DNA of 64,000 nucleotides from Candidatus Poseidoniaceae archaeon. Its GTDB lineage: Archaea > Thermoplasmatota > Poseidoniia > Poseidoniales > Poseidoniaceae. The notes under the pieces were generated by a model. That model was not told the DNA's origin and ran no database searches. It saw only the letters and a list, made by a program, of their open reading frames with translations. The stretch lies in NCBI GenBank assembly GCA_949372645.1, contig CASIAP010000010.1, forward strand, positions 1 to 64,000, read 5' to 3'. This document shows, in pieces, positions 1 to 64,000 of the stretch; position 1 is the stretch's first letter; each line of letters opens with the position of its first letter. A program made the translations under genes and the position numbers.

Positions 1-27
1 AGCAAGAATGATTCACTGAAGGTGAAA

Positions 28-153
28 TCATGTTCGGTGATGAATAGAGACTGTGCCACAGACTTTGCACCAAACTTTGGTTCCGTCTTTACGAGGAATT
101 ACTCCAGCAATGTCGATTTTTACGCCGCATACGCAAGCAACGGTGTTCTCCAT
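28..153 (-). CDS. Small putative zinc-ribbon protein (possible)
   Basis: ORF with internal Met gives MENTVACVCGVKIDIAGVIPRKDGTKVWCKVCGTVSIHHRT, with CxC...CxxC pattern; lies just downstream of the Trm5-like gene. Confidence 0.4.
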   Translation of the reverse strand: MENTVACVCGVKIDIAGVIPRKDGTKVWCKVCGTVSIHHRT

Positions 154-191
154 GATTGACCCGAAGCAGTTCCGCTTGATGAACTCAGCGC

Positions 192-1349
192 TCAGGCAGA
201 CAGGTTTAACCACGCTTCAAAACACATGAAACTCTTCATTGTCGAGAAGCCTTTGACCTCTTTGAAAGAGAACTTCTCCACCGTCCCGTTTGCCGAGGAA
301 ATAGCAAGTCGTATCGCCGCTTCGTTTTCATCGGATTCGGCGCGCTCAACGATCGCCCAACCACGCAATACTGTGGTTTGATTGGTTTTTAGCAGGGGTA
401 GAAGCGCTTCAATATGCTCAATGCTGTGATGGGGAAGATTCACTAAAAGCAAATCTGTTTGATGGAGACTATCGGCATCCTTCGCCCAATCGAGGGCGTC
501 GCGACAATGAATTTGGGCTGGTTCGAACGAGGTAGCGGGATTTCCCGCTTCGTCTTTGCAACGCGCAACTAAAGCGTCGATATTGTGGGTGAGTAATTCA
601 GCAGCATCGGGGTTGAGGTCGCCGACCATGTATCCTTGCAAGAGTCCAGGTTCGTTGAGCAGCGCACCCATGCTTGGCCCAACGCCTGCATAGGGGTCGC
701 ATACGACCAGCGGGCGACCAAGTTCTGCTCGTAGTTGTTTGGCGGAGGAGAGGGTTTCGATTCTTTCATTCGACAAGCGCGCAGAAAAATAGACCTTCGA
801 AGAGTCAACCCAAAGCAAGTAACCGTTTTCACGGATACGGGTACGTGTCTCAACGGTGCCATCGCGACTGGCCAGAGGGTGAAGTTCCCGCACTCGGAAT
901 TCGCCTTTAACACCCATATCTGCACACACTAATCGGAGGTTTGGCAGCTGAGTAAGCATTGCATCAGCAATCAATTCACCATAATCCCACACCACTTCTT
1001 CAATTTTTACAATAAGGATATCGCCTTGGATTTCATACGAACGGGGCCAATCTTCGCGGTGTGCATCGACTAATTCTTCATCGATATGATCAAGCCAATG
1101 GGTCGGGCCTTTCGGCTGAATCTCAATTTCCAGATGAGGGTTACTTTTCCAAACTTGATCTGATTCCGGAGGTGCTGAATCGTTGAGTGGAAGGGCGTTT
1201 CTTCCATCTTCAAGTCGAGTGACGCCGGCTTCATTACTGGACCAATTATGAGTGCGGCAAATGTCCAACCAGAGTTGGGTTTGCGCGCTCGGCACACTCA
1301 AATGACGCATGACACTCGCTCCATCCAAGCGAACCCGAGGTTTGAGCAT
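192..1349 (-). CDS. Trm5/TYW2-family tRNA methyltransferase-like protein
   Basis: VYFSARLSNER, CDPYAGVGPSMGALL (SAM-binding) and VNLPHHS motifs typical of the Trm5/TYW2 family; start placed at MLKPRV. Confidence 0.75.
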   Translation of the reverse strand: MLKPRVRLDGASVMRHLSVPSAQTQLWLDICRTHNWSSNEAGVTRLEDGRNALPLNDSAPPESDQVWKSNPHLEIEIQPKGPTHWLDHIDEELVDAHREDWPRSYEIQGDILIVKIEEVVWDYGELIADAMLTQLPNLRLVCADMGVKGEFRVRELHPLASRDGTVETRTRIRENGYLLWVDSSKVYFSARLSNERIETLSSAKQLRAELGRPLVVCDPYAGVGPSMGALLNEPGLLQGYMVGDLNPDAAELLTHNIDALVARCKDEAGNPATSFEPAQIHCRDALDWAKDADSLHQTDLLLVNLPHHSIEHIEALLPLLKTNQTTVLRGWAIVERAESDENEAAIRLAISSANGTVEKFSFKEVKGFSTMKSFMCFEAWLNLSA

Positions 1350-2241
1350 GGCGGAGAAATCGACAGTTTTGGGAACACTCCCCGATACGGGTTTACTGTT
1401 GATTGGAATGGGCCCGGGAACAGTTGCCGGGATGACTCTTGAGGCCATTGAAGCTGCAAAAAAAGCATCTCATCGCCGTTACGAGGCTTATACTGCCTTG
1501 TGGCCAACATCCGAACTCGATGCTCTTGAGCAGCGAATTGGAAGCATTGAACGAGTCATGCGCCCTGAAGTTGAACAACCTGACGAATTGTTTACGCTTG
1601 CCAAAACTTCTCTTGTGGCTTTACTGGTCGTCGGCGACCCGTTACAAGCGACAACACACGTTGACCTTCAGTTGCAAGCCGAAGAGGCTGGCATTGAATG
1701 CCTCGTCTTCCATGGCGTTTCAATAACGACCATTGTTACGGGTGCTGTGGGCTTGTCGAACTATCGATTTGGAAGACAAACTACGCTTACCTATCCTTAC
1801 GGCGGATGGGTTGCTACGTCGCCATTGGAGGTTCTAGCAGCCAATAGATTCCGTAATCTGCATACTGTCGCTCTACTCGATTTAGACCCGACAGGTGAAG
1901 GTACAGGAGACCAGCGCCCGATGATGCCCTCAGATGCTGTCGAATCACTCAAACTCATGTGGTCGAAGTTACAAACCGAATTGATGGAAATGCCCCCTTC
2001 GGATGATTCCCCTCTTCAGGCTCTTCGACATACCATGTGTCAAGAATATATTTTACAAGATATTGATGATGTCGCAGTAGTGCTGTGCGCAGACATGGGC
2101 ACTGAAGATCAACGGATTGTATTCACAACTGTCGGAAAACTAAGTTCAATTCCTGGCGGGCGATTAAATTGCCTCGTCTTCCCTGCAAGCCTGAGTGAGG
2201 TTGAAGGGAAAGCGCTCCTTCGTTGGAGCAACGGTGAGTGA
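1348..2241 (+). CDS. dph5: Diphthine synthase
   Basis: LLLIGMGPGTVAGMTLEAIEAAKKA N-terminus, LVVGDPLQATTHVDLQLQAEEAGIECLVFHGVS; tetrapyrrole-methylase fold of the Dph5 type. Confidence 0.88.
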   Translation: MAEKSTVLGTLPDTGLLLIGMGPGTVAGMTLEAIEAAKKASHRRYEAYTALWPTSELDALEQRIGSIERVMRPEVEQPDELFTLAKTSLVALLVVGDPLQATTHVDLQLQAEEAGIECLVFHGVSITTIVTGAVGLSNYRFGRQTTLTYPYGGWVATSPLEVLAANRFRNLHTVALLDLDPTGEGTGDQRPMMPSDAVESLKLMWSKLQTELMEMPPSDDSPLQALRHTMCQEYILQDIDDVAVVLCADMGTEDQRIVFTTVGKLSSIPGGRLNCLVFPASLSEVEGKALLRWSNGE

Positions 2242-4352
2242 TTATAATGGATGACAGTACATTTCTTTTAGGCTCGTTTTTGTTGTTTATGCTGTTCTTT
2301 GCAGGTGTTGGGCTTGCATCGATGCGTGTCAAAGAAGACACCACAGATGATTACCTCGTTGCTGGAAGAGGGATGCACCCTGCTTTGGCGGCACTGTCGG
2401 CCGTAAGTACCTGGAACTCTGGCTACATGTTCATCGGATTTATCGGATTTATTTTCCTCAACGGTTATTCAGCTGTCTGGATTGCCGTGGTCTCAACCAT
2501 AGGACAACTCGTCGCTTGGATTTGGCTTTACAAATACATTCAGAAAGAAGGTGAGACTCGAGGTATCCGTTCATTGTCCTCACTCGTTTCAAACACAACC
2601 GGTTCACCAGAAGCAAAGGTAGCGGCTGTACTTTCCGTAATTTTCCTCTCCATTTATGCAGCAGCACAACTGACTGCTGGCGGTATTGCCCTCGAAACGA
2701 TGCTCAAATGGTCTCCAACCATCGGTATTCTCATCGGTTTCGTCTTGGTTGTCGCTTACTGCTATGCTGGTGGAATTCGTGCTTCGATTTGGACAGATGC
2801 TGCTCAATCGTGTGTGATGATTGTCGGTTCAACCATCTTGTGTGTTGTCGCAATCAAAGAAAGTGGTGGCTTTTCCGGCTTACATGACCAGTTGTATACC
2901 ATCGAGCCTGCCATGGTCAGTTTATTCCCCTCCGGGTTGAAGTTCGGCGCCACCTTGTGGATTGCTGCATTCTTCCTCGGTGGCCTCGGCGTTGCTGGCC
3001 AACCACAAGTTGTCTCACGTGTAATGACGCTCAAGGACGACAAGGCTCGAAAGCAAGCAATGGTCTGGTTCTTCGTTTGGCAAACTCCGTTCATCATTCT
3101 GATGTTCCTCATAGGACTAGCATGCCGCGTCTTATTACCGGAACTTGGCGCCTCAGGTGCTGAAACCGGCTTGCCGAAATTGGCTATGGAGCAATTGAGT
3201 CCTTTGCTCGGCGGCCTTATTCTTGCTTCGATTTTTGCCGCCACAATGTCAACTGCTGACAGTCAAGTTCTCGCCTGCACTGCCGCAATCACCGATGACA
3301 TCAGGCCACAATGGAGTCAAGACCACAAGACAACAAAGAAAGTCACCCTTGGCGTTGCTGCTTTTGCGACAGTGATCTCACTGGTCGGCCAACAATTGCC
3401 TGGTTTTGGAGATTCTGTATTCTCTTTAGTCGTATTAGCCGTCTATGGACTTGGTGGAATCTTTGTACCTTTACTGCTCGTGAGAATGGCTGGATATGAG
3501 CCGGATTCACAACACACCATCGCGATGATGATGGCAGCAATGACTGGTGTAATCGTTTGGACACTTCTTGGATTTGGCGACGATGTCTTCCCTTCAGTTC
3601 CCGGAATGGGTGCAGCCTTTGCTACTCACTTCTTACTGTGTGCTTTCCGAGACAGTTCTGCCGACAACCCTTTCGGACGATACACCGTTCCTGCAAGCAA
3701 ACCAATGGGCATTGGTGCTGCTGTGGTACTCCTTCTTGCAGCAAGTGTCGAAGTTTCGTACCTCGCCTTTGCACCTGAGCCTTCAGAATCACTTTCGACA
3801 ACGCCTGGTACGTATGAAGTGACGGCAAATTTTGAAACAATCGATTTCGACAACGGTGGGGAATACATCGAAGACGGTACCTCCTTTACCCTCGACTTAT
3901 CTACGGATTCTTTGAATGACGATTCGCTAAACATCGTTGGTGCACGGATAATTATGACGTATTCAGAAGACGAAAACCGGGGTGGAGTAGGTTGTTTTGT
4001 CGCTGACGATACTTCGGGAGCCGACACCATCACAGGGGTTCTTTCACACAGTGAATTTAACGGTTCAACAAGTGGACAAAACCAAGATTCTGGACCTGCA
4101 TCGCATGAAACACTCATTGAATGGTATGATGCTTCACTTATCGGAAACGTCACCGGTGTATCGAAGGCAGACATCGCTGCAGGACTCAATGCTAACGGAG
4201 CAGGACTTGGAGCATACTCTGTGGAAATATCAGTCGATGTAAGTGTCGGCGGTGGCGCTGGTTGTACGCACGAAGACAACGGCGAAAACGTCGATTATGT
4301 CGTCGAACTCATTGTCCTGAATAATTACACCGTTAGTGAAGTCACAGTGTGA
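2238..4352 (+). CDS. Sodium:solute symporter (SSS family) with a C-terminal extracytoplasmic extension
   Basis: Multi-TM protein with DDYLVAGRGMHPALAALSAVSTWNSGYMFIGFIG; about 165-aa Asp/Ser/Thr-rich non-TM C-terminal domain. Confidence 0.85.
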   Translation: MIIMDDSTFLLGSFLLFMLFFAGVGLASMRVKEDTTDDYLVAGRGMHPALAALSAVSTWNSGYMFIGFIGFIFLNGYSAVWIAVVSTIGQLVAWIWLYKYIQKEGETRGIRSLSSLVSNTTGSPEAKVAAVLSVIFLSIYAAAQLTAGGIALETMLKWSPTIGILIGFVLVVAYCYAGGIRASIWTDAAQSCVMIVGSTILCVVAIKESGGFSGLHDQLYTIEPAMVSLFPSGLKFGATLWIAAFFLGGLGVAGQPQVVSRVMTLKDDKARKQAMVWFFVWQTPFIILMFLIGLACRVLLPELGASGAETGLPKLAMEQLSPLLGGLILASIFAATMSTADSQVLACTAAITDDIRPQWSQDHKTTKKVTLGVAAFATVISLVGQQLPGFGDSVFSLVVLAVYGLGGIFVPLLLVRMAGYEPDSQHTIAMMMAAMTGVIVWTLLGFGDDVFPSVPGMGAAFATHFLLCAFRDSSADNPFGRYTVPASKPMGIGAAVVLLLAASVEVSYLAFAPEPSESLSTTPGTYEVTANFETIDFDNGGEYIEDGTSFTLDLSTDSLNDDSLNIVGARIIMTYSEDENRGGVGCFVADDTSGADTITGVLSHSEFNGSTSGQNQDSGPASHETLIEWYDASLIGNVTGVSKADIAAGLNANGAGLGAYSVEISVDVSVGGGAGCTHEDNGENVDYVVELIVLNNYTVSEVTV

Positions 4353-5187
4353 AACGTTGTCCTTGGTGAACAACACCCCAACCAAGTTGGGTTACTTGCT
4401 TCATCTGTTCACTGTCTTGATTGTATAATGGATTTGTATGGTTCAAATGCGTAAAGAAAATATCTGGGTCTCCATCTTCTCGCTCTCCAAGCATGTTCAG
4501 GGTTTGAAGAACCGGTGGATGAGGTACTTTGGATTGATCCCGGCCACCAAGTTCGTCTTCTGACCAAAATGTTCCATCGATCAATGCAATGTCAATACGC
4601 ATGTCTGAAAGCCATTGACGCAGGGATGGACACTTGTGAACAGCAAGCGTTTCTTCCCATGTGTCGTGGTCAGGAAGAAACAGCAATGATTTGTTTGGAC
4701 CTCGTATGATGAACGCGTGCATATCCGAAAGTTCATCGCGATGCGGTATTCGAATGGGTTCAATGGTCAATTCGCCTTTGTTATACAGCGCAGCATCTAC
4801 AGCAAAGGTTTGAATTTCAAAGACCCCTTGTTGAACCATCAAGTTCCATTGTGGTGTTTGGTCGACAAGATGGTACATTTCTTCTGAGACATGGAGGTGA
4901 ATCCCTTGTGCTGAAAGCGTTTCACGGCCAAACAAACCAAGCCCGTCAACGTGACCGAAGTGGGCGTGTGTGAGCAGAAGGTGGTCGACATGAGTTTGTC
5001 CCCAGAGCGTGAATTGATCTCCGAGATGCCGTGTTGCTTCGATGAGAATATTGGTCCCTTCATCACTGCGAATCCCCAACGATACCGGATAGTGGTGTTC
5101 GGTTAAATTGGCACAACAGGGACGGAGGCACCCTGGTTGCGGGTGGCCGCCGTCCTGTGCAATACCGAGCACTGTGACCTCGACCAT
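4342..5187 (-). CDS. MBL-fold metallohydrolase, PqqB-like
   Basis: VTVLGIAQDGGHPQPGC N-terminus and LLLTHAHFGHVDGLGLFG metal-binding motif. Confidence 0.8.
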   Translation of the reverse strand: MVEVTVLGIAQDGGHPQPGCLRPCCANLTEHHYPVSLGIRSDEGTNILIEATRHLGDQFTLWGQTHVDHLLLTHAHFGHVDGLGLFGRETLSAQGIHLHVSEEMYHLVDQTPQWNLMVQQGVFEIQTFAVDAALYNKGELTIEPIRIPHRDELSDMHAFIIRGPNKSLLFLPDHDTWEETLAVHKCPSLRQWLSDMRIDIALIDGTFWSEDELGGRDQSKVPHPPVLQTLNMLGEREDGDPDIFFTHLNHTNPLYNQDSEQMKQVTQLGWGVVHQGQRFTL

Positions 5188-5363
5188 GTGGTGGCCAAGG
5201 AAGCGTATATCATCAATCCATCAGTTCATTCACCGGCCATCTGCGGTCGTTTTTACACCACGTTAGAAGTTCAGCCCCCACCTATAATCTCAACAATTGG
5301 GGGGATATGAAGGCGCGAAGGACTCAAACGAGAGGGGCTTTTGGGCAAGAGGGAGGGGAAGGT

Positions 5364-7118
5364 ATGGCTGGTCCGTCGAAAGTTGAATTCCCTGGTCAAA
5401 AAAAGCAGCGCATTCGTATGCGTGGCACCAAGCATGCCAATGAAGCGACTGCCAATAAACTCAAGCGAGAGCTTGCCAAATTGTTAGAAAATCCTCGAGC
5501 ACACCTCCCCGTCATGACGTGGAAGGGAAAACTCAGCTGGGGTCGGACTGACCCAGTTACAAAGACCATGAGGGCGCTTGAATCGATTATTCGTAAGAAG
5601 GATAACGTCGCTTGGCTTGGGAAGCGTATGATGTCAAAGCGAGGAGATGATGTGGCTAAGGCGTTTGCAGGATCGCTCCATGCAGCCCATGATGAAGAGA
5701 TCACAATGGTTGGTAAATTCAGTTCCGGTTCTTTTGGTTCTGCCTCTTTCATTCGACGCGGGGATGGAAAACAGGGCTATCTTGCTGGCTTGCAAAATTA
5801 CTCAAATCTCACCTTGAGAATGTTGCCATGGGAAGACCATGCAAAACGTGGGATGTATTTCTTCACCTGGAAAGGCGGGTTTGTGTGCACTGGCCCAAAC
5901 CCAACGCCTCCGGACGAATGGCTCGATGATATCTTACAACGCTCTCGATTTTCCTTTACCAAGCATGATGATTTATCGGTCCCGGTATGGAGTACTCAAG
6001 GCCTAGATGCTCAATCTGTTCTTGACTTCAAACCAAGTGGGGGAGGTTATATCCGGTTCTCTTTCAAACACGGACCGGTTCTCGCGATTAGTTTTGACGA
6101 TTTGTCCAAAACAGAAAAGAAAGAGTCATCCTTCATTCACCATCTTGCTCTCTCAATGCTCCCCCCGTTCCTTCCTTCTATTCTCAAAATCGATGCCAAC
6201 TGGGCACCCAAAGGGTGGGATGAAGATACTCCTTTGCCCGATTCTGCAGCAGAAGGAATGGACAAAATTATCGATGCTTGGCAGGGACTGACCATGAACG
6301 AAGGAGTGATTGCACTCGCAATACGAAGAGCTGTTTTGGATTCAATTGATTCTGGATTGGTTGTTGGTGAATCGTGGATTACTGGTACAGATTTTGAATC
6401 CATTGAAGAAGCTTTACAATTTCACCCCGGCTCTAATGATGAACGGCATCTTGCTGCACATATGTTGTATGCTTCGATGGATGAAGGGGCCGTTGATGGA
6501 GAGGGTTTGCGAATTACTCCAAAGGGATATGTTTCAGAGAGAAAGGCGGCGGCTTTGGAAGTCATGGAAGGTACCAGTTGTGGCAACATCCTCGGCGCTC
6601 TTTGGGAAAAGTGGGGCATGAAAGGTCTTGAAGGTCTCGGAATCAAGGATGCTGAAGCCGAAGAAATCTGGAAAAAGCAACAAAAAAAGCCTCAACCGTT
6701 TGGAACGTTTCTCAAGAGTTTAGATTCTGCACGCGCACTAGCACAAAAGGTGGCCCGATTCCCAACACGCGGGGATACTTTACCCGGAGCAACTGGAGCG
6801 GTTCATGATTTGATTCTTCAAGGGCTTTTAGAAGGCGATGGAAAGGCAGAACGAACCGCAACGAACCGCCATGATTCCATCGACTCTGCTGCTGCTGCGT
6901 GGGCATGGTTGCTGGCTGCAGGTCGCTCTGCTGGACAAGAGTGGCATTTCGAAATTAATGCCAGAGACCGCGGTGGCGCTTGGCAGGCTGCCACGAAACA
7001 ATTACTCGAAGCTGGAAAAGCCCTGTACAATTGCGATGCAGATGAAGTCGAGGGCGTAACGGTGGCGTGGGTAGAAGCGTTTGCAGCCCTCAAGACCGTC
7101 ACTGGGGAAGGAAATTAA
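5364..7118 (+). CDS. Conserved-looking hypothetical protein, no recognised family
   Basis: Long ORF (585-603 aa) in an otherwise compact gene array; SD-like GGGAGGGG upstream of ATG at 5364. Confidence 0.8.
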   Translation: MAGPSKVEFPGQKKQRIRMRGTKHANEATANKLKRELAKLLENPRAHLPVMTWKGKLSWGRTDPVTKTMRALESIIRKKDNVAWLGKRMMSKRGDDVAKAFAGSLHAAHDEEITMVGKFSSGSFGSASFIRRGDGKQGYLAGLQNYSNLTLRMLPWEDHAKRGMYFFTWKGGFVCTGPNPTPPDEWLDDILQRSRFSFTKHDDLSVPVWSTQGLDAQSVLDFKPSGGGYIRFSFKHGPVLAISFDDLSKTEKKESSFIHHLALSMLPPFLPSILKIDANWAPKGWDEDTPLPDSAAEGMDKIIDAWQGLTMNEGVIALAIRRAVLDSIDSGLVVGESWITGTDFESIEEALQFHPGSNDERHLAAHMLYASMDEGAVDGEGLRITPKGYVSERKAAALEVMEGTSCGNILGALWEKWGMKGLEGLGIKDAEAEEIWKKQQKKPQPFGTFLKSLDSARALAQKVARFPTRGDTLPGATGAVHDLILQGLLEGDGKAERTATNRHDSIDSAAAAWAWLLAAGRSAGQEWHFEINARDRGGAWQAATKQLLEAGKALYNCDADEVEGVTVAWVEAFAALKTVTGEGN

Positions 7119-7120
7119 TC

Positions 7121-8341
7121 TCAAATGTTGGCAAATCCTCTTTCGAGGTCAGCCCATAAATCTTCGAGATCTTCGATTCCAATACTTATTCGAACATACC
7201 CCGGGAGGAGTCCCGCTGCATGCCGAACATCTTCTGGAATCATCATATGGCTAGAATTAAACGGGCACTCAACCAGTGATTCTACACCACCGAGACTTGT
7301 TGCTTCGTAGATCATTTCAAGCCCGCGCATAAATTTCAAAGCCGCTTCATCTCCACCTTTGACAATAAAGCCAATCATCCCGGTACCCTTCGGTATGATT
7401 CGTTGCGCAACTTCGTAGTCATCATGAGATTTGAGCGTTGGGTGGTTCACGGCCTCAATCATCGGATGGGCTTCAAGGCGTTTGGCCACCTCTGCTGCAT
7501 TGTCGCACAAAACTGGCATTCTCACGTGAAGGGTTCGCATTCCTCGCTCGAGCAAGTAGCAATTATGCGGGTCTGGGCTAGCACCAAAGTGTACTTTACG
7601 AGGGAATATTTGAGCGATTAATTCCTTTGAGCCTACAACTGCGCCGCCGATGATGTCGGAGTGGCCACCAAGGTATTTGGTCGTTGAATGGATGACTAAA
7701 TCGACGCCCATTGAAAGTGGTTGACAGGCCCATGGTGATGCGAATGTATTATCGATAATGCAGAGAAGATTGTGCCGTTGGGCGATATCAACCATTGCAG
7801 GAATATCACAGACTTTGAGAACGGGATTGGTAAGCGTCTCGATATAGAGAATTTTGGTATTCGGCTGGATTGCCGCCTCGTATGCAGCAGGGTCGCGCAT
7901 GTCGGTCATTGTTGTTTCAATTCCAAATCGTGGAAGTTCTTCAGTGAGCAAACCGTACGTTCCCCCATAGACATCGGGGGAGGCGACAATATGATCGCCT
8001 GCTGAGAGAAAAGACATCAATGTCGTAGAAATAGCGGCCATTCCTGAAGCAAAGACTTCCGCATCCTCGCCATCTTCAAGTGCAGCTAATTTTTGGGCCA
8101 CTGCATCTGAATTTACTGATGAAAGCCGGGCATAGAGGAGTGTGTGTTGTGCACCCGCCGCCCACCCAGCATAGCGCTCATCGGTCAATTTGTAGGTCGA
8201 GGATTGGAAGATTGGGGTGTTGACTGCATCGCCTACGTGGTTTGTTCCACTGTGGACAGCTTTACTCCCAAATCCATTCAAATCAAGTTTTTTCTCTGCT
8301 GCCATAGAATCCCTCTTTCGTGTCGAACCGGTGTCCGTCAT
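7121..8341 (-). CDS. Trans-sulfuration PLP-dependent enzyme (cystathionine gamma-synthase/lyase or methionine gamma-lyase type)
   Basis: YARLSSVNSDAVAQKLAALE, EDAEVFASGMAAI, DNTFASPWACQPLSMGVDLVIHSTTKYLGGHSD (PLP lysine motif). Confidence 0.93.
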   Translation of the reverse strand: MTDTGSTRKRDSMAAEKKLDLNGFGSKAVHSGTNHVGDAVNTPIFQSSTYKLTDERYAGWAAGAQHTLLYARLSSVNSDAVAQKLAALEDGEDAEVFASGMAAISTTLMSFLSAGDHIVASPDVYGGTYGLLTEELPRFGIETTMTDMRDPAAYEAAIQPNTKILYIETLTNPVLKVCDIPAMVDIAQRHNLLCIIDNTFASPWACQPLSMGVDLVIHSTTKYLGGHSDIIGGAVVGSKELIAQIFPRKVHFGASPDPHNCYLLERGMRTLHVRMPVLCDNAAEVAKRLEAHPMIEAVNHPTLKSHDDYEVAQRIIPKGTGMIGFIVKGGDEAALKFMRGLEMIYEATSLGGVESLVECPFNSSHMMIPEDVRHAAGLLPGYVRISIGIEDLEDLWADLERGFANI

Positions 8342-9373
8342 TTACTCTTCCTCATCAGCGGTTGTGAAGACTTCGACCACGATGTTGCCAATGAACAACG
8401 ACCCTCCGCCAACAAGAATCCAGCCGCTCCAATGGTCGAGGCCCAAACTCAATCCGTAAATAGTCGCCCAAACCGGCTCAAGTGCATAGATAATAGCTGC
8501 TTGAATAGGGTGTAAATAGCGTTGGAAAATATTCAGTAAAAGCAAACAAAACAACGAACCGCCAATACCGAGGCAAAGCACTTGGAGAAATACTCCATCT
8601 TTGAAAACGAGATCCCATTGGGAAACCGAACTGCCGCCACCAAACGCCAACAAGAGAAGGAAAGATCCGAGAGTTACAACGATGAAGGAGGTCTGAGTTA
8701 CGCCGATGGGTTCGAGTTGCTGCGTGATTTTTTGCGTATAGATGATGTGTAAAGCAAAGAAGACGGCACAGATGACGGTGAGAATTTCCCCCAAGCCCCA
8801 TGTTAAATGAGGAGGTCCTTGGATAAATCCTGCACCGAAGGTGGCGAGAAGAACGCCTAAGATCAAGGTTCTCGAAGGACGAGATTTTGTGAAAAGAACA
8901 GTAATCAAGGCAGTAAAAACGACATAGAGTGAAGTTAGAAAGGCGGAAACGGAAGGGCTGATATCTTCTAAACCAATCATTTGAGTGACAAAGCCAACAA
9001 GCATGATGCCTCCGAGAATTAATCCTCCACGCCATTGTTCAGCATGAAAGAGGGCTGCTCTGGCCTTTGGGAAGAAAAGAAGCATTGCAATTGCTGCCAC
9101 TGCAAATCGGGCGGCGACAAGAATGGCGACAACTTGGAATCTACCAAGATCTTGTATTTCGGGTTCAAGGGCATTGAGTGCTTGTTTCATCCAAATGAAG
9201 GTAGCGCCCCAGACCGAAGTGACAACCAGTAAGGCGAACAAGGCTTGCTTACGCTGAAGTGGGCTTGATGGACCGGCTTCCAAACCGCTGCCAAGTTGCG
9301 AGAGAGGTTCGCCCATATTCCATGGCCGGAGTGACGCCGAATGAGTATAACGGTCAAGAGTGGTGGTTTCCAA
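8342..9373 (-). CDS. DMT-superfamily (EamA) transporter
   Basis: About 10 TM; VVTSVWGATFIWMKQAL and tandem EamA repeat with ALEPVWATIYG. Confidence 0.85.
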   Translation of the reverse strand: METTTLDRYTHSASLRPWNMGEPLSQLGSGLEAGPSSPLQRKQALFALLVVTSVWGATFIWMKQALNALEPEIQDLGRFQVVAILVAARFAVAAIAMLLFFPKARAALFHAEQWRGGLILGGIMLVGFVTQMIGLEDISPSVSAFLTSLYVVFTALITVLFTKSRPSRTLILGVLLATFGAGFIQGPPHLTWGLGEILTVICAVFFALHIIYTQKITQQLEPIGVTQTSFIVVTLGSFLLLLAFGGGSSVSQWDLVFKDGVFLQVLCLGIGGSLFCLLLLNIFQRYLHPIQAAIIYALEPVWATIYGLSLGLDHWSGWILVGGGSLFIGNIVVEVFTTADEEE

Positions 9374-9420
9374 GCGCTTGAACGCTAAGACTCAAGGGGT
9401 GAATCGGTTGAGTAGCGAAC

Positions 9421-10800
9421 ATGACGGCGGACATCGACTCTGTAGTGCGCTCATGGGAACACCCCATTGAGACAGGTGAAATGCCGGAAAGTGGTACCGA
9501 ATTCGATGCTATCATTGTTGGCGGAGGTCCTGGGGGCGCTGCAGCAGCTGGATATTTGGCGAAATCCGGCTCCCGTGTCCTGATGATCGAAAAGGAAGTC
9601 TGGCCGCGCGACAAGGTTTGTGGCGACGCCGTCGGTGGAAAATCACTTTCCCACGTCAGTGAACTCGGCGTCAAAGCAGATATTGAAGCGACGCCTCATT
9701 TCAGAGTCACTGGAATTGTTTTCTCTTCTCCAAAGGGCAACACGGTTCGCGTACCATTGCCTGAAGAAGATGTTGAAAGAATGGAAGCGGGGTATGCATT
9801 GCCTCGCGCCCAATTCGATTCATTGCTGTTCGACCGTTGCCAAGCCTTGGTGCGTGGAGCAGGTGGCTCAATTATCCAAGGCGGAGACGTTCGTACTGTT
9901 CTGTTTGATGATGGCGCAGGAGGAGAAGACCCTGGTGAAGGGAGCGGAGATGCCCGACATGCAGCCGGAATTGTTGTTCAAATCGGAGGGAGAAAGGGCG
10001 AAGAGCGAACATTCTACTCCCGTGAATTAGTTGGTGCAGCAGGTTATCGATGTCCTGTAGCTCGCTCGGTAGTCGAGTCATCCTACAGTGAAGTCATGAT
10101 GGATCGAGACCACTATTGCGGTGGATACCGCGAATATTGGCGAAATGTCAAAGGATGCGAAGCTAGTGTTGGTGATATTGAAATTCATTTTGTTGACTCG
10201 GTTATCCCAGGATACTTCTGGCTCTTCCCGGTCTCGGAAAACGTAGTAAATGTCGGCATTGGAATGGTCATGGGCCTTTTGGATAAACAGAAAAAGAAAC
10301 TGAAGGCGCTTCAAGCAGACGTCATTGCAAATCACCCAATGTTCAAAGATCGATTTGCTGAAGCAGAATTGATCCCTGGCTCAGCAAAAGGTTGGCAACT
10401 TCCTTTCGGCTCCCCCCGTAAGAAAAGCAGCAATCAACCCCGCCGTTCAAGCATGAATGGCATTCGGTTGGTTGGCGATGCTGCGTCTTTGATTGATCCG
10501 TTTTCGGGCGAAGGTGTCGGAAATGCATTGGTGACAGGAGAGATGGCAGCTCGGCACATTATGGAAAAAAGACCTTTCCTTGAATATCAAGATGAGGTGT
10601 GGAAGGTACTTGGCCCTGAACTCATCAATTCATATCGAATGCAAAAACTCAGCAGGAAGTCGTGGCTTCTCAACTGGTTTGTCGGAAAGGCAGAGCGTAA
10701 ACCTGTTCTCCAGGAAATGATGACTGAAATGATTGCCAGTAAAGAGGCGCAAGAGAATCTACACTCGCCTTGGTTTATGATGAAAACATTACTGTTTTGA
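9421..10800 (+). CDS. Geranylgeranyl reductase family flavoprotein
   Basis: FDAIIVGGGPGGAAAAGYLAKSG (FAD), RDKVCGDAVGGKSL, GDAASLIDPFSGEGVGNALVTGEMAA. Confidence 0.9.
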   Translation: MTADIDSVVRSWEHPIETGEMPESGTEFDAIIVGGGPGGAAAAGYLAKSGSRVLMIEKEVWPRDKVCGDAVGGKSLSHVSELGVKADIEATPHFRVTGIVFSSPKGNTVRVPLPEEDVERMEAGYALPRAQFDSLLFDRCQALVRGAGGSIIQGGDVRTVLFDDGAGGEDPGEGSGDARHAAGIVVQIGGRKGEERTFYSRELVGAAGYRCPVARSVVESSYSEVMMDRDHYCGGYREYWRNVKGCEASVGDIEIHFVDSVIPGYFWLFPVSENVVNVGIGMVMGLLDKQKKKLKALQADVIANHPMFKDRFAEAELIPGSAKGWQLPFGSPRKKSSNQPRRSSMNGIRLVGDAASLIDPFSGEGVGNALVTGEMAARHIMEKRPFLEYQDEVWKVLGPELINSYRMQKLSRKSWLLNWFVGKAERKPVLQEMMTEMIASKEAQENLHSPWFMMKTLLF

Positions 10801-10809
10801 GGTGAGAAG

Positions 10810-11598
10810 ATGGACGCGAAACTCGACGGAATTGATGCGGTTTTTCTCGATCTCGATGGTACTATTTACCTGGGTAATAAACTGATTAAGGGCGCTCTTG
10901 ATTTTCTTCAACGGTGTGATGAACAGGGCGTTAAGCGTTATTTCTTATCCAATAATTCGAGCCGTTCGGTCAAGCAGTATCTAAAGAAATTACAAGCCTT
11001 TGGCATTCCTGCCGTCGAAGAAGATGTTCTGCTGTCTACTCATGACTTATTGTCATGGCTCAAATCCAACTCAATCACAAAAACGTGGCTCATTGGAACC
11101 GAGGGCATGCGAGAGATGCTTGAAGAAAGGGGCATTGAAACTCAAAGTGAATTTCCAGAATATGTTGTTCTCGGTTATGACACGGAAATCAATTATGAAA
11201 AACTCTCCAAAGCGAGTATCTTCCTTCATGCCGGCACCCCATTAGTCGCAAGTCATCCCGACATGGTATGCCCGTCCCCCGAGGGTGGGTTGCCCGATGT
11301 TGGTGCATATCTTGCCTTACTCAAAACAACAACTGGGGTGGACCCCGTCCACATTGCTGGAAAGCCGAATGCTGGCATGATTTTGCATAAAATAGAGGAT
11401 CTGGGTCTCGACCCGGCGCGTTGCGCCATGGTTGGGGACCGGTTGTATACCGATCTAGCCATGGCGACAAGGGCTGGATGTGTTGGCGTATTGGTACTCT
11501 CTGGTGAAGCGACTATGGATGATGTTTTGGAATTGGAAGTAGGGGCAGAACAGCAACCTACCGTCATCGTTCAAAGCGTTGATGAATTGTTACGGTGA
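10810..11598 (+). CDS. HAD-IIA family sugar/glycolate phosphatase-like hydrolase
   Basis: AVFLDLDGTIYLGNKLI, YFLSNNSSRS, CAMVGDRLYTDLAMATRAGCVGVLVLSGEA. Confidence 0.9.
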   Translation: MDAKLDGIDAVFLDLDGTIYLGNKLIKGALDFLQRCDEQGVKRYFLSNNSSRSVKQYLKKLQAFGIPAVEEDVLLSTHDLLSWLKSNSITKTWLIGTEGMREMLEERGIETQSEFPEYVVLGYDTEINYEKLSKASIFLHAGTPLVASHPDMVCPSPEGGLPDVGAYLALLKTTTGVDPVHIAGKPNAGMILHKIEDLGLDPARCAMVGDRLYTDLAMATRAGCVGVLVLSGEATMDDVLELEVGAEQQPTVIVQSVDELLR

Positions 11599-11607
11599 TG
11601 CGTTTCT

Positions 11608-12519
11608 ATGTCTGCGAGTGTCCGTTGGAAATGGTGGCGTTCCCGTCGCTTGAAACATCCCCCAGATGATATCCACCGCGCTGGCGACCTTGCCGAAATG
11701 CGCTTGTGTAAGCTTTCAAGAGCGGCTGGGCGGGAAAATGGTTGGAAGATTTTTGAATCTGTCCGGATTCCTGACCCGGATGGTGGAAGAAGAGAGATTG
11801 ACATGGTCGTCATTGGGGGAAATACGATGCTGGTGGTAGAACAAAAGCATTGGGCAGGCTCGTTTATCATTACAGATGAACACCATTTCGTTCAAAACAG
11901 AAACAATGGATCTCAACATAATCATGATGGGGTCGCTGACCGCATTGCTCGTAAGGCAAAGATATTGAAAGCGTTACATGAAAAGCGACTTTCACTTTCT
12001 GAAGAAGAATCATTGGAGATGGAGGTGATTGTGGCCATGACTCATCAGCGGCTGGAATGGCCAAAAATACCCCGTGACTTAGCAGCACAAATGGTTGATG
12101 AAGCTGGTTTTATTAAAATCCTTGAAACCACGAGTCCGGGGGAGATGAATCCTGATTTAATGGAAACCCTCGAGGGTTTCAACACCTGGGATGAAGTGCA
12201 TCTCCATGGTGGTTTGATGTTGAAAGGCGATGTGTTTGGCCTTGGATTAGGCGACCAATTGCGGTCATGGTTTGCCGATCGAAAAAGTCCTGTTGAAGCC
12301 ACCACCGAACATAAGCGCTCACTCTTTTCTTTGTTTTCGAATAATCCAAGTGAAGTGACGTTGAAAACGGGCGGGAAGAATATCATCGCAAAAATACCAT
12401 ATGATATGGAGCTCGAAATGCATGTTGTTGGCGAGAAAACTCCGAGGAAAATAAACTGGGCAAATATTACGCATATCAATGTGTCAAAGCCTCCAGTTGA
12501 TTGGGCAAAGAACGTTTGA
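11608..12519 (+). CDS. NERD (nuclease-related) domain protein
   Basis: EIDMVVIGGNTMLVVEQKHWAGSF pattern of the NERD domain. Confidence 0.75.
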   Translation: MSASVRWKWWRSRRLKHPPDDIHRAGDLAEMRLCKLSRAAGRENGWKIFESVRIPDPDGGRREIDMVVIGGNTMLVVEQKHWAGSFIITDEHHFVQNRNNGSQHNHDGVADRIARKAKILKALHEKRLSLSEEESLEMEVIVAMTHQRLEWPKIPRDLAAQMVDEAGFIKILETTSPGEMNPDLMETLEGFNTWDEVHLHGGLMLKGDVFGLGLGDQLRSWFADRKSPVEATTEHKRSLFSLFSNNPSEVTLKTGGKNIIAKIPYDMELEMHVVGEKTPRKINWANITHINVSKPPVDWAKNV

Positions 12520-12534
12520 CGCTCACGAGGTTTG

Positions 12535-12855
12535 ATGTGGGTTGGTCGAACGGCTATGGGCATGGCTGCTGCATGGATTGAGGCGATTGGCTTACTTGCC
12601 GGGGTCATTGGGATTTTTGCTTGGATTCCTCAAATCATTCAGGTTTGGGTTCATAAACGCCACGATGGAATCTCATTGACGACGTTTGCAGTTGTTTCTT
12701 TTGCCCTTGGACTTTGGCTCGTGTATGGGATTCTTGTTGATTCCTTTGCTATGATTGCTGCCAATATAATGACCTTGACAGTCATCGGAGCAGTCATTCT
12801 CGGGGTACTTCGTGTTCGTAAAAACGAACGCCAGCCAGAACAAAATCAATTGTAG
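12535..12855 (+). CDS. SemiSWEET / PQ-loop small sugar-transporter-like protein
   Basis: IGLLAGVIGIFAWIPQIIQVWVHKRHDGISLTTFAVVSFALGLWLVYGI; three TMs with PQ motif. Confidence 0.85.
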   Translation: MWVGRTAMGMAAAWIEAIGLLAGVIGIFAWIPQIIQVWVHKRHDGISLTTFAVVSFALGLWLVYGILVDSFAMIAANIMTLTVIGAVILGVLRVRKNERQPEQNQL

Positions 12856-13859
12856 GATGCCTTAGTCGTTGAGATAATCACGGCACCGATCTTATAGGGG
12901 TCTCCGTTTGATGCTGGTCGTCGATCTTCGAGGCGCCCAACCCAACCATCTTCTGGAACCGTAATTGGGATTCGGATAGATGCCCCACGGTCTGAAACGC
13001 CGTAGGAGAATTGGTCAATCGACTGAGTTTCGTGCAACCCAGTTAATCGCTGATCGTTGAATTCTCCGTAAACGTCCATGTGTTTCTTGACATTCTTACC
13101 GAATTCTTCGCAAATCTTTGTGAACAATTCTTCTCCACCCACATCGCGCATTTTGCCATCAGAGAAATTAGCGTGCATGCCTGAACCGTTCCAATCTCCT
13201 TTAACCGGTTTTGGATGATATTCAATATAGCAGCCGTAGCTTTCGGTGAGGCGGTCCAATAAGTAGCGGGCCAACCACAATTCATCGCCGGCTTTCTTTG
13301 CACCCTTGGCAAAAATTTGGAATTCCCATTGCCCACAGGCTACTTCTTGGTTGATTCCTTCGAAATTAATGCCTGCATCTAAGCACAAATCTGCATGTTC
13401 TTCAACCAATGAGCGGCCATGGGTGTTTCTTCCGCCAACAGAACAGTAGTACATTCCTTGAGGCCCTGGAAATCCGCCAACGGGGAAACCAAGCGGGAGT
13501 TGTGTTTCAGTATCCATGATAAAATATTCTTGCTCAAAACCAAACCAAAAATCTTCGTCGTCGTCTTCAATTGTTGCTCGGCCGTTACTCGAATGCGGAG
13601 TACCATCGGCGTTCATAACTTCACACATAACAAGGAAACCATTGAACCGTTGAGGATCTGGGTATATCGCAACTGGTTTGAGAAGGCAGTCTGAAGAGTT
13701 TCCAACAGCTTGTTTTGTTGAAGAACCATCAAAATTCCACATATCGCATTCTTCAAGGGTTCCAGTGAAGTCTTGTTTCACGATTGTCTTACTACGCATG
13801 TTCTGAGTCGGTGAATATCCATCGAGCCAAATATACTCTAATTTTGCTTTATCCATCAT
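12846..13859 (-). CDS. glnII: Glutamine synthetase, GSII (eukaryotic/rhizobial) type
   Basis: KLEYIWLDGYSPTQNMRSKT, MWNFDGSSTKQAVGNSSDCLLKPVA, NGSGMHANFS, YGVSDRGASIRIP; 337 aa, much shorter than GSI. Confidence 0.95.
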   Translation of the reverse strand: MMDKAKLEYIWLDGYSPTQNMRSKTIVKQDFTGTLEECDMWNFDGSSTKQAVGNSSDCLLKPVAIYPDPQRFNGFLVMCEVMNADGTPHSSNGRATIEDDDEDFWFGFEQEYFIMDTETQLPLGFPVGGFPGPQGMYYCSVGGRNTHGRSLVEEHADLCLDAGINFEGINQEVACGQWEFQIFAKGAKKAGDELWLARYLLDRLTESYGCYIEYHPKPVKGDWNGSGMHANFSDGKMRDVGGEELFTKICEEFGKNVKKHMDVYGEFNDQRLTGLHETQSIDQFSYGVSDRGASIRIPITVPEDGWVGRLEDRRPASNGDPYKIGAVIISTTKASYN

Positions 13860-14080
13860 CGGTATCGATTCAAGGCTTGTGAAGACGGTATATCAACCAT
13901 ACGCTCACCTTTTACCCATTTTAATTTGTCAAATGTTTACTATTTTAAGTTATTTTTAAACTATTGACGACTTATGTTGATTATCATAGCGTTGTTTTTT
14001 ATTCATTTGTTTGTCGGTATTGAAAATATTTGGACAATTGAACAGCACGGTGTAAATCGCCAAATTGGAGGTGAAAGTTG

Positions 14081-14686
14081 ATGCCGACCGATGAACTCTT
14101 TGAGGGTGGTCTCCACGGAGGAACAATGGAAATTCCGACCGGCGGGTATTTGCGGCAGTGGCGCAAATCATTGGGGCTTACGCAGTCCTTGTTGGCTGAG
14201 CGTTCGGGATTGACACAGTCTGTCATTGCGAAAGTTGAGACGGGGTCGGTTGATCCGCGTGCTTCGACACTTCGAAAGATGGTTGGGGCACTCAAGCGAG
14301 AAGAACAACCTGACCAAGCCCATACTGTTGGTGATATTATGATCTCTGAAGTCACGACCTTGGTCCGGACGGATACTGTTCAGTCTGCAATCGACAAAAT
14401 GGTTCTCGGGGGAATCAGTCAGCTCCCCGTCCTCAGCGAAACAGGGTCTGTAGTGGGCCTAGTCTCTGAATCTAGCCTCTTGAAAGGGGATGTGGGTCGA
14501 AGTACTTGCGTCGATGAGGTCATGCGCGTTAACTTCTCAATGGTTGATGTGGATATATCGATTGGTGAAGCGCGTCGACTTCTTAGAGATGAAGAGGTGT
14601 TGCTGGTGAACCGTAGAGGGGTTTTGGTGGGCCTCGTTGGCCGGATTGACATGGTTCGTGCGTTGCGAGCTGGTGACAGTTACTGA
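14081..14686 (+). CDS. XRE-type HTH plus two CBS domains, transcriptional regulator
   Basis: YLRQWRKSLGLTQSLLAERSGLTQSVIAKVETGSVDPRAST (HTH) then a paired CBS region (GDIMISEVTTLVRTDTVQSAIDKMVLGGISQLPVL). SD GGAGGTGA upstream. Confidence 0.88.
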   Translation: MPTDELFEGGLHGGTMEIPTGGYLRQWRKSLGLTQSLLAERSGLTQSVIAKVETGSVDPRASTLRKMVGALKREEQPDQAHTVGDIMISEVTTLVRTDTVQSAIDKMVLGGISQLPVLSETGSVVGLVSESSLLKGDVGRSTCVDEVMRVNFSMVDVDISIGEARRLLRDEEVLLVNRRGVLVGLVGRIDMVRALRAGDSY

Positions 14687-14809
14687 TTCTTAGCTGTGCC
14701 TTCACTTCGGACGTGGCGAGTTGATTATTGGGGTTTTAGATGGTGGGGGGCACGTTACAGTAGAGTGGACGCTTCAGACGTTCAAGGTCTCTGTCGATAC
14801 GCTCTAGAA

Positions 14810-16591
14810 TCACTGATTGTTGGCTGCGTCTTCACCTTGGGGGGTGATCAAAACATTGCTTCCATCACGATCAATGTGTGGCACAGAGAGGACGCCGCCA
14901 TTCACTGTAATGGGGCACAATACTCCGCAAGCAGGAGCGAGATAGTCTTCTCCTGTTTCTGTCAGTACAAGTCGAATGCCATGTCCTGCAGGCAAGAGGG
15001 CGTCAATGGCTTGAAATTCCATGAGCATCGTGAGGCTTTGGCCTGGGAGAACGGTGGTTGGTTCACTGCCGCCTTGGTGGTATCGAATGTCCATGGTTGC
15101 ATGGCCGATGCGGAGGTTGGTTTCTGCATCTTGAATCTCAACAAAGATTTGCCCACCATCCATGGCTGCTTGCACTTCAAGGTGGAGGGTTGTGAGTCCT
15201 GAAATGTGGATGTCGGACTCAATGCTGAGTGCGGCGCATTCAATCACAACGCCACTCACGCTTCCGCCGGAGCCAGAAACTCCTTGCACTCGAGTTCCAG
15301 TTTGAACGCATGTATCGAGCGGAACTTCAGTTGAGCTTCGGTCAAGTGGCGGCCATGTATCTTCGATTCGCCATTGTCCATCGTTACGTTGGATTTGGGC
15401 GTGGAGTTCTGGCTTCTCTCCGATCCCTTTCAAGTAATACTCAAACCATTCAAACAAATCTTGGCCCCAATCCCAGCGCGTCATGTTTTCAATCGCTTCC
15501 CCGCCGTATCCGCTTTCTTGTGCATTGTGTTTTGACCATTGGTCTGGATAGTTGTGCTCCCATTGACCGAGCATGCCTCGAACATCAAAACCTGCATCGA
15601 TGAACATCTGGTACCACGGGAAAACCTGGTGAGGGTCGACGTTCCAATCTTGCATTCCCTGGACCCAGTAGACACTGCCATTATAATTGGTAAGTGCCTT
15701 CGAAATGTGTTCTCTTTCTTCGTAATAGTTCGCCATGTAAGGGTCTAATTCACCCATGCCGTACGTCACTGGGCCTGCAAAAAGACCTTCGATAATATCG
15801 GGGCAAACGTTGTCCAGATCTTCCCCGTTATAATCGACAGTGCTGCCGAAATAATTCATATGCATCACTTGGCTACGAGCCTCTGCACTTCCATTTTTGT
15901 AGAGAAGTGGGTGGAGTCCGGTTGTGCCTGAAATTGGAACGATGGTCGCAAGGTGTTCACTGCCATGGACGGCTGCTTCCCATTGTGTTGCACCTTCGTA
16001 GGACTTTCCATACAATCCGACTTTCCCGTTGGACCAGTTTTGTGTACCGAGCCATTCAACTGCTTGATGAATTCCCCAGCCTTCTCCTTCACCGCGATAA
16101 TCGAAACATCCTGAAGATTCTTCGGTTCCGAAAACGGATACTTGAGCAAATGCATAGCCGTGTGGAATGTAATTATCGTAAATAAACTCGCCACGCCCAC
16201 CGCCCACGACATTGGTCGCGCCAGATTCATCACCGGGCTGGCCAAAAGAAAAATATGGACTGACTACGGCGATAACAGGGACTGTTTCACCCATTTCTGT
16301 GTTTGATGGTAACCAGTATGAGAGGTGGACGTTTGCAGTCGCTGGACCGGTTTCCCATACGCTAGAGGTGTCTACTTCGAAGGTCGCTTCTTGAACTTCG
16401 AGAGCCGTGTATGGTCCAGGTTGTAGGACGTAAGAGTAACTGTCTGTCCAATTCCAATCAAGCGTGTGACGTTCCCACTCCGTCGGATACAGTGTCGATT
16501 CATCCGTTTCTATCTCTGAAGATTCGCCCCCGAAACAACCCGATAGAGGGCCGAGGAAGATCAGCAGAGACAGGAACACAGCGATTCGCAT
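14810..16591 (-). CDS. CocE/NonD-family (X-Pro dipeptidyl-peptidase-like) hydrolase, secreted lipoprotein
   Basis: Signal peptide with lipobox LSGCFG; VGLYGKSYEGATQWEAA (Ser nucleophile), C-terminal jelly-roll region. Confidence 0.82.
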   Translation of the reverse strand: MRIAVFLSLLIFLGPLSGCFGGESSEIETDESTLYPTEWERHTLDWNWTDSYSYVLQPGPYTALEVQEATFEVDTSSVWETGPATANVHLSYWLPSNTEMGETVPVIAVVSPYFSFGQPGDESGATNVVGGGRGEFIYDNYIPHGYAFAQVSVFGTEESSGCFDYRGEGEGWGIHQAVEWLGTQNWSNGKVGLYGKSYEGATQWEAAVHGSEHLATIVPISGTTGLHPLLYKNGSAEARSQVMHMNYFGSTVDYNGEDLDNVCPDIIEGLFAGPVTYGMGELDPYMANYYEEREHISKALTNYNGSVYWVQGMQDWNVDPHQVFPWYQMFIDAGFDVRGMLGQWEHNYPDQWSKHNAQESGYGGEAIENMTRWDWGQDLFEWFEYYLKGIGEKPELHAQIQRNDGQWRIEDTWPPLDRSSTEVPLDTCVQTGTRVQGVSGSGGSVSGVVIECAALSIESDIHISGLTTLHLEVQAAMDGGQIFVEIQDAETNLRIGHATMDIRYHQGGSEPTTVLPGQSLTMLMEFQAIDALLPAGHGIRLVLTETGEDYLAPACGVLCPITVNGGVLSVPHIDRDGSNVLITPQGEDAANNQ

Positions 16592-16671
16592 TGGTTAGGG
16601 GGCGGGGCGGGGTGGCATGAATGTGATGTTTGTTGGACGATACATAAGAGGGGGGGGCTCTTGGGACTGCT

Positions 16672-17685
16672 ATGCGTGTTCTCGTTACTGGTGCTGCTGG
16701 CTTCATCGGCTCGCATGTCGTTCACCTCTTGTTAGAAAGGGGTCATCGTGTTCGAGCAACTGCTCGGAATCCTACCAATGCTCAGTTCCTCAATGAATTC
16801 TCAAAAAGCGATAACGCGTCTCTTGAAATCATACAGATGGATTTGTTTGACAAGGATGAGGTTGAGGCTGCAGTTGATGGATGTGAAGTTGTCATTCATT
16901 GTGCTGCGGCGTTAATGATTGGTGTGCGGGATGCTCAGCGCGATGTTGTCGACCCTTCGGTTCTTGGGACAGAAAACCTCTGCAGCGCGATACAAAAGGC
17001 GGGATCTGTTCACACCATTATTCATACTTCATCTGTGGCGGCCATCAGAAGAACTCGTTGTAAAAATGGACAGGTATTCACCTCTTCCGATTGGTGTGAC
17101 GATGCTTCGGTCGAGTCCAATCCCTATGGGTTGGCGAAGGCTGAAGCGGAGCATGTTATGCGGAATTTCGTCGGCCAGCAACCCGAGGTGGAGCGTCAAC
17201 GACTCGTAACCATCCATCCCTCGATTGTGTTTGGTCCGGTGTTTCACAAACGCCACACAAAGGGTTCGATGGCTTATCTCAAACATTTTACTGGCCGATT
17301 ACCGTTTGTACTCCATACGCATCTGAATTTTGTTGATGTGCGGGATGTGGCCGAGGCGCATGTTACTGCCATCGATATGGGGAAGGATGGCAGCCGGTAT
17401 ATTTTGCATAAAGAAGGCATGTGGATGCAAGATATTGGGCGCAGTTTACGTCAATTCCTCCCTGGGAAAAAATGGGCTACGTTTTGTCTCCCTTCACCAT
17501 TCGCTACCGTAATGGCTGCATTCCACCCAAAACTTACTGTTCAACAAGTTCGCTCTTCACTCGGCAGATATGTCGATTACGATATTGGAACAATGGAAGA
17601 GGATTTGCAGTTCGAACTTCGCTCAACGAAGCAAACGCTCACGGATTCAATCGAATCTTTGTCGGCTTTAAGCCGTAAGGTATGA
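16672..17685 (+). CDS. NAD-dependent epimerase/dehydratase (extended SDR)
   Basis: MRVLVTGAAGFIGSHVVHLLLERGHRVRATAR; NPYGLAKAEAE active-site-type motif. Confidence 0.9.
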   Translation: MRVLVTGAAGFIGSHVVHLLLERGHRVRATARNPTNAQFLNEFSKSDNASLEIIQMDLFDKDEVEAAVDGCEVVIHCAAALMIGVRDAQRDVVDPSVLGTENLCSAIQKAGSVHTIIHTSSVAAIRRTRCKNGQVFTSSDWCDDASVESNPYGLAKAEAEHVMRNFVGQQPEVERQRLVTIHPSIVFGPVFHKRHTKGSMAYLKHFTGRLPFVLHTHLNFVDVRDVAEAHVTAIDMGKDGSRYILHKEGMWMQDIGRSLRQFLPGKKWATFCLPSPFATVMAAFHPKLTVQQVRSSLGRYVDYDIGTMEEDLQFELRSTKQTLTDSIESLSALSRKV

Positions 17686-18513
17686 GTGGCGCGACCCACT
17701 GGCATTACCATGCAGGCGAACGAGTCATGGGGTCGCCGTTGGAGTGAGAACTCACTCGCAATGGCCCGCACCTATATGGAAGTGGCTTGCAGAAAAGAGA
17801 GCCTCGTTTGTCTCGCTGCCGACCGATCTACGATGGCGGAATTGAACCAGTTGATCGATGAAGTGGGGACCTATCTGGCTGCTCTCAAAACTCATGTAGA
17901 CCTGGTTGACGATTGGACACCAGAGGCGTGGTCTGTGTTTTGTGCAAAGGCTTCTGCGGCCGATTTGTTGATTTTTGAAGACAGAAAGTTTGCAGATATC
18001 GGAGGGATTAGCCGTAAACAAATGTCGGGGGTTTACAATATTCGTTCTTGGGCCGATCTCGTTACTGCGCATCTCATTTCCGGGCCCGATATTGTCGATG
18101 GATTACAAGCGGGGTGGGCTGATGTCGGAAGAGAAGGTGGCGTACTTCTCTTGGCCCAAATGTCAAGCAGAGGCAATTTACTCGAACCCGACTATACTGC
18201 AAAAGTAGTCTCGGTGGGTAAATCTCACCCAGGTGTTTTTGGATTCATTGGAAACGGTTCCCGCCCAGGGGAATTGAAATTATTACGGCAAGCGGTTGGT
18301 GCTGGGAAACTCATTTGGACGCCGGGCGTCAATCTTACTGTCGGTGATGGGGAAATGGGCCAGCGTTATGGCGACCCTCGCGAAGCTGTTCTTGCTGGCT
18401 CGGATTGTATCATTGTAGGTTCGGGAATTCACAAGGCAGCAAACCCAGCACAACAAGCAAAGGCGTATGCTGAGGCTTCATGGAATGCACTGCTTGAACG
18501 AAACCAAGAGTGA
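17686..18513 (+). CDS. pyrF: Orotidine-5'-phosphate decarboxylase, URA3-like
   Basis: LVCLAADRSTMAELNQL..ALKTHVDLVDDWTPE..LLIFEDRKFADIGGISRKQMSGVYNIRSWADLVTAH. Start may be GTG 17686 or ATG 17710. Confidence 0.9.
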   Translation: MARPTGITMQANESWGRRWSENSLAMARTYMEVACRKESLVCLAADRSTMAELNQLIDEVGTYLAALKTHVDLVDDWTPEAWSVFCAKASAADLLIFEDRKFADIGGISRKQMSGVYNIRSWADLVTAHLISGPDIVDGLQAGWADVGREGGVLLLAQMSSRGNLLEPDYTAKVVSVGKSHPGVFGFIGNGSRPGELKLLRQAVGAGKLIWTPGVNLTVGDGEMGQRYGDPREAVLAGSDCIIVGSGIHKAANPAQQAKAYAEASWNALLERNQE

Positions 18514-18523
18514 GTATGATACA

Positions 18524-18799
18524 ATGATTATTCCTTTCTTGTGGCTTGTAGTTGTGAGTTTATTTGGAGTGTCGGCGTGGATTATTTGGCGCGCTGGGAA
18601 GAAAGCGGCTTCACTCGATTTTCGTCTTTTACAAAATGATGCGTCGTTACTTGAAGACAAAGGTGTCATCGTGGCTCAAATGACTGGGTTGCCCCCCGGT
18701 GCACGTGTTGTTCCGGGTGCATATGTTTTCATTACCCCCGTGCAACCCACTCCCGTAAGAACAATGAATGAAACAGAAGTCTCAATTTGGCAAAAGTAG
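18524..18799 (+). CDS. Small single-TM hypothetical protein
   Basis: MIIPFLWLVVVSLFGVSAWIIWRAGKKAASL...; fits between flanking genes without overlap. Confidence 0.6.
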   Translation: MIIPFLWLVVVSLFGVSAWIIWRAGKKAASLDFRLLQNDASLLEDKGVIVAQMTGLPPGARVVPGAYVFITPVQPTPVRTMNETEVSIWQK

Positions 18800-18805
18800 A
18801 TGTTT

Positions 18806-19486
18806 TTAATTGAATCCTGTGATTCCCTTTTCAGCGGCATAGACATACAATCCCGCCCCTACTAATGTTAAAACAATTAACAATTTGAAAATTCGGCGCT
18901 TTGGTTTGACAGTTGTTTCTGGGGTGAGGGTGGCTTCTAACACTGGGAGGGTGGGTACAGGAAGGTCTGGTAAATCCAAGAGAGGCATGCCCGGCAAAGG
19001 TGGCAGGGCCATGAGGCCTTCATCGGGTTGTGGTTTGATTCGGTCTTCTGGATAGAGTTGATCGAGGTCTTCAAGTCCAGGCGCTTCCGGAATTGGGCCG
19101 AGAATCTGATCCCAGCGTTCTTCGATGACTGTCGAAGAAATGGGTTTTTCAAGCCAAGCAACAGCACCAGCAGAATAGCTCGCGTCCTCTGCCAATTGGG
19201 CCTGTCTGCGAGAAGCGATGAAAACAATACGGCTTTCTCCACCGTGTTCTCGCATTTCTAAAGCAGCAAGATGGCCGTCAAGAGAAGGGAGGTCCAAGGC
19301 AATAACCACCAGTTCTGGGTCGATTCGGATATATTCGTCAACTGCTTGGTCGCCGTCTTCACATACCTCGACATTGAATTCTCGGATTTTGAATACGTCG
19401 CGGAGTCGGATCAGGGACATTGGATTATTATCCACAATGAGAACCGTTGGTGCGGTTTCTTCAGCTGTCGGCGTAACGTAAGCCAT
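18806..19486 (-). CDS. Receiver (REC) domain protein with proline-rich linker and C-terminal TM helix
   Basis: VLIVDNNPMSLIRLRDVFKIREF, VIALDLPSLDGHLAALEM (phospho-Asp), FIASRR, WLEKPIS; C-term KLLIVLTLVGAGLYVYAAEKG. Confidence 0.82.
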   Translation of the reverse strand: MAYVTPTAEETAPTVLIVDNNPMSLIRLRDVFKIREFNVEVCEDGDQAVDEYIRIDPELVVIALDLPSLDGHLAALEMREHGGESRIVFIASRRQAQLAEDASYSAGAVAWLEKPISSTVIEERWDQILGPIPEAPGLEDLDQLYPEDRIKPQPDEGLMALPPLPGMPLLDLPDLPVPTLPVLEATLTPETTVKPKRRIFKLLIVLTLVGAGLYVYAAEKGITGFN

Positions 19487-19540
19487 GTGAATCATTCCGC
19501 TGAAATCGCCATTACACATCAAATAACCGCACAACAAAGG

Positions 19541-19918
19541 TCATTCTTCGCTGTCTTTGGAGCTGCTGAGGTCTTCGATTGGGCCGTTTTGAGGATTTGT
19601 GAAGGCTTCGCGGATTGTTTCGGATTGAGCTGCGTCACTTTCTGCGTCACGATGCCGCGCTGGGGCTTTGAGAAATTGAAGTTGTAATTCACTCACAATG
19701 CCCTTCAGCAATCGATCTTCCTGGTCACTCAGATTTCCTTTGGTCTTCCCCTGCAGCATTCGTAACAAGTCGATGCCTGCTTTCGCTTCACCGAGATTGT
19801 ACATCATGTTTCCTTCTTGGTCAGGTAAAAGTCCCATGTGCAGCATTGCCGAACGTTGGAACATGTGAATCAATTGAAAAAACTCTTCCGTCTCTTCGTC
19901 TTTGAAGGTACCCGCCAT
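19541..19918 (-). CDS. DUF1844 family protein
   Basis: EEFFQLIHMFQRSAMLHMGLLPDQ..NLGEAKAGIDLLRMLQGKTKGNLSDQEDRLLKGIVSELQLQFL. Confidence 0.75.
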   Translation of the reverse strand: MAGTFKDEETEEFFQLIHMFQRSAMLHMGLLPDQEGNMMYNLGEAKAGIDLLRMLQGKTKGNLSDQEDRLLKGIVSELQLQFLKAPARHRDAESDAAQSETIREAFTNPQNGPIEDLSSSKDSEE

Positions 19919-19961
19919 GATGTTCGGAGGGGTTTGAGGTCTAAGTCCCCATCGCTTCACT

Positions 19962-21395
19962 TCAATCGAACATTTGCTCGAGAAGCCAGTCGGGGTCAAA
20001 TTGTTTCAAGTCGTGATATCCTTGTCCAACGCCTGCAAAAACAATTGGTCTGCCGGTTGAAAAGGCAATTGAAAGGCCGGCTCCACCTTTAGCATCTGTA
20101 TCGACTTTCGTCAACACTGCCCCATCGAACTTCATTATTTCTTGAAACATTCTTGCTTGTTCAACCGCGTCATTACCTGCAAGCGAATCGCCTACGAATA
20201 AGGTCAGGTGGGGGTCTGCAACGCGCCGAACTTTGTTAAGTTCGTTCATGAGATTGACTTTGTTTTGCATCCGCCCCGCTGTATCTACAAGCACAACGTC
20301 AATGTTTTTGGCTTTCGCTGATTCGATTGCATCGCGCGCTATTGCGGCAGTATCTCCGCCTCGTTGGCTGGAAATGCAGCGAATTCCGAGGGTCTCACAA
20401 TGTGATTCGAGTTGTTGAATTGCGCCCGCCCTAAACGTGTCTCCAGCTGCTGCGACAACGGTGAGGTTTTGGTCGAGGAGGCGTTGTGCTATTTTTGCTG
20501 CAGTTGTTGTTTTCCCGGTTCCATTCACGCCAACAAGCATAATCACGACTGGGGTGTCGCCTGATTCGACAAATGACCTGACTGTTGCATCGAAGTCCCA
20601 GTATCCCGCGGCAAGAATATTGCGAAGTGCTCGCTTGAGAGCTGCTTCGAGAACTTTGGCAAGATCGGCCCCTTTCCGGAGGCGGGAACCGATAAGGCTC
20701 GTCCGCAAGGCATTGATGACCGCGGTCACTGCGTCACTCGAAATATCAGATTCAAGAAGAACCCATTCTAATTCTTCGAGAAGGTTGTCAAGAGCGCCGC
20801 CGGCTTTGATTACCCTACCACCTTCTGAAACAACACCTCCACCGAGTTCAACTTTGACCTTGGTTCCAGCCTCGGTTTCAATTTCAGCGTCTTTAACAGA
20901 CCCTTTTGGGGCGGATTGGACACTGATTAATTGCCGACCAGTTGTCGTCCTCATCATTGAAAGGTCAACATGTGAGCCTTTTGGGCGAGCGATTTCGACT
21001 GCGCCTCGTTTCTTCATTTCTTTGCGTTTTTTAATCACGCGTTTTTCATCTGCACGACGAGTGGTGACCAAACGTTTCTTTTCTTTTCGAGTTAGTTCGA
21101 CAGGGAGGATGATTTCTTCTTCATCGTCAAAATCATCCCAATCATCACTTTGCTCTTCAGGGAGTTCAGTTTCATCCAGTGCTTCGAGATCTTCCCACTC
21201 GTCTTCAGTATCGTTTTTTCCGATGGTTGGAGTTTCTTGAACGGTTGGTTTTGGTGTAGGTGCTGGTATTTGGGTCTGGGCTGCGACCAGCGCCTCTTGG
21301 GCTTCGGCTGAAGATGCCTCGGCTGAAAGTTCATCCGTATCAACTTCAGATGCTACTTCGGTCACGCGTTTTCTGAAGCGGTCGAACAGTCCCAT
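19962..21395 (-). CDS. ftsY: Signal recognition particle receptor FtsY
   Basis: MLVGVNGTGKTTTAAKIAQRL, VAAAGDTFRAGAIQQLE, DVVLVDTAGRMQNKVNLMNEL, TKVDTDAKGGAGLSIAF. Confidence 0.97.
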   Translation of the reverse strand: MGLFDRFRKRVTEVASEVDTDELSAEASSAEAQEALVAAQTQIPAPTPKPTVQETPTIGKNDTEDEWEDLEALDETELPEEQSDDWDDFDDEEEIILPVELTRKEKKRLVTTRRADEKRVIKKRKEMKKRGAVEIARPKGSHVDLSMMRTTTGRQLISVQSAPKGSVKDAEIETEAGTKVKVELGGGVVSEGGRVIKAGGALDNLLEELEWVLLESDISSDAVTAVINALRTSLIGSRLRKGADLAKVLEAALKRALRNILAAGYWDFDATVRSFVESGDTPVVIMLVGVNGTGKTTTAAKIAQRLLDQNLTVVAAAGDTFRAGAIQQLESHCETLGIRCISSQRGGDTAAIARDAIESAKAKNIDVVLVDTAGRMQNKVNLMNELNKVRRVADPHLTLFVGDSLAGNDAVEQARMFQEIMKFDGAVLTKVDTDAKGGAGLSIAFSTGRPIVFAGVGQGYHDLKQFDPDWLLEQMFD

Positions 21396-21404
21396 TTTAC
21401 ACCC

Positions 21405-22007
21405 TCAGTCATCCAATGTTAATTCGTTTCCAAACCGGCTACCGCGCCGCTGTGGTCGGCGGCTTTCTTTCTCATCTTGTGAGGGTTTTTCCGTGGATGG
21501 TTTTGGGGCGGTTGTTGGTTTTAATGAAGGGGTTGGGGTTGGTTGGGGGGGTTGAAGTTGTTCGGCTGCAGCATTAAACTCCTGGGCAAGAACCGTAATT
21601 TTCTCTTCCAAGGTTGTTGCTTGCTCTGAGAGATCTTTGTGGAGTAACGTAATGCCCTCCTTCCGTTCAAGAGTCATTGTATGAGCTTCAGACCATGGCT
21701 TTTCACCAAAAACTCCACTTCCAATATCAACAAGTGCTGTTCCTTCTTGTTTACTTTCGTGAATATAATTCAAGGTAACACCGGAACCGATTGAAAGTCG
21801 TGCACCTGTTCGACCGGTTTTACTTGATTCTTGGAGGTGAAGGAGAATGCCTGAGGTGATGTGGTGTTCATCGATAATGGCAGTTACTTGATCAATTCGC
21901 GCATGTAAGTCGTCGAGTTGTTTGCGGTGAGCGTCAATAGTGCGCGCCATTTTTTGTAACTCGCTTCGTTCAACCATGCGGCTCACGATGTCCGAGGTGG
22001 TTGTCAT
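21405..22007 (-). CDS. pfdA: Prefoldin alpha subunit
   Basis: Coiled-coil ends flanking SIGSGVTLNYIHESKQEGTALVDIGSGVFGEK; located between ftsY and rpl20e, as is typical in archaea. Confidence 0.85.
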   Translation of the reverse strand: MTTTSDIVSRMVERSELQKMARTIDAHRKQLDDLHARIDQVTAIIDEHHITSGILLHLQESSKTGRTGARLSIGSGVTLNYIHESKQEGTALVDIGSGVFGEKPWSEAHTMTLERKEGITLLHKDLSEQATTLEEKITVLAQEFNAAAEQLQPPQPTPTPSLKPTTAPKPSTEKPSQDEKESRRPQRRGSRFGNELTLDD

Positions 22008-22026
22008 TCAAGAAGGACGCGAAGGT

Positions 22027-22299
22027 TCACTCTTCTTCTGTTGGTGCAGAGACTGGTCCGCCAGCTGCAGCGATTTCTTCACGGAAATGGTCTGTAACTC
22101 GAGGTTCTGTTGAAGTGCGGGGGTCGATTTCTTCGACTGAAAGGAGGTCAATAGAACGGCGGTTGGCCTTGTGCCGGGAGCCCATGATGGAATAGGTTCG
22201 ATGTTCTGCATCGGCTGCATCAGCTGCTGGTAAGTCGAGAGAAAATTGTTGGCGCATGCTACCAAATGGTGCGACTCCTGTTACGCGATAGGCCTTCAT
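22027..22299 (-). CDS. rpl18a: Ribosomal protein L18a/L20e (LX)
   Basis: MKAYRVTGVAPFGSMRQQFSLDLPAADAADAEHRTYSIMGSRHKANRRSIDLLSVEEI; archaeal LX pattern and synteny. Confidence 0.88.
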   Translation of the reverse strand: MKAYRVTGVAPFGSMRQQFSLDLPAADAADAEHRTYSIMGSRHKANRRSIDLLSVEEIDPRTSTEPRVTDHFREEIAAAGGPVSAPTEEE

Positions 22300-22399
22300 C
22301 GAAGTGGGCGACTCGCAAACTCGACTTAAACGCGCCGTCGCGCATTATCTGTGGGAAACCACCGCGAGATTGACAAAGTTTGAGGTTTCAACACGATTC

Positions 22400-25300
22400 A
22401 TGCGACCCGCGTTCTTTGTCACGATGCTGTTGTTGCTACCCTTGGCTCAGGGCCTTGGGGCCTCGCCGTTCCCCGAGCAGGTTTTGGGGCAAGAGCAGGT
22501 ATTAATTCTCGAAGAGGGGGTGTGGACTCAGGAGTTGTGGATGTCTCTCGAAGATGTTGGTTACACGCCTTTGCGGATGATGAGTTCAACTGAAGTGTTA
22601 GTTTGGCGTTCAGCAAATGCAATTAGCCTACCGGGAGCATATGTAAGTGAAGTTCCAGAGGTCCAATTCAAAGGTGACCTTGCTCTCTTTACTGAGTATG
22701 AAGCGTTTCGGTTCGTGTTTGAGCCAGGCCTTCCGGTTGAAGCCGTTCAACAATTAGTCACCGGTTTTACACAACTTGGCATCATGATTGAGTCTCGGCC
22801 CGAACACTATTCATCTGTAATTCCTCATGTTGAGGTCGTTGAGTGGGGTGCTGACTTCTCCATTCTTGCCTCAATGGATGGATTGCTATGGGTCGAGCCG
22901 GTGTTGCAAACGTCTGCTCGTAACGAGCAAGTTGGTTCGCTGCTTCAGCATGGACGCACAACTGAAAACCCAGCCTGGGGTTTGGGGCTCAATGGCGAGG
23001 GGGTTGTTGTTGCCGTTGCTGATTCTGGCCTCGACGCCGATCATGCTTGTTTCCGAAATGCGACTGCTGCGGGTGGTTTTGGTTCCGTGGGTGAAAATTT
23101 AACCGATGGAGTTGGAGCTCCGGGAGTCGACCATCGCAAGGTATTGCTCATCAATCATTCAATTGATTCCGGCGACACACCTGGCCATTCTGATTATCGG
23201 CACGGAACACACGTTGCCGGGACCTTGTCGTGTTACAATGTCTATGATATGCGCTCAGATTCATTGCCTCGAAACGGCTCCTCTCTTTCCTACGGGACGC
23301 AACTCATTTTCCAAGATATTGTTTCTGAAGATGGTTGGGTCCCTCCTGATGTTGACGCCTTATTTGTTGAAGCGGGGTTGAATGGCGCTACACTTCATTC
23401 GAATTCGTGGGGTGATGCGACAACTGAGTATACTGCACGAACTCTTGATTTTGATGCCTGGGCCTTAGAAATGCCTTGGTCTCTCGCGTTTGTTGCACCG
23501 GGTAACAGTGGGGGGCAACTTCTCGAACCATCGAATGGAAGGAATGTCGTCGCTGTTGGTGCCTCGGTAAAATCTGAATCTTCTGACCGGTGGGGTGCTT
23601 CTTCAATCGGCCCTACAGAAAGTGGAACGAATGGGATTTTCGCTCTAGCAATCGGCACTTCGGTTCAATCTGCTCGAGCAGACGGTATGAGTGATTCTTA
23701 CAATGATGCTTTACGTTCTTCTTCCGGCACGAGTATGGCAACACCTGCGGCGACAAGTGCTACTGCAATCATCCAACAGATGATTGAGCAGGGTTGGATT
23801 TCAGGTAAGGAAAACCGAACGTTCCAATCGGTAAGTGATCTGCGCCCAGAATGGGTTAATGAAGATAAAAATACCTCCAATAACCTCAGCTTAGCAGCAG
23901 GTTTTTCACCTTCAGGCCCATTGTTGCGTACGTTACTCTCAATGGCGACTACGCCGCTTTCACAAGAGATGCGGAATGGTGAAAACGGTGGATATGATTT
24001 ACAAAACCATTACGATGGGTGGGGTCAACTTAACCTCTCTGAATTGGTTGATTTAGCTGAGATTGAAACTGCATTACATCTGGGTGATGTTTCACCTGCA
24101 GAAGATCTTTGGATTCATGATTCCTTCCGCCTTCTTAACCAAAGCCCACAGGCGTGGTTACAGCAACGGCAGGGTGATTCTGAGGCTTTAGAAAATTTAC
24201 TCGCATCCCCTTGGAACGGGTCGGGGGCCGCTGGTCCATTTTTGAAAACCGGAGATGTTTGGGTCGAACGTTTTGACCTCGCAGATGGGGCATTTAATGC
24301 TCGGTTAGCTTGGGCTGCAGCACCGGAACCGCACTTGGTTGATGACTTACAACTCATTGTCCGCCTTTCCGATGGACGCGCCGCCATTGCAAATGAATTT
24401 CAGAATGATGGCGACTCCACGCTCTATCATTCACAAATGGTTGATTTCACAAATACGACGGCGTTTCCAATGACCAATGAAACGACGCTTGCAGTTTCGC
24501 TTTCTCAGGCCGACCTCGACGGGGTAGAATGGGTCGATGTTGAAGTTCATGCCCGCTATATCTCGCCTGGTAATCAAAATAATTCTGTTGGTATCGATGG
24601 AGATCGCGTTGGTTTTGCTTTAGCAGTTCAGGGCGTTCAGCGCGACTCTGATTCATGGGACGATGGAGACGGTGACGGGGTTGCAAACGGCATTGATGGG
24701 TGTCCAAATCAAAATGCCACTGATTGGGATTCCAATGCAGACGGTTGTATTGATGATTCTGATGGAGACTCTATTGGGGACAACGTCGATATTTGTCCAA
24801 GTGAAAACTCGAGTACATACGATGGGAATTCTGATGGATGTATCGACGATTCCGATGGCGATGGGGTATTCGATGATGTGGATGTTTGTTTTACTGTTAT
24901 CATTTCATCGTTTTGGCCTGTCGATGCCTTCGGTTGTAGGCCAATCGATTCACTCCCTTCAATCGATTTTGTTTTATCGCCAGAGGAGGGGGGTGAATGG
25001 TACGATGCCCTTCTTGTCCAATGGAGTGTTGTAGATGATGAGGGGGATGCGTTTGATACGGGTGCTGAAATCCATGTATTGAATGATTCAAGCGCTGGTG
25101 GTTCATACCCGATCGCCTCTTGCGTGAAACAGAATGTTGTGAATGGAACCTTTTCCTGTACATGGTATATTCCGAAAGATTTGCCTGTGTGGGATATTCG
25201 AGGTGACTTATTACAAATTGAGATTCATGCACAAAGTCGAAACCTTTCACCGGAAGGGAAAAATGATCTTGTACTCCTTCGGGATGATGTTGCATTCACA

Positions 25301-25537
25301 AGTAATTGGAACAACCCCTTGCTTGAAAGTTATGATGACGACCCTCGTTCAGAAGAAGGGGTTGCTTCTCAGAACCGTGCATTGGTTTGGGGTGTTGTGG
25401 GTATCGTTGCTGGATTTGTATTAATGTTCCAATTGAGTTGGAATGTTAGGAGAGAAAAGGTTGGTGAAAAGGTTCCTCCGGCTTTTCGGGATGAAGGGGG
25501 CTACCGCAAGGAGTCTCCCCCTGAGGAAAGCGAGTGA
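22400..25537 (+). CDS. S8 (subtilisin-like) serine peptidase, secreted, with thrombospondin type-3-like Ca-binding repeats and C-terminal TM
   Basis: VVVAVADSGLDADHACF, YRHGTHVAGTLSCY, SGTSMATPAATSA triad; DSDSWDDGDGDGVANGIDGCPNQ repeats; C-term TM. Confidence 0.95.
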   Translation: MRPAFFVTMLLLLPLAQGLGASPFPEQVLGQEQVLILEEGVWTQELWMSLEDVGYTPLRMMSSTEVLVWRSANAISLPGAYVSEVPEVQFKGDLALFTEYEAFRFVFEPGLPVEAVQQLVTGFTQLGIMIESRPEHYSSVIPHVEVVEWGADFSILASMDGLLWVEPVLQTSARNEQVGSLLQHGRTTENPAWGLGLNGEGVVVAVADSGLDADHACFRNATAAGGFGSVGENLTDGVGAPGVDHRKVLLINHSIDSGDTPGHSDYRHGTHVAGTLSCYNVYDMRSDSLPRNGSSLSYGTQLIFQDIVSEDGWVPPDVDALFVEAGLNGATLHSNSWGDATTEYTARTLDFDAWALEMPWSLAFVAPGNSGGQLLEPSNGRNVVAVGASVKSESSDRWGASSIGPTESGTNGIFALAIGTSVQSARADGMSDSYNDALRSSSGTSMATPAATSATAIIQQMIEQGWISGKENRTFQSVSDLRPEWVNEDKNTSNNLSLAAGFSPSGPLLRTLLSMATTPLSQEMRNGENGGYDLQNHYDGWGQLNLSELVDLAEIETALHLGDVSPAEDLWIHDSFRLLNQSPQAWLQQRQGDSEALENLLASPWNGSGAAGPFLKTGDVWVERFDLADGAFNARLAWAAAPEPHLVDDLQLIVRLSDGRAAIANEFQNDGDSTLYHSQMVDFTNTTAFPMTNETTLAVSLSQADLDGVEWVDVEVHARYISPGNQNNSVGIDGDRVGFALAVQGVQRDSDSWDDGDGDGVANGIDGCPNQNATDWDSNADGCIDDSDGDSIGDNVDICPSENSSTYDGNSDGCIDDSDGDGVFDDVDVCFTVIISSFWPVDAFGCRPIDSLPSIDFVLSPEEGGEWYDALLVQWSVVDDEGDAFDTGAEIHVLNDSSAGGSYPIASCVKQNVVNGTFSCTWYIPKDLPVWDIRGDLLQIEIHAQSRNLSPEGKNDLVLLRDDVAFTSNWNNPLLESYDDDPRSEEGVASQNRALVWGVVGIVAGFVLMFQLSWNVRREKVGEKVPPAFRDEGGYRKESPPEESE
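24649..24891 (+). repeat. Thrombospondin type-3-like Asp-rich repeats within the S8 peptidase
   Basis: Translation DSDSWDDGDGDGVANGIDGCPNQNATDWDSNADGCIDDSDGDSIGDNVDICPSENSSTYDGNSDGCIDDSDGDGVFDDVDVC. Confidence 0.85.
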
Positions 25538-25651
25538 CTGCGAGGCATAACGGCGTCAGGAATAGTTCAAGGAAGCAATTGAAGCAAAGGTGAACCTTGA
25601 AGGGTGGTGGCATCCTCGCCGACACATCCGCAATGCGGAAGGTGAAGAAAA

Positions 25652-26656
25652 ATGAGTGACCGTCTATATGTTGGAATCGATCTAGGTACCTATCAATCTA
25701 CTATTGCATCAAGTGCTGGCATCAGCCACACAATCGAAACTGTTGTCGGGCGTCCTAAGGACCCTGTTGCACGAAACTTCCTCGGACGAGACGTCTTGTT
25801 TGGAAGCGATGCTCTCAAGAACAAACTCGCATGTAACCTCTACCGGCCTATGGCTGCTGGAGTTGCACAAGACGATGAGGGTAATTTGGCCGCTGCTAAG
25901 GCGTTTGTCTCTCACCTTTTGGAAACTGTAGACCCTGAAGAATTCGATGAAGTGTTCGGAGTTATCTGCTCTCCAAGCCACGTTTCATTCACTGACAAGT
26001 CCAACCTCGTTGCTACGCTACGTGGACAAGTTAACGCCATCATGGTCGTTACAGAACCTTTTGCTACTGCCTTTGGTATCGGTGAAATTGCAAGTTCAAT
26101 TGTTGTCGACATCGGCGCAGGAACTACCGACATTGCACGAATCTACGGTACTTTCCCAACAGACGAAGACCAAGTCACTATCCAAGAAGCTGGAGACTGG
26201 CTCGACAACGAACTCATGGAACTGATCCGAAAGAAGTACACCGGCGCTCAAGTTACAAAAGACATGGTTCGCAAGTGGAAGGAAGAAGTTTCCTACGTCG
26301 GAAGCGAAGACCGCCAAGCAATGGTCGAATTATCCGTTGAAGGAAAGAAGCAAGTCGTCGATATTGGCGACCTTGTCAACCAAGCGTGTGAAATGATTAT
26401 TCCTAAGATTGGAAACGCAATCAAGCGAATCGTCGCTGGCGCAGACCCTGAATACCAACCAATTCTCCGAAATAACATCATCCTCTCTGGTGGTGGCTCT
26501 TTGATTGAAGGTGTTGCTGCTCGTATGGCTGACGAAATTTCTGATATCGGTGATGTCAATGTTTGGTGTGTCGATGACCCAATTAATGCGGTTGCTACAG
26601 GCGCTCTTCAACTCGCTGGCGAAATGCCAGATGACATGTTCACTGCAATCAACTGA
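25652..26656 (+). CDS. Actin-like ATPase, MamK-like
   Basis: Phosphate-1 LYVGIDLGTYQSTIASS, phosphate-2 SIVVDIGAGTTDIARI, adenosine loop NIILSGGGSLIEGVA; MamK-like strings VVGRPKDP, EDQVT, PEYQ, CVDDP, GALQLAGEMP. Confidence 0.92.
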   Translation: MSDRLYVGIDLGTYQSTIASSAGISHTIETVVGRPKDPVARNFLGRDVLFGSDALKNKLACNLYRPMAAGVAQDDEGNLAAAKAFVSHLLETVDPEEFDEVFGVICSPSHVSFTDKSNLVATLRGQVNAIMVVTEPFATAFGIGEIASSIVVDIGAGTTDIARIYGTFPTDEDQVTIQEAGDWLDNELMELIRKKYTGAQVTKDMVRKWKEEVSYVGSEDRQAMVELSVEGKKQVVDIGDLVNQACEMIIPKIGNAIKRIVAGADPEYQPILRNNIILSGGGSLIEGVAARMADEISDIGDVNVWCVDDPINAVATGALQLAGEMPDDMFTAIN

Positions 26657-26750
26657 TTGTTGGGCTCATTCAAAGGGTAGAAAACCAGCCGTCTAAGGCT
26701 TGTTTTAATGGCGAAAGTTCAAGTGTGGTTGGGCGGCGATAGTCGCTTGT

Positions 26751-28016
26751 ATGACGCTCGACTCTCCCGGAACAAGTGGTATCAATCGAATTGGTGACGC
26801 AACAGGCGATGAACGAGCGGCTTTGGAAGGCATGCTCAAAGGATACCCTGTCGAACAACTGGTTGAAGAAGTGCTCATCGCTTGGAATGAACTTGCTGCT
26901 CGAAATGAAGAAATGGTTTCCGTTAAACAACGACTTCGTGTTCTCGAACTGGATCTTGCTGAACGTGAGGACATGGTTGCTCCAGAAGTTGCCCGCCTCG
27001 CAGAATCTGATGCGGCTTTAGAAGACAGTGAATCAAAGGTGATTCACCTTGAACGACTTTTGGGTGATCTGCGTGAAGAATTAGAATCACAGCAATCATC
27101 TCTTTCACATGATGAACGTGAATCGATGGCCGCGGAAGTTGGTCAATTACGAACTTTGACGACACAGCAAGATGAGGTCATCGGCGAAATGGAAGGGCGG
27201 ATTGGCCAGATGGTCGAAGCGCTTGAACGAGCTGCTGATGCTGGACTCACTTCAGTCACTGCTGAAGAAGTGCGAAGTTTGAAAGCTCAACTCAATACAG
27301 CAATTACACAAAATGACGCTGAACAAGCAGCCAACAAAGCGCTTGAAGAAGAGCGCCAAAGACTTCGAGATATCGCCGATCGATTGCGGGGTCTTCTCGA
27401 TGCTCGTGATGGTCGCCTAGGTGAGCTTGAAGAACAACTTGAACGTGTAATGCAAGGGCCTCGGTCTGTTTCAGCAGAACACGACTACTTGGTCGAACAA
27501 ATCGATGAGCTCAAGCGCCGATTGCTTGAACGAAACCGAGAATATGATTCACTTCGCCGTCGAGAACGACGGCTTCACAATGATGTCTTTGAACGCGATG
27601 AACGTATTCAGCAAATCACGCTTACACTTACTGATATGGAAGCTGCTCTACAGGACAGGACCGCTGAGCTGCGTGAACTTGAAGGGCAACGTGAAACAAT
27701 GGTGCATGAACTTGATTCGGTGCGTCGCGGAGAACGTACACGAGAAGTTGTTGGGCGCGTCTTTGCCGACTCGCTTTCTTTGGTTCGAACACACGATGCT
27801 CGAGAAGCAAAAAGAGATGCGTACAGTAACACTCCTGACGTGAAGCGAACCTTGAGCACTCCTGATACAGCTGACATGGCGACCTTAGCTGAAGGTGGTC
27901 GGGTTCATCTTGAAGTCAACGAAAGTGAAATCAAAGAAGGGATTGATGTTGATGGTGTTCGACCTGCATCCCCTGGTGGCTCAGGCGACCCCGTTGTTTT
28001 TGATGATGAAGATTGA
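26751..28016 (+). CDS. Long coiled-coil protein
   Basis: Heptad-rich, Glu/Arg/Leu-rich sequence for about 300 residues with no recognised catalytic motif. Confidence 0.85.
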   Translation: MTLDSPGTSGINRIGDATGDERAALEGMLKGYPVEQLVEEVLIAWNELAARNEEMVSVKQRLRVLELDLAEREDMVAPEVARLAESDAALEDSESKVIHLERLLGDLREELESQQSSLSHDERESMAAEVGQLRTLTTQQDEVIGEMEGRIGQMVEALERAADAGLTSVTAEEVRSLKAQLNTAITQNDAEQAANKALEEERQRLRDIADRLRGLLDARDGRLGELEEQLERVMQGPRSVSAEHDYLVEQIDELKRRLLERNREYDSLRRRERRLHNDVFERDERIQQITLTLTDMEAALQDRTAELRELEGQRETMVHELDSVRRGERTREVVGRVFADSLSLVRTHDAREAKRDAYSNTPDVKRTLSTPDTADMATLAEGGRVHLEVNESEIKEGIDVDGVRPASPGGSGDPVVFDDED

Positions 28017-28877
28017 TTAGTTTTCCAGCGCTGAAACTATCCCGCTGATTCGTTGGCGGAGTTCTTGTAAATCTGCTGCATCTTCAGTGAGTGTGCCCGT
28101 GACAATCCAATCTGCTCCGGCTTTCGCTGCGTGAGCTGCCTGTTCGGGAGTGCGTATACCCCCCCCGACAACAAGCGTGAGGTTGTCGACGGTTCGAGCA
28201 CTTTCGATTAATTGAGGATGTACTTGCTCATCTGCACCACTACCAGCTTCGAGATAGAAGATCTTGAAACCGAACATACGCGCTGTAAGTGCATAGGCAT
28301 GTACCAATTCTACATCACCTGATTGAATTAATTCTGCTTCTCCAACCTCTCCTACTCTGCCGCCAGGTGCACACACAAGATATCCGGTAGGCAATGCCTC
28401 TACTCCAAATTTTTCGAGATACGGCGCTCCACGAATTTGTTCACCAACTAAAAATCGGCGGATGTTTGAATTCATTAGCATCATGAACGTGATGGCGTCA
28501 GCTGCTGGAGAAAGTGCATGGGCGCCACCGGGAAAAAGAACAACGGGTATTTGCCATTGGGATTCGTCAGATTCTGGGTCTTGGCTCGCAGCAAAAGTAC
28601 GTAACTCAAATGCTTCCTGTATTGCTGAACAGGTTGCGTGAACAACTTCGTCAGGCGTATCAGTTGAGCCGCCAATAAAGATCATGCTGCTGCCACATTC
28701 CACCGCCACCATAGCCCTGTTTGCTGCGGTATTCGGGTCTTGTTTTGCAGGGTCAATGAGCGTGATGTGCCGGGTGTTTTGACTTTCCGAGGTCACATAT
28801 TCCAAAGTTGTAGCGTCGGCCCTTCTCATGTCATCCCCACCTCTCCGTTTCATGCGCACAGCATAGGCGTTACGCAC
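28017..28877 (-). CDS. Geranylgeranylglyceryl phosphate synthase
   Basis: HITLIDPAKQDP, FIGGSTDTPDEV, YLEAGSGADEQV, LTLVVGGGIRTPEQAAHAAKAGADWIVTGTLTE. Confidence 0.93.
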   Translation of the reverse strand: MRNAYAVRMKRRGGDDMRRADATTLEYVTSESQNTRHITLIDPAKQDPNTAANRAMVAVECGSSMIFIGGSTDTPDEVVHATCSAIQEAFELRTFAASQDPESDESQWQIPVVLFPGGAHALSPAADAITFMMLMNSNIRRFLVGEQIRGAPYLEKFGVEALPTGYLVCAPGGRVGEVGEAELIQSGDVELVHAYALTARMFGFKIFYLEAGSGADEQVHPQLIESARTVDNLTLVVGGGIRTPEQAAHAAKAGADWIVTGTLTEDAADLQELRQRISGIVSALEN

Positions 28878-28936
28878 AAAAATCGTTTGAAGACGGCAGA
28901 CATAGACTTCTCATACCCCGTCACAGTAGCCCCGCT

Positions 28937-30709
28937 ATGGGAGAAGTAGGTCCGTTCAAACGACTTCTAGGGCATATGAGTTCTCATCGGGGGACTATTC
29001 GGCTCGCTTCGGCGTGTTCGATCACGAACAAAGTATGGGATTTGGCGCCCCCCCTCTTGATTGGGCTGGCAGTAGATGTCGTAGTTTTGAAAGAAGATTC
29101 GCTCCTTGCTTCCTTTGGACTCATCGACCCATGGCATCAATTGGTATTCCTATCAGTGCTCACCTTTGCAATATGGGGTCTCGAATCTTTGTTCGAATAT
29201 TTCTATGGGATTCTTTGGCGTAATTTGGCTCAAACGGTACAGCATGAATTACGATTAGAAACCTTTGACCATGTCCAGAAGCAAGGAATGGGTTGGTTCG
29301 ATGAACGTCAAAAAGGTGATATTCTAGCAATTCTTAACGATGACATCAATCAGCTTGAGCGTTTCTTGGATAAAGGTGCAAATGATTTTTTGCAAGTCAG
29401 TACCACGGTCTTGGTCGTAGGGGGCGTGTTCTTATTCATTTCCTGGAAGGTTGCTTTGTTCGCCGTTCTCCCCATACCAATCATCATTTGGGGATCGTTT
29501 CGCTATCAAAGAAGTCTCGAGCCCCGATATGCAGAAGTGCGTAAATCTGCTGGTGCAATGAATGCTCTGCTGGAGAATGATTTGTCAGGAATGTCGACGA
29601 TTCAATCATTCACTGCTGAGGAGCGGGAAATGAAGCGGGTTGAGGTTTTGAGCAACCAATACCGAGAAGCCAATCGGGAGGCAATTCGGTTATCGGCAGC
29701 GTTCACCCCACTTATTCGAATGGCAATCTTATGCGGCTTTACCGCAACACTCCTCCTTGGAGGGTGGATGACATTAGAGGGTACTTTGGCTGTCGGGGCA
29801 TATTCCGTACTCGTGTTCATGACGCAAAGGTTGCTTTGGCCACTGACTCGGCTCGGTGAAACGTTTGATCTGTATCAAAGAGCGATGGCGTCTTCGACGC
29901 GTGTTCTCGATGTGCTGACTTCCCCCACAGAAATCAAACAGGGCGAATATGCTCCCGCGCTCGAAGATATTGAGGCATCATCAATTGTGTTTTCTGATGT
30001 TGATTTTTCTTACCCTGGGCGAGACCCTGTATTTACGAATCTGAACCTTGAATTACGTTCAGGAGAGACTGTTGGCGTCGTTGGTTCAACTGGCGCTGGC
30101 AAGACGACGTTGATTCGGTTGTTGTTACGATTTGCTGAACCCACTCGAGGAACTATTGTGTGGGCAGGTAAACCTCTCGACCAGTGGCGCCTAGAACGAT
30201 TGCGTTCATCTATGGCTTTGGTCGACCAGCACATTACTTTGTTCCCGACGACCATCGCAGAAAACATCCGCTATGGCAATCCTAGCGCGGTGGATGAGGC
30301 GGTTTATCAGGCGGCCCGACTGGCTGAAGTATCGGACTTTGTCGAGGAATTGCCGGAACAATGGAACACTTTGGTTGGTGAGGGTGGCCATCGTCTTTCA
30401 GGCGGTCAAAGGCAGCGATTGGCCATCGCTAGAGCGGTACTCAAAGATGCGCCTCTGCTCATTCTAGATGAAGCGACATCCGCCGTTGATAATGAAACCG
30501 AAGCGGCGCTCCAGCGCTCTATCAACAAACTCTCACAAGATAGGACTGCGGTCATTATTGCTCATCGTCTTTCTACCATCCGTAATGCAGACCGGATACT
30601 GGTGCTTGACCAGGGAAATATTGTCGAAGACGGTGCGCATGAGGATTTGGTTGAAAGGGGTGGAATTTACTCACGGATGTGGGCCGTTCAAACAGGTCAA
30701 AGTGGGTGA
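28937..30709 (+). CDS. ABC transporter, fused permease and ATPase (exporter type)
   Basis: 6-TM domain, Walker A GVVGSTGAGKTTLIRLLLR, LSGGQRQRLAIARAVLKDAPLLILDEATSAVD. Confidence 0.96.
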   Translation: MGEVGPFKRLLGHMSSHRGTIRLASACSITNKVWDLAPPLLIGLAVDVVVLKEDSLLASFGLIDPWHQLVFLSVLTFAIWGLESLFEYFYGILWRNLAQTVQHELRLETFDHVQKQGMGWFDERQKGDILAILNDDINQLERFLDKGANDFLQVSTTVLVVGGVFLFISWKVALFAVLPIPIIIWGSFRYQRSLEPRYAEVRKSAGAMNALLENDLSGMSTIQSFTAEEREMKRVEVLSNQYREANREAIRLSAAFTPLIRMAILCGFTATLLLGGWMTLEGTLAVGAYSVLVFMTQRLLWPLTRLGETFDLYQRAMASSTRVLDVLTSPTEIKQGEYAPALEDIEASSIVFSDVDFSYPGRDPVFTNLNLELRSGETVGVVGSTGAGKTTLIRLLLRFAEPTRGTIVWAGKPLDQWRLERLRSSMALVDQHITLFPTTIAENIRYGNPSAVDEAVYQAARLAEVSDFVEELPEQWNTLVGEGGHRLSGGQRQRLAIARAVLKDAPLLILDEATSAVDNETEAALQRSINKLSQDRTAVIIAHRLSTIRNADRILVLDQGNIVEDGAHEDLVERGGIYSRMWAVQTGQSG

Positions 30710-30760
30710 TTGCTACGCATTTATTAGTAAAATAAGCATTCTATGGTGATTTACAGTCTA

Positions 30761-30766
30761 TTATAA
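30761..30766 (+). promoter_or_regulatory. Candidate TATA box for the rhodopsin gene
   Basis: TTATAA about 31-36 nt upstream of ATG 30797, compatible with a leaderless or short-leader mRNA. Confidence 0.4.
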
Positions 30767-30796
30767 GGGCTGGGCCAAAAATAGTTTTTGAGTCAC

Positions 30797-31672
30797 ATGT
30801 TAAATCAACGATTTTCAAAAACCACCAGCCTGCTTTTAGTTGCCACCTTTGCCCTTGCACTGGCCTCCACGGTCAGTGCAGTGGAAGTTGAGGAGATAAG
30901 TAAAATAGGGGAGGATGGGCTTCCATCATTCCTTTCAGATGGTGTAGATGACGGTATGCAATCGCTGACTTTCTTCTTATTCTTCATTGGATATATTTCC
31001 ATGGGTGCAGCATTCGTATTCTTCATGAGTGAGCGCGGAAACGTGGCACCTCAATACCGTACAACAATGACTATCTCAGCGCTCATTGTCGGTATTGCTG
31101 CTTTCCATTACTATTACATGCGTGGAGTTTACGCGGAATACGAAGTTGTTTCCATTGAGTATCGTTACATGGACTGGATTATTACAGTTCCACTGATGGC
31201 TCTTAAATTCCCTTCCCTCATTGGAAAGGGTGCAATCACTGATAAAAAGGTCGCAGGGCTTGGATTCACAGGAATCTGTTTCACTGGCGCTCTCATCATG
31301 ATTGGATTCGGATACGCTGGTGAAGCTGGTTTGATGCACGGCTTGGCTGCATTGATCATTGGTGGAGCAGGTTGGGCTATGATTATCGTAGCAACTGGAA
31401 CTCCATGGACTTCTGGCCTTGGTGTCGACAACAGCAAGATCGCACCTGAACTCCTCTGGAGCGCAAACGCACTTCGCTGGTTCATCGTCGTTGGTTGGGT
31501 CATCTACCCTCTCGGCTACCTCTTCAGCCCTGAAGTTGATTTGCTTGATGGCAATCAAGAAGCAATGGCTGTTGCTTACAACATTGCAGATATCATCAAC
31601 AAGATCGGTTTCGGTGTTGTTGCATGGATGGGTGCTAAGAAAGCAACCGAAGCTCTTGCTGCTTCAGAGTGA
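30797..31672 (+). CDS. Proteorhodopsin-type light-driven ion pump
   Basis: 7 TM; FHYYYMRGVY, RYMDWIITVPLMALKF (TM3), NIADIINKIGFGVVAW (TM7 retinal lysine). Confidence 0.96.
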   Translation: MLNQRFSKTTSLLLVATFALALASTVSAVEVEEISKIGEDGLPSFLSDGVDDGMQSLTFFLFFIGYISMGAAFVFFMSERGNVAPQYRTTMTISALIVGIAAFHYYYMRGVYAEYEVVSIEYRYMDWIITVPLMALKFPSLIGKGAITDKKVAGLGFTGICFTGALIMIGFGYAGEAGLMHGLAALIIGGAGWAMIIVATGTPWTSGLGVDNSKIAPELLWSANALRWFIVVGWVIYPLGYLFSPEVDLLDGNQEAMAVAYNIADIINKIGFGVVAWMGAKKATEALAASE

Positions 31673-32701
31673 TTTTCGAATCCTCTTGAGTATTGTCTCG
31701 AAGTTGACGTGCGGCCAATGCTTCAGCCAAAGGGTTGAAACTGGCATCCATGCCAACGTGTAGAGGAAGACGGCTACTGCAGATGTCTCCAACCCCCATT
31801 GGTGAATGGTTTCAAAATCATTCATCAATGACAGGGGGATGAAATGGACGAGGTAAATGGTCAGCGAAATTTGACCTGTGCTGCTGAGAAAAGGCAACTC
31901 ATACCGTTGTATGAATGTCCAGATCAGCAGCACACCTGTCGTTGCTGCTACGATAAAGGCTGAATTTGCCGGAAAGAACGTCAGATAGGCATCTGCGGTT
32001 GGGTGGGCCCACAGATCATTGTTGTACTGTGAATACAAAAATGTTGCAAGGCAAAAAAGTAGTCCAACTCCAAGTGCTGAGTACGTAAGCTTTGTCTGCG
32101 GAAGTGTTTGTTCGGGGTCATGGTTCTGAAACGAAATGGTTGAACCCAATAAGGCAAACAAAATCCAAGGGAAGAGTGGGTATGTGCCGGTTAACAGGAC
32201 GTTTGATATGATGATGAATATCGAATCGTCGCTCACTCGGTCTGACCATTCCCCCATACCTTGCAGTTCTGGAAAGAGAATTTGCAGTGTAAAGAACGAC
32301 ACTGTTGTAACCAAAAGTAGTTGAATATTCGATGCCTTGAATTTAGGAGCAAAAAAAGGTAGAATGAGGGTTAAAAGACCCATAAGGGAAAGTATGCCTG
32401 GTGTGAATGGGTTAAACAGGTGGGGAGAGGTTAAATTGACCAAAACCTGTGCCGTAAACAGAAAAGATGCTTGGAATACTCTTGGTTTTAGATTCATTTG
32501 GCTTCGTACGATACCCCATCCGAATAAAGTCACGAACATGGGTGCAGCTAGCCCCCCAAGTCCAGATACAACATAGGCAATGAGTGTGGGTTGGACTGTT
32601 TCAAACGGATTCCATGTAGCTGCGGCATGGACCATGACCATCAAAAGTACTGCTATCCCTCGAAGGGTGTCGATATGAGTTATACGTTTATTTTGTGACA
32701 T
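31664..32701 (-). CDS. Acyltransferase-type multi-TM protein (DUF1624/DUF418-like)
   Basis: RITHIDTLRGIAVLLMVMVHAAATWNP N-terminus and about 9-10 TM helices. Confidence 0.75.
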   Translation of the reverse strand: MSQNKRITHIDTLRGIAVLLMVMVHAAATWNPFETVQPTLIAYVVSGLGGLAAPMFVTLFGWGIVRSQMNLKPRVFQASFLFTAQVLVNLTSPHLFNPFTPGILSLMGLLTLILPFFAPKFKASNIQLLLVTTVSFFTLQILFPELQGMGEWSDRVSDDSIFIIISNVLLTGTYPLFPWILFALLGSTISFQNHDPEQTLPQTKLTYSALGVGLLFCLATFLYSQYNNDLWAHPTADAYLTFFPANSAFIVAATTGVLLIWTFIQRYELPFLSSTGQISLTIYLVHFIPLSLMNDFETIHQWGLETSAVAVFLYTLAWMPVSTLWLKHWPHVNFETILKRIRKSL

Positions 32702-32705
32702 CGTA

Positions 32706-33560
32706 TCATCGGTTCCCCAATACATATTCTATTGCATTGCGGAACACTTGAAGTCCTTCGCCTTCCCATTCACCAAGTGCATCGCTGGTGAGTGGGCCAG
32801 GGGCGCTGTTTCGGGTATGATCTGGATGAAGCCATTTCGCATAGACTGCCTCTGGATGGGGCATGAGTCCGAATACAAGCCCCGTTGAATCGCAAATTCC
32901 AGCAATGTTTCTCATACTCCCATTTGGTGAAAGAGGGAAGGAGAGGGGTTCATCGGTTATGCCCTGGCCAACTGGAGTTGAAGGGTCCACATATCGCACT
33001 GTGAGTTGGTTATTTGCTGCAAGAGCGTCAAAGTCAGTAGTTGACGGCATTACGAATTTACCTTCACCGTGCCGGACTGGACAATCAATTCGTTTGATAC
33101 CTTTTGTCCAAATACATGGGCTTTCTGAATCAAATTCAAGGGTGACCCAGCGATCTTCATATCTCCCTGAATCGTTGAGAGTGAGGCTTGCTCTTTGTAC
33201 GAAGTCAGGGGGTGTGTTTTGTGCGGCTGGCCCCGGAAGAAGGCCTGTTTTAACAAGAACTTGGAAGCCATTACAAATGCCGATAATTGGCTTTCCTGCT
33301 GCGACAAAGGCGTGCAATTGTTCCCGGAGTGCAAAACGCATTCTGTTCCCCATCAACCGGCCGCTGCCGAGATGATCACCGAATGAAAATCCTCCAGGCA
33401 CTGCAAGTATTTCGAAGTCTTCGAGACTGCGATTTCCTGATACGAAATGGTTGACGTGGACGCGCTCTGCATCGCCTCCCACCAAATTGAATACTGCTGC
33501 TGTTTCATGATCGCAGTTAATTCCGAAACCAAATAATACGGCAACTTTTGGTGCAGCCAT
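32706..33560 (-). CDS. purQ: FGAM synthase glutaminase subunit
   Basis: KVAVLFGFGINCDHETA, VPGGFSFGDHLGSGRL, IIGICNGFQVL (Cys nucleophile), GLMPHPEA. Confidence 0.95.
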   Translation of the reverse strand: MAAPKVAVLFGFGINCDHETAAVFNLVGGDAERVHVNHFVSGNRSLEDFEILAVPGGFSFGDHLGSGRLMGNRMRFALREQLHAFVAAGKPIIGICNGFQVLVKTGLLPGPAAQNTPPDFVQRASLTLNDSGRYEDRWVTLEFDSESPCIWTKGIKRIDCPVRHGEGKFVMPSTTDFDALAANNQLTVRYVDPSTPVGQGITDEPLSFPLSPNGSMRNIAGICDSTGLVFGLMPHPEAVYAKWLHPDHTRNSAPGPLTSDALGEWEGEGLQVFRNAIEYVLGNR

Positions 33561-36500
33561 CAAGCAACACCCCCCGTCATGTCGAGTGTCTTTTGCCACG
33601 CCTCAACCATTGCTGTGGTTTCGACGTCGATAAGAACATCATATCCGTCTGAAATGGTGAGGTTCTCTGTATCGGTAACTGTACCGAGCATTGTGATAGG
33701 GTGGCCAGACATCCATTCGATGAACGCTGTCTCGTTTTCTGGTTGAACGCCGACCAAAAATCGCCCAAGTGATTCGCCCCAGAGTCGAGACCAGACACTT
33801 GCGTCACCTGTGCCGTCAATGTCGATGTCTGCTCCAGTTCTTCCGCCAATACACATTTCTGCAGCTGCAACAGCCACTCCCCCTTCTGAGCAATCATGAG
33901 CGGTCTGAATAAGTCCGGATTGAATTGCTGTGGAAAGCGCCCTGTAGGTAGTGATGTTCATTTCTGGATTCGGTAGCAATGGAACTTGGCCCCCAATACC
34001 GTTTGTCTCTCCACTCTCTCGAAGCATGAAGGAGAGTTCGGATGCACCGAGTTCCTCTTTTGATACGCCTACAAGATACACTTTTTCACCAGGGTTTTTG
34101 AAGTCGCTCGTAGCAGTAAATCGAACGTCTGGTTGGTCACCAAAGACTGAGTAGAGGAGGGTCGGTGGGATTGAAATTTTCTTTTCACCCGTTCCATAAT
34201 CATTCTTCATCGAATCCTTTCCGGATACGCAAGGAAGTCTGTATGCTCTACAAACGCGTTCGAGTTCTCGATTTGCTCGGACAAGTTGTGCGAGTTTGAA
34301 TTTACCGTCTGGGGTTTTTACTGATTCGATTGAGTCTGGCCAGCAAAAGTTATCCAGGCCTGCCATTTTATCGACGTTAATTCCAGCACATACTGCGTTG
34401 CGTACCGCTTCATCAATAGATGCTGCAGCCATTGCTCCAGCATCCAAATCAGAATACCTTGGAGCGATACCGCATGAAATTACAAGGCCGTGTGGATTGC
34501 CGTGGATTGGAGCAATAACGCCAGCGTCACCAGGGCCATCGCGTTCCACTCCAACGAAGGGTTTGACTACTGTTTGGGCAATGACTTCGTGGTCATATTG
34601 GCGAACCCATGTTTCCTTTGAAGCGATGTTTGGTTGGGCAAGCATCCTCAACAAAAGAGGTGAATGGCCTGCTTGTTCGGGAAGAGTGATTGTTTCTGGA
34701 GTGAATAATTCTGGCGTTGGAGTGTGCCATTCGGATTCGAGTTGGAGTTGTGGAACCCCGTCATGTAGGAAGTCGATTGAAAGATATGCAACTGTTTCAT
34801 CTTCATATTTGACGTGGAACATTCCAGTATTGGTGAAGGTTGCGACCGGTGTTGCTTCAACTTCATGGAGTTGTGCCATCGAATCGAATGCGGCGCAATC
34901 CTCTGGTTTGACTGCAATTGTCATACGTTCTTGGCTCTCTGAAACGAGTATCTCCCATGCAGAGAGGCCTGGTTGTTTCAAAGGTACTTTTGCAAGATCA
35001 ATTTCACACCCGTCGGTATAGGTTGCCATTTCACCAATCGATGATGAAAGGCCACCTGCTCCATTATCTGTGATGCATGAAATGAGGCCAGCGTCCCTGG
35101 CTTCAAGAACCATGTCAACCATTTTCTTTTGTGTGATTGGGTCTCCAATCTGCACCGCGCTGGAAGGAGATTCTTCAGTGAGTTCGAGTGAAGAGAATGT
35201 TGCACCATGAATTCCATCGTATCCAACCCTTCCACCAACCATATAGACAATATCGCCGGCTGTTGGGGTTTTGATATGTGATTCGCGCCCATCTGGAAGT
35301 TTTCTTGGCATTATTCCAACCGTTCCGCAGTAGACCAGTGGTTTGCCGATATAACGGTCATCAAAGACAATGGCACCATTAACAGTTGGAATTCCTGATT
35401 CGTTTCCACCAACACGTACGCCTGCATGAACGCCTCGGAAAACTCGAGAAGGGTGGAAGAGATTGTCGGGTAATTCGCCTTCCCAGTTTGGAGGGCCAAA
35501 ACAAAACACATCGGTATTCGCGATTGGCCGTGCGCCAAGGCCTGTGCCAAGGATGTCGCGATTCACACCAACGATGCCCGTCATCGCACCCCCATAGGGG
35601 TCAAGTGCTGAGGGGGAGTTGTGTGTTTCTGCTTTCATGCATACGCTCCATTCATCATCCCAAGCGATGACTCCAGAATTGTCATGGAAGACTGAGAGAA
35701 GCCAATCGACTTCTTTCTGCATGTCATGGGTTGGCTTCATGATGTGGGTTTTGAAAATTGAATCGATAATCGAGTCCTCTCCAGTCTCCGAATCGATATG
35801 GTGTATTTTGGAAGCGAAGATTTTGTGTTTACAATGCTCACTCCATGTTTGTGCCAGGCATTCGAGTTCGACATCCGTTGGGGCATCGCTCACAATCCCG
35901 ACCGCTGTACGGGATTTGCGGACTGCGTCATCGCGGTAATGGGCTTGGATGGTTTGCATCTCTTCGAGATTCAAAGCCAGAAGTCCACTTTCTGAAAGGG
36001 AAAGAAGCTCTTCATCAGGAATTTCAAGATCCATTCTCTGGGGTGGGGTGAGGGTTTGTGGTGGTTTTTCAGGATAGGCAATTGCGGGCCATTGGGTGTT
36101 TAAGCACCCAATTGCATCTGAAGTAACGGCGCGCTGAATGAGGTTATTGTGAAGAGTTGAGGAGAGCCATTCTACTGAAACTGCCTCGGGTAGGCCGAAA
36201 AATACGTAGGTGTGATAAGTTGAAATTGAAGCGTCGCTTTGGTGTTGATGGTGCGGGAAAAGGGTTTTGAAACCATCAAATGCTGCACTTCCTGGATTAT
36301 CGGTTACGCCTGGTTTGAATCCAATAGTGATGGCAGCGTCTGGTGTGTTTGGAAAATGTTCTGTCGAGGAAAGAAACAGTGTGTCTGTGAGGACGTCTTC
36401 GATAATAGGGTCTGAAAAAAGGTCGTTGACGCGTTCTGTAATTTCACTTTTTTCAAGATTGGATTTTATGAGGAATCCGTTAATTGACCGAACTTCATCG

Positions 36501-36607
36501 ACCTTGATGTTGTGGTCTGCCATCAATTGCCTTCGGACAACGTCGCCACGAACATCTCGCATCCCTTCACCTTGTTTCGGCGTCACTTCTACTCGTGTTA
36601 CAGTCAT
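33560..36607 (-). CDS. purL: FGAM synthase large subunit with N-terminal tandem PurS-like domains
   Basis: PurS-like VEVTPKQGEGMRDVRGDVV.., then a second ferredoxin-like segment, then LAQTWSEHCKHKIF, VCMKAETHNSPSALDPYGGAMTGIVGVNRD, SGKDSMKNDY. Confidence 0.93.
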   Translation of the reverse strand: MTVTRVEVTPKQGEGMRDVRGDVVRRQLMADHNIKVDEVRSINGFLIKSNLEKSEITERVNDLFSDPIIEDVLTDTLFLSSTEHFPNTPDAAITIGFKPGVTDNPGSAAFDGFKTLFPHHQHQSDASISTYHTYVFFGLPEAVSVEWLSSTLHNNLIQRAVTSDAIGCLNTQWPAIAYPEKPPQTLTPPQRMDLEIPDEELLSLSESGLLALNLEEMQTIQAHYRDDAVRKSRTAVGIVSDAPTDVELECLAQTWSEHCKHKIFASKIHHIDSETGEDSIIDSIFKTHIMKPTHDMQKEVDWLLSVFHDNSGVIAWDDEWSVCMKAETHNSPSALDPYGGAMTGIVGVNRDILGTGLGARPIANTDVFCFGPPNWEGELPDNLFHPSRVFRGVHAGVRVGGNESGIPTVNGAIVFDDRYIGKPLVYCGTVGIMPRKLPDGRESHIKTPTAGDIVYMVGGRVGYDGIHGATFSSLELTEESPSSAVQIGDPITQKKMVDMVLEARDAGLISCITDNGAGGLSSSIGEMATYTDGCEIDLAKVPLKQPGLSAWEILVSESQERMTIAVKPEDCAAFDSMAQLHEVEATPVATFTNTGMFHVKYEDETVAYLSIDFLHDGVPQLQLESEWHTPTPELFTPETITLPEQAGHSPLLLRMLAQPNIASKETWVRQYDHEVIAQTVVKPFVGVERDGPGDAGVIAPIHGNPHGLVISCGIAPRYSDLDAGAMAAASIDEAVRNAVCAGINVDKMAGLDNFCWPDSIESVKTPDGKFKLAQLVRANRELERVCRAYRLPCVSGKDSMKNDYGTGEKKISIPPTLLYSVFGDQPDVRFTATSDFKNPGEKVYLVGVSKEELGASELSFMLRESGETNGIGGQVPLLPNPEMNITTYRALSTAIQSGLIQTAHDCSEGGVAVAAAEMCIGGRTGADIDIDGTGDASVWSRLWGESLGRFLVGVQPENETAFIEWMSGHPITMLGTVTDTENLTISDGYDVLIDVETTAMVEAWQKTLDMTGGVA

Positions 36608-36678
36608 GAGGGTACACCCGCCCCCTACGGGGGCGTAAAGAAGGCCATCGACTACGCTCTTTGAACAATACGGAAGGT

Positions 36679-39618
36679 TCAACTGAGAAGTTTAGCCAAA
36701 TATTGCCCCGTAAAGCTGTCTTGATTGGCCGCAATATCCTCTGGGGTACCTTGTGCGAGAATCATTCCACCCCGTTCTCCACCCTCTGGCCCAAGGTCAA
36801 TGACCCAATCTGCAGATTTGATAACATCCAAATGGTGTTCGATGACGATAACACTGTGTCCTTTCGCCCTTAATTCTAAAAGAACATTAATCAACAATTC
36901 TACATCTGAAAAAGAAAGACCAGTGGTTGGCTCGTCGAGAATGTAAACTGTGTGTTTATTCGGAGGGCGTCGTAATTCACTTGCAAGTTTGACTCTTTGC
37001 GCTTCTCCACCAGAGAGTGTGGTTGCTGGCTGTCCAAGACGGACATATGAGAGGCCTACGGCCTTGAGTGTGTCGAGGGTTCGGAATATTTTCCTGTGGT
37101 TTTCGAAAAAGATAACTGCCTCACCTATCGGCATTTGAAGGATATCGTTGATGTTCTTACCTTTCCATGTGACTTCCAAGCATTCTCGTGTGTATCGAAG
37201 GCCTTGGCATACATCGCATGTGATCCAAACATCAGGTAGGAAATTCATTTCCAGTTTTATTGAGCCAGCGCCTTTACATGATTCACAGCGTCCACCTTTA
37301 ACATTAAAACTGAAATGACCAGGGGTGTAACCGCGTTCCTTTGCAAGAGTGGTTTTCGAAAACAAAATTCGAATTTCATCAAACACTTTGGTGTAGGTCG
37401 CTGGATTTGAGCGAGGTGTCCGTCCAATTGGAGATTGATCGATGATGATGGCTTTGTCAACGTGTTCAAGACCTTTGAGGGTCGTATGTTTTCCAGCAAT
37501 TGTATCTGAATTATGGAGGTGGCGTTGTAAAGCAGGTGCGAGAATCCCTGAAACAAGTGATGACTTTCCTGAGCCAGAAACTCCAGTAATTGCAGTCATA
37601 CAACCAATGGGGAACTTGGCGTGGATGGATTGAAGATTATTGTGTTGGGCGCCTTTGATCGAAATCCATTTTTTACTTGGCTTTCTTCTCACTTCTGGAG
37701 TTGTAATGGTTCGCCTTCCGCTCAAAAAGGCCCCTGTAACAGAATCTTCAGTATTCATTGCCACCTCAGGAGGGCCATTAGCAACAACCATTCCGCCTTC
37801 TAATCCCGCACCTGGACCCAAGTCGCACAACCAATCTGCTTGGCGAAGGGTGTCTTCATCGTGTTCGACCACGATGAGCGTGTTTCCAAGGTCACTGAGT
37901 TCACGGAGTGTTGCGAGAAGTCGCGCGTTATCTCGTTGGTGTAATCCGATTGACGGCTCGTCAAGGACATACATTACTCCAGTGAGTCTACTGCCGATTT
38001 GAGTTGCAAGTCTGATGCGTTGACTTTCACCACCGGAAAGGGTGTTGGCTTTTCGGTCGAGGGTGAGATAGTCAAGGCCAACACTGTCGAGGAATCCGAG
38101 GCGGTTTTCAATTTCTTTGAGGATGTCTTTGCCAATGAAGAGACTGCGTTCATCAAGAACTTCGAGTACGTCTGCAAAATTCTCAGGCGCCCCCGCACCG
38201 TTGGGTTGCCATGCACGGATGAGGGCGAGAGAATCGTGGACTGAACAGCGGCTGACTTCGGGTAAACGGATACCTCCGACAGAAACATATCGGGCTGCGG
38301 CATTGAGTTTTTCTCCACCACATTCTGAACAATCAAGGTCGGTCATACAGCTGATGAGGCGGCTGCGAGTTCGTTCAGAGGTGGTTTCTGTGTAGGTCTT
38401 TTGCAGACGAGCAATAATACCCTCCCATGGCCGATTCATTTTGTAGACTGAACCATTATCGGATTCGAAATGAAAGTTGATGATGGTTGAGCCGGAGCCA
38501 TTCAAAAGGATATCTTTGTCATCATCATCGAGGAGTTCAAAGGGAGTGTTTCTCGAAATGCCATAGTGTTGTGATACTTGTTCGAGAAGGCGGCGATACC
38601 AGGAAGGAGACATTGATTGGCGCCAAGGTCGTACACACCCGTTGGAAACGGTGAGGGTTCCATCAACGATCAGTTCAATGTTGAATTGGCGCTCAACCCC
38701 GAGCCCCTGACACACACTGCAAGCGCCCAGTGGTGAATTGAATGAAAAGACACGCGGGGAAAGTTCTGGCATAAACGCCCCGTGGTCTGGGCAAGCAAAA
38801 TCTTCCGACCATGCAACAGTCTCTCCGACTTTTGTGAAACGGGACCGTGTTCCTTCGGAGAGCTTTTCATCTTCACCTGGCGCTTCAATACTTTCGATTG
38901 CAACCGTGCCACCACCCAAACGAAGTGCCCCTTCGACTGATTCCGTGAGGCGTTGTCGCCGATCTTTTGTACATCGTAAACGATCGACTCGGACATCGAT
39001 ATCGTGGCGGAAATTTTTATCCAGCTCTGGGGGGTTTTCAAATCCAACCTCATGGCCATTGACTTTACCGTGAAGATATCCTTGTTCCACAAGTTGCCTG
39101 AAGAGGTCTTGGTGGGTTCCTTTTCTCGCTCGAACGGCTGGCGCCCAGAGGATTATTGCGTGGCCTTCAGTATTCCATATGATGTCGTCAACGATTTCTT
39201 GAACGGTGCGCCGTGCAACTTCTCTACCACATGTAGGGCAGTGTGGTTTGCCAATTCGCGCCCATAATAAGCGGAAATAGTCTTGAATTTCTGTTACGGT
39301 TGCTACAGTCGAACGAGGATTGTGAGATCCTTGTTTTTGATCGATCGAAATTGCCGGAGATAGGCCCTCAATACCATCACAATCTGCTTTCTTCATTTGG
39401 CCAATGAATTGACGAGCATATGAGGAAAGACTCTCAACATAACGTCGTTGCCCTTCAGCATAGAGTGTGTCAAATGCAAGACTCGATTTTCCGGAGCCAG
39501 AAACGCCAGAGATTACAACAAATTTCCCTCGGGGAAGCTGCACGGTGATGTCTTGGAGGTTGTGCGTACGGGCGCCGCGGACTTCAATCCACCCATGATC
39601 GTGCCCCTCATTCACCAT
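36679..39618 (-). CDS. uvrA: Excinuclease ABC subunit A
   Basis: GARTHNLQDITVQLPRGKFVVISGVSGSGKSSLAFDTLYAEGQRRYVESLSSYARQF and two ABC signatures (NTLSGGESQRIRLA, TTLSGGEAQRVKLA). Confidence 0.97.
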   Translation of the reverse strand: MVNEGHDHGWIEVRGARTHNLQDITVQLPRGKFVVISGVSGSGKSSLAFDTLYAEGQRRYVESLSSYARQFIGQMKKADCDGIEGLSPAISIDQKQGSHNPRSTVATVTEIQDYFRLLWARIGKPHCPTCGREVARRTVQEIVDDIIWNTEGHAIILWAPAVRARKGTHQDLFRQLVEQGYLHGKVNGHEVGFENPPELDKNFRHDIDVRVDRLRCTKDRRQRLTESVEGALRLGGGTVAIESIEAPGEDEKLSEGTRSRFTKVGETVAWSEDFACPDHGAFMPELSPRVFSFNSPLGACSVCQGLGVERQFNIELIVDGTLTVSNGCVRPWRQSMSPSWYRRLLEQVSQHYGISRNTPFELLDDDDKDILLNGSGSTIINFHFESDNGSVYKMNRPWEGIIARLQKTYTETTSERTRSRLISCMTDLDCSECGGEKLNAAARYVSVGGIRLPEVSRCSVHDSLALIRAWQPNGAGAPENFADVLEVLDERSLFIGKDILKEIENRLGFLDSVGLDYLTLDRKANTLSGGESQRIRLATQIGSRLTGVMYVLDEPSIGLHQRDNARLLATLRELSDLGNTLIVVEHDEDTLRQADWLCDLGPGAGLEGGMVVANGPPEVAMNTEDSVTGAFLSGRRTITTPEVRRKPSKKWISIKGAQHNNLQSIHAKFPIGCMTAITGVSGSGKSSLVSGILAPALQRHLHNSDTIAGKHTTLKGLEHVDKAIIIDQSPIGRTPRSNPATYTKVFDEIRILFSKTTLAKERGYTPGHFSFNVKGGRCESCKGAGSIKLEMNFLPDVWITCDVCQGLRYTRECLEVTWKGKNINDILQMPIGEAVIFFENHRKIFRTLDTLKAVGLSYVRLGQPATTLSGGEAQRVKLASELRRPPNKHTVYILDEPTTGLSFSDVELLINVLLELRAKGHSVIVIEHHLDVIKSADWVIDLGPEGGERGGMILAQGTPEDIAANQDSFTGQYLAKLLS

Positions 39619-39684
39619 GCTCTCACCCTCTTGCGCTCGTCGATGGTTCAAGAAGTCTCGGAATTCATTTCGTCGCGTGTATCT

Positions 39685-40554
39685 TTATTGAAACGGTATA
39701 TCCGAGGCAAATCGAACTGGTTCATCTGTTTCAGGATGAAGGAATTCAAGAGCTGAGGCATGGAGGCATACTCGATTGAAGGCATTGGATTCTGCCCCGT
39801 GTAATTCATCACCAACAACAGGGCAGCCAAGGGACCTCATCGCCATACGTATCTGATGTCGGCGCCCGGTTTCGATACTAATTTGTATCAAAGAGGTGTG
39901 ATTATCTGTGTCGGTAACTTGCCAATGGGTGATAGCTTCTTTCGAGCCGTGGAAGGTTGATTTGACCCGCTTCACAAAGAGGTTTTTATCTTCGACAAGC
40001 CATTCTCTTGCCATTCCTTGCATTTCTTTTGGTCTGCCTTCAACTAAGGCGTGGTATGTGCGATGAACGGCGCGTTCTGCGAATTGAGATTGGATGTATT
40101 CTTTGTGTCTTTGGTGTAGTGCGAAAACCATGACTCCGGAGGTGTCTCGGTCAAGGCGATGGACAATATAGCACCAGTTTTTCTCGTCTGCTTGTCTGAC
40201 GTAGTCGACGCATCGGCCGTGTAGGGTATCTATTTCCATTTTATCAGTCGCTATTGAAAGAAGGCCTGCTGGCTTTTCAACCACAAGGATGGCTTCATCC
40301 TCCCATAGTATTTTCAAATCTATTTTCTTCTGTTTTACAACTGGTGGTGGTGTTATTTCATGTGCTTTCACACGGCTGAGTAATTCAATCGTCATACCAT
40401 CCTTGATTTCGAACTTGGCTTTATGTTCAACGGTTCCGTCAACTTGTATTCGGCCCTCTGTCAGCATTGTTCTTAACTTCGTACGCGAAGTATTAGCCAT
40501 GAATTCGCCAAGAATATCGAGTAAAGTTCCTGTTTTATCTACTTTAAATTTCAT
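39685..40554 (-). CDS. RluA-family pseudouridine synthase with S4 domain
   Basis: S4-like N-terminus, VVEKPAGLLSIATD, YIVHRLDRDTSGVMVFA (catalytic Asp), ETGRRHQIRMAMRSLGCPVVGDELHG. Confidence 0.92.
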   Translation of the reverse strand: MKFKVDKTGTLLDILGEFMANTSRTKLRTMLTEGRIQVDGTVEHKAKFEIKDGMTIELLSRVKAHEITPPPVVKQKKIDLKILWEDEAILVVEKPAGLLSIATDKMEIDTLHGRCVDYVRQADEKNWCYIVHRLDRDTSGVMVFALHQRHKEYIQSQFAERAVHRTYHALVEGRPKEMQGMAREWLVEDKNLFVKRVKSTFHGSKEAITHWQVTDTDNHTSLIQISIETGRRHQIRMAMRSLGCPVVGDELHGAESNAFNRVCLHASALEFLHPETDEPVRFASDIPFQ

Positions 40555-40563
40555 ATTGATCAC

Positions 40564-41775
40564 CTACAAAAGAAGTGCGTCGCACCATGTGCCTTTCTCA
40601 CCACTATGGCCGGGTTCAAGAAGCGTGAGGCCGTCTGCGAGAACAAGGCTGTTGAGGTTTCCTGACCCTTGGTATCCTGTCGAGTACGCGAGTAATTGAT
40701 CAGTCGATGTATCAACTTTGATTCTGCGAAGAACGAGAAATTTTTCATCCGACTTGAACGATTCCGCAAGCTGTACTCTGACTCGGCGTTCTTGGGCCCC
40801 CCCTCCGTTTGTTGAAGCACGAAGGTATGGCCCAACTAGCATTCTGAATACCACATGACTGCTTGCTGGGTTGCCGGGTAAACCAAACAATGGTACTCCT
40901 TTCCAATATCCGAACAAAGGGGGAGATCCTGGTCGGATTTTTACTCGCCAGAATTTGATATCTCCTTCTTCTTCCATTATTTTTCGAACCAAATCCCATT
41001 CCCCCATTGAAACACCTCCTGATGTTAAAATCAAGTCGCACTCTTTAGCCGCAATGTCGAGCTTTTCGCGGAGGCGATCAAGAGAGTCGACAACTGAGTC
41101 ATACCTCTTTGGTTTGTGGCCCGACCATCGAACAAGACTTGCGATTCCAAATGAATTCGATTCGTAAATTTCGTTTTCCTTTAATTCACTACCAGGTAGT
41201 TGAAGTTCATCTCCTGTGGAAAGTATCCCGATGGTGGCTTGTTGAAAGACTGGGACTTTTGGATGCCCCATCGTAGCACAAAGTCCGACTGAAGAGGGGG
41301 TGAGGTGTGTGCCTTTGTGTAAAGCAATCTGCCCTTTTGCCAAATTTTCTCCTTTCTTTCGGATAAAATGTTTTTTTCCTTCTTCGGTGAGATGGACTGT
41401 TGAGTTTTTCTCATCAACCTCACAACGTTCAATCGGAAGTATTGCGTCAGCGCCATCTGGTATTGGGGCCCCCGTCATTATCCGAGCAGCTTGTCCTTTT
41501 CCGATAGGTTTGGTTCTTTGGTTCGTTCCTGCTTGAACGGTCTGAAGAATGGAAAGTGGTGGGTGGGGGTTGAGGGAGTCTTCATGCCGAAAAGCGAAAC
41601 CATCCATCGAAGAATTATCAAAACGGGGGTCATCAACTTTAGATTCTAAGTCCTTCGATAGTATTCGATTGAAAGCATCGTCCAAAGGTACGAATTCTGT
41701 GGAGAGTGAAAGGGGTTGAGTTTCGAGAATCTTTAGCGCTTCCGGGTATGAAACGAAGTAAGGGGTCTCGGGCAT
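40564..41775 (-). CDS. moeA: Molybdopterin molybdotransferase MoeA
   Basis: DDPRFDNSSMDGFAFR, GQAARIMTGAPIPDGADAILPIE, ILSTGDEL, LTSGGVSMGEWD, LFGLPGNPASSHV. Confidence 0.95.
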   Translation of the reverse strand: MPETPYFVSYPEALKILETQPLSLSTEFVPLDDAFNRILSKDLESKVDDPRFDNSSMDGFAFRHEDSLNPHPPLSILQTVQAGTNQRTKPIGKGQAARIMTGAPIPDGADAILPIERCEVDEKNSTVHLTEEGKKHFIRKKGENLAKGQIALHKGTHLTPSSVGLCATMGHPKVPVFQQATIGILSTGDELQLPGSELKENEIYESNSFGIASLVRWSGHKPKRYDSVVDSLDRLREKLDIAAKECDLILTSGGVSMGEWDLVRKIMEEEGDIKFWRVKIRPGSPPLFGYWKGVPLFGLPGNPASSHVVFRMLVGPYLRASTNGGGAQERRVRVQLAESFKSDEKFLVLRRIKVDTSTDQLLAYSTGYQGSGNLNSLVLADGLTLLEPGHSGEKGTWCDALLL

Positions 41776-41820
41776 GGTTACACCATCGGTTCTGTTGGTT
41801 TGAGTTTCGCGGTTGCCCGC

Positions 41821-42588
41821 CTAGAAAAGGAATTCGGGAATTCGTTTCAATGAGGCGAGGAGGAGGACTGTGATAAGCAGATTTCGAACGGTTGATTGTT
41901 TGGCATACTTAGAACCAAAGCGCGAGCCAATCAATCCTCCGAGAAGGACCGCTACAATGAATGGGAGAAGGGTTGAAATTTCTAAAACAAGTTGGTTTGA
42001 TGCTGTTGCTCCTAGAAGGCCTGCTGCTGAATTTACCCAAATGAAAAGGGCGGCGGTTGCTGCTGCAGCTTTTGGGGTGGCCCATTGTTTGAGTAACAGG
42101 AGAGGGGAGAGAAAAATACCCCCGCCCACCCCTATGATTCCACTGAACAAACCAATCACTGCTCCAAATGCATAAGCTTGTGTTTTTTCAGGGTCTTTGA
42201 TTTGGCTAAGCTCGGATTCTTTCTTCACGGAAAGTAAGTGTAATGCTGCATAAAGAAGTGTTATTGAAAGAAGCGCGTCGTAAATCCTGCCGTCAACTTT
42301 GAGATAACCGCCAATAAACGCGAAGGGTATACTTGCGAGAAGAAAGGGAAGTGATTTAGAGCGTGAATGGTGTCCTGCGCTCGAATAATGAAAGAATGCT
42401 AATCCTGCTACAATCAGGTTGAGTACCCAAACATGTTGTTTTAACCATGCACTCTGCATTTCACCATAGGCAGTTAATGAAAGAAGGGCGAGGTAACCGG
42501 ATGCCCCCCCATGGCCAACGCTTGAATAGAGAATTGAAATGAAAAAAAGCCCGCAACATATTGCAAAAAGGGCAAACCCCTGATCCAT
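41821..42588 (-). CDS. TSUP (TauE/SafE) family transporter
   Basis: SSVGHGGASGYLALLSL and VIGLFSGIIGVGGGIFLSPLLLL duplicated motifs. Confidence 0.9.
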   Translation of the reverse strand: MDQGFALFAICCGLFFISILYSSVGHGGASGYLALLSLTAYGEMQSAWLKQHVWVLNLIVAGLAFFHYSSAGHHSRSKSLPFLLASIPFAFIGGYLKVDGRIYDALLSITLLYAALHLLSVKKESELSQIKDPEKTQAYAFGAVIGLFSGIIGVGGGIFLSPLLLLKQWATPKAAAATAALFIWVNSAAGLLGATASNQLVLEISTLLPFIVAVLLGGLIGSRFGSKYAKQSTVRNLLITVLLLASLKRIPEFLF

Positions 42589-42607
42589 GCTTTCGCCTCA
42601 ATACGAC

Positions 42608-42901
42608 TCAGTCGAAATTCATGACAAAGCCGCATTCCGCATATGCGCAGGTCACAGTATAGCGAGCTTTTTTCGGTTTAGGGATTTTAAGCATTGAGCC
42701 ACACTGATCACATTGTACTTTGAGTGTTTCAGCTGCTGCTGGAGTTGGAGCGTCTCCGAGAGTGCGTCCAACGTCTTGAGACCAACCTAATGAGTCTGTG
42801 TACTTATCAGCCTTGACGCTCAACTTCTTTTGCTTCAACGATAAACGCATCTTGCGCTTTCTCTTTTTGGGTTGGGAGCCTTTAGGTGCTTTTGCCGCCA
42901 T
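42608..42901 (-). CDS. Small basic zinc-ribbon protein
   Basis: Lys-rich N-terminus followed by CDQCGSML...CAYAECG. Confidence 0.7.
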   Translation of the reverse strand: MAAKAPKGSQPKKRKRKMRLSLKQKKLSVKADKYTDSLGWSQDVGRTLGDAPTPAAAETLKVQCDQCGSMLKIPKPKKARYTVTCAYAECGFVMNFD

Positions 42902-42932
42902 GGGTATCGTCTACCGCTTGTCGTGGTTGTAT

Positions 42933-44267
42933 TCAATTACTTCGGCTGTATTCTTCACCGAGATACTCTGAAATTCCATTCACTGGGTTGTGTACGATAT
43001 GACCGTTTTTCTCCAATGCTTCAACAAGAGGTGGGCGTGCGTTAGTCGGATCGGTGTGGTAAACAATGACTTCTTCTGCCTCGCATGCTGCTGCGAAATC
43101 TACAATTTCTTTGTGGCCGGCGTGTGTTGAAAAGGAATAGGACTTCCACTCTAGTGGGATGTCTGTTTCATTCCCAAAAATATTTATTTTTCCTTCGGTT
43201 TGGAGTTTTCTTCCTCCAGTATTTGATGCCTGATAGCCGGTAAAAAGAATCGCGTTTGAAGTGTCTTGACGAAGGCGATTGAGATACCAAATTGATGGGC
43301 CGCCTTGGAGCATTCCTGAGGTTGATACGATAACATCCGATTCAAGGGCTTTTTTCCGGTCTGATTTACTTGATACTCGACGACTCCACGCCCAGGCGTT
43401 CTTGAAAGCTTCAGGATCACGGAGTGTTTCGGGATGATTCATTTGCATACCTGCAATTCTTTTCCCCATTCCATCGACGTGAACATCGAGGTGTGGGAGA
43501 TATTTGTGAAGGCGCATAACAATGTCTTGGGTTCGTCCGTTTGCAAAAGCAGGAATCAGAACTTTCCCACCCCGATCAACTATACGTTGCACGTGTGTAA
43601 TGAATTTTTGTTCTTCTTCAAGAAGTGGAGGATGTTCTCTACCACCATATGTTCCTTCGACAAAGAGTGTGTCGGTTTTTACTGGTTTAGCTCCTTTCGT
43701 AAGGGGTGAATCACGGGTATCGAAGTCACCGGAAAGTAATATTTTTCGTTGTGGTGTCTCAATTTTAAGCATAGCTGCACCAGGTATATGTCCAGCACGT
43801 TGAAGTTCGAGTTTCCAATCTTCATGCATCCAGGGTGTATTGAAGTCATGGATATTCCACGAATCAAGTGCTGTGTCAATGTCTCGTTTATCCCAGGCAA
43901 GTGGAAATTTTTCGATAGAGCTTACTTTATGACAATCATACCACATTAATTCTGATATTTCTGCAGTAAGGGCTGTTCCATGAAGACGTGTTCTGTGATT
44001 CGAACAAAGCCACGGCGCCATACCGAGATGATCAACGTGTGAATGAGTGATTACAGCATCACGGACTACAGGTGCTTCAGATGGGTAACGAGGAGGTGTT
44101 GTCGGTGCAAGCCCATAATCTAATAGTAAACGGGTTTTTTTGTCATCTTCAAGAACAATACCGACATTTCCAACTTCGTCCCCGCCTCCAAGACAATGGT
44201 AGCGAATACCTTTCTTAGGGGGTTCTTCCGGATAAGAAGTTGTTCGGCCTGGTGAATAGAATACCAT
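42933..44267 (-). CDS. MBL-fold beta-CASP RNase (archaeal CPSF/RNase J-like)
   Basis: AVITHSHVDHLGMAPWL, LLSGDFDTRDSPL, IPAFANGRTQDIV, VSTSGMLQGGPSIWYL, FSTHAGHKEIVDF. Confidence 0.9.
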   Translation of the reverse strand: MVFYSPGRTTSYPEEPPKKGIRYHCLGGGDEVGNVGIVLEDDKKTRLLLDYGLAPTTPPRYPSEAPVVRDAVITHSHVDHLGMAPWLCSNHRTRLHGTALTAEISELMWYDCHKVSSIEKFPLAWDKRDIDTALDSWNIHDFNTPWMHEDWKLELQRAGHIPGAAMLKIETPQRKILLSGDFDTRDSPLTKGAKPVKTDTLFVEGTYGGREHPPLLEEEQKFITHVQRIVDRGGKVLIPAFANGRTQDIVMRLHKYLPHLDVHVDGMGKRIAGMQMNHPETLRDPEAFKNAWAWSRRVSSKSDRKKALESDVIVSTSGMLQGGPSIWYLNRLRQDTSNAILFTGYQASNTGGRKLQTEGKINIFGNETDIPLEWKSYSFSTHAGHKEIVDFAAACEAEEVIVYHTDPTNARPPLVEALEKNGHIVHNPVNGISEYLGEEYSRSN

Positions 44268-44708
44268 CTGAATCATTCTCTGCTGATGGTGATATGTATT
44301 CAAGTTGATTCTCTTCATACACTACACCCCCTTGTTTCCATTGCAGTTACAATCTCAACAAAACCGATAATTTCCATTGTGTTTTATAGAGTTAAGTTAA
44401 GTGCTTGTCGCGACCATAATCTTCGGGGCATACTCTCGTTTCCTTTCATCCAATCCCTTAACATACTCTCTCCAAGTAAGGGAATTGATTCCATCGGAAA
44501 CAAAGGGGTCTAAACACTCTGTTTGTTTTTCTATCACTCCTTGATCTAATCCCTTCTTTTGGAATTTCAATTATTCACCCTTTTCCAATTTCGATCAGTA
44601 AATTAGATTCTTTAAATCCACTCTGGAACAATATAATGACCATTCGAAATCAATATTCTACACTATACAAGGCGAAGGAGAGATGAACCCCATCTTCATG
44701 GTCAATAC

Positions 44709-44915
44709 ATGGCACGGCAAGAAGGTCATCATTTTCTTGTTGATGATGATCGATGTTTTGGATGCGGAGCATGTATAGCCCTTTGTCCAGTTAACGTACT
44801 CACACTCATTGATCGTCTGGCGATTGTTGATGAAGAAAACTGTACTCATTGTGAATTATGCATACCATCATGTCCGGTTTTTGCCCTTGAAATCATTCCA
44901 ACAAAAGGTGGGTAA
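44709..44915 (+). CDS. 2x[4Fe-4S] ferredoxin
   Basis: CFGCGACIALCPVNVL and CTHCELCIPSCPVFAL clusters. Confidence 0.93.
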   Translation: MARQEGHHFLVDDDRCFGCGACIALCPVNVLTLIDRLAIVDEENCTHCELCIPSCPVFALEIIPTKGG

Positions 44916-45635
44916 ATGTCATCAGTTGTATTAATTGGTGGAACCTATTCGAATCTTGTTACCGCGATTGAGCTTTCAAAATCACATAATGTTACATTGA
45001 TTGAACTCAATGCTGAAATCGGACTACCATCAATATCCCCAGGCCATATAAAAAACCAAGAACTCCTCATACACTATCTCACATCCGAACAAATAAAATT
45101 CCTTCAAATTCACTCATTTAATGATGGGTTTACTCTACGTTCGGAGTGGGGTTTGAAGCACCTTGCTGTTCATGCAGCTCAGAAAGGCGTAGTAATATTT
45201 ACTCGAACAAGGATTACTCAATGTGTAGAAACAGAGAATGGATTTACAATTAATTTCCAAGGAGGGGGATCAAAGAGTATGGACCAGACCCATGCACATT
45301 TCCTTATCAACGATTCACAGTGGACCTACCAAGCTCCCGGTTCAAAACAACACACGCTACCCGATTCTCAACAAGTTATCATACCATCATTTGGAAAATT
45401 TCACCCAATGTATGGCGGCACAGCACTCCAAAATGATTGTACAGATATCCCGGAAAACGCAACAATTCTTCCGAGATTTGAAGGACTAACTGAGGTTTGG
45501 CAAGCTTCAGAAAACTGGGTGCCGGCAAAAGGATGGATTGAAATCATCAAATGCTCCCTTCCCGTTTCAATCGAAAAACGGTGTATAGATGCCCAAATTA
45601 TCGAGGGCCGTCGAATTTCAACCCTCATCAAATAA
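44916..45635 (+). CDS. Divergent or truncated FAD/NAD-binding oxidoreductase, geranylgeranyl-reductase-like (tentative)
   Basis: Rossmann-like SSVVLIGGTYSNLVTAIELSKSHNVTLIELNAEIGLPSISPG with non-canonical glycine motif; immediately after ferredoxin. Confidence 0.5.
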   Translation: MSSVVLIGGTYSNLVTAIELSKSHNVTLIELNAEIGLPSISPGHIKNQELLIHYLTSEQIKFLQIHSFNDGFTLRSEWGLKHLAVHAAQKGVVIFTRTRITQCVETENGFTINFQGGGSKSMDQTHAHFLINDSQWTYQAPGSKQHTLPDSQQVIIPSFGKFHPMYGGTALQNDCTDIPENATILPRFEGLTEVWQASENWVPAKGWIEIIKCSLPVSIEKRCIDAQIIEGRRISTLIK

Positions 45636-45711
45636 AGAATTGTAGTGTTGCTAGACACACCACCTTAAAACCCCCAACAGTCGCCCCTTAATTGAAGGAA
45701 GTACTTCAGGA

Positions 45712-46797
45712 GTGACAAATTTGGCAGAACATCCTTTAGCTAATCTACGAAAAAAACTCAAAGAAGAAAACCTTCTTGACAAACCAACCCTCAAATCATG
45801 GGCAAAGGTAATCATACTTTTCGCAATTGTTTTCGGCCTCTACAGCGCCCACATCTACCTCCCACTAAAGTTTGGTTTACTCCTCATTCCAATCACAGCC
45901 CTTTTCTCTACTACCCTTGCAATGACGGGCCATGAAGGAGTTCACTCCTCAGCTTGCCGTTCAAAACTCGGTAATATTTCCTTAGCAGCTATTGTATTCT
46001 CCCTTTTTGCAGGATTCTCAATGGAATATTGGCGAGAAAAACACAATGTCAAACACCACGCCCAACCCAACGTCGTTAACAAAGATCCTGACATCCATTC
46101 TTGGCCGTTTACCTTCAGTCAAGAAGAATACAATACCAGTGGTCCAACCCGAAAATTCTTCCAGAGAAATCTTCAAGGCTGGGCGTTCTGGCCAATTTCA
46201 CTTCTTGTAGGGCACCTCATGCGGTTAGATGGCTTGAAGTATATTGCTTTAAAACCCTTCAAAGCAAAGAAAAACAAGCGGATTACAAAGGTTTGGCTCC
46301 TCGATACAGCACTCATTCTTCTCCACTTCGCTCTTTGGATCGCCCTACCAATCTTTGCAGGACTCTCTTGGCAAATCACCCTTGGCTTTTATGCTCTACT
46401 TTGGGGATTGGTGGGAACTTGTCTCACAGCGATTTTCATTGTAGGTCACGCAGGGCGCCCGATCATAACAGACTACGACCAGAATTGGCGACTTCAGATT
46501 GAAACAGCTCGCCGAATTAAGTTCGGCCCAATTGGCTCGTTCTTCTTTGTAGGGCTGGATTACCAAATCGAACACCACATGCTGCCCGCTCTTTCCCACT
46601 TCAACCTCCCCAAGGCAGCTCCACTGGTCAAAGAATATGCAGAAGAGCGAGGATGGCAATACCAGGAACTCGGCTTTTTCCGGGCACTTTGGGAATCAAC
46701 CGTTGCACTTCACAGAGCATGGAAAACCCCCTCACTTATTCTCGACGAAAATGGAGAACTCAGCGACCCACTTGAATCAGAACCCTCAACAGTGTGA
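45712..46797 (+). CDS. Membrane fatty-acid-desaturase superfamily protein
   Basis: Three His boxes: GHEGVHS, REKHNVKHHAQPN, QIEHHMLPALSHFNLPK; TM pairs. GTG start. Confidence 0.93.
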   Translation: MTNLAEHPLANLRKKLKEENLLDKPTLKSWAKVIILFAIVFGLYSAHIYLPLKFGLLLIPITALFSTTLAMTGHEGVHSSACRSKLGNISLAAIVFSLFAGFSMEYWREKHNVKHHAQPNVVNKDPDIHSWPFTFSQEEYNTSGPTRKFFQRNLQGWAFWPISLLVGHLMRLDGLKYIALKPFKAKKNKRITKVWLLDTALILLHFALWIALPIFAGLSWQITLGFYALLWGLVGTCLTAIFIVGHAGRPIITDYDQNWRLQIETARRIKFGPIGSFFFVGLDYQIEHHMLPALSHFNLPKAAPLVKEYAEERGWQYQELGFFRALWESTVALHRAWKTPSLILDENGELSDPLESEPSTV

Positions 46798-46830
46798 AAA
46801 CCTCTTCAAAGGGGACGTCTACGCAACAGT

Positions 46831-47595
46831 ATGGCAACTGAACGACTCTATCTCAAAAGCATCGAATCAGGATATTTTACTGATTTCAACGCGACCGTTA
46901 CATCAGTAGATGGGGGTAAAGTTTCACTCGATCGAACTCTGTTTTACCCTCTCGGAGGCGGGCAGAACTGGGACCTTGGTACACTTGATGGACCAAATGG
47001 AAAATTGTCTGTTCATGAAGTTCGAGGGAGGGAAGATATTCTCCATACACTCGATACCGATCACCAACTCGAAGTCGGTGACGAAGTTAAAGGATCGATT
47101 GATTGGCAAAGAAGGCATGCACATATGCGGATGCACACCGCACAACATCTCGTTTCGGGGGTGGTTTATGAAGCGTTTAACGGTGCCAGAACTGTGGGTA
47201 ATCAAATACACGATAACCGCTCTCGTATTGATTTCAATCCTATTTCATTTACTGAAGAAATGTTAGAAGATGTAACACAACAAGTGAACATAATCATCGA
47301 TGCTGATCACAAAGTAACCGACTCAACAATGACGAGAGAAGAAGTCAATGCTGAAATGCCCCCTGAACGAACGAATATGGATCTTCTACCGTCATTTGTG
47401 CAAGAGCTTAGGGTGGTAAAAATAGGTGATAATTTAGATCTTTGCCCGTGTGCTGGAACACACGTGCAGCAGCTCGGAGAAATTGGACACATCGAGATAA
47501 CGGGGAAGAAGTCCAAAGGTAAAGGAACTCAACGCATCACCTATGAATTACAAATTCCAGACATCACCCCACATCCAATCAGGGAAAGAATTTGA
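46831..47595 (+). CDS. Alanyl-tRNA editing protein AlaX
   Basis: FYPLGGGQNWDLGTL, HMRMHTAQHLVSGVVYEAF, LDLCPCAGTHVQQLGEIG. Confidence 0.92.
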   Translation: MATERLYLKSIESGYFTDFNATVTSVDGGKVSLDRTLFYPLGGGQNWDLGTLDGPNGKLSVHEVRGREDILHTLDTDHQLEVGDEVKGSIDWQRRHAHMRMHTAQHLVSGVVYEAFNGARTVGNQIHDNRSRIDFNPISFTEEMLEDVTQQVNIIIDADHKVTDSTMTREEVNAEMPPERTNMDLLPSFVQELRVVKIGDNLDLCPCAGTHVQQLGEIGHIEITGKKSKGKGTQRITYELQIPDITPHPIRERI

Positions 47596-47686
47596 AAATC
47601 ATAAAAGGTAGGAGTTCTGAAAAACTCGTTTCAGTGGAGAAAAAATTAGTTAACATAGAGAAGGGAAATAATCAACCTTCAATATT

Positions 47687-48373
47687 TTAATCATCTTCGA
47701 GTAATTCATCGACTTCAGATAGGACAGTTTTCCACTCCTTTCTTTGGTTTTGGAGTTTCTCAAAACCCTCTTTTTCGACCTTCTGCTTCTCTTCAATAGG
47801 GGTCTTTTGCGCATTTGTTGCTGCCTGTAACCGATCAGTGAGTGCTAAATCTTCACCACTCCGCTCACCACGGTCAACCCGTTTGATTTCACGAGAAGGA
47901 ATTGTTCTTGCTCCGTATTTCGAATGATCTTTTTCTTCAAACATTCCAATCATATCTCTTCGTTCTTCCTCGGTGGGAGCAACATCACGCCACTGGTTTT
48001 GGTTCGCAATATCTTGAATAACATTTGACTTTCTCTGACTTTTTTGCTGTTTAAAGAGGGCTTCAATATCTTCAACTGTCGATTGCGGGACCGGTTCAGA
48101 AAGTCCAGCAGCTAAACGCTGTTGTTCAACGAGTACGGCTCCATGAACTTCATCATGGTCGTATCGATGAGGGGCTGCAGCCATCATCAACATTTCTTTT
48201 GCAAATTGCGTAAACGGATCATCGTGTGATATCGCCGCAATTTGGTCACGAATAGAGGTGTGGCGAGAAATACAACGCTTACAGCGAACCGATGCAGCAA
48301 TATCTACGGCATCACAACGCAGACAACAGGCCTGAAAACCCATTTCTTTCATTGCACGCCTCGGCATCGACAT
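47687..48373 (-). CDS. Hypothetical protein with N-terminal zinc-ribbon-like segment
   Basis: CCLRCDAV..CKRC and charged C-terminal helix; upstream part of the ORF is antisense to the next gene and probably not translated. Confidence 0.65.
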   Translation of the reverse strand: MSMPRRAMKEMGFQACCLRCDAVDIAASVRCKRCISRHTSIRDQIAAISHDDPFTQFAKEMLMMAAAPHRYDHDEVHGAVLVEQQRLAAGLSEPVPQSTVEDIEALFKQQKSQRKSNVIQDIANQNQWRDVAPTEEERRDMIGMFEEKDHSKYGARTIPSREIKRVDRGERSGEDLALTDRLQAATNAQKTPIEEKQKVEKEGFEKLQNQRKEWKTVLSEVDELLEDD

Positions 48374-48457
48374 GGTTGGCCCCATTGTCGTGCAGTGCTG
48401 CTGGCGCATCAAACTTCGGATGCGAGGCTTCAAATCCGACGCCGAGAAACATGAGAC

Positions 48458-49393
48458 ATGGCAGGAAGAGATTCTCGAGCAGACATACTCGATGATAACC
48501 CCTTTCGAAACCAAAAACCACGCATCCACCGCGTCCATGCTCACCAATCCCAAGATGGAACCATTCACTTTGAAACAGGAGCTAATATTCGCACAAATCC
48601 ATTATTTGCACAAATGATGGGAATGTCTCAACAACAACCCGCACAAATGCATGATGGGAAAATTTGGCATTTTAGTGATGAAGAAAAGAAACACCTTCGG
48701 CTTGCAACAGCAGCCTTTACTGTAGCTTTGGGATTCATGGCTGTTGGGGGGTTATGGGGTATTGATTCTCTCGGCTACACTTCTTGGACCATACAATTCC
48801 TCCTCTCAATGCCGGTTCTTCTTTTGGCCGTTGGTCCTGCTTTTCTCTTGCATGAAATTGGGCACAAAATTGTCGCGAAGAAGAACGGCTGTTGGGCTGA
48901 GTTCCGAGCCGACCCACGCGGGTTAAGGTTCGGAATTTTTCTTTCCTTTTTTATTGGAATCTTATTCATGGCCCCCGGTGCGGTGATGGTAGCAGGCCTT
49001 GTCACCCGTCGTCAAAATGGTCACATCGCTATTGCAGGCCCCCTCGTGAATTTTGGATTGTTCCTTATTGGAATCCCTCTTTGGGGTATAATCCTCGGTT
49101 TGACGGGAGCTTTTGATGCAGATATTCAAGGGACGAGTTATTTGGTTGGAGGCCAACTCATTTGGCAAAAAATGTTAATCGATGCAGGAATTTTCTGGAT
49201 TGGAGCCAATCTCGTTCTTGGATTGTTCAACATGCTCCCCTTTGGTCCACTCGATGGAAATAAAGTCAAAGACTGGAATGAAAACGCATTCTATATCACG
49301 ATCTCTGTATTTGCTTTCCTAGTCATCTCATGGATCTTCCTGGGAATCTGGTCGCCATCAACCGTTCTCCAATCAATCGCAGGTCTCTTTTGA
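48458..49393 (+). CDS. Site-2-protease-like (M50) membrane metalloprotease
   Basis: LLHEIGHKIVAKKNG (HExxH) in TM, NMLPFGPLDGNKV second metal motif. Confidence 0.9.
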   Translation: MAGRDSRADILDDNPFRNQKPRIHRVHAHQSQDGTIHFETGANIRTNPLFAQMMGMSQQQPAQMHDGKIWHFSDEEKKHLRLATAAFTVALGFMAVGGLWGIDSLGYTSWTIQFLLSMPVLLLAVGPAFLLHEIGHKIVAKKNGCWAEFRADPRGLRFGIFLSFFIGILFMAPGAVMVAGLVTRRQNGHIAIAGPLVNFGLFLIGIPLWGIILGLTGAFDADIQGTSYLVGGQLIWQKMLIDAGIFWIGANLVLGLFNMLPFGPLDGNKVKDWNENAFYITISVFAFLVISWIFLGIWSPSTVLQSIAGLF

Positions 49394-49414
49394 GAAACTC
49401 AGCAGTGAACTCAA

Positions 49415-51139
49415 TCACAGATAGGCGTTGACTACAGGCTTTTCATCCAAGTGGAAGAAAGAATAAGACGCCCACCATGTGATAATATCAAGGCTATCAA
49501 CGAGGTTCGATACACCTGAATGTTCTTCACCGTAGTCCTTACCCGTGGTATCCATCCAAATTTCCATTTCTTCAAGTGTATCGCAAGTCTGATGGTAACA
49601 CCAGTAACCATCAACAAGGCCCCCGAAACCAATTGTGACGGTGTCAAGGTTATCTTGGAAACTTGCATGGTCTGAACGAGCAGTAACATCTTCATAGACA
49701 ATAATTTCTGGTTTACCTCTTTCGAGCCAGTCGTCTACTTTCCACGTATCTTCACCAAACCCTTCCCCGATGAGGACACTTTGTTGTTGTTCGACACCAA
49801 TTGCATCAGCACCAATCCACAAGGTAAGCCCAACCATTTCTGGTTGGTTGATGACATCATGGTCAAGGGAAGGGCCGAGATAAACACGCATTGGCCACAC
49901 TTCCTCATCCTTCGGATAACCATCTGGATCAACAGTTGTTGCAGGATCTCCGTGTGGTGCACCACCGCCGCCAGGCCAGTTTACTCCAGCCATATCGAGA
50001 TTGATATAATTGGTAACGGTAACATCAGGGTTGTCTTCTTTGACATAATAGTCAGTCCAGTAATCACTTCCTCGCTTTCCACCTTCTTCGCCTGACCAGA
50101 AGCAGAACACCATGGTCCTTCGAGTATCAAAACTCGACATTGCCCCAGCAACAGTGAGTACCATACTTGTTCCAGCAGAGTTGTCATAGGCTCCAACACC
50201 GGTCCCATAGGTACGAACTCCAGTTAGGTGAGGGTCGGCGAGCAATGCATTGGCGGGTGGAGCGACATCAAAGTGAGCTCCAAACACCATCCACTCATCA
50301 GGGACTTCATTTCCATACCTAAACCCACAGATGTTGTATGATTCTGGATTTTGGTTTCCGAACACATCAGTGAACTCATAACGCTGGGTGACAACTGTCA
50401 AACCATACGATTCAAGTTCATCAATAAGATAGACCGCAGCGTCTTCGTAAGCGGTGTTTGCTTGACCAGCCCAACGATTGAGGTACCCAACAGCACCGTC
50501 TGCAAGATCCAGTGGATTGGGGGTCTCATCTGTAAGATGGTGAAGATAATTGTACGTTGTGCGTCCATTCACCAGCCCAGTAGAATGCCGTCCACCTTCA
50601 TCACTCGAATACGCAGGAGCCATATCTCTCACAATCATAAGAGGGTATGCAACAACAGGGCCGCCTGAATTTAAACTTGCATTCAAGCTAACATTTTCAC
50701 CAGCAAGGCGCTCAACAGCGCCACCGTTTGCAGCACGATGGCCCTCCTCATTATACCACGTCGCCCACGATTCATTGGCATCTCGTATAGGCCAATTATC
50801 CCGACCAAAAGAACCAACGAGAATGATAGCGGTATCTGCACGTGGAGGGGCGAGCACAGAGAGTTGAACAGATTGACCCGCCTTTAGATCAACGATCGTT
50901 GAATTCACAACAAAGCCAGATTCAGCATCTTTAATCAGATAGGGGACAAAGACGGAAAGAGATTTTTCAGCAGTAAATGTAACACCTTGAAAAACACCAG
51001 CAGTCCACGTTTTTGGAGTGATATCGACATCATTTTCAGTGACTTCATCTGATTCATTTTCACCGAAACAACCAGACAAAGGAGCCAAAGCCATCAACAG
51101 AACAAGCGTGAATGCCTGCATTCCCTTTGCGCCGCCCAT
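49415..51139 (-). CDS. M28-family zinc peptidase, secreted lipoprotein
   Basis: Lipobox LSGCFG; VFGAHFDVAPP, GVGAYDNSAGTSMVL, FCFWSGEEGGKRGS, SDHASFQ. Confidence 0.93.
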   Translation of the reverse strand: MGGAKGMQAFTLVLLMALAPLSGCFGENESDEVTENDVDITPKTWTAGVFQGVTFTAEKSLSVFVPYLIKDAESGFVVNSTIVDLKAGQSVQLSVLAPPRADTAIILVGSFGRDNWPIRDANESWATWYNEEGHRAANGGAVERLAGENVSLNASLNSGGPVVAYPLMIVRDMAPAYSSDEGGRHSTGLVNGRTTYNYLHHLTDETPNPLDLADGAVGYLNRWAGQANTAYEDAAVYLIDELESYGLTVVTQRYEFTDVFGNQNPESYNICGFRYGNEVPDEWMVFGAHFDVAPPANALLADPHLTGVRTYGTGVGAYDNSAGTSMVLTVAGAMSSFDTRRTMVFCFWSGEEGGKRGSDYWTDYYVKEDNPDVTVTNYINLDMAGVNWPGGGGAPHGDPATTVDPDGYPKDEEVWPMRVYLGPSLDHDVINQPEMVGLTLWIGADAIGVEQQQSVLIGEGFGEDTWKVDDWLERGKPEIIVYEDVTARSDHASFQDNLDTVTIGFGGLVDGYWCYHQTCDTLEEMEIWMDTTGKDYGEEHSGVSNLVDSLDIITWWASYSFFHLDEKPVVNAYL

Positions 51140-51513
51140 GAATACGCCTCTCGCCCCGCCTTTCTCAAACCTGCGCTTGAATGTTAATCCGAATAAAAAA
51201 CAAAGAGAGACAGATTCCAACCCAGAAAAGCGCCCAGCCGCTACAAAACCCCGGAAAACAAATCTATTTTACACCAAAGCGGAAAAAATTACCAGAAAAC
51301 CATTCAGGAATGGCAATTGTTTGATATAGGTCATATGACAATAACCGAATGATAACATGACTGGAAATGAAGATTACTCCTTTGATATCCTCTTTATCAC
51401 CCGAGAATTAGGAGAAAAAACCACCAAAAATTCAATGCGAACAAAGTACCTTTGGGCTAACACAGTGATCATTGATGATGTAGACGAACGCTGCCCCCTC
51501 ATCGAAGGCTAAC

Positions 51514-52197
51514 TTATTCAGATTCTTGAACATCTTTGACGGATTCAAAAACGTCTTGGTTTGCCCGTTCGTTACGGATGCTAAGGACGAGCATGAAAAT
51601 CCCCAGTGCGGCAAACACCATAACTGCATATAGGGCGACTTCGGTTGAAGAGAGGGATTGTTCTAATTCCTCATCGATGCTTATCACTTCATCACATCCA
51701 GCGCCGAAACAATCACCAATACTTGGCTGCCCAGGCTCTTCATGGATATCCCGATGAACGATAACAGAATGATTCCAGACATCAGTTGTTGAGTTGTTGA
51801 CAACCCGTTCGACTTGATAGGCATACGTTCCAGCGGAGGAGTTTCCAAAAACAAGTGCATGTGATACAGCACACGACTCATCAACCAATGTGCCGTTTTC
51901 ATCAAGTGTACATGAACGGGTTAACCATACAGACATATTATCACCGTCACCTCCAAAAACACCATCTTGATTGAGGTCAATTCGAATTTGCATTGATGCA
52001 TTTTCTGTAGAGTCTCGCATACGGAACACGATTCCATTCCCTTCAACAAATGCTGTATCGGTAACGTTCCCGGGCCGCACTTCATCATCAATAAGAATAA
52101 CATTGAGCGTTTCTTGTTCGTGCGCTGATGCCGAGGGCATAAGGAAAAACAGAGTAAAGAAAACAACGAGCACCTTCATTCCGCGACTCCGCCCCAT
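51514..52197 (-). CDS. Secreted/membrane hypothetical protein with signal peptide and C-terminal TM
   Basis: MKVLVVFFTLFFLMPSASAHEQ signal; TM VALYAVMVFAALGIFMLVLSI. Confidence 0.75.
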   Translation of the reverse strand: MGRSRGMKVLVVFFTLFFLMPSASAHEQETLNVILIDDEVRPGNVTDTAFVEGNGIVFRMRDSTENASMQIRIDLNQDGVFGGDGDNMSVWLTRSCTLDENGTLVDESCAVSHALVFGNSSAGTYAYQVERVVNNSTTDVWNHSVIVHRDIHEEPGQPSIGDCFGAGCDEVISIDEELEQSLSSTEVALYAVMVFAALGIFMLVLSIRNERANQDVFESVKDVQESE

Positions 52198-52255
52198 ACT
52201 TTCCCCTTCACAACCTTACATAAAGACAAAACGGAAGAGTCTACCGTCGACAACT

Positions 52256-54046
52256 ATGGGAGCGAAGGAAGTAGGCCTCGGCATTTTCATTGTCGCGCTT
52301 CTCGGTTCAGCCAGCATCCTTACCTTCGGCCTTTCTTCTCCATCTGAAGAGTCTGCTAAAACAATGGAAAATTCGGAAGATCCGTTGTTCCAAGGCGAAG
52401 GCCACGACCACTCAAACGCATCGCAGCATATTGCTGGAACCGATAATATGAAACTCCTGGATTATAATTCTCTCACAACAACAGGAAACGCGGAGGTGCA
52501 AGTAGCCACAACACCCGATGGTATGGAGACATATGCCTATCTTGCCGGGTGGAATGACATGCACATCGTTGATGTTACCGATCCAAACAATACATCAGTA
52601 GTTGGTGTCTATAACGATCCGAACACCCAAGTTCTCGATGTAAAATATCTCGAATACAACGGCCGAGAATACATCCTTCAACAAAACCAACTCATCGACC
52701 CGGGCAATTCTGATCCCAACATTGGTGAATGGAGCGACCCCGTACAAGTTTCTGTCAACCTTATCGATGTTACCGTTAAGGACAATCCAACTTGGATTGA
52801 TTCTTGGTACGATGTCGACCACCCAAGCGGTCCACACAATATCTACACTCAAATGATTGATGGTGAATGGTACGTATTTATCGCTAATCCTGAGTATGAA
52901 GAATGCAATGATGCAATCGGAGAGGCTTGCGGCGGCGTTACCATCGCACACCTCAATCTCGATGGTTCAGCATCTCAAAACCTACCCGGGGTTCCTGCAT
53001 CCGGAATTGGCCACACCATCATCAAAGTCGGCGAATATGAAGTTGCATGGGAGGCAACGAACGGTGGCTGGATTTACATCCACGACATGACGGTTCAACT
53101 TTGGCCTGGCGAAGACCCGAACGACCCTCGCTACGGTCATACATTCATTTACGGAAGTTATTGGGAAGCAGGTTTGAGAATCGCCGATGTGACCAATGTA
53201 CCCCATCCAGTGAACTCTCCAGAAGAATATACTCTTCATGCCACATTGTGTAAAACAGGTGTTGGCAACCCACTCCAATGCCGATGGCGAGCCGAAGAAG
53301 TAGGTCAATGGATGGAGTTCCTCGATTTGGATGAAGACGGCAATCCAGACAGTGGAACCAACGGTAATGTAAACGGAGGTCGCGTATCCTACATCCATTA
53401 TGCTGAACCCTTCCCGACAATGGTTGATTTGTCTCACGTCGGTTATTCCGATGAACCCGTACATCTTGTTACAGCTGCGGTCGAAGTTCTCTCTACGAAT
53501 GTAGGAACGGGAATCATCTACCTCATCGATACAACCGATTACACCATGATTGATGGGCAATTAAAATTCCAACCCAAACTGATTCGAGATTGGGAGATTC
53601 CGTGGGCAAGTGATCACTGTTATGGGGCAGATTGTGAAGCCTATCCAGATGCTGATGAATGGTTGTTATTCTCACCACACAACTTGGACAGCGCCTATTT
53701 TGAAACAAACGAAACAACCGACCAAAGCCATGGAGGGGGCTGGGATGGGCGCCTCTACATTTCCCATTACCACGCAGGTTTGTGGGTCATTGACGTTGAA
53801 ACCCTGGTTGCACCGACCAATCCAGACGACCGAGTCGCCACCCATTTCGAGGCAACAGTAGGGTGGTATTTACCTCACGGAGAAGATGGAACTCCACTTG
53901 ATTCGAGCTTCTATGATTTCGGTTGGGTGCCTTTCCTTTGGGCCGTTGAACATCATAACGGTATTACCTATGCATCTTGTATTTCGACAGGACTGTACAT
54001 CGTTCAACTCGAAACTGACATCGCCTATCTTGGGCAATTGATTTGA
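52256..54046 (+). CDS. Secreted beta-propeller protein with LVIVD-like repeats
   Basis: Repeats AYLAGWNDMHIVDVTDP.., GSYWEAGLRIADVTN, ISHYHAGLWVIDVE, GITYASCISTGLYIVQL; N-terminal TM/signal. Confidence 0.8.
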   Translation: MGAKEVGLGIFIVALLGSASILTFGLSSPSEESAKTMENSEDPLFQGEGHDHSNASQHIAGTDNMKLLDYNSLTTTGNAEVQVATTPDGMETYAYLAGWNDMHIVDVTDPNNTSVVGVYNDPNTQVLDVKYLEYNGREYILQQNQLIDPGNSDPNIGEWSDPVQVSVNLIDVTVKDNPTWIDSWYDVDHPSGPHNIYTQMIDGEWYVFIANPEYEECNDAIGEACGGVTIAHLNLDGSASQNLPGVPASGIGHTIIKVGEYEVAWEATNGGWIYIHDMTVQLWPGEDPNDPRYGHTFIYGSYWEAGLRIADVTNVPHPVNSPEEYTLHATLCKTGVGNPLQCRWRAEEVGQWMEFLDLDEDGNPDSGTNGNVNGGRVSYIHYAEPFPTMVDLSHVGYSDEPVHLVTAAVEVLSTNVGTGIIYLIDTTDYTMIDGQLKFQPKLIRDWEIPWASDHCYGADCEAYPDADEWLLFSPHNLDSAYFETNETTDQSHGGGWDGRLYISHYHAGLWVIDVETLVAPTNPDDRVATHFEATVGWYLPHGEDGTPLDSSFYDFGWVPFLWAVEHHNGITYASCISTGLYIVQLETDIAYLGQLI

Positions 54047-54055
54047 GGTATTACA

Positions 54056-54718
54056 ATGAACAGTAAAGTTGCTATGGCCGTCCTTCTTTCACTCACACTC
54101 CTTTCTGCAGGATGCACTGGAGTTGAAAGTACCGCTCCTTTTCTCCATGGCGAAGACATCAATCCATCAATAGCGGTTGAAGATTTTACACTCGTCGATA
54201 GCACGGGCCAAGAATGGAACTACCATAACCAAACCGACGGCAAGGTCGTCGTCATTGCCTTTTTGTTCACGAACTGCATTGATATTTGCCCCATTGTCAC
54301 CGAAAACCTCCGATGGGTTCACAGCCAATTAAGTGAGGAAGAACACAACCAAACTCAATTTTTGACGATCACGGTTGACCCGTGGAGAGACGATACAACA
54401 GCCCTCTCAGAATGGACGCAATACAGAAACGCTTCATGGCCACACGTTACAGCCAATTCTACTGAAGAAAACTCGTCGATGTTCCAAACCATCCAGTCGG
54501 TATGGGCAAACTTTGCCGTAGGGCTCTCGATTGAAGAAATAACAGAGAATGAAACGAACACCTCAGCCAGACATCATCCAGATGCTTACAGCGTTAATCA
54601 TTCAACGGGCACAGTTCTTGTTGACTCAAATGGAATGCAGCGGATATGGTGGGGCGATAACGATTGGTTGACCGACTTGGTTTTAGCAGATGTTCGGACA
54701 CTTCTTGAAGACGATTAA
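54056..54718 (+). CDS. SCO1/SenC-family lipoprotein
   Basis: Lipobox SAGC; FTLVDSTGQEWNY, FTNCIDICPIVTENLRWV (CxxxC), FLTITVDPWRDD, HPDAYSVNHSTGTVLVDSNG. Confidence 0.9.
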   Translation: MNSKVAMAVLLSLTLLSAGCTGVESTAPFLHGEDINPSIAVEDFTLVDSTGQEWNYHNQTDGKVVVIAFLFTNCIDICPIVTENLRWVHSQLSEEEHNQTQFLTITVDPWRDDTTALSEWTQYRNASWPHVTANSTEENSSMFQTIQSVWANFAVGLSIEEITENETNTSARHHPDAYSVNHSTGTVLVDSNGMQRIWWGDNDWLTDLVLADVRTLLEDD

Positions 54719-54801
54719 AGCCTAGAACTTCAATACACCTCTCCAATCAGAGGATTCGCAGTGGGTCGATGCAAACGCTAACGTCTGACAAGGCCTACTG
54801 C

Positions 54802-55800
54802 TCATTCGTCTTTACGACCAGATGCGAAAATGCCTGCAACAATTGCGGCCATGGTTCCAAAGGCTCCCAGTGCTGGCAACTCGTCATCATCATTAGATAC
54901 AAAACTAGATTCGGGCAAGATTGTAATTGAGTAATTATCTGCATTACTGGTTTGCTGGTCATCACTGGCAGTTACTGAACATTCTACTTCATCTTCCCAA
55001 TTAAATGCTGATCCGAGAGTATCAGATTGCCAATCGGTGTTAATGACTATGCCATTTACTAACCATGTCACATTTACAACTAGTGTATCGCCATCGGCGT
55101 CATAAACGTTGTAATTGCATGTGAGCTCATCATTTTGTAGGGCTTCCAAAGGTGAAATAGTGACATCAGTTACGACCGGAGCTGTGTTTGAATTTACCGT
55201 ATTATTACCACTAGAGTTGTTACAATCTTCGTCAGATTCACCAGCTGGTATGACGACAGAATAATTTTCGAGAATTGTACTGTATTGGACCGTTCCGTTC
55301 TCATGTAATTCTTCGATTTTAATGTAGATGGTCTGGTTAAAAGCGGTGTTGCACATCAACGATTCAATAGAGAGAGTAAGCACAAAAGTGTCGCCATCGC
55401 TAATTTCTTGTTCCCTGTCTAAGGTATTATTCTGCATACGGTCGTATTTCCCAACTGCTGAGCCGTTGAAGTATTCTTCTTCAAATGCGATCTCAACGGT
55501 TACGTCATTTTCCTCGCCGGCTCCTGAAAGAACGGTTCCATTGACGTAGACGTATTCGGATGATGGTTCCGTACCATTTGAATCAACTTCGAGTTGGATG
55601 TTTGGTTCATCGGATTCGTACTCCGTCTCCTCCTCTTCGGAAACATTTTCGTTGTTTTCAGATTCAGAATTTTGAACTATGTGCTCATGCAGAGTTTCAC
55701 CCGGACCCTCGAAAAATTCAAAACATCCAGACATAGGCAACATAACAACAAGCAGGAAAACAAAGATTCTGTCAGTTTTCATGATGGCCAACCGTGGCAT
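54802..55800 (-). CDS. Secreted acidic lipoprotein with C-terminal sorting-signal-like tail
   Basis: Lipobox MSGCFEFF; PKD-like segment; C-term LPALGAFGTMAAIVAGIFASGRKDE. Confidence 0.75.
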   Translation of the reverse strand: MPRLAIMKTDRIFVFLLVVMLPMSGCFEFFEGPGETLHEHIVQNSESENNENVSEEEETEYESDEPNIQLEVDSNGTEPSSEYVYVNGTVLSGAGEENDVTVEIAFEEEYFNGSAVGKYDRMQNNTLDREQEISDGDTFVLTLSIESLMCNTAFNQTIYIKIEELHENGTVQYSTILENYSVVIPAGESDEDCNNSSGNNTVNSNTAPVVTDVTISPLEALQNDELTCNYNVYDADGDTLVVNVTWLVNGIVINTDWQSDTLGSAFNWEDEVECSVTASDDQQTSNADNYSITILPESSFVSNDDDELPALGAFGTMAAIVAGIFASGRKDE

Positions 55801-55990
55801 GGGCTCGATAAACTATTGTATCGAATAATTAAATTCGGATAATTTGCAAGGATTTAATGTTTCAACTTATCAGAGAGGTAATGGTTCATATTTGCGTTCA
55901 TATGGGGACCCTTTTAAACACTAATGTCGAACATATGGGCTTCTGAATAAACCCTTGTGAACATAGAATGTTCGCTTATTTCAAGCTAGA

Positions 55991-56404
55991 TCAAATTTGA
56001 GGACCAAACAAAAAGTATGTGATTACAACCAAAACGATTACAGTGATTACAATCACGACAGATTCGATTATCTCGTTTTTTTCCCCACCTTTTTCTTCTA
56101 AATTTTCGAGATAAATAGTTATTATCCAAAGAACCAAAAAAGTGATTGAAGCCACAATTAATTCAAATCTACTCTGCCTTTTTATTATGTAAATACCCAG
56201 CTTGTCTGAGAACGCTAGAAAGAACGTTCCTAATGAAAGTAAAACAAAAAGATATGTCTTACTCCCGGGCTTTTCAGCTTTCGCCATAACAATGATTTTT
56301 TGTTCAACTACACTATTAGGAATACCCTCAACGGCATGAGAGCAGTACGGACAAGACACCCATTCTGTACTCATTTCTTTACCGCACTCTCTACAAAAGA
56401 GCAT
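55991..56404 (-). CDS. Zinc-ribbon membrane protein
   Basis: MLFCRECGKEMSTEWVSCPYCSHAVEG followed by TM helices. Confidence 0.8.
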   Translation of the reverse strand: MLFCRECGKEMSTEWVSCPYCSHAVEGIPNSVVEQKIIVMAKAEKPGSKTYLFVLLSLGTFFLAFSDKLGIYIIKRQSRFELIVASITFLVLWIITIYLENLEEKGGEKNEIIESVVIVITVIVLVVITYFLFGPQI

Positions 56405-56461
56405 ATGTTATGCTAAAAACACCTCATTAACAAATTAATCTATCTATTCTTGATTTTGAAT

Positions 56462-56512
56462 ACAAGGGGCCCCTTGTAAACGGGGGCATTCGGAAGGGCC
56501 CCCCTTTTAAAC
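56462..56512. promoter_or_regulatory. Perfect 16-bp palindrome plus two direct-repeat copies of CCCTTKTAAAC
   Basis: ACAAGGGGCCCCTTGT at 56462-56477; CCCTTGTAAAC 56471-56481 and CCCTTTTAAAC 56502-56512 (31-bp period), in the intergenic region before 56553. Confidence 0.7.
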
Positions 56513-56552
56513 GGCGCATCATTGAAGGATGATGCAGTTGTGGATAGTTTGA

Positions 56553-57320
56553 ATGGACTGGAAGAAATTCGCTGGACCCGTAATTCTCGCTGGCCTCGCC
56601 ATTCTCATTTGGCTGTCAGTAAATGTTCTTGGCAATACGATGTATGATGATGGAGATACGATTAATCCTGATGTCGGTCAGGCTTTTTGTGGCATGGGTT
56701 TAATCTCGATTTTAACGTGTTTGAGTTCGATCGTTTGGTTTGCATTTGCATTGGGAACGAAGACGCAAAAGACGGTTTTCTTAGCGGAAGACCCTAGTAA
56801 TTTCCAACATAATTCAGCTCCTCTTGCAAGTGATTCGCAGAGTACGGTCGTGCCCTCCACGATTGGTAGAGATCCTGTGCCATATGTACGAGAGAAAATC
56901 ATCATCGCAAAATCTGAAGGTGATACAGCGCAAATTGTTGGTTTCCTCATTATTTCTGGTAGTATTGTGATGTTTGTACTCATGATCATCTTGGGACTCA
57001 TTTGGGGTCTTTCTGGAATGGGTTCCGGTTTGGGGGGCTCAGGTGGCACCTGTGACGAAACTTGTGAATCTTTGGGGTCTGCTGCTAAATTCAGTATGTG
57101 GGCTTCGCTCTTGCTTTTCCCATGTGGCGTGATTGCTTTGGCGAGGCCCTGGTTATGGTTCAGTTCTAGCGAAGATTTTCATTCTCCTGTTGTGAAAGTA
57201 AGGGTTGGTATTGTAGCAGGAATAACCTTAATCGCAGTAATCTCCTTTGGTTGGCCTGCTTTGCTTGTTGTAGGAATAGCGTTGATTATCTATGCAACAT
57301 CAAGATGGACGAATAGATAG
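56553..57320 (+). CDS. Multi-TM hypothetical protein
   Basis: Six or so TM segments; MDWKKFAGPVILAGLAILIW. Confidence 0.75.
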   Translation: MDWKKFAGPVILAGLAILIWLSVNVLGNTMYDDGDTINPDVGQAFCGMGLISILTCLSSIVWFAFALGTKTQKTVFLAEDPSNFQHNSAPLASDSQSTVVPSTIGRDPVPYVREKIIIAKSEGDTAQIVGFLIISGSIVMFVLMIILGLIWGLSGMGSGLGGSGGTCDETCESLGSAAKFSMWASLLLFPCGVIALARPWLWFSSSEDFHSPVVKVRVGIVAGITLIAVISFGWPALLVVGIALIIYATSRWTNR

Positions 57321-57547
57321 GGCTTATCCGAATGCCCATGCGAATCGAATTACTGTTTGAATGGGCTTTGCGTGGGTCATTTTAGACGCTAGCGACGGAG
57401 ATGTATACACTCACACGGGGCCCAGTTGTACACACGCCTCATCCCCCAAGTCCTTTCTTCATACCTTTGAACAATTTCTTGGATTTTTGATGTTTTCATA
57501 TGATTGATTTACGATTAGTTGATATTTTTAAACTTTAAGGGCTACAT

Positions 57548-58669
57548 ATGCCCGACCTTATGTTGAGTCCCGATGGCAAATTCATGTGGACTGGAACTGA
57601 GTGGATTCCCGCGCCACCCTCGTCAGAGGGGAATCAGATCAACATGCAGGATTCTGTAATGAGTGGTGACATCGTAAGTAATACAGTAATCAATAACGAT
57701 CCTGCTGCTGTTACTGCTGCGGTTATCACAGCGCTGCAACAACTAGGAATGCTTGGAGATAATACTCCACAGCAATCCCTCCCAACCCTCGAAATTGAAC
57801 TCCCTCAGTTTTTCCAAGTTGGGGACCATGTGGAATACCATAGTCCAACAAATGAGCGCTGGCTAAATCGATGCAAAGTTGTAGCGCTGAATGATGACGG
57901 AACTTACAGAGTTGAAGTTCCTAAGGATTCGGTTATTGAAACTAAATTAGCCGTAGTAATTGGGACCTCACCTGGAACAATCCGTCCAGCCAGTATACCG
58001 TTCAAACAAGGAGATAGAGTGTTTGTTAATTGGAGAAACCTTGGCCATTATTACCCCGGCAAAATCGCCAGCGAAAACGCAAATAATTCATTCAACATCC
58101 ATTTTGATGATGGTGATGTTGAGTATAAAGTAGAATGGGAACGGATCGTACCTCTGAATGAGGAATCGAAAGATGTACAAGATTATATCGAAAACGAATC
58201 GAAAGCAGAAAGAGAACTCATAGAAGCATTCCAAGTGTTTGATACAGATAAGAGTGGAGCAATTTCTGCGAGAGAGTTTTTCTCGATCCTCACTGAAATG
58301 GGTGATGACCCAATATCAATGGATGAGGTAATGCAAGAATTTGTTCATATCTTTCCAAATAGGGATATTGGATTAGATTTTGAAATTGACTATCGCTCTC
58401 TTGCCAAATACATGATTGGTTCCGAAGATTTAGAATTATCGCAAATCAAACCCGAAGTAGTTATTCGCGATGCTCTCATTTCGGATCAAAAACTGAGAGG
58501 CTATGCATATGCTCATCCAAAATTAGGTGAAGGACCGGTCAAATCATCAGAAATTCAGGCAATAACATATGATGAAAGAGCTACAGCAAGAGTTGAAACT
58601 GAAAACACAATTTATGTTGTAGGTCCAACCGGGTGGAACGAAAGTCCTGAAGACCACCCATTCAATTAA
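57548..58669 (+). CDS. Protein with Tudor-like repeat segments and an EF-hand
   Basis: QGDRVFVNWRNLGHYYPGKIASENANNSFNIHFDDGDVEYKVEWERIVP (Tudor/Agenet-like); canonical EF loop DTDKSGAISARE. Confidence 0.82.
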   Translation: MPDLMLSPDGKFMWTGTEWIPAPPSSEGNQINMQDSVMSGDIVSNTVINNDPAAVTAAVITALQQLGMLGDNTPQQSLPTLEIELPQFFQVGDHVEYHSPTNERWLNRCKVVALNDDGTYRVEVPKDSVIETKLAVVIGTSPGTIRPASIPFKQGDRVFVNWRNLGHYYPGKIASENANNSFNIHFDDGDVEYKVEWERIVPLNEESKDVQDYIENESKAERELIEAFQVFDTDKSGAISAREFFSILTEMGDDPISMDEVMQEFVHIFPNRDIGLDFEIDYRSLAKYMIGSEDLELSQIKPEVVIRDALISDQKLRGYAYAHPKLGEGPVKSSEIQAITYDERATARVETENTIYVVGPTGWNESPEDHPFN

Positions 58670-58799
58670 CCACTCGTCAATGCATGACAGAAAGTTATCA
58701 ACGAGTGGAAACACTAATCCTTCGATTCAACAATATCCGAGCAATACATCAAGCCGTTTGAAACCATATGTTAGGACATCCTTCTACGGAGGGGTGATT

Positions 58800-58968
58800 T
58801 GAAAATTTCAATCATTGGTTTAGGATCAGTTGGTAAAGCTGCAGAATTGGGTTTGACCGATTCCATGAAGTAAGTGGATTTGGTATAGACGGGAGAAACC
58901 CTTACAATAATGTTGATTCTAAATGCAGTCATATTTCCCAATGCGATTGCCAACCACTCCTCATAAAT
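58800..58968 (+). pseudogene. Frameshifted relic of a nucleotide-sugar dehydrogenase N-terminus
   Basis: TTG-initiated LKISIIGLGSVGKAAELGLTDS then frame change to FHEVSGFGIDGRNPYNNVDS..; SD-like GGAGGGG just upstream. Confidence 0.5.
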
Positions 58969-59288
58969 GAAATTACAACCATTGGGATTCCTATGGCCCA
59001 AATTCCACATGGAATGAAAACCCACATCCCACAACCAAATTCGCTACAACTTGGCCCCTCATCTATTTTGAAACCCATGAAGACAATCGCCCCAATTCCA
59101 ATAATTCCAAGCCCTATTTTCATGCCCGTTGTCATGAAAATTTGCAATCTATGGAATAAAGACGGAACATAAAGTTCATCATCTTCATATGAAAATTCCT
59201 CACCACAATTTGGACAATCAAATAATCCAAAGACTCCTTCTTTGAATTCAACATCTTCTTCACAATGAGGACATTGATTCACTACCAT
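58929..59288 (-). CDS. Zinc-ribbon small membrane protein
   Basis: MVVNQCPHCEEDVEFKEGVFGLFDCPNCGEEFSYEDDE plus two TM helices. Confidence 0.8.
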   Translation of the reverse strand: MVVNQCPHCEEDVEFKEGVFGLFDCPNCGEEFSYEDDELYVPSLFHRLQIFMTTGMKIGLGIIGIGAIVFMGFKIDEGPSCSEFGCGMWVFIPCGIWAIGIPMVVISFMRSGWQSHWEI

Positions 59289-59406
59289 GATATCTCCAGT
59301 CGTTGTGACTGAATAAGAGTTGAGTCGGCATCCAATTCAAAGAGACCTTTTGTAGCCACATCGGAACACAACACTACCCTCTGCAACACAGTTTCGTATG
59401 AGGAAA

Positions 59407-61029
59407 TCACAATTCATTTGGAACTGGAGTCTGATCCATGTGTAAGAAAGCATAGACTGCCCACCACGTCACAATGTCCCAGGAATGAACAAGATTCGCC
59501 TCACCCGTTGCATTGTCGGTAGTCATATATTCTTCCATAGTCGTCAATTTATCGCAGGTTTTATGGTAGCATGGATAGCCATCCACAACACCGTTCCATC
59601 CTAACGTGGCCACACCAATCTGTTGGAATGAATCGTGGTCACTGCGTGCAGTTGGACTTTCGTAAATAGCCACAGTGTCTTGGTAGTTGTTCTGCCACAA
59701 AGGGCTCTCTCCACCAGCCGCCCACTCTTCTCGCCCTCGCTCAATTTGGTACGAGAGGTCAAACGCATCTGCGCCAATCCATTCCGCCAAATGATACATT
59801 CCGGCTTGGTCGATCACATCACCAGTCCCGTCAGGGCCAAGGTACACCGAGAGGGCATAGTTTCCAGGATAATTAATTCCAGCCATATCGAGATTGAGAT
59901 AATTGCTCACCGTAACGCCTGCTGGAAGGTCTCCTGCAAATGCACTTGACCCCCACAGTCCTTCTTCTTCCGAAGACCATAAACAGAACACCATCGTTCT
60001 CCGTGCATCAAAGTCGGCAAGAACTTTTGCGGTCGTGAGTACCATGGAAGAACCTGCTGCATTATCGTATGCTCCAGTACGCGTTCCATATCCTTGTTGT
60101 TCGGTCCCCGGGATGATTGCAGTTGGCGGAGTTGCGTAGGGTGCAACATCGAAGTGCGCCCCGAAAACCAACCACTCATCTGGAAATACAGTTCCTGTTT
60201 TGTAAGCGCAAATATTGACTGCCCACAAGGTTCCACTTTGGAACCGATGAACTTCGACATCCAGTCCGTAACCAACCATGACGCCTTCGAAGTAGGTAAT
60301 CGCATCTTCATAGCCAGGATTTCCGTTTCCAATCCAACGGTCGAGGAAACCAACTGCGCCATCAGCAGGGTCGAGAGGGTCTGATGTTTCGTCGGTGATG
60401 AAATCAACCCACTCATAGACGTCTCGGCCATTGAGCCATCCACCACTTGCACCAACACCGTTTTCTTCAGAGAGATCAGAACGTTGGTCTCGTGCAGTTG
60501 TCATATGCTTCACAACGACATCACCACCTGTTTCCGGCCCCGGAACAATCCATGGAAGAATTCCACCACCGTCTTCATTCATTGAAACAGAGACTGCAGA
60601 ACCCGTGTTCATCTCTTCATGCCACATCATCCATGATTCGTCAGCAGCGCGAATTGGCCAGTTCATACGACCGAATTCACCAATGAGGAAAACAATATCA
60701 TCGTTTCGAGGCGGGAAAAGAATTTTCACGGTGATTTCTTGTCCACTCTGAAGGTCAAGAACGGTACCGTTCTGGGCTCGAAGAGATCCAGGGTCTTGAA
60801 TAAAGTAAGGAATGAAAACACTCATATCCACATCTGCTTGAAAGCTTGCAGAAATCCATTCCCCACCGGGAATGCCCATCGAGTCATTTGATGAGCCCCC
60901 AATAACTTTGAACGTGAGGTCGTCAGATTCCGGCAATTCACCCCCGCCATCTTCTCCGAAACAACCTGCAAATGTTGCCGAAAACATGAGGAAAACCAAC
61001 ATAAGAGCACGAGCGTAAATTGAGCGCAT
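59407..61029 (-). CDS. M28-family zinc peptidase, secreted lipoprotein (paralog of 49415-51139)
   Basis: Lipobox FAGCFG; VFGAHFDVAPYA, GAYDNAAGSSMVL, FCLWSSEEEGLWGSSAF, SDHDSFQ. Confidence 0.93.
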   Translation of the reverse strand: MRSIYARALMLVFLMFSATFAGCFGEDGGGELPESDDLTFKVIGGSSNDSMGIPGGEWISASFQADVDMSVFIPYFIQDPGSLRAQNGTVLDLQSGQEITVKILFPPRNDDIVFLIGEFGRMNWPIRAADESWMMWHEEMNTGSAVSVSMNEDGGGILPWIVPGPETGGDVVVKHMTTARDQRSDLSEENGVGASGGWLNGRDVYEWVDFITDETSDPLDPADGAVGFLDRWIGNGNPGYEDAITYFEGVMVGYGLDVEVHRFQSGTLWAVNICAYKTGTVFPDEWLVFGAHFDVAPYATPPTAIIPGTEQQGYGTRTGAYDNAAGSSMVLTTAKVLADFDARRTMVFCLWSSEEEGLWGSSAFAGDLPAGVTVSNYLNLDMAGINYPGNYALSVYLGPDGTGDVIDQAGMYHLAEWIGADAFDLSYQIERGREEWAAGGESPLWQNNYQDTVAIYESPTARSDHDSFQQIGVATLGWNGVVDGYPCYHKTCDKLTTMEEYMTTDNATGEANLVHSWDIVTWWAVYAFLHMDQTPVPNEL

Positions 61030-61176
61030 GTTCGCCCCACTTCCACAGTATTGTTGAACCCCACGGTTCAAAGTGTGAATCATATCTTGTATGGCGGCGT
61101 GCTTCTTTCCAGTCACCGGAAACTCGCTTCCAATAAAAGGCGAAGCGTTAAGGGGGGTTGGGAATCCGGTTTACAC

Positions 61177-61986
61177 ATGGCAACGGTTCGATTGGACCAG
61201 AAGAACCGGGCGCTCACACGCGCAATTCCGGACACCTTCGACCGTGCGTTGGCTAACTTTTTTGGTTCAGGGCCAACTGATATCGTACTCGCAAAAGAGC
61301 AACACCGAGCTTACCGACAAGCATTACTTGCAGCAGGGATTGAAGTCAGCGTCCTTCCGAGTGACAACAACCATCCAGATTGTACATTTGTTGAAGACCA
61401 AGCAGTTGTTATCGATGGGCACGTTCTACTTCCTGTTCCGGGCCATCCATCAAGAGTGAACGAACAACCGCCCATTTCAGAATTCATCACCCGCCAACTC
61501 ACTGGAACCAAAATTTGCAGCATGCATGGCGATGCTCGCATGGACGGCGGCGACATCCTTCGATTGGGAGATCTCTTCTTCGTAGGGCGTTCATCGCGTA
61601 CCAATGCTGCAGGAATTAAAGAGCTACGAGACCTTCTTACTCATCTGGGTCATGAACTCCGGGTTATCGAAATTCCCGGCCACGCCCTCCATCTAACGAG
61701 TATCAGTTCAACACCGACTGATACCGTTATTCTTGCACCAGAGGGATTCCTGCCAAAGGATGCTTTTGGAGAACTTCCTAAAGGCTGTGAAGTAAAATGG
61801 ATGCCAACTGAAGAAGTCTATGGATGCAATACAATTGGTTTACCAAATGGACAAGTGTTACTCGCTGAAGGCTATCCAACAGTTTTGAAGACCGTCAAAG
61901 AAATGGGTCTTGAACCAGTTGTGCTTGACATGAGTCAAATCCGAGAAGCTGATGGCTCCCTCACCTGCTGTTCTCTCTTTTTCTAA
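61177..61986 (+). CDS. Dimethylarginine dimethylaminohydrolase-like amidinotransferase-fold enzyme
   Basis: HPDCTFVEDQAVVI, MDGGDILRLGD, GHALHLTS, C-terminal LTCCSLFF active Cys. Confidence 0.88.
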   Translation: MATVRLDQKNRALTRAIPDTFDRALANFFGSGPTDIVLAKEQHRAYRQALLAAGIEVSVLPSDNNHPDCTFVEDQAVVIDGHVLLPVPGHPSRVNEQPPISEFITRQLTGTKICSMHGDARMDGGDILRLGDLFFVGRSSRTNAAGIKELRDLLTHLGHELRVIEIPGHALHLTSISSTPTDTVILAPEGFLPKDAFGELPKGCEVKWMPTEEVYGCNTIGLPNGQVLLAEGYPTVLKTVKEMGLEPVVLDMSQIREADGSLTCCSLFF

Positions 61987-62385
61987 TCACTCAAAGCGTG
62001 ATTCAGGAGAATGAACCATCGAATACCACTGATTCAAACGCAGCGCGGCATCTCGCTCATCAACACAGCGATGCAGATTCCCTTCAAAGACACCGGTCGA
62101 TGCATTATCGGCGAACAACATTTCTTTTTTCGAAGGGTGAAGGTCGAGGGTTTTGGCATGGTCAACATACAAACCAATCTCAAATCCAAGCCATACTTCA
62201 CCTTGTTGTGCCAATTCTTCAAACATGATGGAGTAGAGGAAACTTGCCAAATCCTCTGCAGTATGAAACGAGCAGAGCATCGATAAGGTCTCAAGCAAAC
62301 CTTGTGATTTTTCAGAAAGAGTCTCGGGGGCATCGCCAAGCGTCTGCGACTTTACCATAGTGAACATTGGCGTAGCATCATCCAT
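61987..62385 (-). CDS. Hypothetical protein
   Basis: 132-aa ORF filling the gap between the DDAH-like gene and SDR. Confidence 0.6.
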   Translation of the reverse strand: MDDATPMFTMVKSQTLGDAPETLSEKSQGLLETLSMLCSFHTAEDLASFLYSIMFEELAQQGEVWLGFEIGLYVDHAKTLDLHPSKKEMLFADNASTGVFEGNLHRCVDERDAALRLNQWYSMVHSPESRFE

Positions 62386-62430
62386 ATTTCACGGGAGGCG
62401 TGAGTGTCAATAATCCTAACCATTGCACAC

Positions 62431-63108
62431 TTACCAAGGTAACAACTCACCATCATATTGTACAAACTCCCCTGAATTTTCCAAGGTGCGAGAAGTGAGA
62501 ACCTCTCGCATCCCCGTAATGCTCTGTGGAATTTCGACCGGCGCCCGGTCGCCACCCATGTCAGTTTTCACCCAACCAGGGTGAAGGATTACAAATGAAA
62601 TATTATCTGCTACAGCTTCATTTTTCATGGCAACAGTAAACATATTGAGTGCAGTTTTACTGGCCCTGTACGCATATGATCGCCCCATTTGACAGTCATC
62701 AATTGAGGCCATCAGGCTACTGATCATCGCCACCTTTGTCAATTCAGAGTGATTCATTTTTTCATACAATGCTTTCACCACACGCACGGGCCCCAACGCA
62801 TTGATATCGATGACTTCAAGCGCCCATACGTCGTCAATTTCTGAAAGGTTTCGCCATCGCCCATCGGCTACTCCAGCGTTGTTGACAAGGAGATCGATAT
62901 GCTCTGGAGCGTTCGCTGCAAAAGCCGCCACCGATTCATTTGATTGAACATCGAGCCGATGAGTGGTTAAGTTTGAATGTTCGAAAGTAGCAAGCCGACC
63001 CGGCTCACTTCGGTAGCCTGCAAACACCGTCCAACCATCATCAAGCAATTGATGAACCCATTCAGCACCTAATCCTCTGTTCGCTCCTGTAATAACTGCA
63101 TTCGGCAT
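62431..63108 (-). CDS. Short-chain dehydrogenase/reductase
   Basis: AVITGANRGLGAEWVHQLL, LLVNNAGVADG, YRASKTALNMF. Confidence 0.93.
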   Translation of the reverse strand: MPNAVITGANRGLGAEWVHQLLDDGWTVFAGYRSEPGRLATFEHSNLTTHRLDVQSNESVAAFAANAPEHIDLLVNNAGVADGRWRNLSEIDDVWALEVIDINALGPVRVVKALYEKMNHSELTKVAMISSLMASIDDCQMGRSYAYRASKTALNMFTVAMKNEAVADNISFVILHPGWVKTDMGGDRAPVEIPQSITGMREVLTSRTLENSGEFVQYDGELLPW

Positions 63109-63282
63109 GAACGGGGCTTGATACGAAAGTGAATAAACGTTTGAATAACATAGTTATGATTTAATCAGTGAAAATAAACATCTAAGTTTGATTTATGAAT
63201 GTATTTTCTCTTGTAATAAATCCCATACACGCCCCCCATACAAGGGAGGCCTTGATGAAGGGGGGGCGCACACATACAACCG

Positions 63283-63888
63283 GTGCCAATGCCAGAATCA
63301 AAAGAGAAAGGGTCGTTTTTCCGAAAGTGGGCCATGCGCCAGTATTGGCGAATGCAACAATCTCAAGCAGTCGTAGGGCTCTTGCTTTGGGGCATAACAA
63401 TCACCCTTCTTGTATGGCCGTATATTTCATGGAGGTTTGCTGATGCGTGCGATTCCGGCATCTGCTTTTCAGGTAGCTTTTTGGGCATCCCAAGTACTTA
63501 TGCGGGACTCTCAGTCATCTTTCTCTCAGTCATGTTTGCCGTGCTTACCATCGGCTTTCTTTACGACCAAGTCTTCTCACTGTGGACTGAATGGAGAAAC
63601 GTGGACATGGAACGCAACCCGTTTGTAACATATGCACTTTCTCCAAATTGGGTGATGATGATAGCCCTACAGGCCGAGACTCTCAAGCGAACGACTCCTG
63701 GCGATGAAGCGATTGCTCAACAAGCAGACTGGTATCTCAAATGGTGTGAACAATATACAGAAGGTGAAATGTTCGCCCGAGCAGTTCAACACTGGGACAA
63801 AGATTTGGGAGAGACGCCTACGTTCTGGTTTACCACAGATGGTGCAATGCAAAGAGCGCGTGAAACTTCGTTTGAAGATGAAGGTTGA
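63283..63888 (+). CDS. Hypothetical membrane protein
   Basis: 201-aa ORF with two or three TM segments. Confidence 0.7.
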   Translation: MPMPESKEKGSFFRKWAMRQYWRMQQSQAVVGLLLWGITITLLVWPYISWRFADACDSGICFSGSFLGIPSTYAGLSVIFLSVMFAVLTIGFLYDQVFSLWTEWRNVDMERNPFVTYALSPNWVMMIALQAETLKRTTPGDEAIAQQADWYLKWCEQYTEGEMFARAVQHWDKDLGETPTFWFTTDGAMQRARETSFEDEG

Positions 63889-63897
63889 AACCTCAAA

Positions 63898-64000
63898 TCA
63901 TCTTCGTTTTCTAAGAACGATTAACAAGGCGAGAAGAAGAACGACTGCGCCACCACCACCGCCACAGACCAGTAACTGACTATCCAATGAACCTGAAAAC
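63898..64000 (-). CDS. 3' end of a membrane-anchored protein running off the window
   Basis: Hand translation of the minus strand: FSGSLDSQLLVCGGGGGAVVLLLALLIVLRKRR*. Absent from the ORF track because the start lies outside the window. Confidence 0.6.
   Translation of the reverse strand, partial: FSGSLDSQLLVCGGGGGAVVLLLALLIVLRKRR

Follow-up and report, generated by a model that had tools for sequence, protein, structure and literature searches.

The window, a 64,000-nucleotide stretch of a Poseidoniaceae genome, contains two adjacent genes that are the subject of this analysis. The first, Act1 (25652–26656, forward strand), opens with an ATG codon and encodes a MamK-like actin of 334 amino acids. 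The second, CC (26751–28016, forward strand), starts 94 bp past the Act1 stop codon and encodes a coiled-coil rod protein of 421 amino acids. Each is preceded by a conserved element that we predict to be a probable promoter element: GTGAACCTTGAAGGGTGGTGG (25590–25611, forward strand) upstream of Act1, conserved in related genomes, and GAAAGTTCAAGTGTGGTTG (26713–26731, forward strand) upstream of CC, conserved in both families discussed below. A GGGPS gene of the PcrB family (28020–28877, reverse strand; Pfam PcrB, E = 8.7e-43) is convergent with CC and serves as a locus marker outside the proposed mechanism. Upstream of Act1 lie housekeeping genes for FtsY, prefoldin alpha and ribosomal L18a, and beyond GGGPS an ABC transporter is followed by a rhodopsin-like ORF; FtsY, the transporter and the rhodopsin-like ORF were named from sequence and not by profile. 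Elsewhere in the window we observed a short (337 aa) glutamine-synthetase-like gene (12849–13859), in which the catalytic domain is matched at 16–155 of 344 only, a gene of the fatty acid desaturase family in this archaeal genome (45712–46794), and a gene combining EF-hand matches with weak Tudor-like matches (57548–58666), an unusual pairing for an archaeon.

Act1 is a member of the actin superfamily, with an actin fold and intact nucleotide motifs. Every motif string quoted for this gene in the original prediction is found in its ORF: DLGT, VVGRPKD, LGRDVLFGSDA, TEPFATAFG, VDIGAGTTDI, DEDQVT, PEYQ, NIILSGGGSLIEG, CVDDP and GALQLAGEMP. The prediction had also placed the protein closer to MamK than to MreB, and profile, PDB sequence, fold and tree analyses all agree with it. 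The NCBIfam ranking is headed by MamK (339 bits, E = 2.7e-101), followed by BeeR (213 bits), MreB (87 bits) and salactin (32 bits). The curated MamK cut-off of 400 bits is missed both by Act1 and by a second actin of the same genome, Act2 (362 bits), which is described below. Act1 likewise stays under the BeeR cut-off of 530 bits and, with 87 and 77 bits, under the cut-offs of two MreB profiles (293 and 366 bits), and neither Act1 nor Act2 (68 bits) reaches the salactin cut-off of 400 bits. A PDB sequence search returned MamK (E = 3.3e-63) ahead of BeeR (1e-38) and MreB (1e-13). The AlphaFold2 model of Act1 (pLDDT 88.7, pTM 0.86) matches the MamK filament best, with an E-value of 1e-36, a TM-score of 0.92, an rmsd of 1.9 Å and 35% identity. 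In a maximum-likelihood tree with MamK, BeeR and MreB as references, of which bacterial MamK and BeeR are represented by one sequence each, MreB is split from a group of Act1, Act2, MamK and BeeR with a support of 100/100. A position inside the MreB clade had been named beforehand as a possible refutation; the protein lies outside that clade and groups with MamK and BeeR. As to the branching order of Act1, Act2 and MamK, no tested alternative was rejected when MreB was left out of the tree. All 80 Act1 and all 39 Act2 sequences have intact phosphate 1, phosphate 2 and adenosine motifs, with T/A/C variation just before the last Asp of phosphate 2 in Act2. The match statistics of the MamK profile and PDB searches, together with conservation across the family, argue that the finding of Act1 and CC is not due to chance.

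The gene following the actin had been described as mostly coiled coil, which the structural model and heptad pattern of CC bear out. AlphaFold2 places helices over residues 18–360 (pLDDT 78.7, but pTM 0.22), and hydrophobic residues occupy heptad a/d positions at a fraction of 0.467, against 0.214 (s.d. 0.024) for shuffled sequence. The N-terminal part, residues 18–160 (26802–27230, forward strand), is the sole part retained in genera that lack the actins, as judged from alignment with the short CC proteins described below. The C-terminal part, residues 161–421 (27231–28013, forward strand), is absent from short CC and was seen only alongside actins; it is the putative actin-binding part. Within it lies a block that column identity marks as near-invariant, residues 236–285 (GPRSVSAEHDYLVEQIDELKRRLLERNREYDSLRRRERRLHNDVFERDER; 27456–27605, forward strand): over residues 241–285 the mean column identity among 16 diverse sequences is 0.95–0.97, making this the most conserved stretch of the protein, and residues 255–285 are rich in Arg and Lys. 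Profile comparisons gave 16 bits against Rod_CreS (cut-off 100) and 28.6 bits against SMC (cut-off 729), and profile searches found no PDB relatives of CC and recognised no DNA-binding domain in it.

Conservation of the coiled-coil neighbour beside the actin, the other point on which the original prediction could have failed, is found in 72 of 80 loci. The two genes share a strand, and the median distance between them is 94 bp; the gap is 40–180 bp in these 72 loci, and the other eight have 0.5–3 kb between the two genes, holding other genes where examined. In genus g2 the linkage is broken and both genes are kept, Act1 beside an S8 protease gene and CC beside GGGPS on a separate contig. CC or its short form adjoins GGGPS in both families, f1 and f2. 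An Act1–CC operon was considered and is not claimed, since a conserved element of its own precedes CC and the eight separated loci carry insertions between the two genes. One intervening gene (L036, 8351–9763) encodes a membrane-type protein of 470 amino acids whose tail, DGVVTKNERKLLVLQ, resembles by eye a stretch (residues 266–311) of the zinc-ribbon protein introduced next.

The second MamK-like actin, Act2 (G000:C4:188827-189819), is 47% identical to Act1. At the loci examined, Act2 comes after a gene for a protein of 330–350 amino acids, here called ZR, which carries Cys pairs at each end (CPRCGG...C..C and C..C...C..C). The profile libraries contain no named family for ZR; the only match was a sub-threshold one to a transposase zinc ribbon. 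The original prediction of an actin beside a conserved coiled-coil neighbour is supported for Act1 and CC but captures only half of the set, with Act2 and ZR located elsewhere in the genome. The two actins differ at one informative position. The MamK variant A278D is described as non-polymerising (PDB 5ljw), and the MreB variant S283D, with its change in the intra-protofilament interface, is a monomer (PMC4051119); in our sequence alignment MamK A278 and MreB S283 occupy the same position. There Act2 has Asp in 31/39, Asn in 7/39 and Glu in 1/39 sequences, and Act1 has Pro, Ser, Ala, Gln or Thr in 79/80 and Glu in one. The prevalence of Asp there suggests that Act2 may not extend homopolymers. 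Judging from the alignment, it may cap, seed or co-assemble with Act1, and the surrounding interface could have adapted. In one single-contig genome (G035:C1:1175447-1176441) Act2 is split into two frames, by either a sequencing error or a real break. A segment of ZR (residues 266–311; L032 9990-11033; DGxIxxxExxLLW type) weakly matches proteins of ~150 amino acids encoded ~6–10 kb from archaellin genes on f2 contigs (e.g. G540:C25, G330:C4).

In our sample of the phylum, made up mostly of incomplete metagenome assemblies, nearly all MamK-like matches fall inside f1 and f2. We infer that f1 is MGIIa (Poseidoniaceae) and its sister family f2 MGIIb (Thalassarchaeaceae), on the strength of the rhodopsin-like ORF and of how archaella are distributed in the sister family; half the genera of Thalassarchaeaceae are reported to have archaella, and the genomes are given as ~1.9 vs 1.4 Mb in size (PMC6461757, PMC6864105). 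An actin match is present in 167/171 f1 genomes, most of which have two; about 149/171 carry Act1, as judged from scores, and 153/171 carry CC. Among the 148 genomes of f2, Act1 was found in 23, Act2 in 27, full-length CC in 23 and ZR in 29, the last count leaving out short ZR matches that cover residues ~240–318 only. All four are confined to genera g15, g17, g19 and g22, and presence or absence agrees in 146/148 genomes for Act1 and full-length CC, and in 146/148 for Act2 and ZR. Act1, Act2 and ZR were not found in the remaining seven f2 genera, where 64 genomes encode a short CC, with open frames mostly of 144–195 amino acids. Short CC aligns to CC residues 16–160 and ends at a break in the coiled coil (residue ~160; the model helix ends at 163). 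In the loci read it adjoins GGGPS in the same convergent arrangement, and short CC genes are preceded by a similar, AAGGTTCAA-type element. No genome with both short and full-length CC was found.

In a GGGPS tree one branch, with a support of 99/94, separates all the actin-less genera from the rest, so the pattern of actin absence amounts to one evolutionary event. Fisher p-values for the co-occurrence in f2 are consequently not independent support, and the f2 pattern is a single data point that could belong to genome shrinkage; the actin-less genomes are indeed smaller, at about 1.3–1.5 Mb versus 1.6–2.1 Mb. With a root between f1 and f2, loss of the actins would be the simpler interpretation. 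Three genomes lacking all four genes (G232, G404, G545) looked like independent losses and were not counted, because in G232 the contig with GGGPS stops at the locus, in G545 GGGPS is truncated, and in G404 no GGGPS was found. Truncation of CC at the coiled-coil break, without the most conserved stretch of the protein, nevertheless points to more than generic genome shrinkage. Since residues 236–285 are so strongly conserved and are absent exactly where the actin is absent, they are the best candidate for an actin-binding site.

Of the characterised systems, MamK (PDB 5ljv, 5jyg; NF040964) is like Act1 over the full length at ~35% identity, with the catalytic motifs intact. It differs in that Act1 and Act2 miss its curated cut-off, belong to an archaeal host and form two paralogues, each with its own conserved neighbour. 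In line with the original prediction that mam genes are missing nearby, none was recognised by profile among ~25 of the 50 predicted window genes, nor among the genes read around Act2. BeeR of Verrucomicrobiota, a three-stranded tube described as closest to MamK, occurs outside magnetotactic organisms and falls on the Act1 side of the tree; its reported disordered N-terminal extension of 30–50 amino acids is absent from Act1 (PMC11929497). Coiled-coil partners of MamK are reported from Desulfovibrio magneticus RS-1, in which two actins, Mad28 and MamK, and the long coiled-coil proteins Mad20, 23, 25 and 26 are described as one interaction network (PMC12748827). That system sits in a magnetosome gene cluster, and the likeness is one of principle; it makes an actin plus a coiled coil a known working principle.

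A comparable gene pair occurs in another archaeon of the same phylum, Thermoplasmata archaeon SG225.bin14 (L132; JAEHCK010000014.1, 3911-7062). Its single MamK-like gene exceeds the MamK cut-off (435.5 bits) and encodes a protein 42–45% identical to Act1 and Act2; a coiled-coil-rich ORF of 618 amino acids, belonging to no named family, comes next in the same orientation. This ORF was considered as a CC homologue and rejected, as no homology was detected. The pair is flanked by archaeal-type Kae1/TsaD and Diphthami_syn_2 genes, which support the archaeal assignment of a genome estimated to be ~7% contaminated. A scan of genome contigs with the L132 protein as query returned only L132, which indicates that the sampling of bacterial MamK is thin. 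Weaker MreB-like genes in L095 2324-3271 (G509) and L131 (G397) group with bacterial MreB, and assembly contamination is possible there. A viral or plasmid origin was considered and rejected: we found one distant phage match, one MreB-like plasmid gene and no viral contig.

With moderate confidence, we interpret Act1, CC, Act2 and ZR as a two-actin filament module in which the C-terminal part of CC binds actin. Act1 would be an ATP-driven actin of the MamK/BeeR branch that builds MamK-like filaments. The C-terminal part of CC (about 161–421, above all 236–285) would bind or cross-link these filaments, and its N-terminal coiled coil (18–160) would attach to something that is present also without actin. 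The rod could bridge tens of nanometres, with an upper limit of ~50 nm at full extension, as estimated from 1.5 Å per helical residue. Act2, possibly unable to extend alone, may contribute as a cap, seed or co-assembling subunit, with ZR as its adaptor, and the two could form a regulatory or anchoring arm. The module might then hold or position a cell component, much as MamK does with its adaptors; positioning of cell content, also suggested in the original prediction, is thus a possible role. We infer filament assembly, binding by CC and the cargo from several observations: profile, PDB and fold searches all rank MamK first, and the motifs are intact throughout Act1; Act1 and CC are adjacent in most loci and both survive the broken linkage in g2; co-occurrence in f2 is nearly complete, and actin-less genera keep only CC 16–160; the CC block 236–285 is near-invariant; Act2 carries Asp at the A278D/S283D position; and in another archaeon a MamK gene scoring above the cut-off is likewise followed by a coiled-coil gene, though one unrelated to CC. 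Against the module stand the single event behind the f2 pattern, the upstream element of CC, the eight separated loci and the missed MamK cut-off. In a more specific and tentative version, Act1 would form the polymer, and Act2, in which an assembly-blocking substitution has become fixed, would be devoted to capping or nucleation; with CC and ZR as their respective adaptors, the two would position an intracellular structure in Marine Group II.

A real though less probable alternative is that Act1 is a filament-forming MamK-like actin and CC a mere neighbour, with general genome shrinkage on one branch accounting for the absence of both actins, of ZR and of the CC C-terminal part. The order FtsY–prefoldin–S8–Act1–CC–GGGPS would then simply be inherited, and the entire neighbourhood, beyond the pair, is conserved; one event, smaller actin-less genomes and an independent upstream element of CC would all fit. 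Shrinkage does not account, however, for a retained CC that stops at a domain border and is missing the best-conserved block of the protein, nor for the unlinked ZR and Act2 that share the same distribution. We consider it improbable that Act1 filaments act on the chromosome and move or segregate DNA, like salactin and ParM, with CC or ZR adapting them to the DNA. Salactin of Haloarchaea, a euryarchaeal actin for which MamK is reported as the closest of the actin families, has been proposed to act in chromosome segregation, and it is reported as a single gene in most genomes, with partners other than those of Act1 (PMC10746226). The Arg/Lys-rich CC segment and Cys pairs of ZR like those of nucleic-acid-binding ribbons would suit such a role, but no DNA-binding domain is recognised in CC, the zinc-ribbon match of ZR is sub-threshold, and the actin-less genera must also segregate their chromosomes.

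Positioning of the archaellum or another surface machine at one cell site by Act1 is very unlikely. Archaellins and actins overlap in f2 above expectation (19 genomes with both; Fisher p 0.008, uncorrected for relatedness), and the proteins weakly like ZR 266–311 are encoded on archaellin contigs. Archaellin presence does not, however, track the actins: genera g14 and g21 have archaellins without actins, and in G269, G345, G401 and G410, which have actins, no archaellin was found. To a magnetosome-type role as a true MamK, or an MreB-type role including cell shape, we give hardly any credence. The family resemblance to MamK speaks for the former, but the stretches scanned yielded no recognisable mam genes, and an MreB-type shape system is ruled out by profile scores and tree position. 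Control of cell shape had been part of the original prediction; MGIIa and MGIIb cells are alike in morphology, both being reported as cocci of about 0.7 µm (PMC6864105), which makes such a role unlikely.

Among the planktonic archaea of the surface ocean, Marine Group II are described as the most abundant (PMC6461757); the group is uncultured. A term search of a set of open-access genome and expression papers on the group found no mention of MreB, a cytoskeleton or cytoskeletal actin, and we found no open-access paper naming both MamK and Marine Group II. With one neighbour absent and the other cut to its first third wherever the actins are absent, the genes described here look like an undescribed internal scaffold in archaea without known magnetic organelles. 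The truncated CC points to the part of the protein to examine for binding, and the Asp of Act2 gives a one-residue prediction for assembly. If our interpretation is correct, MamK-type actins would not be tied to magnetosomes and would be near-universal in a planktonic archaeal family that has a natural knock-out clade as its neighbour.
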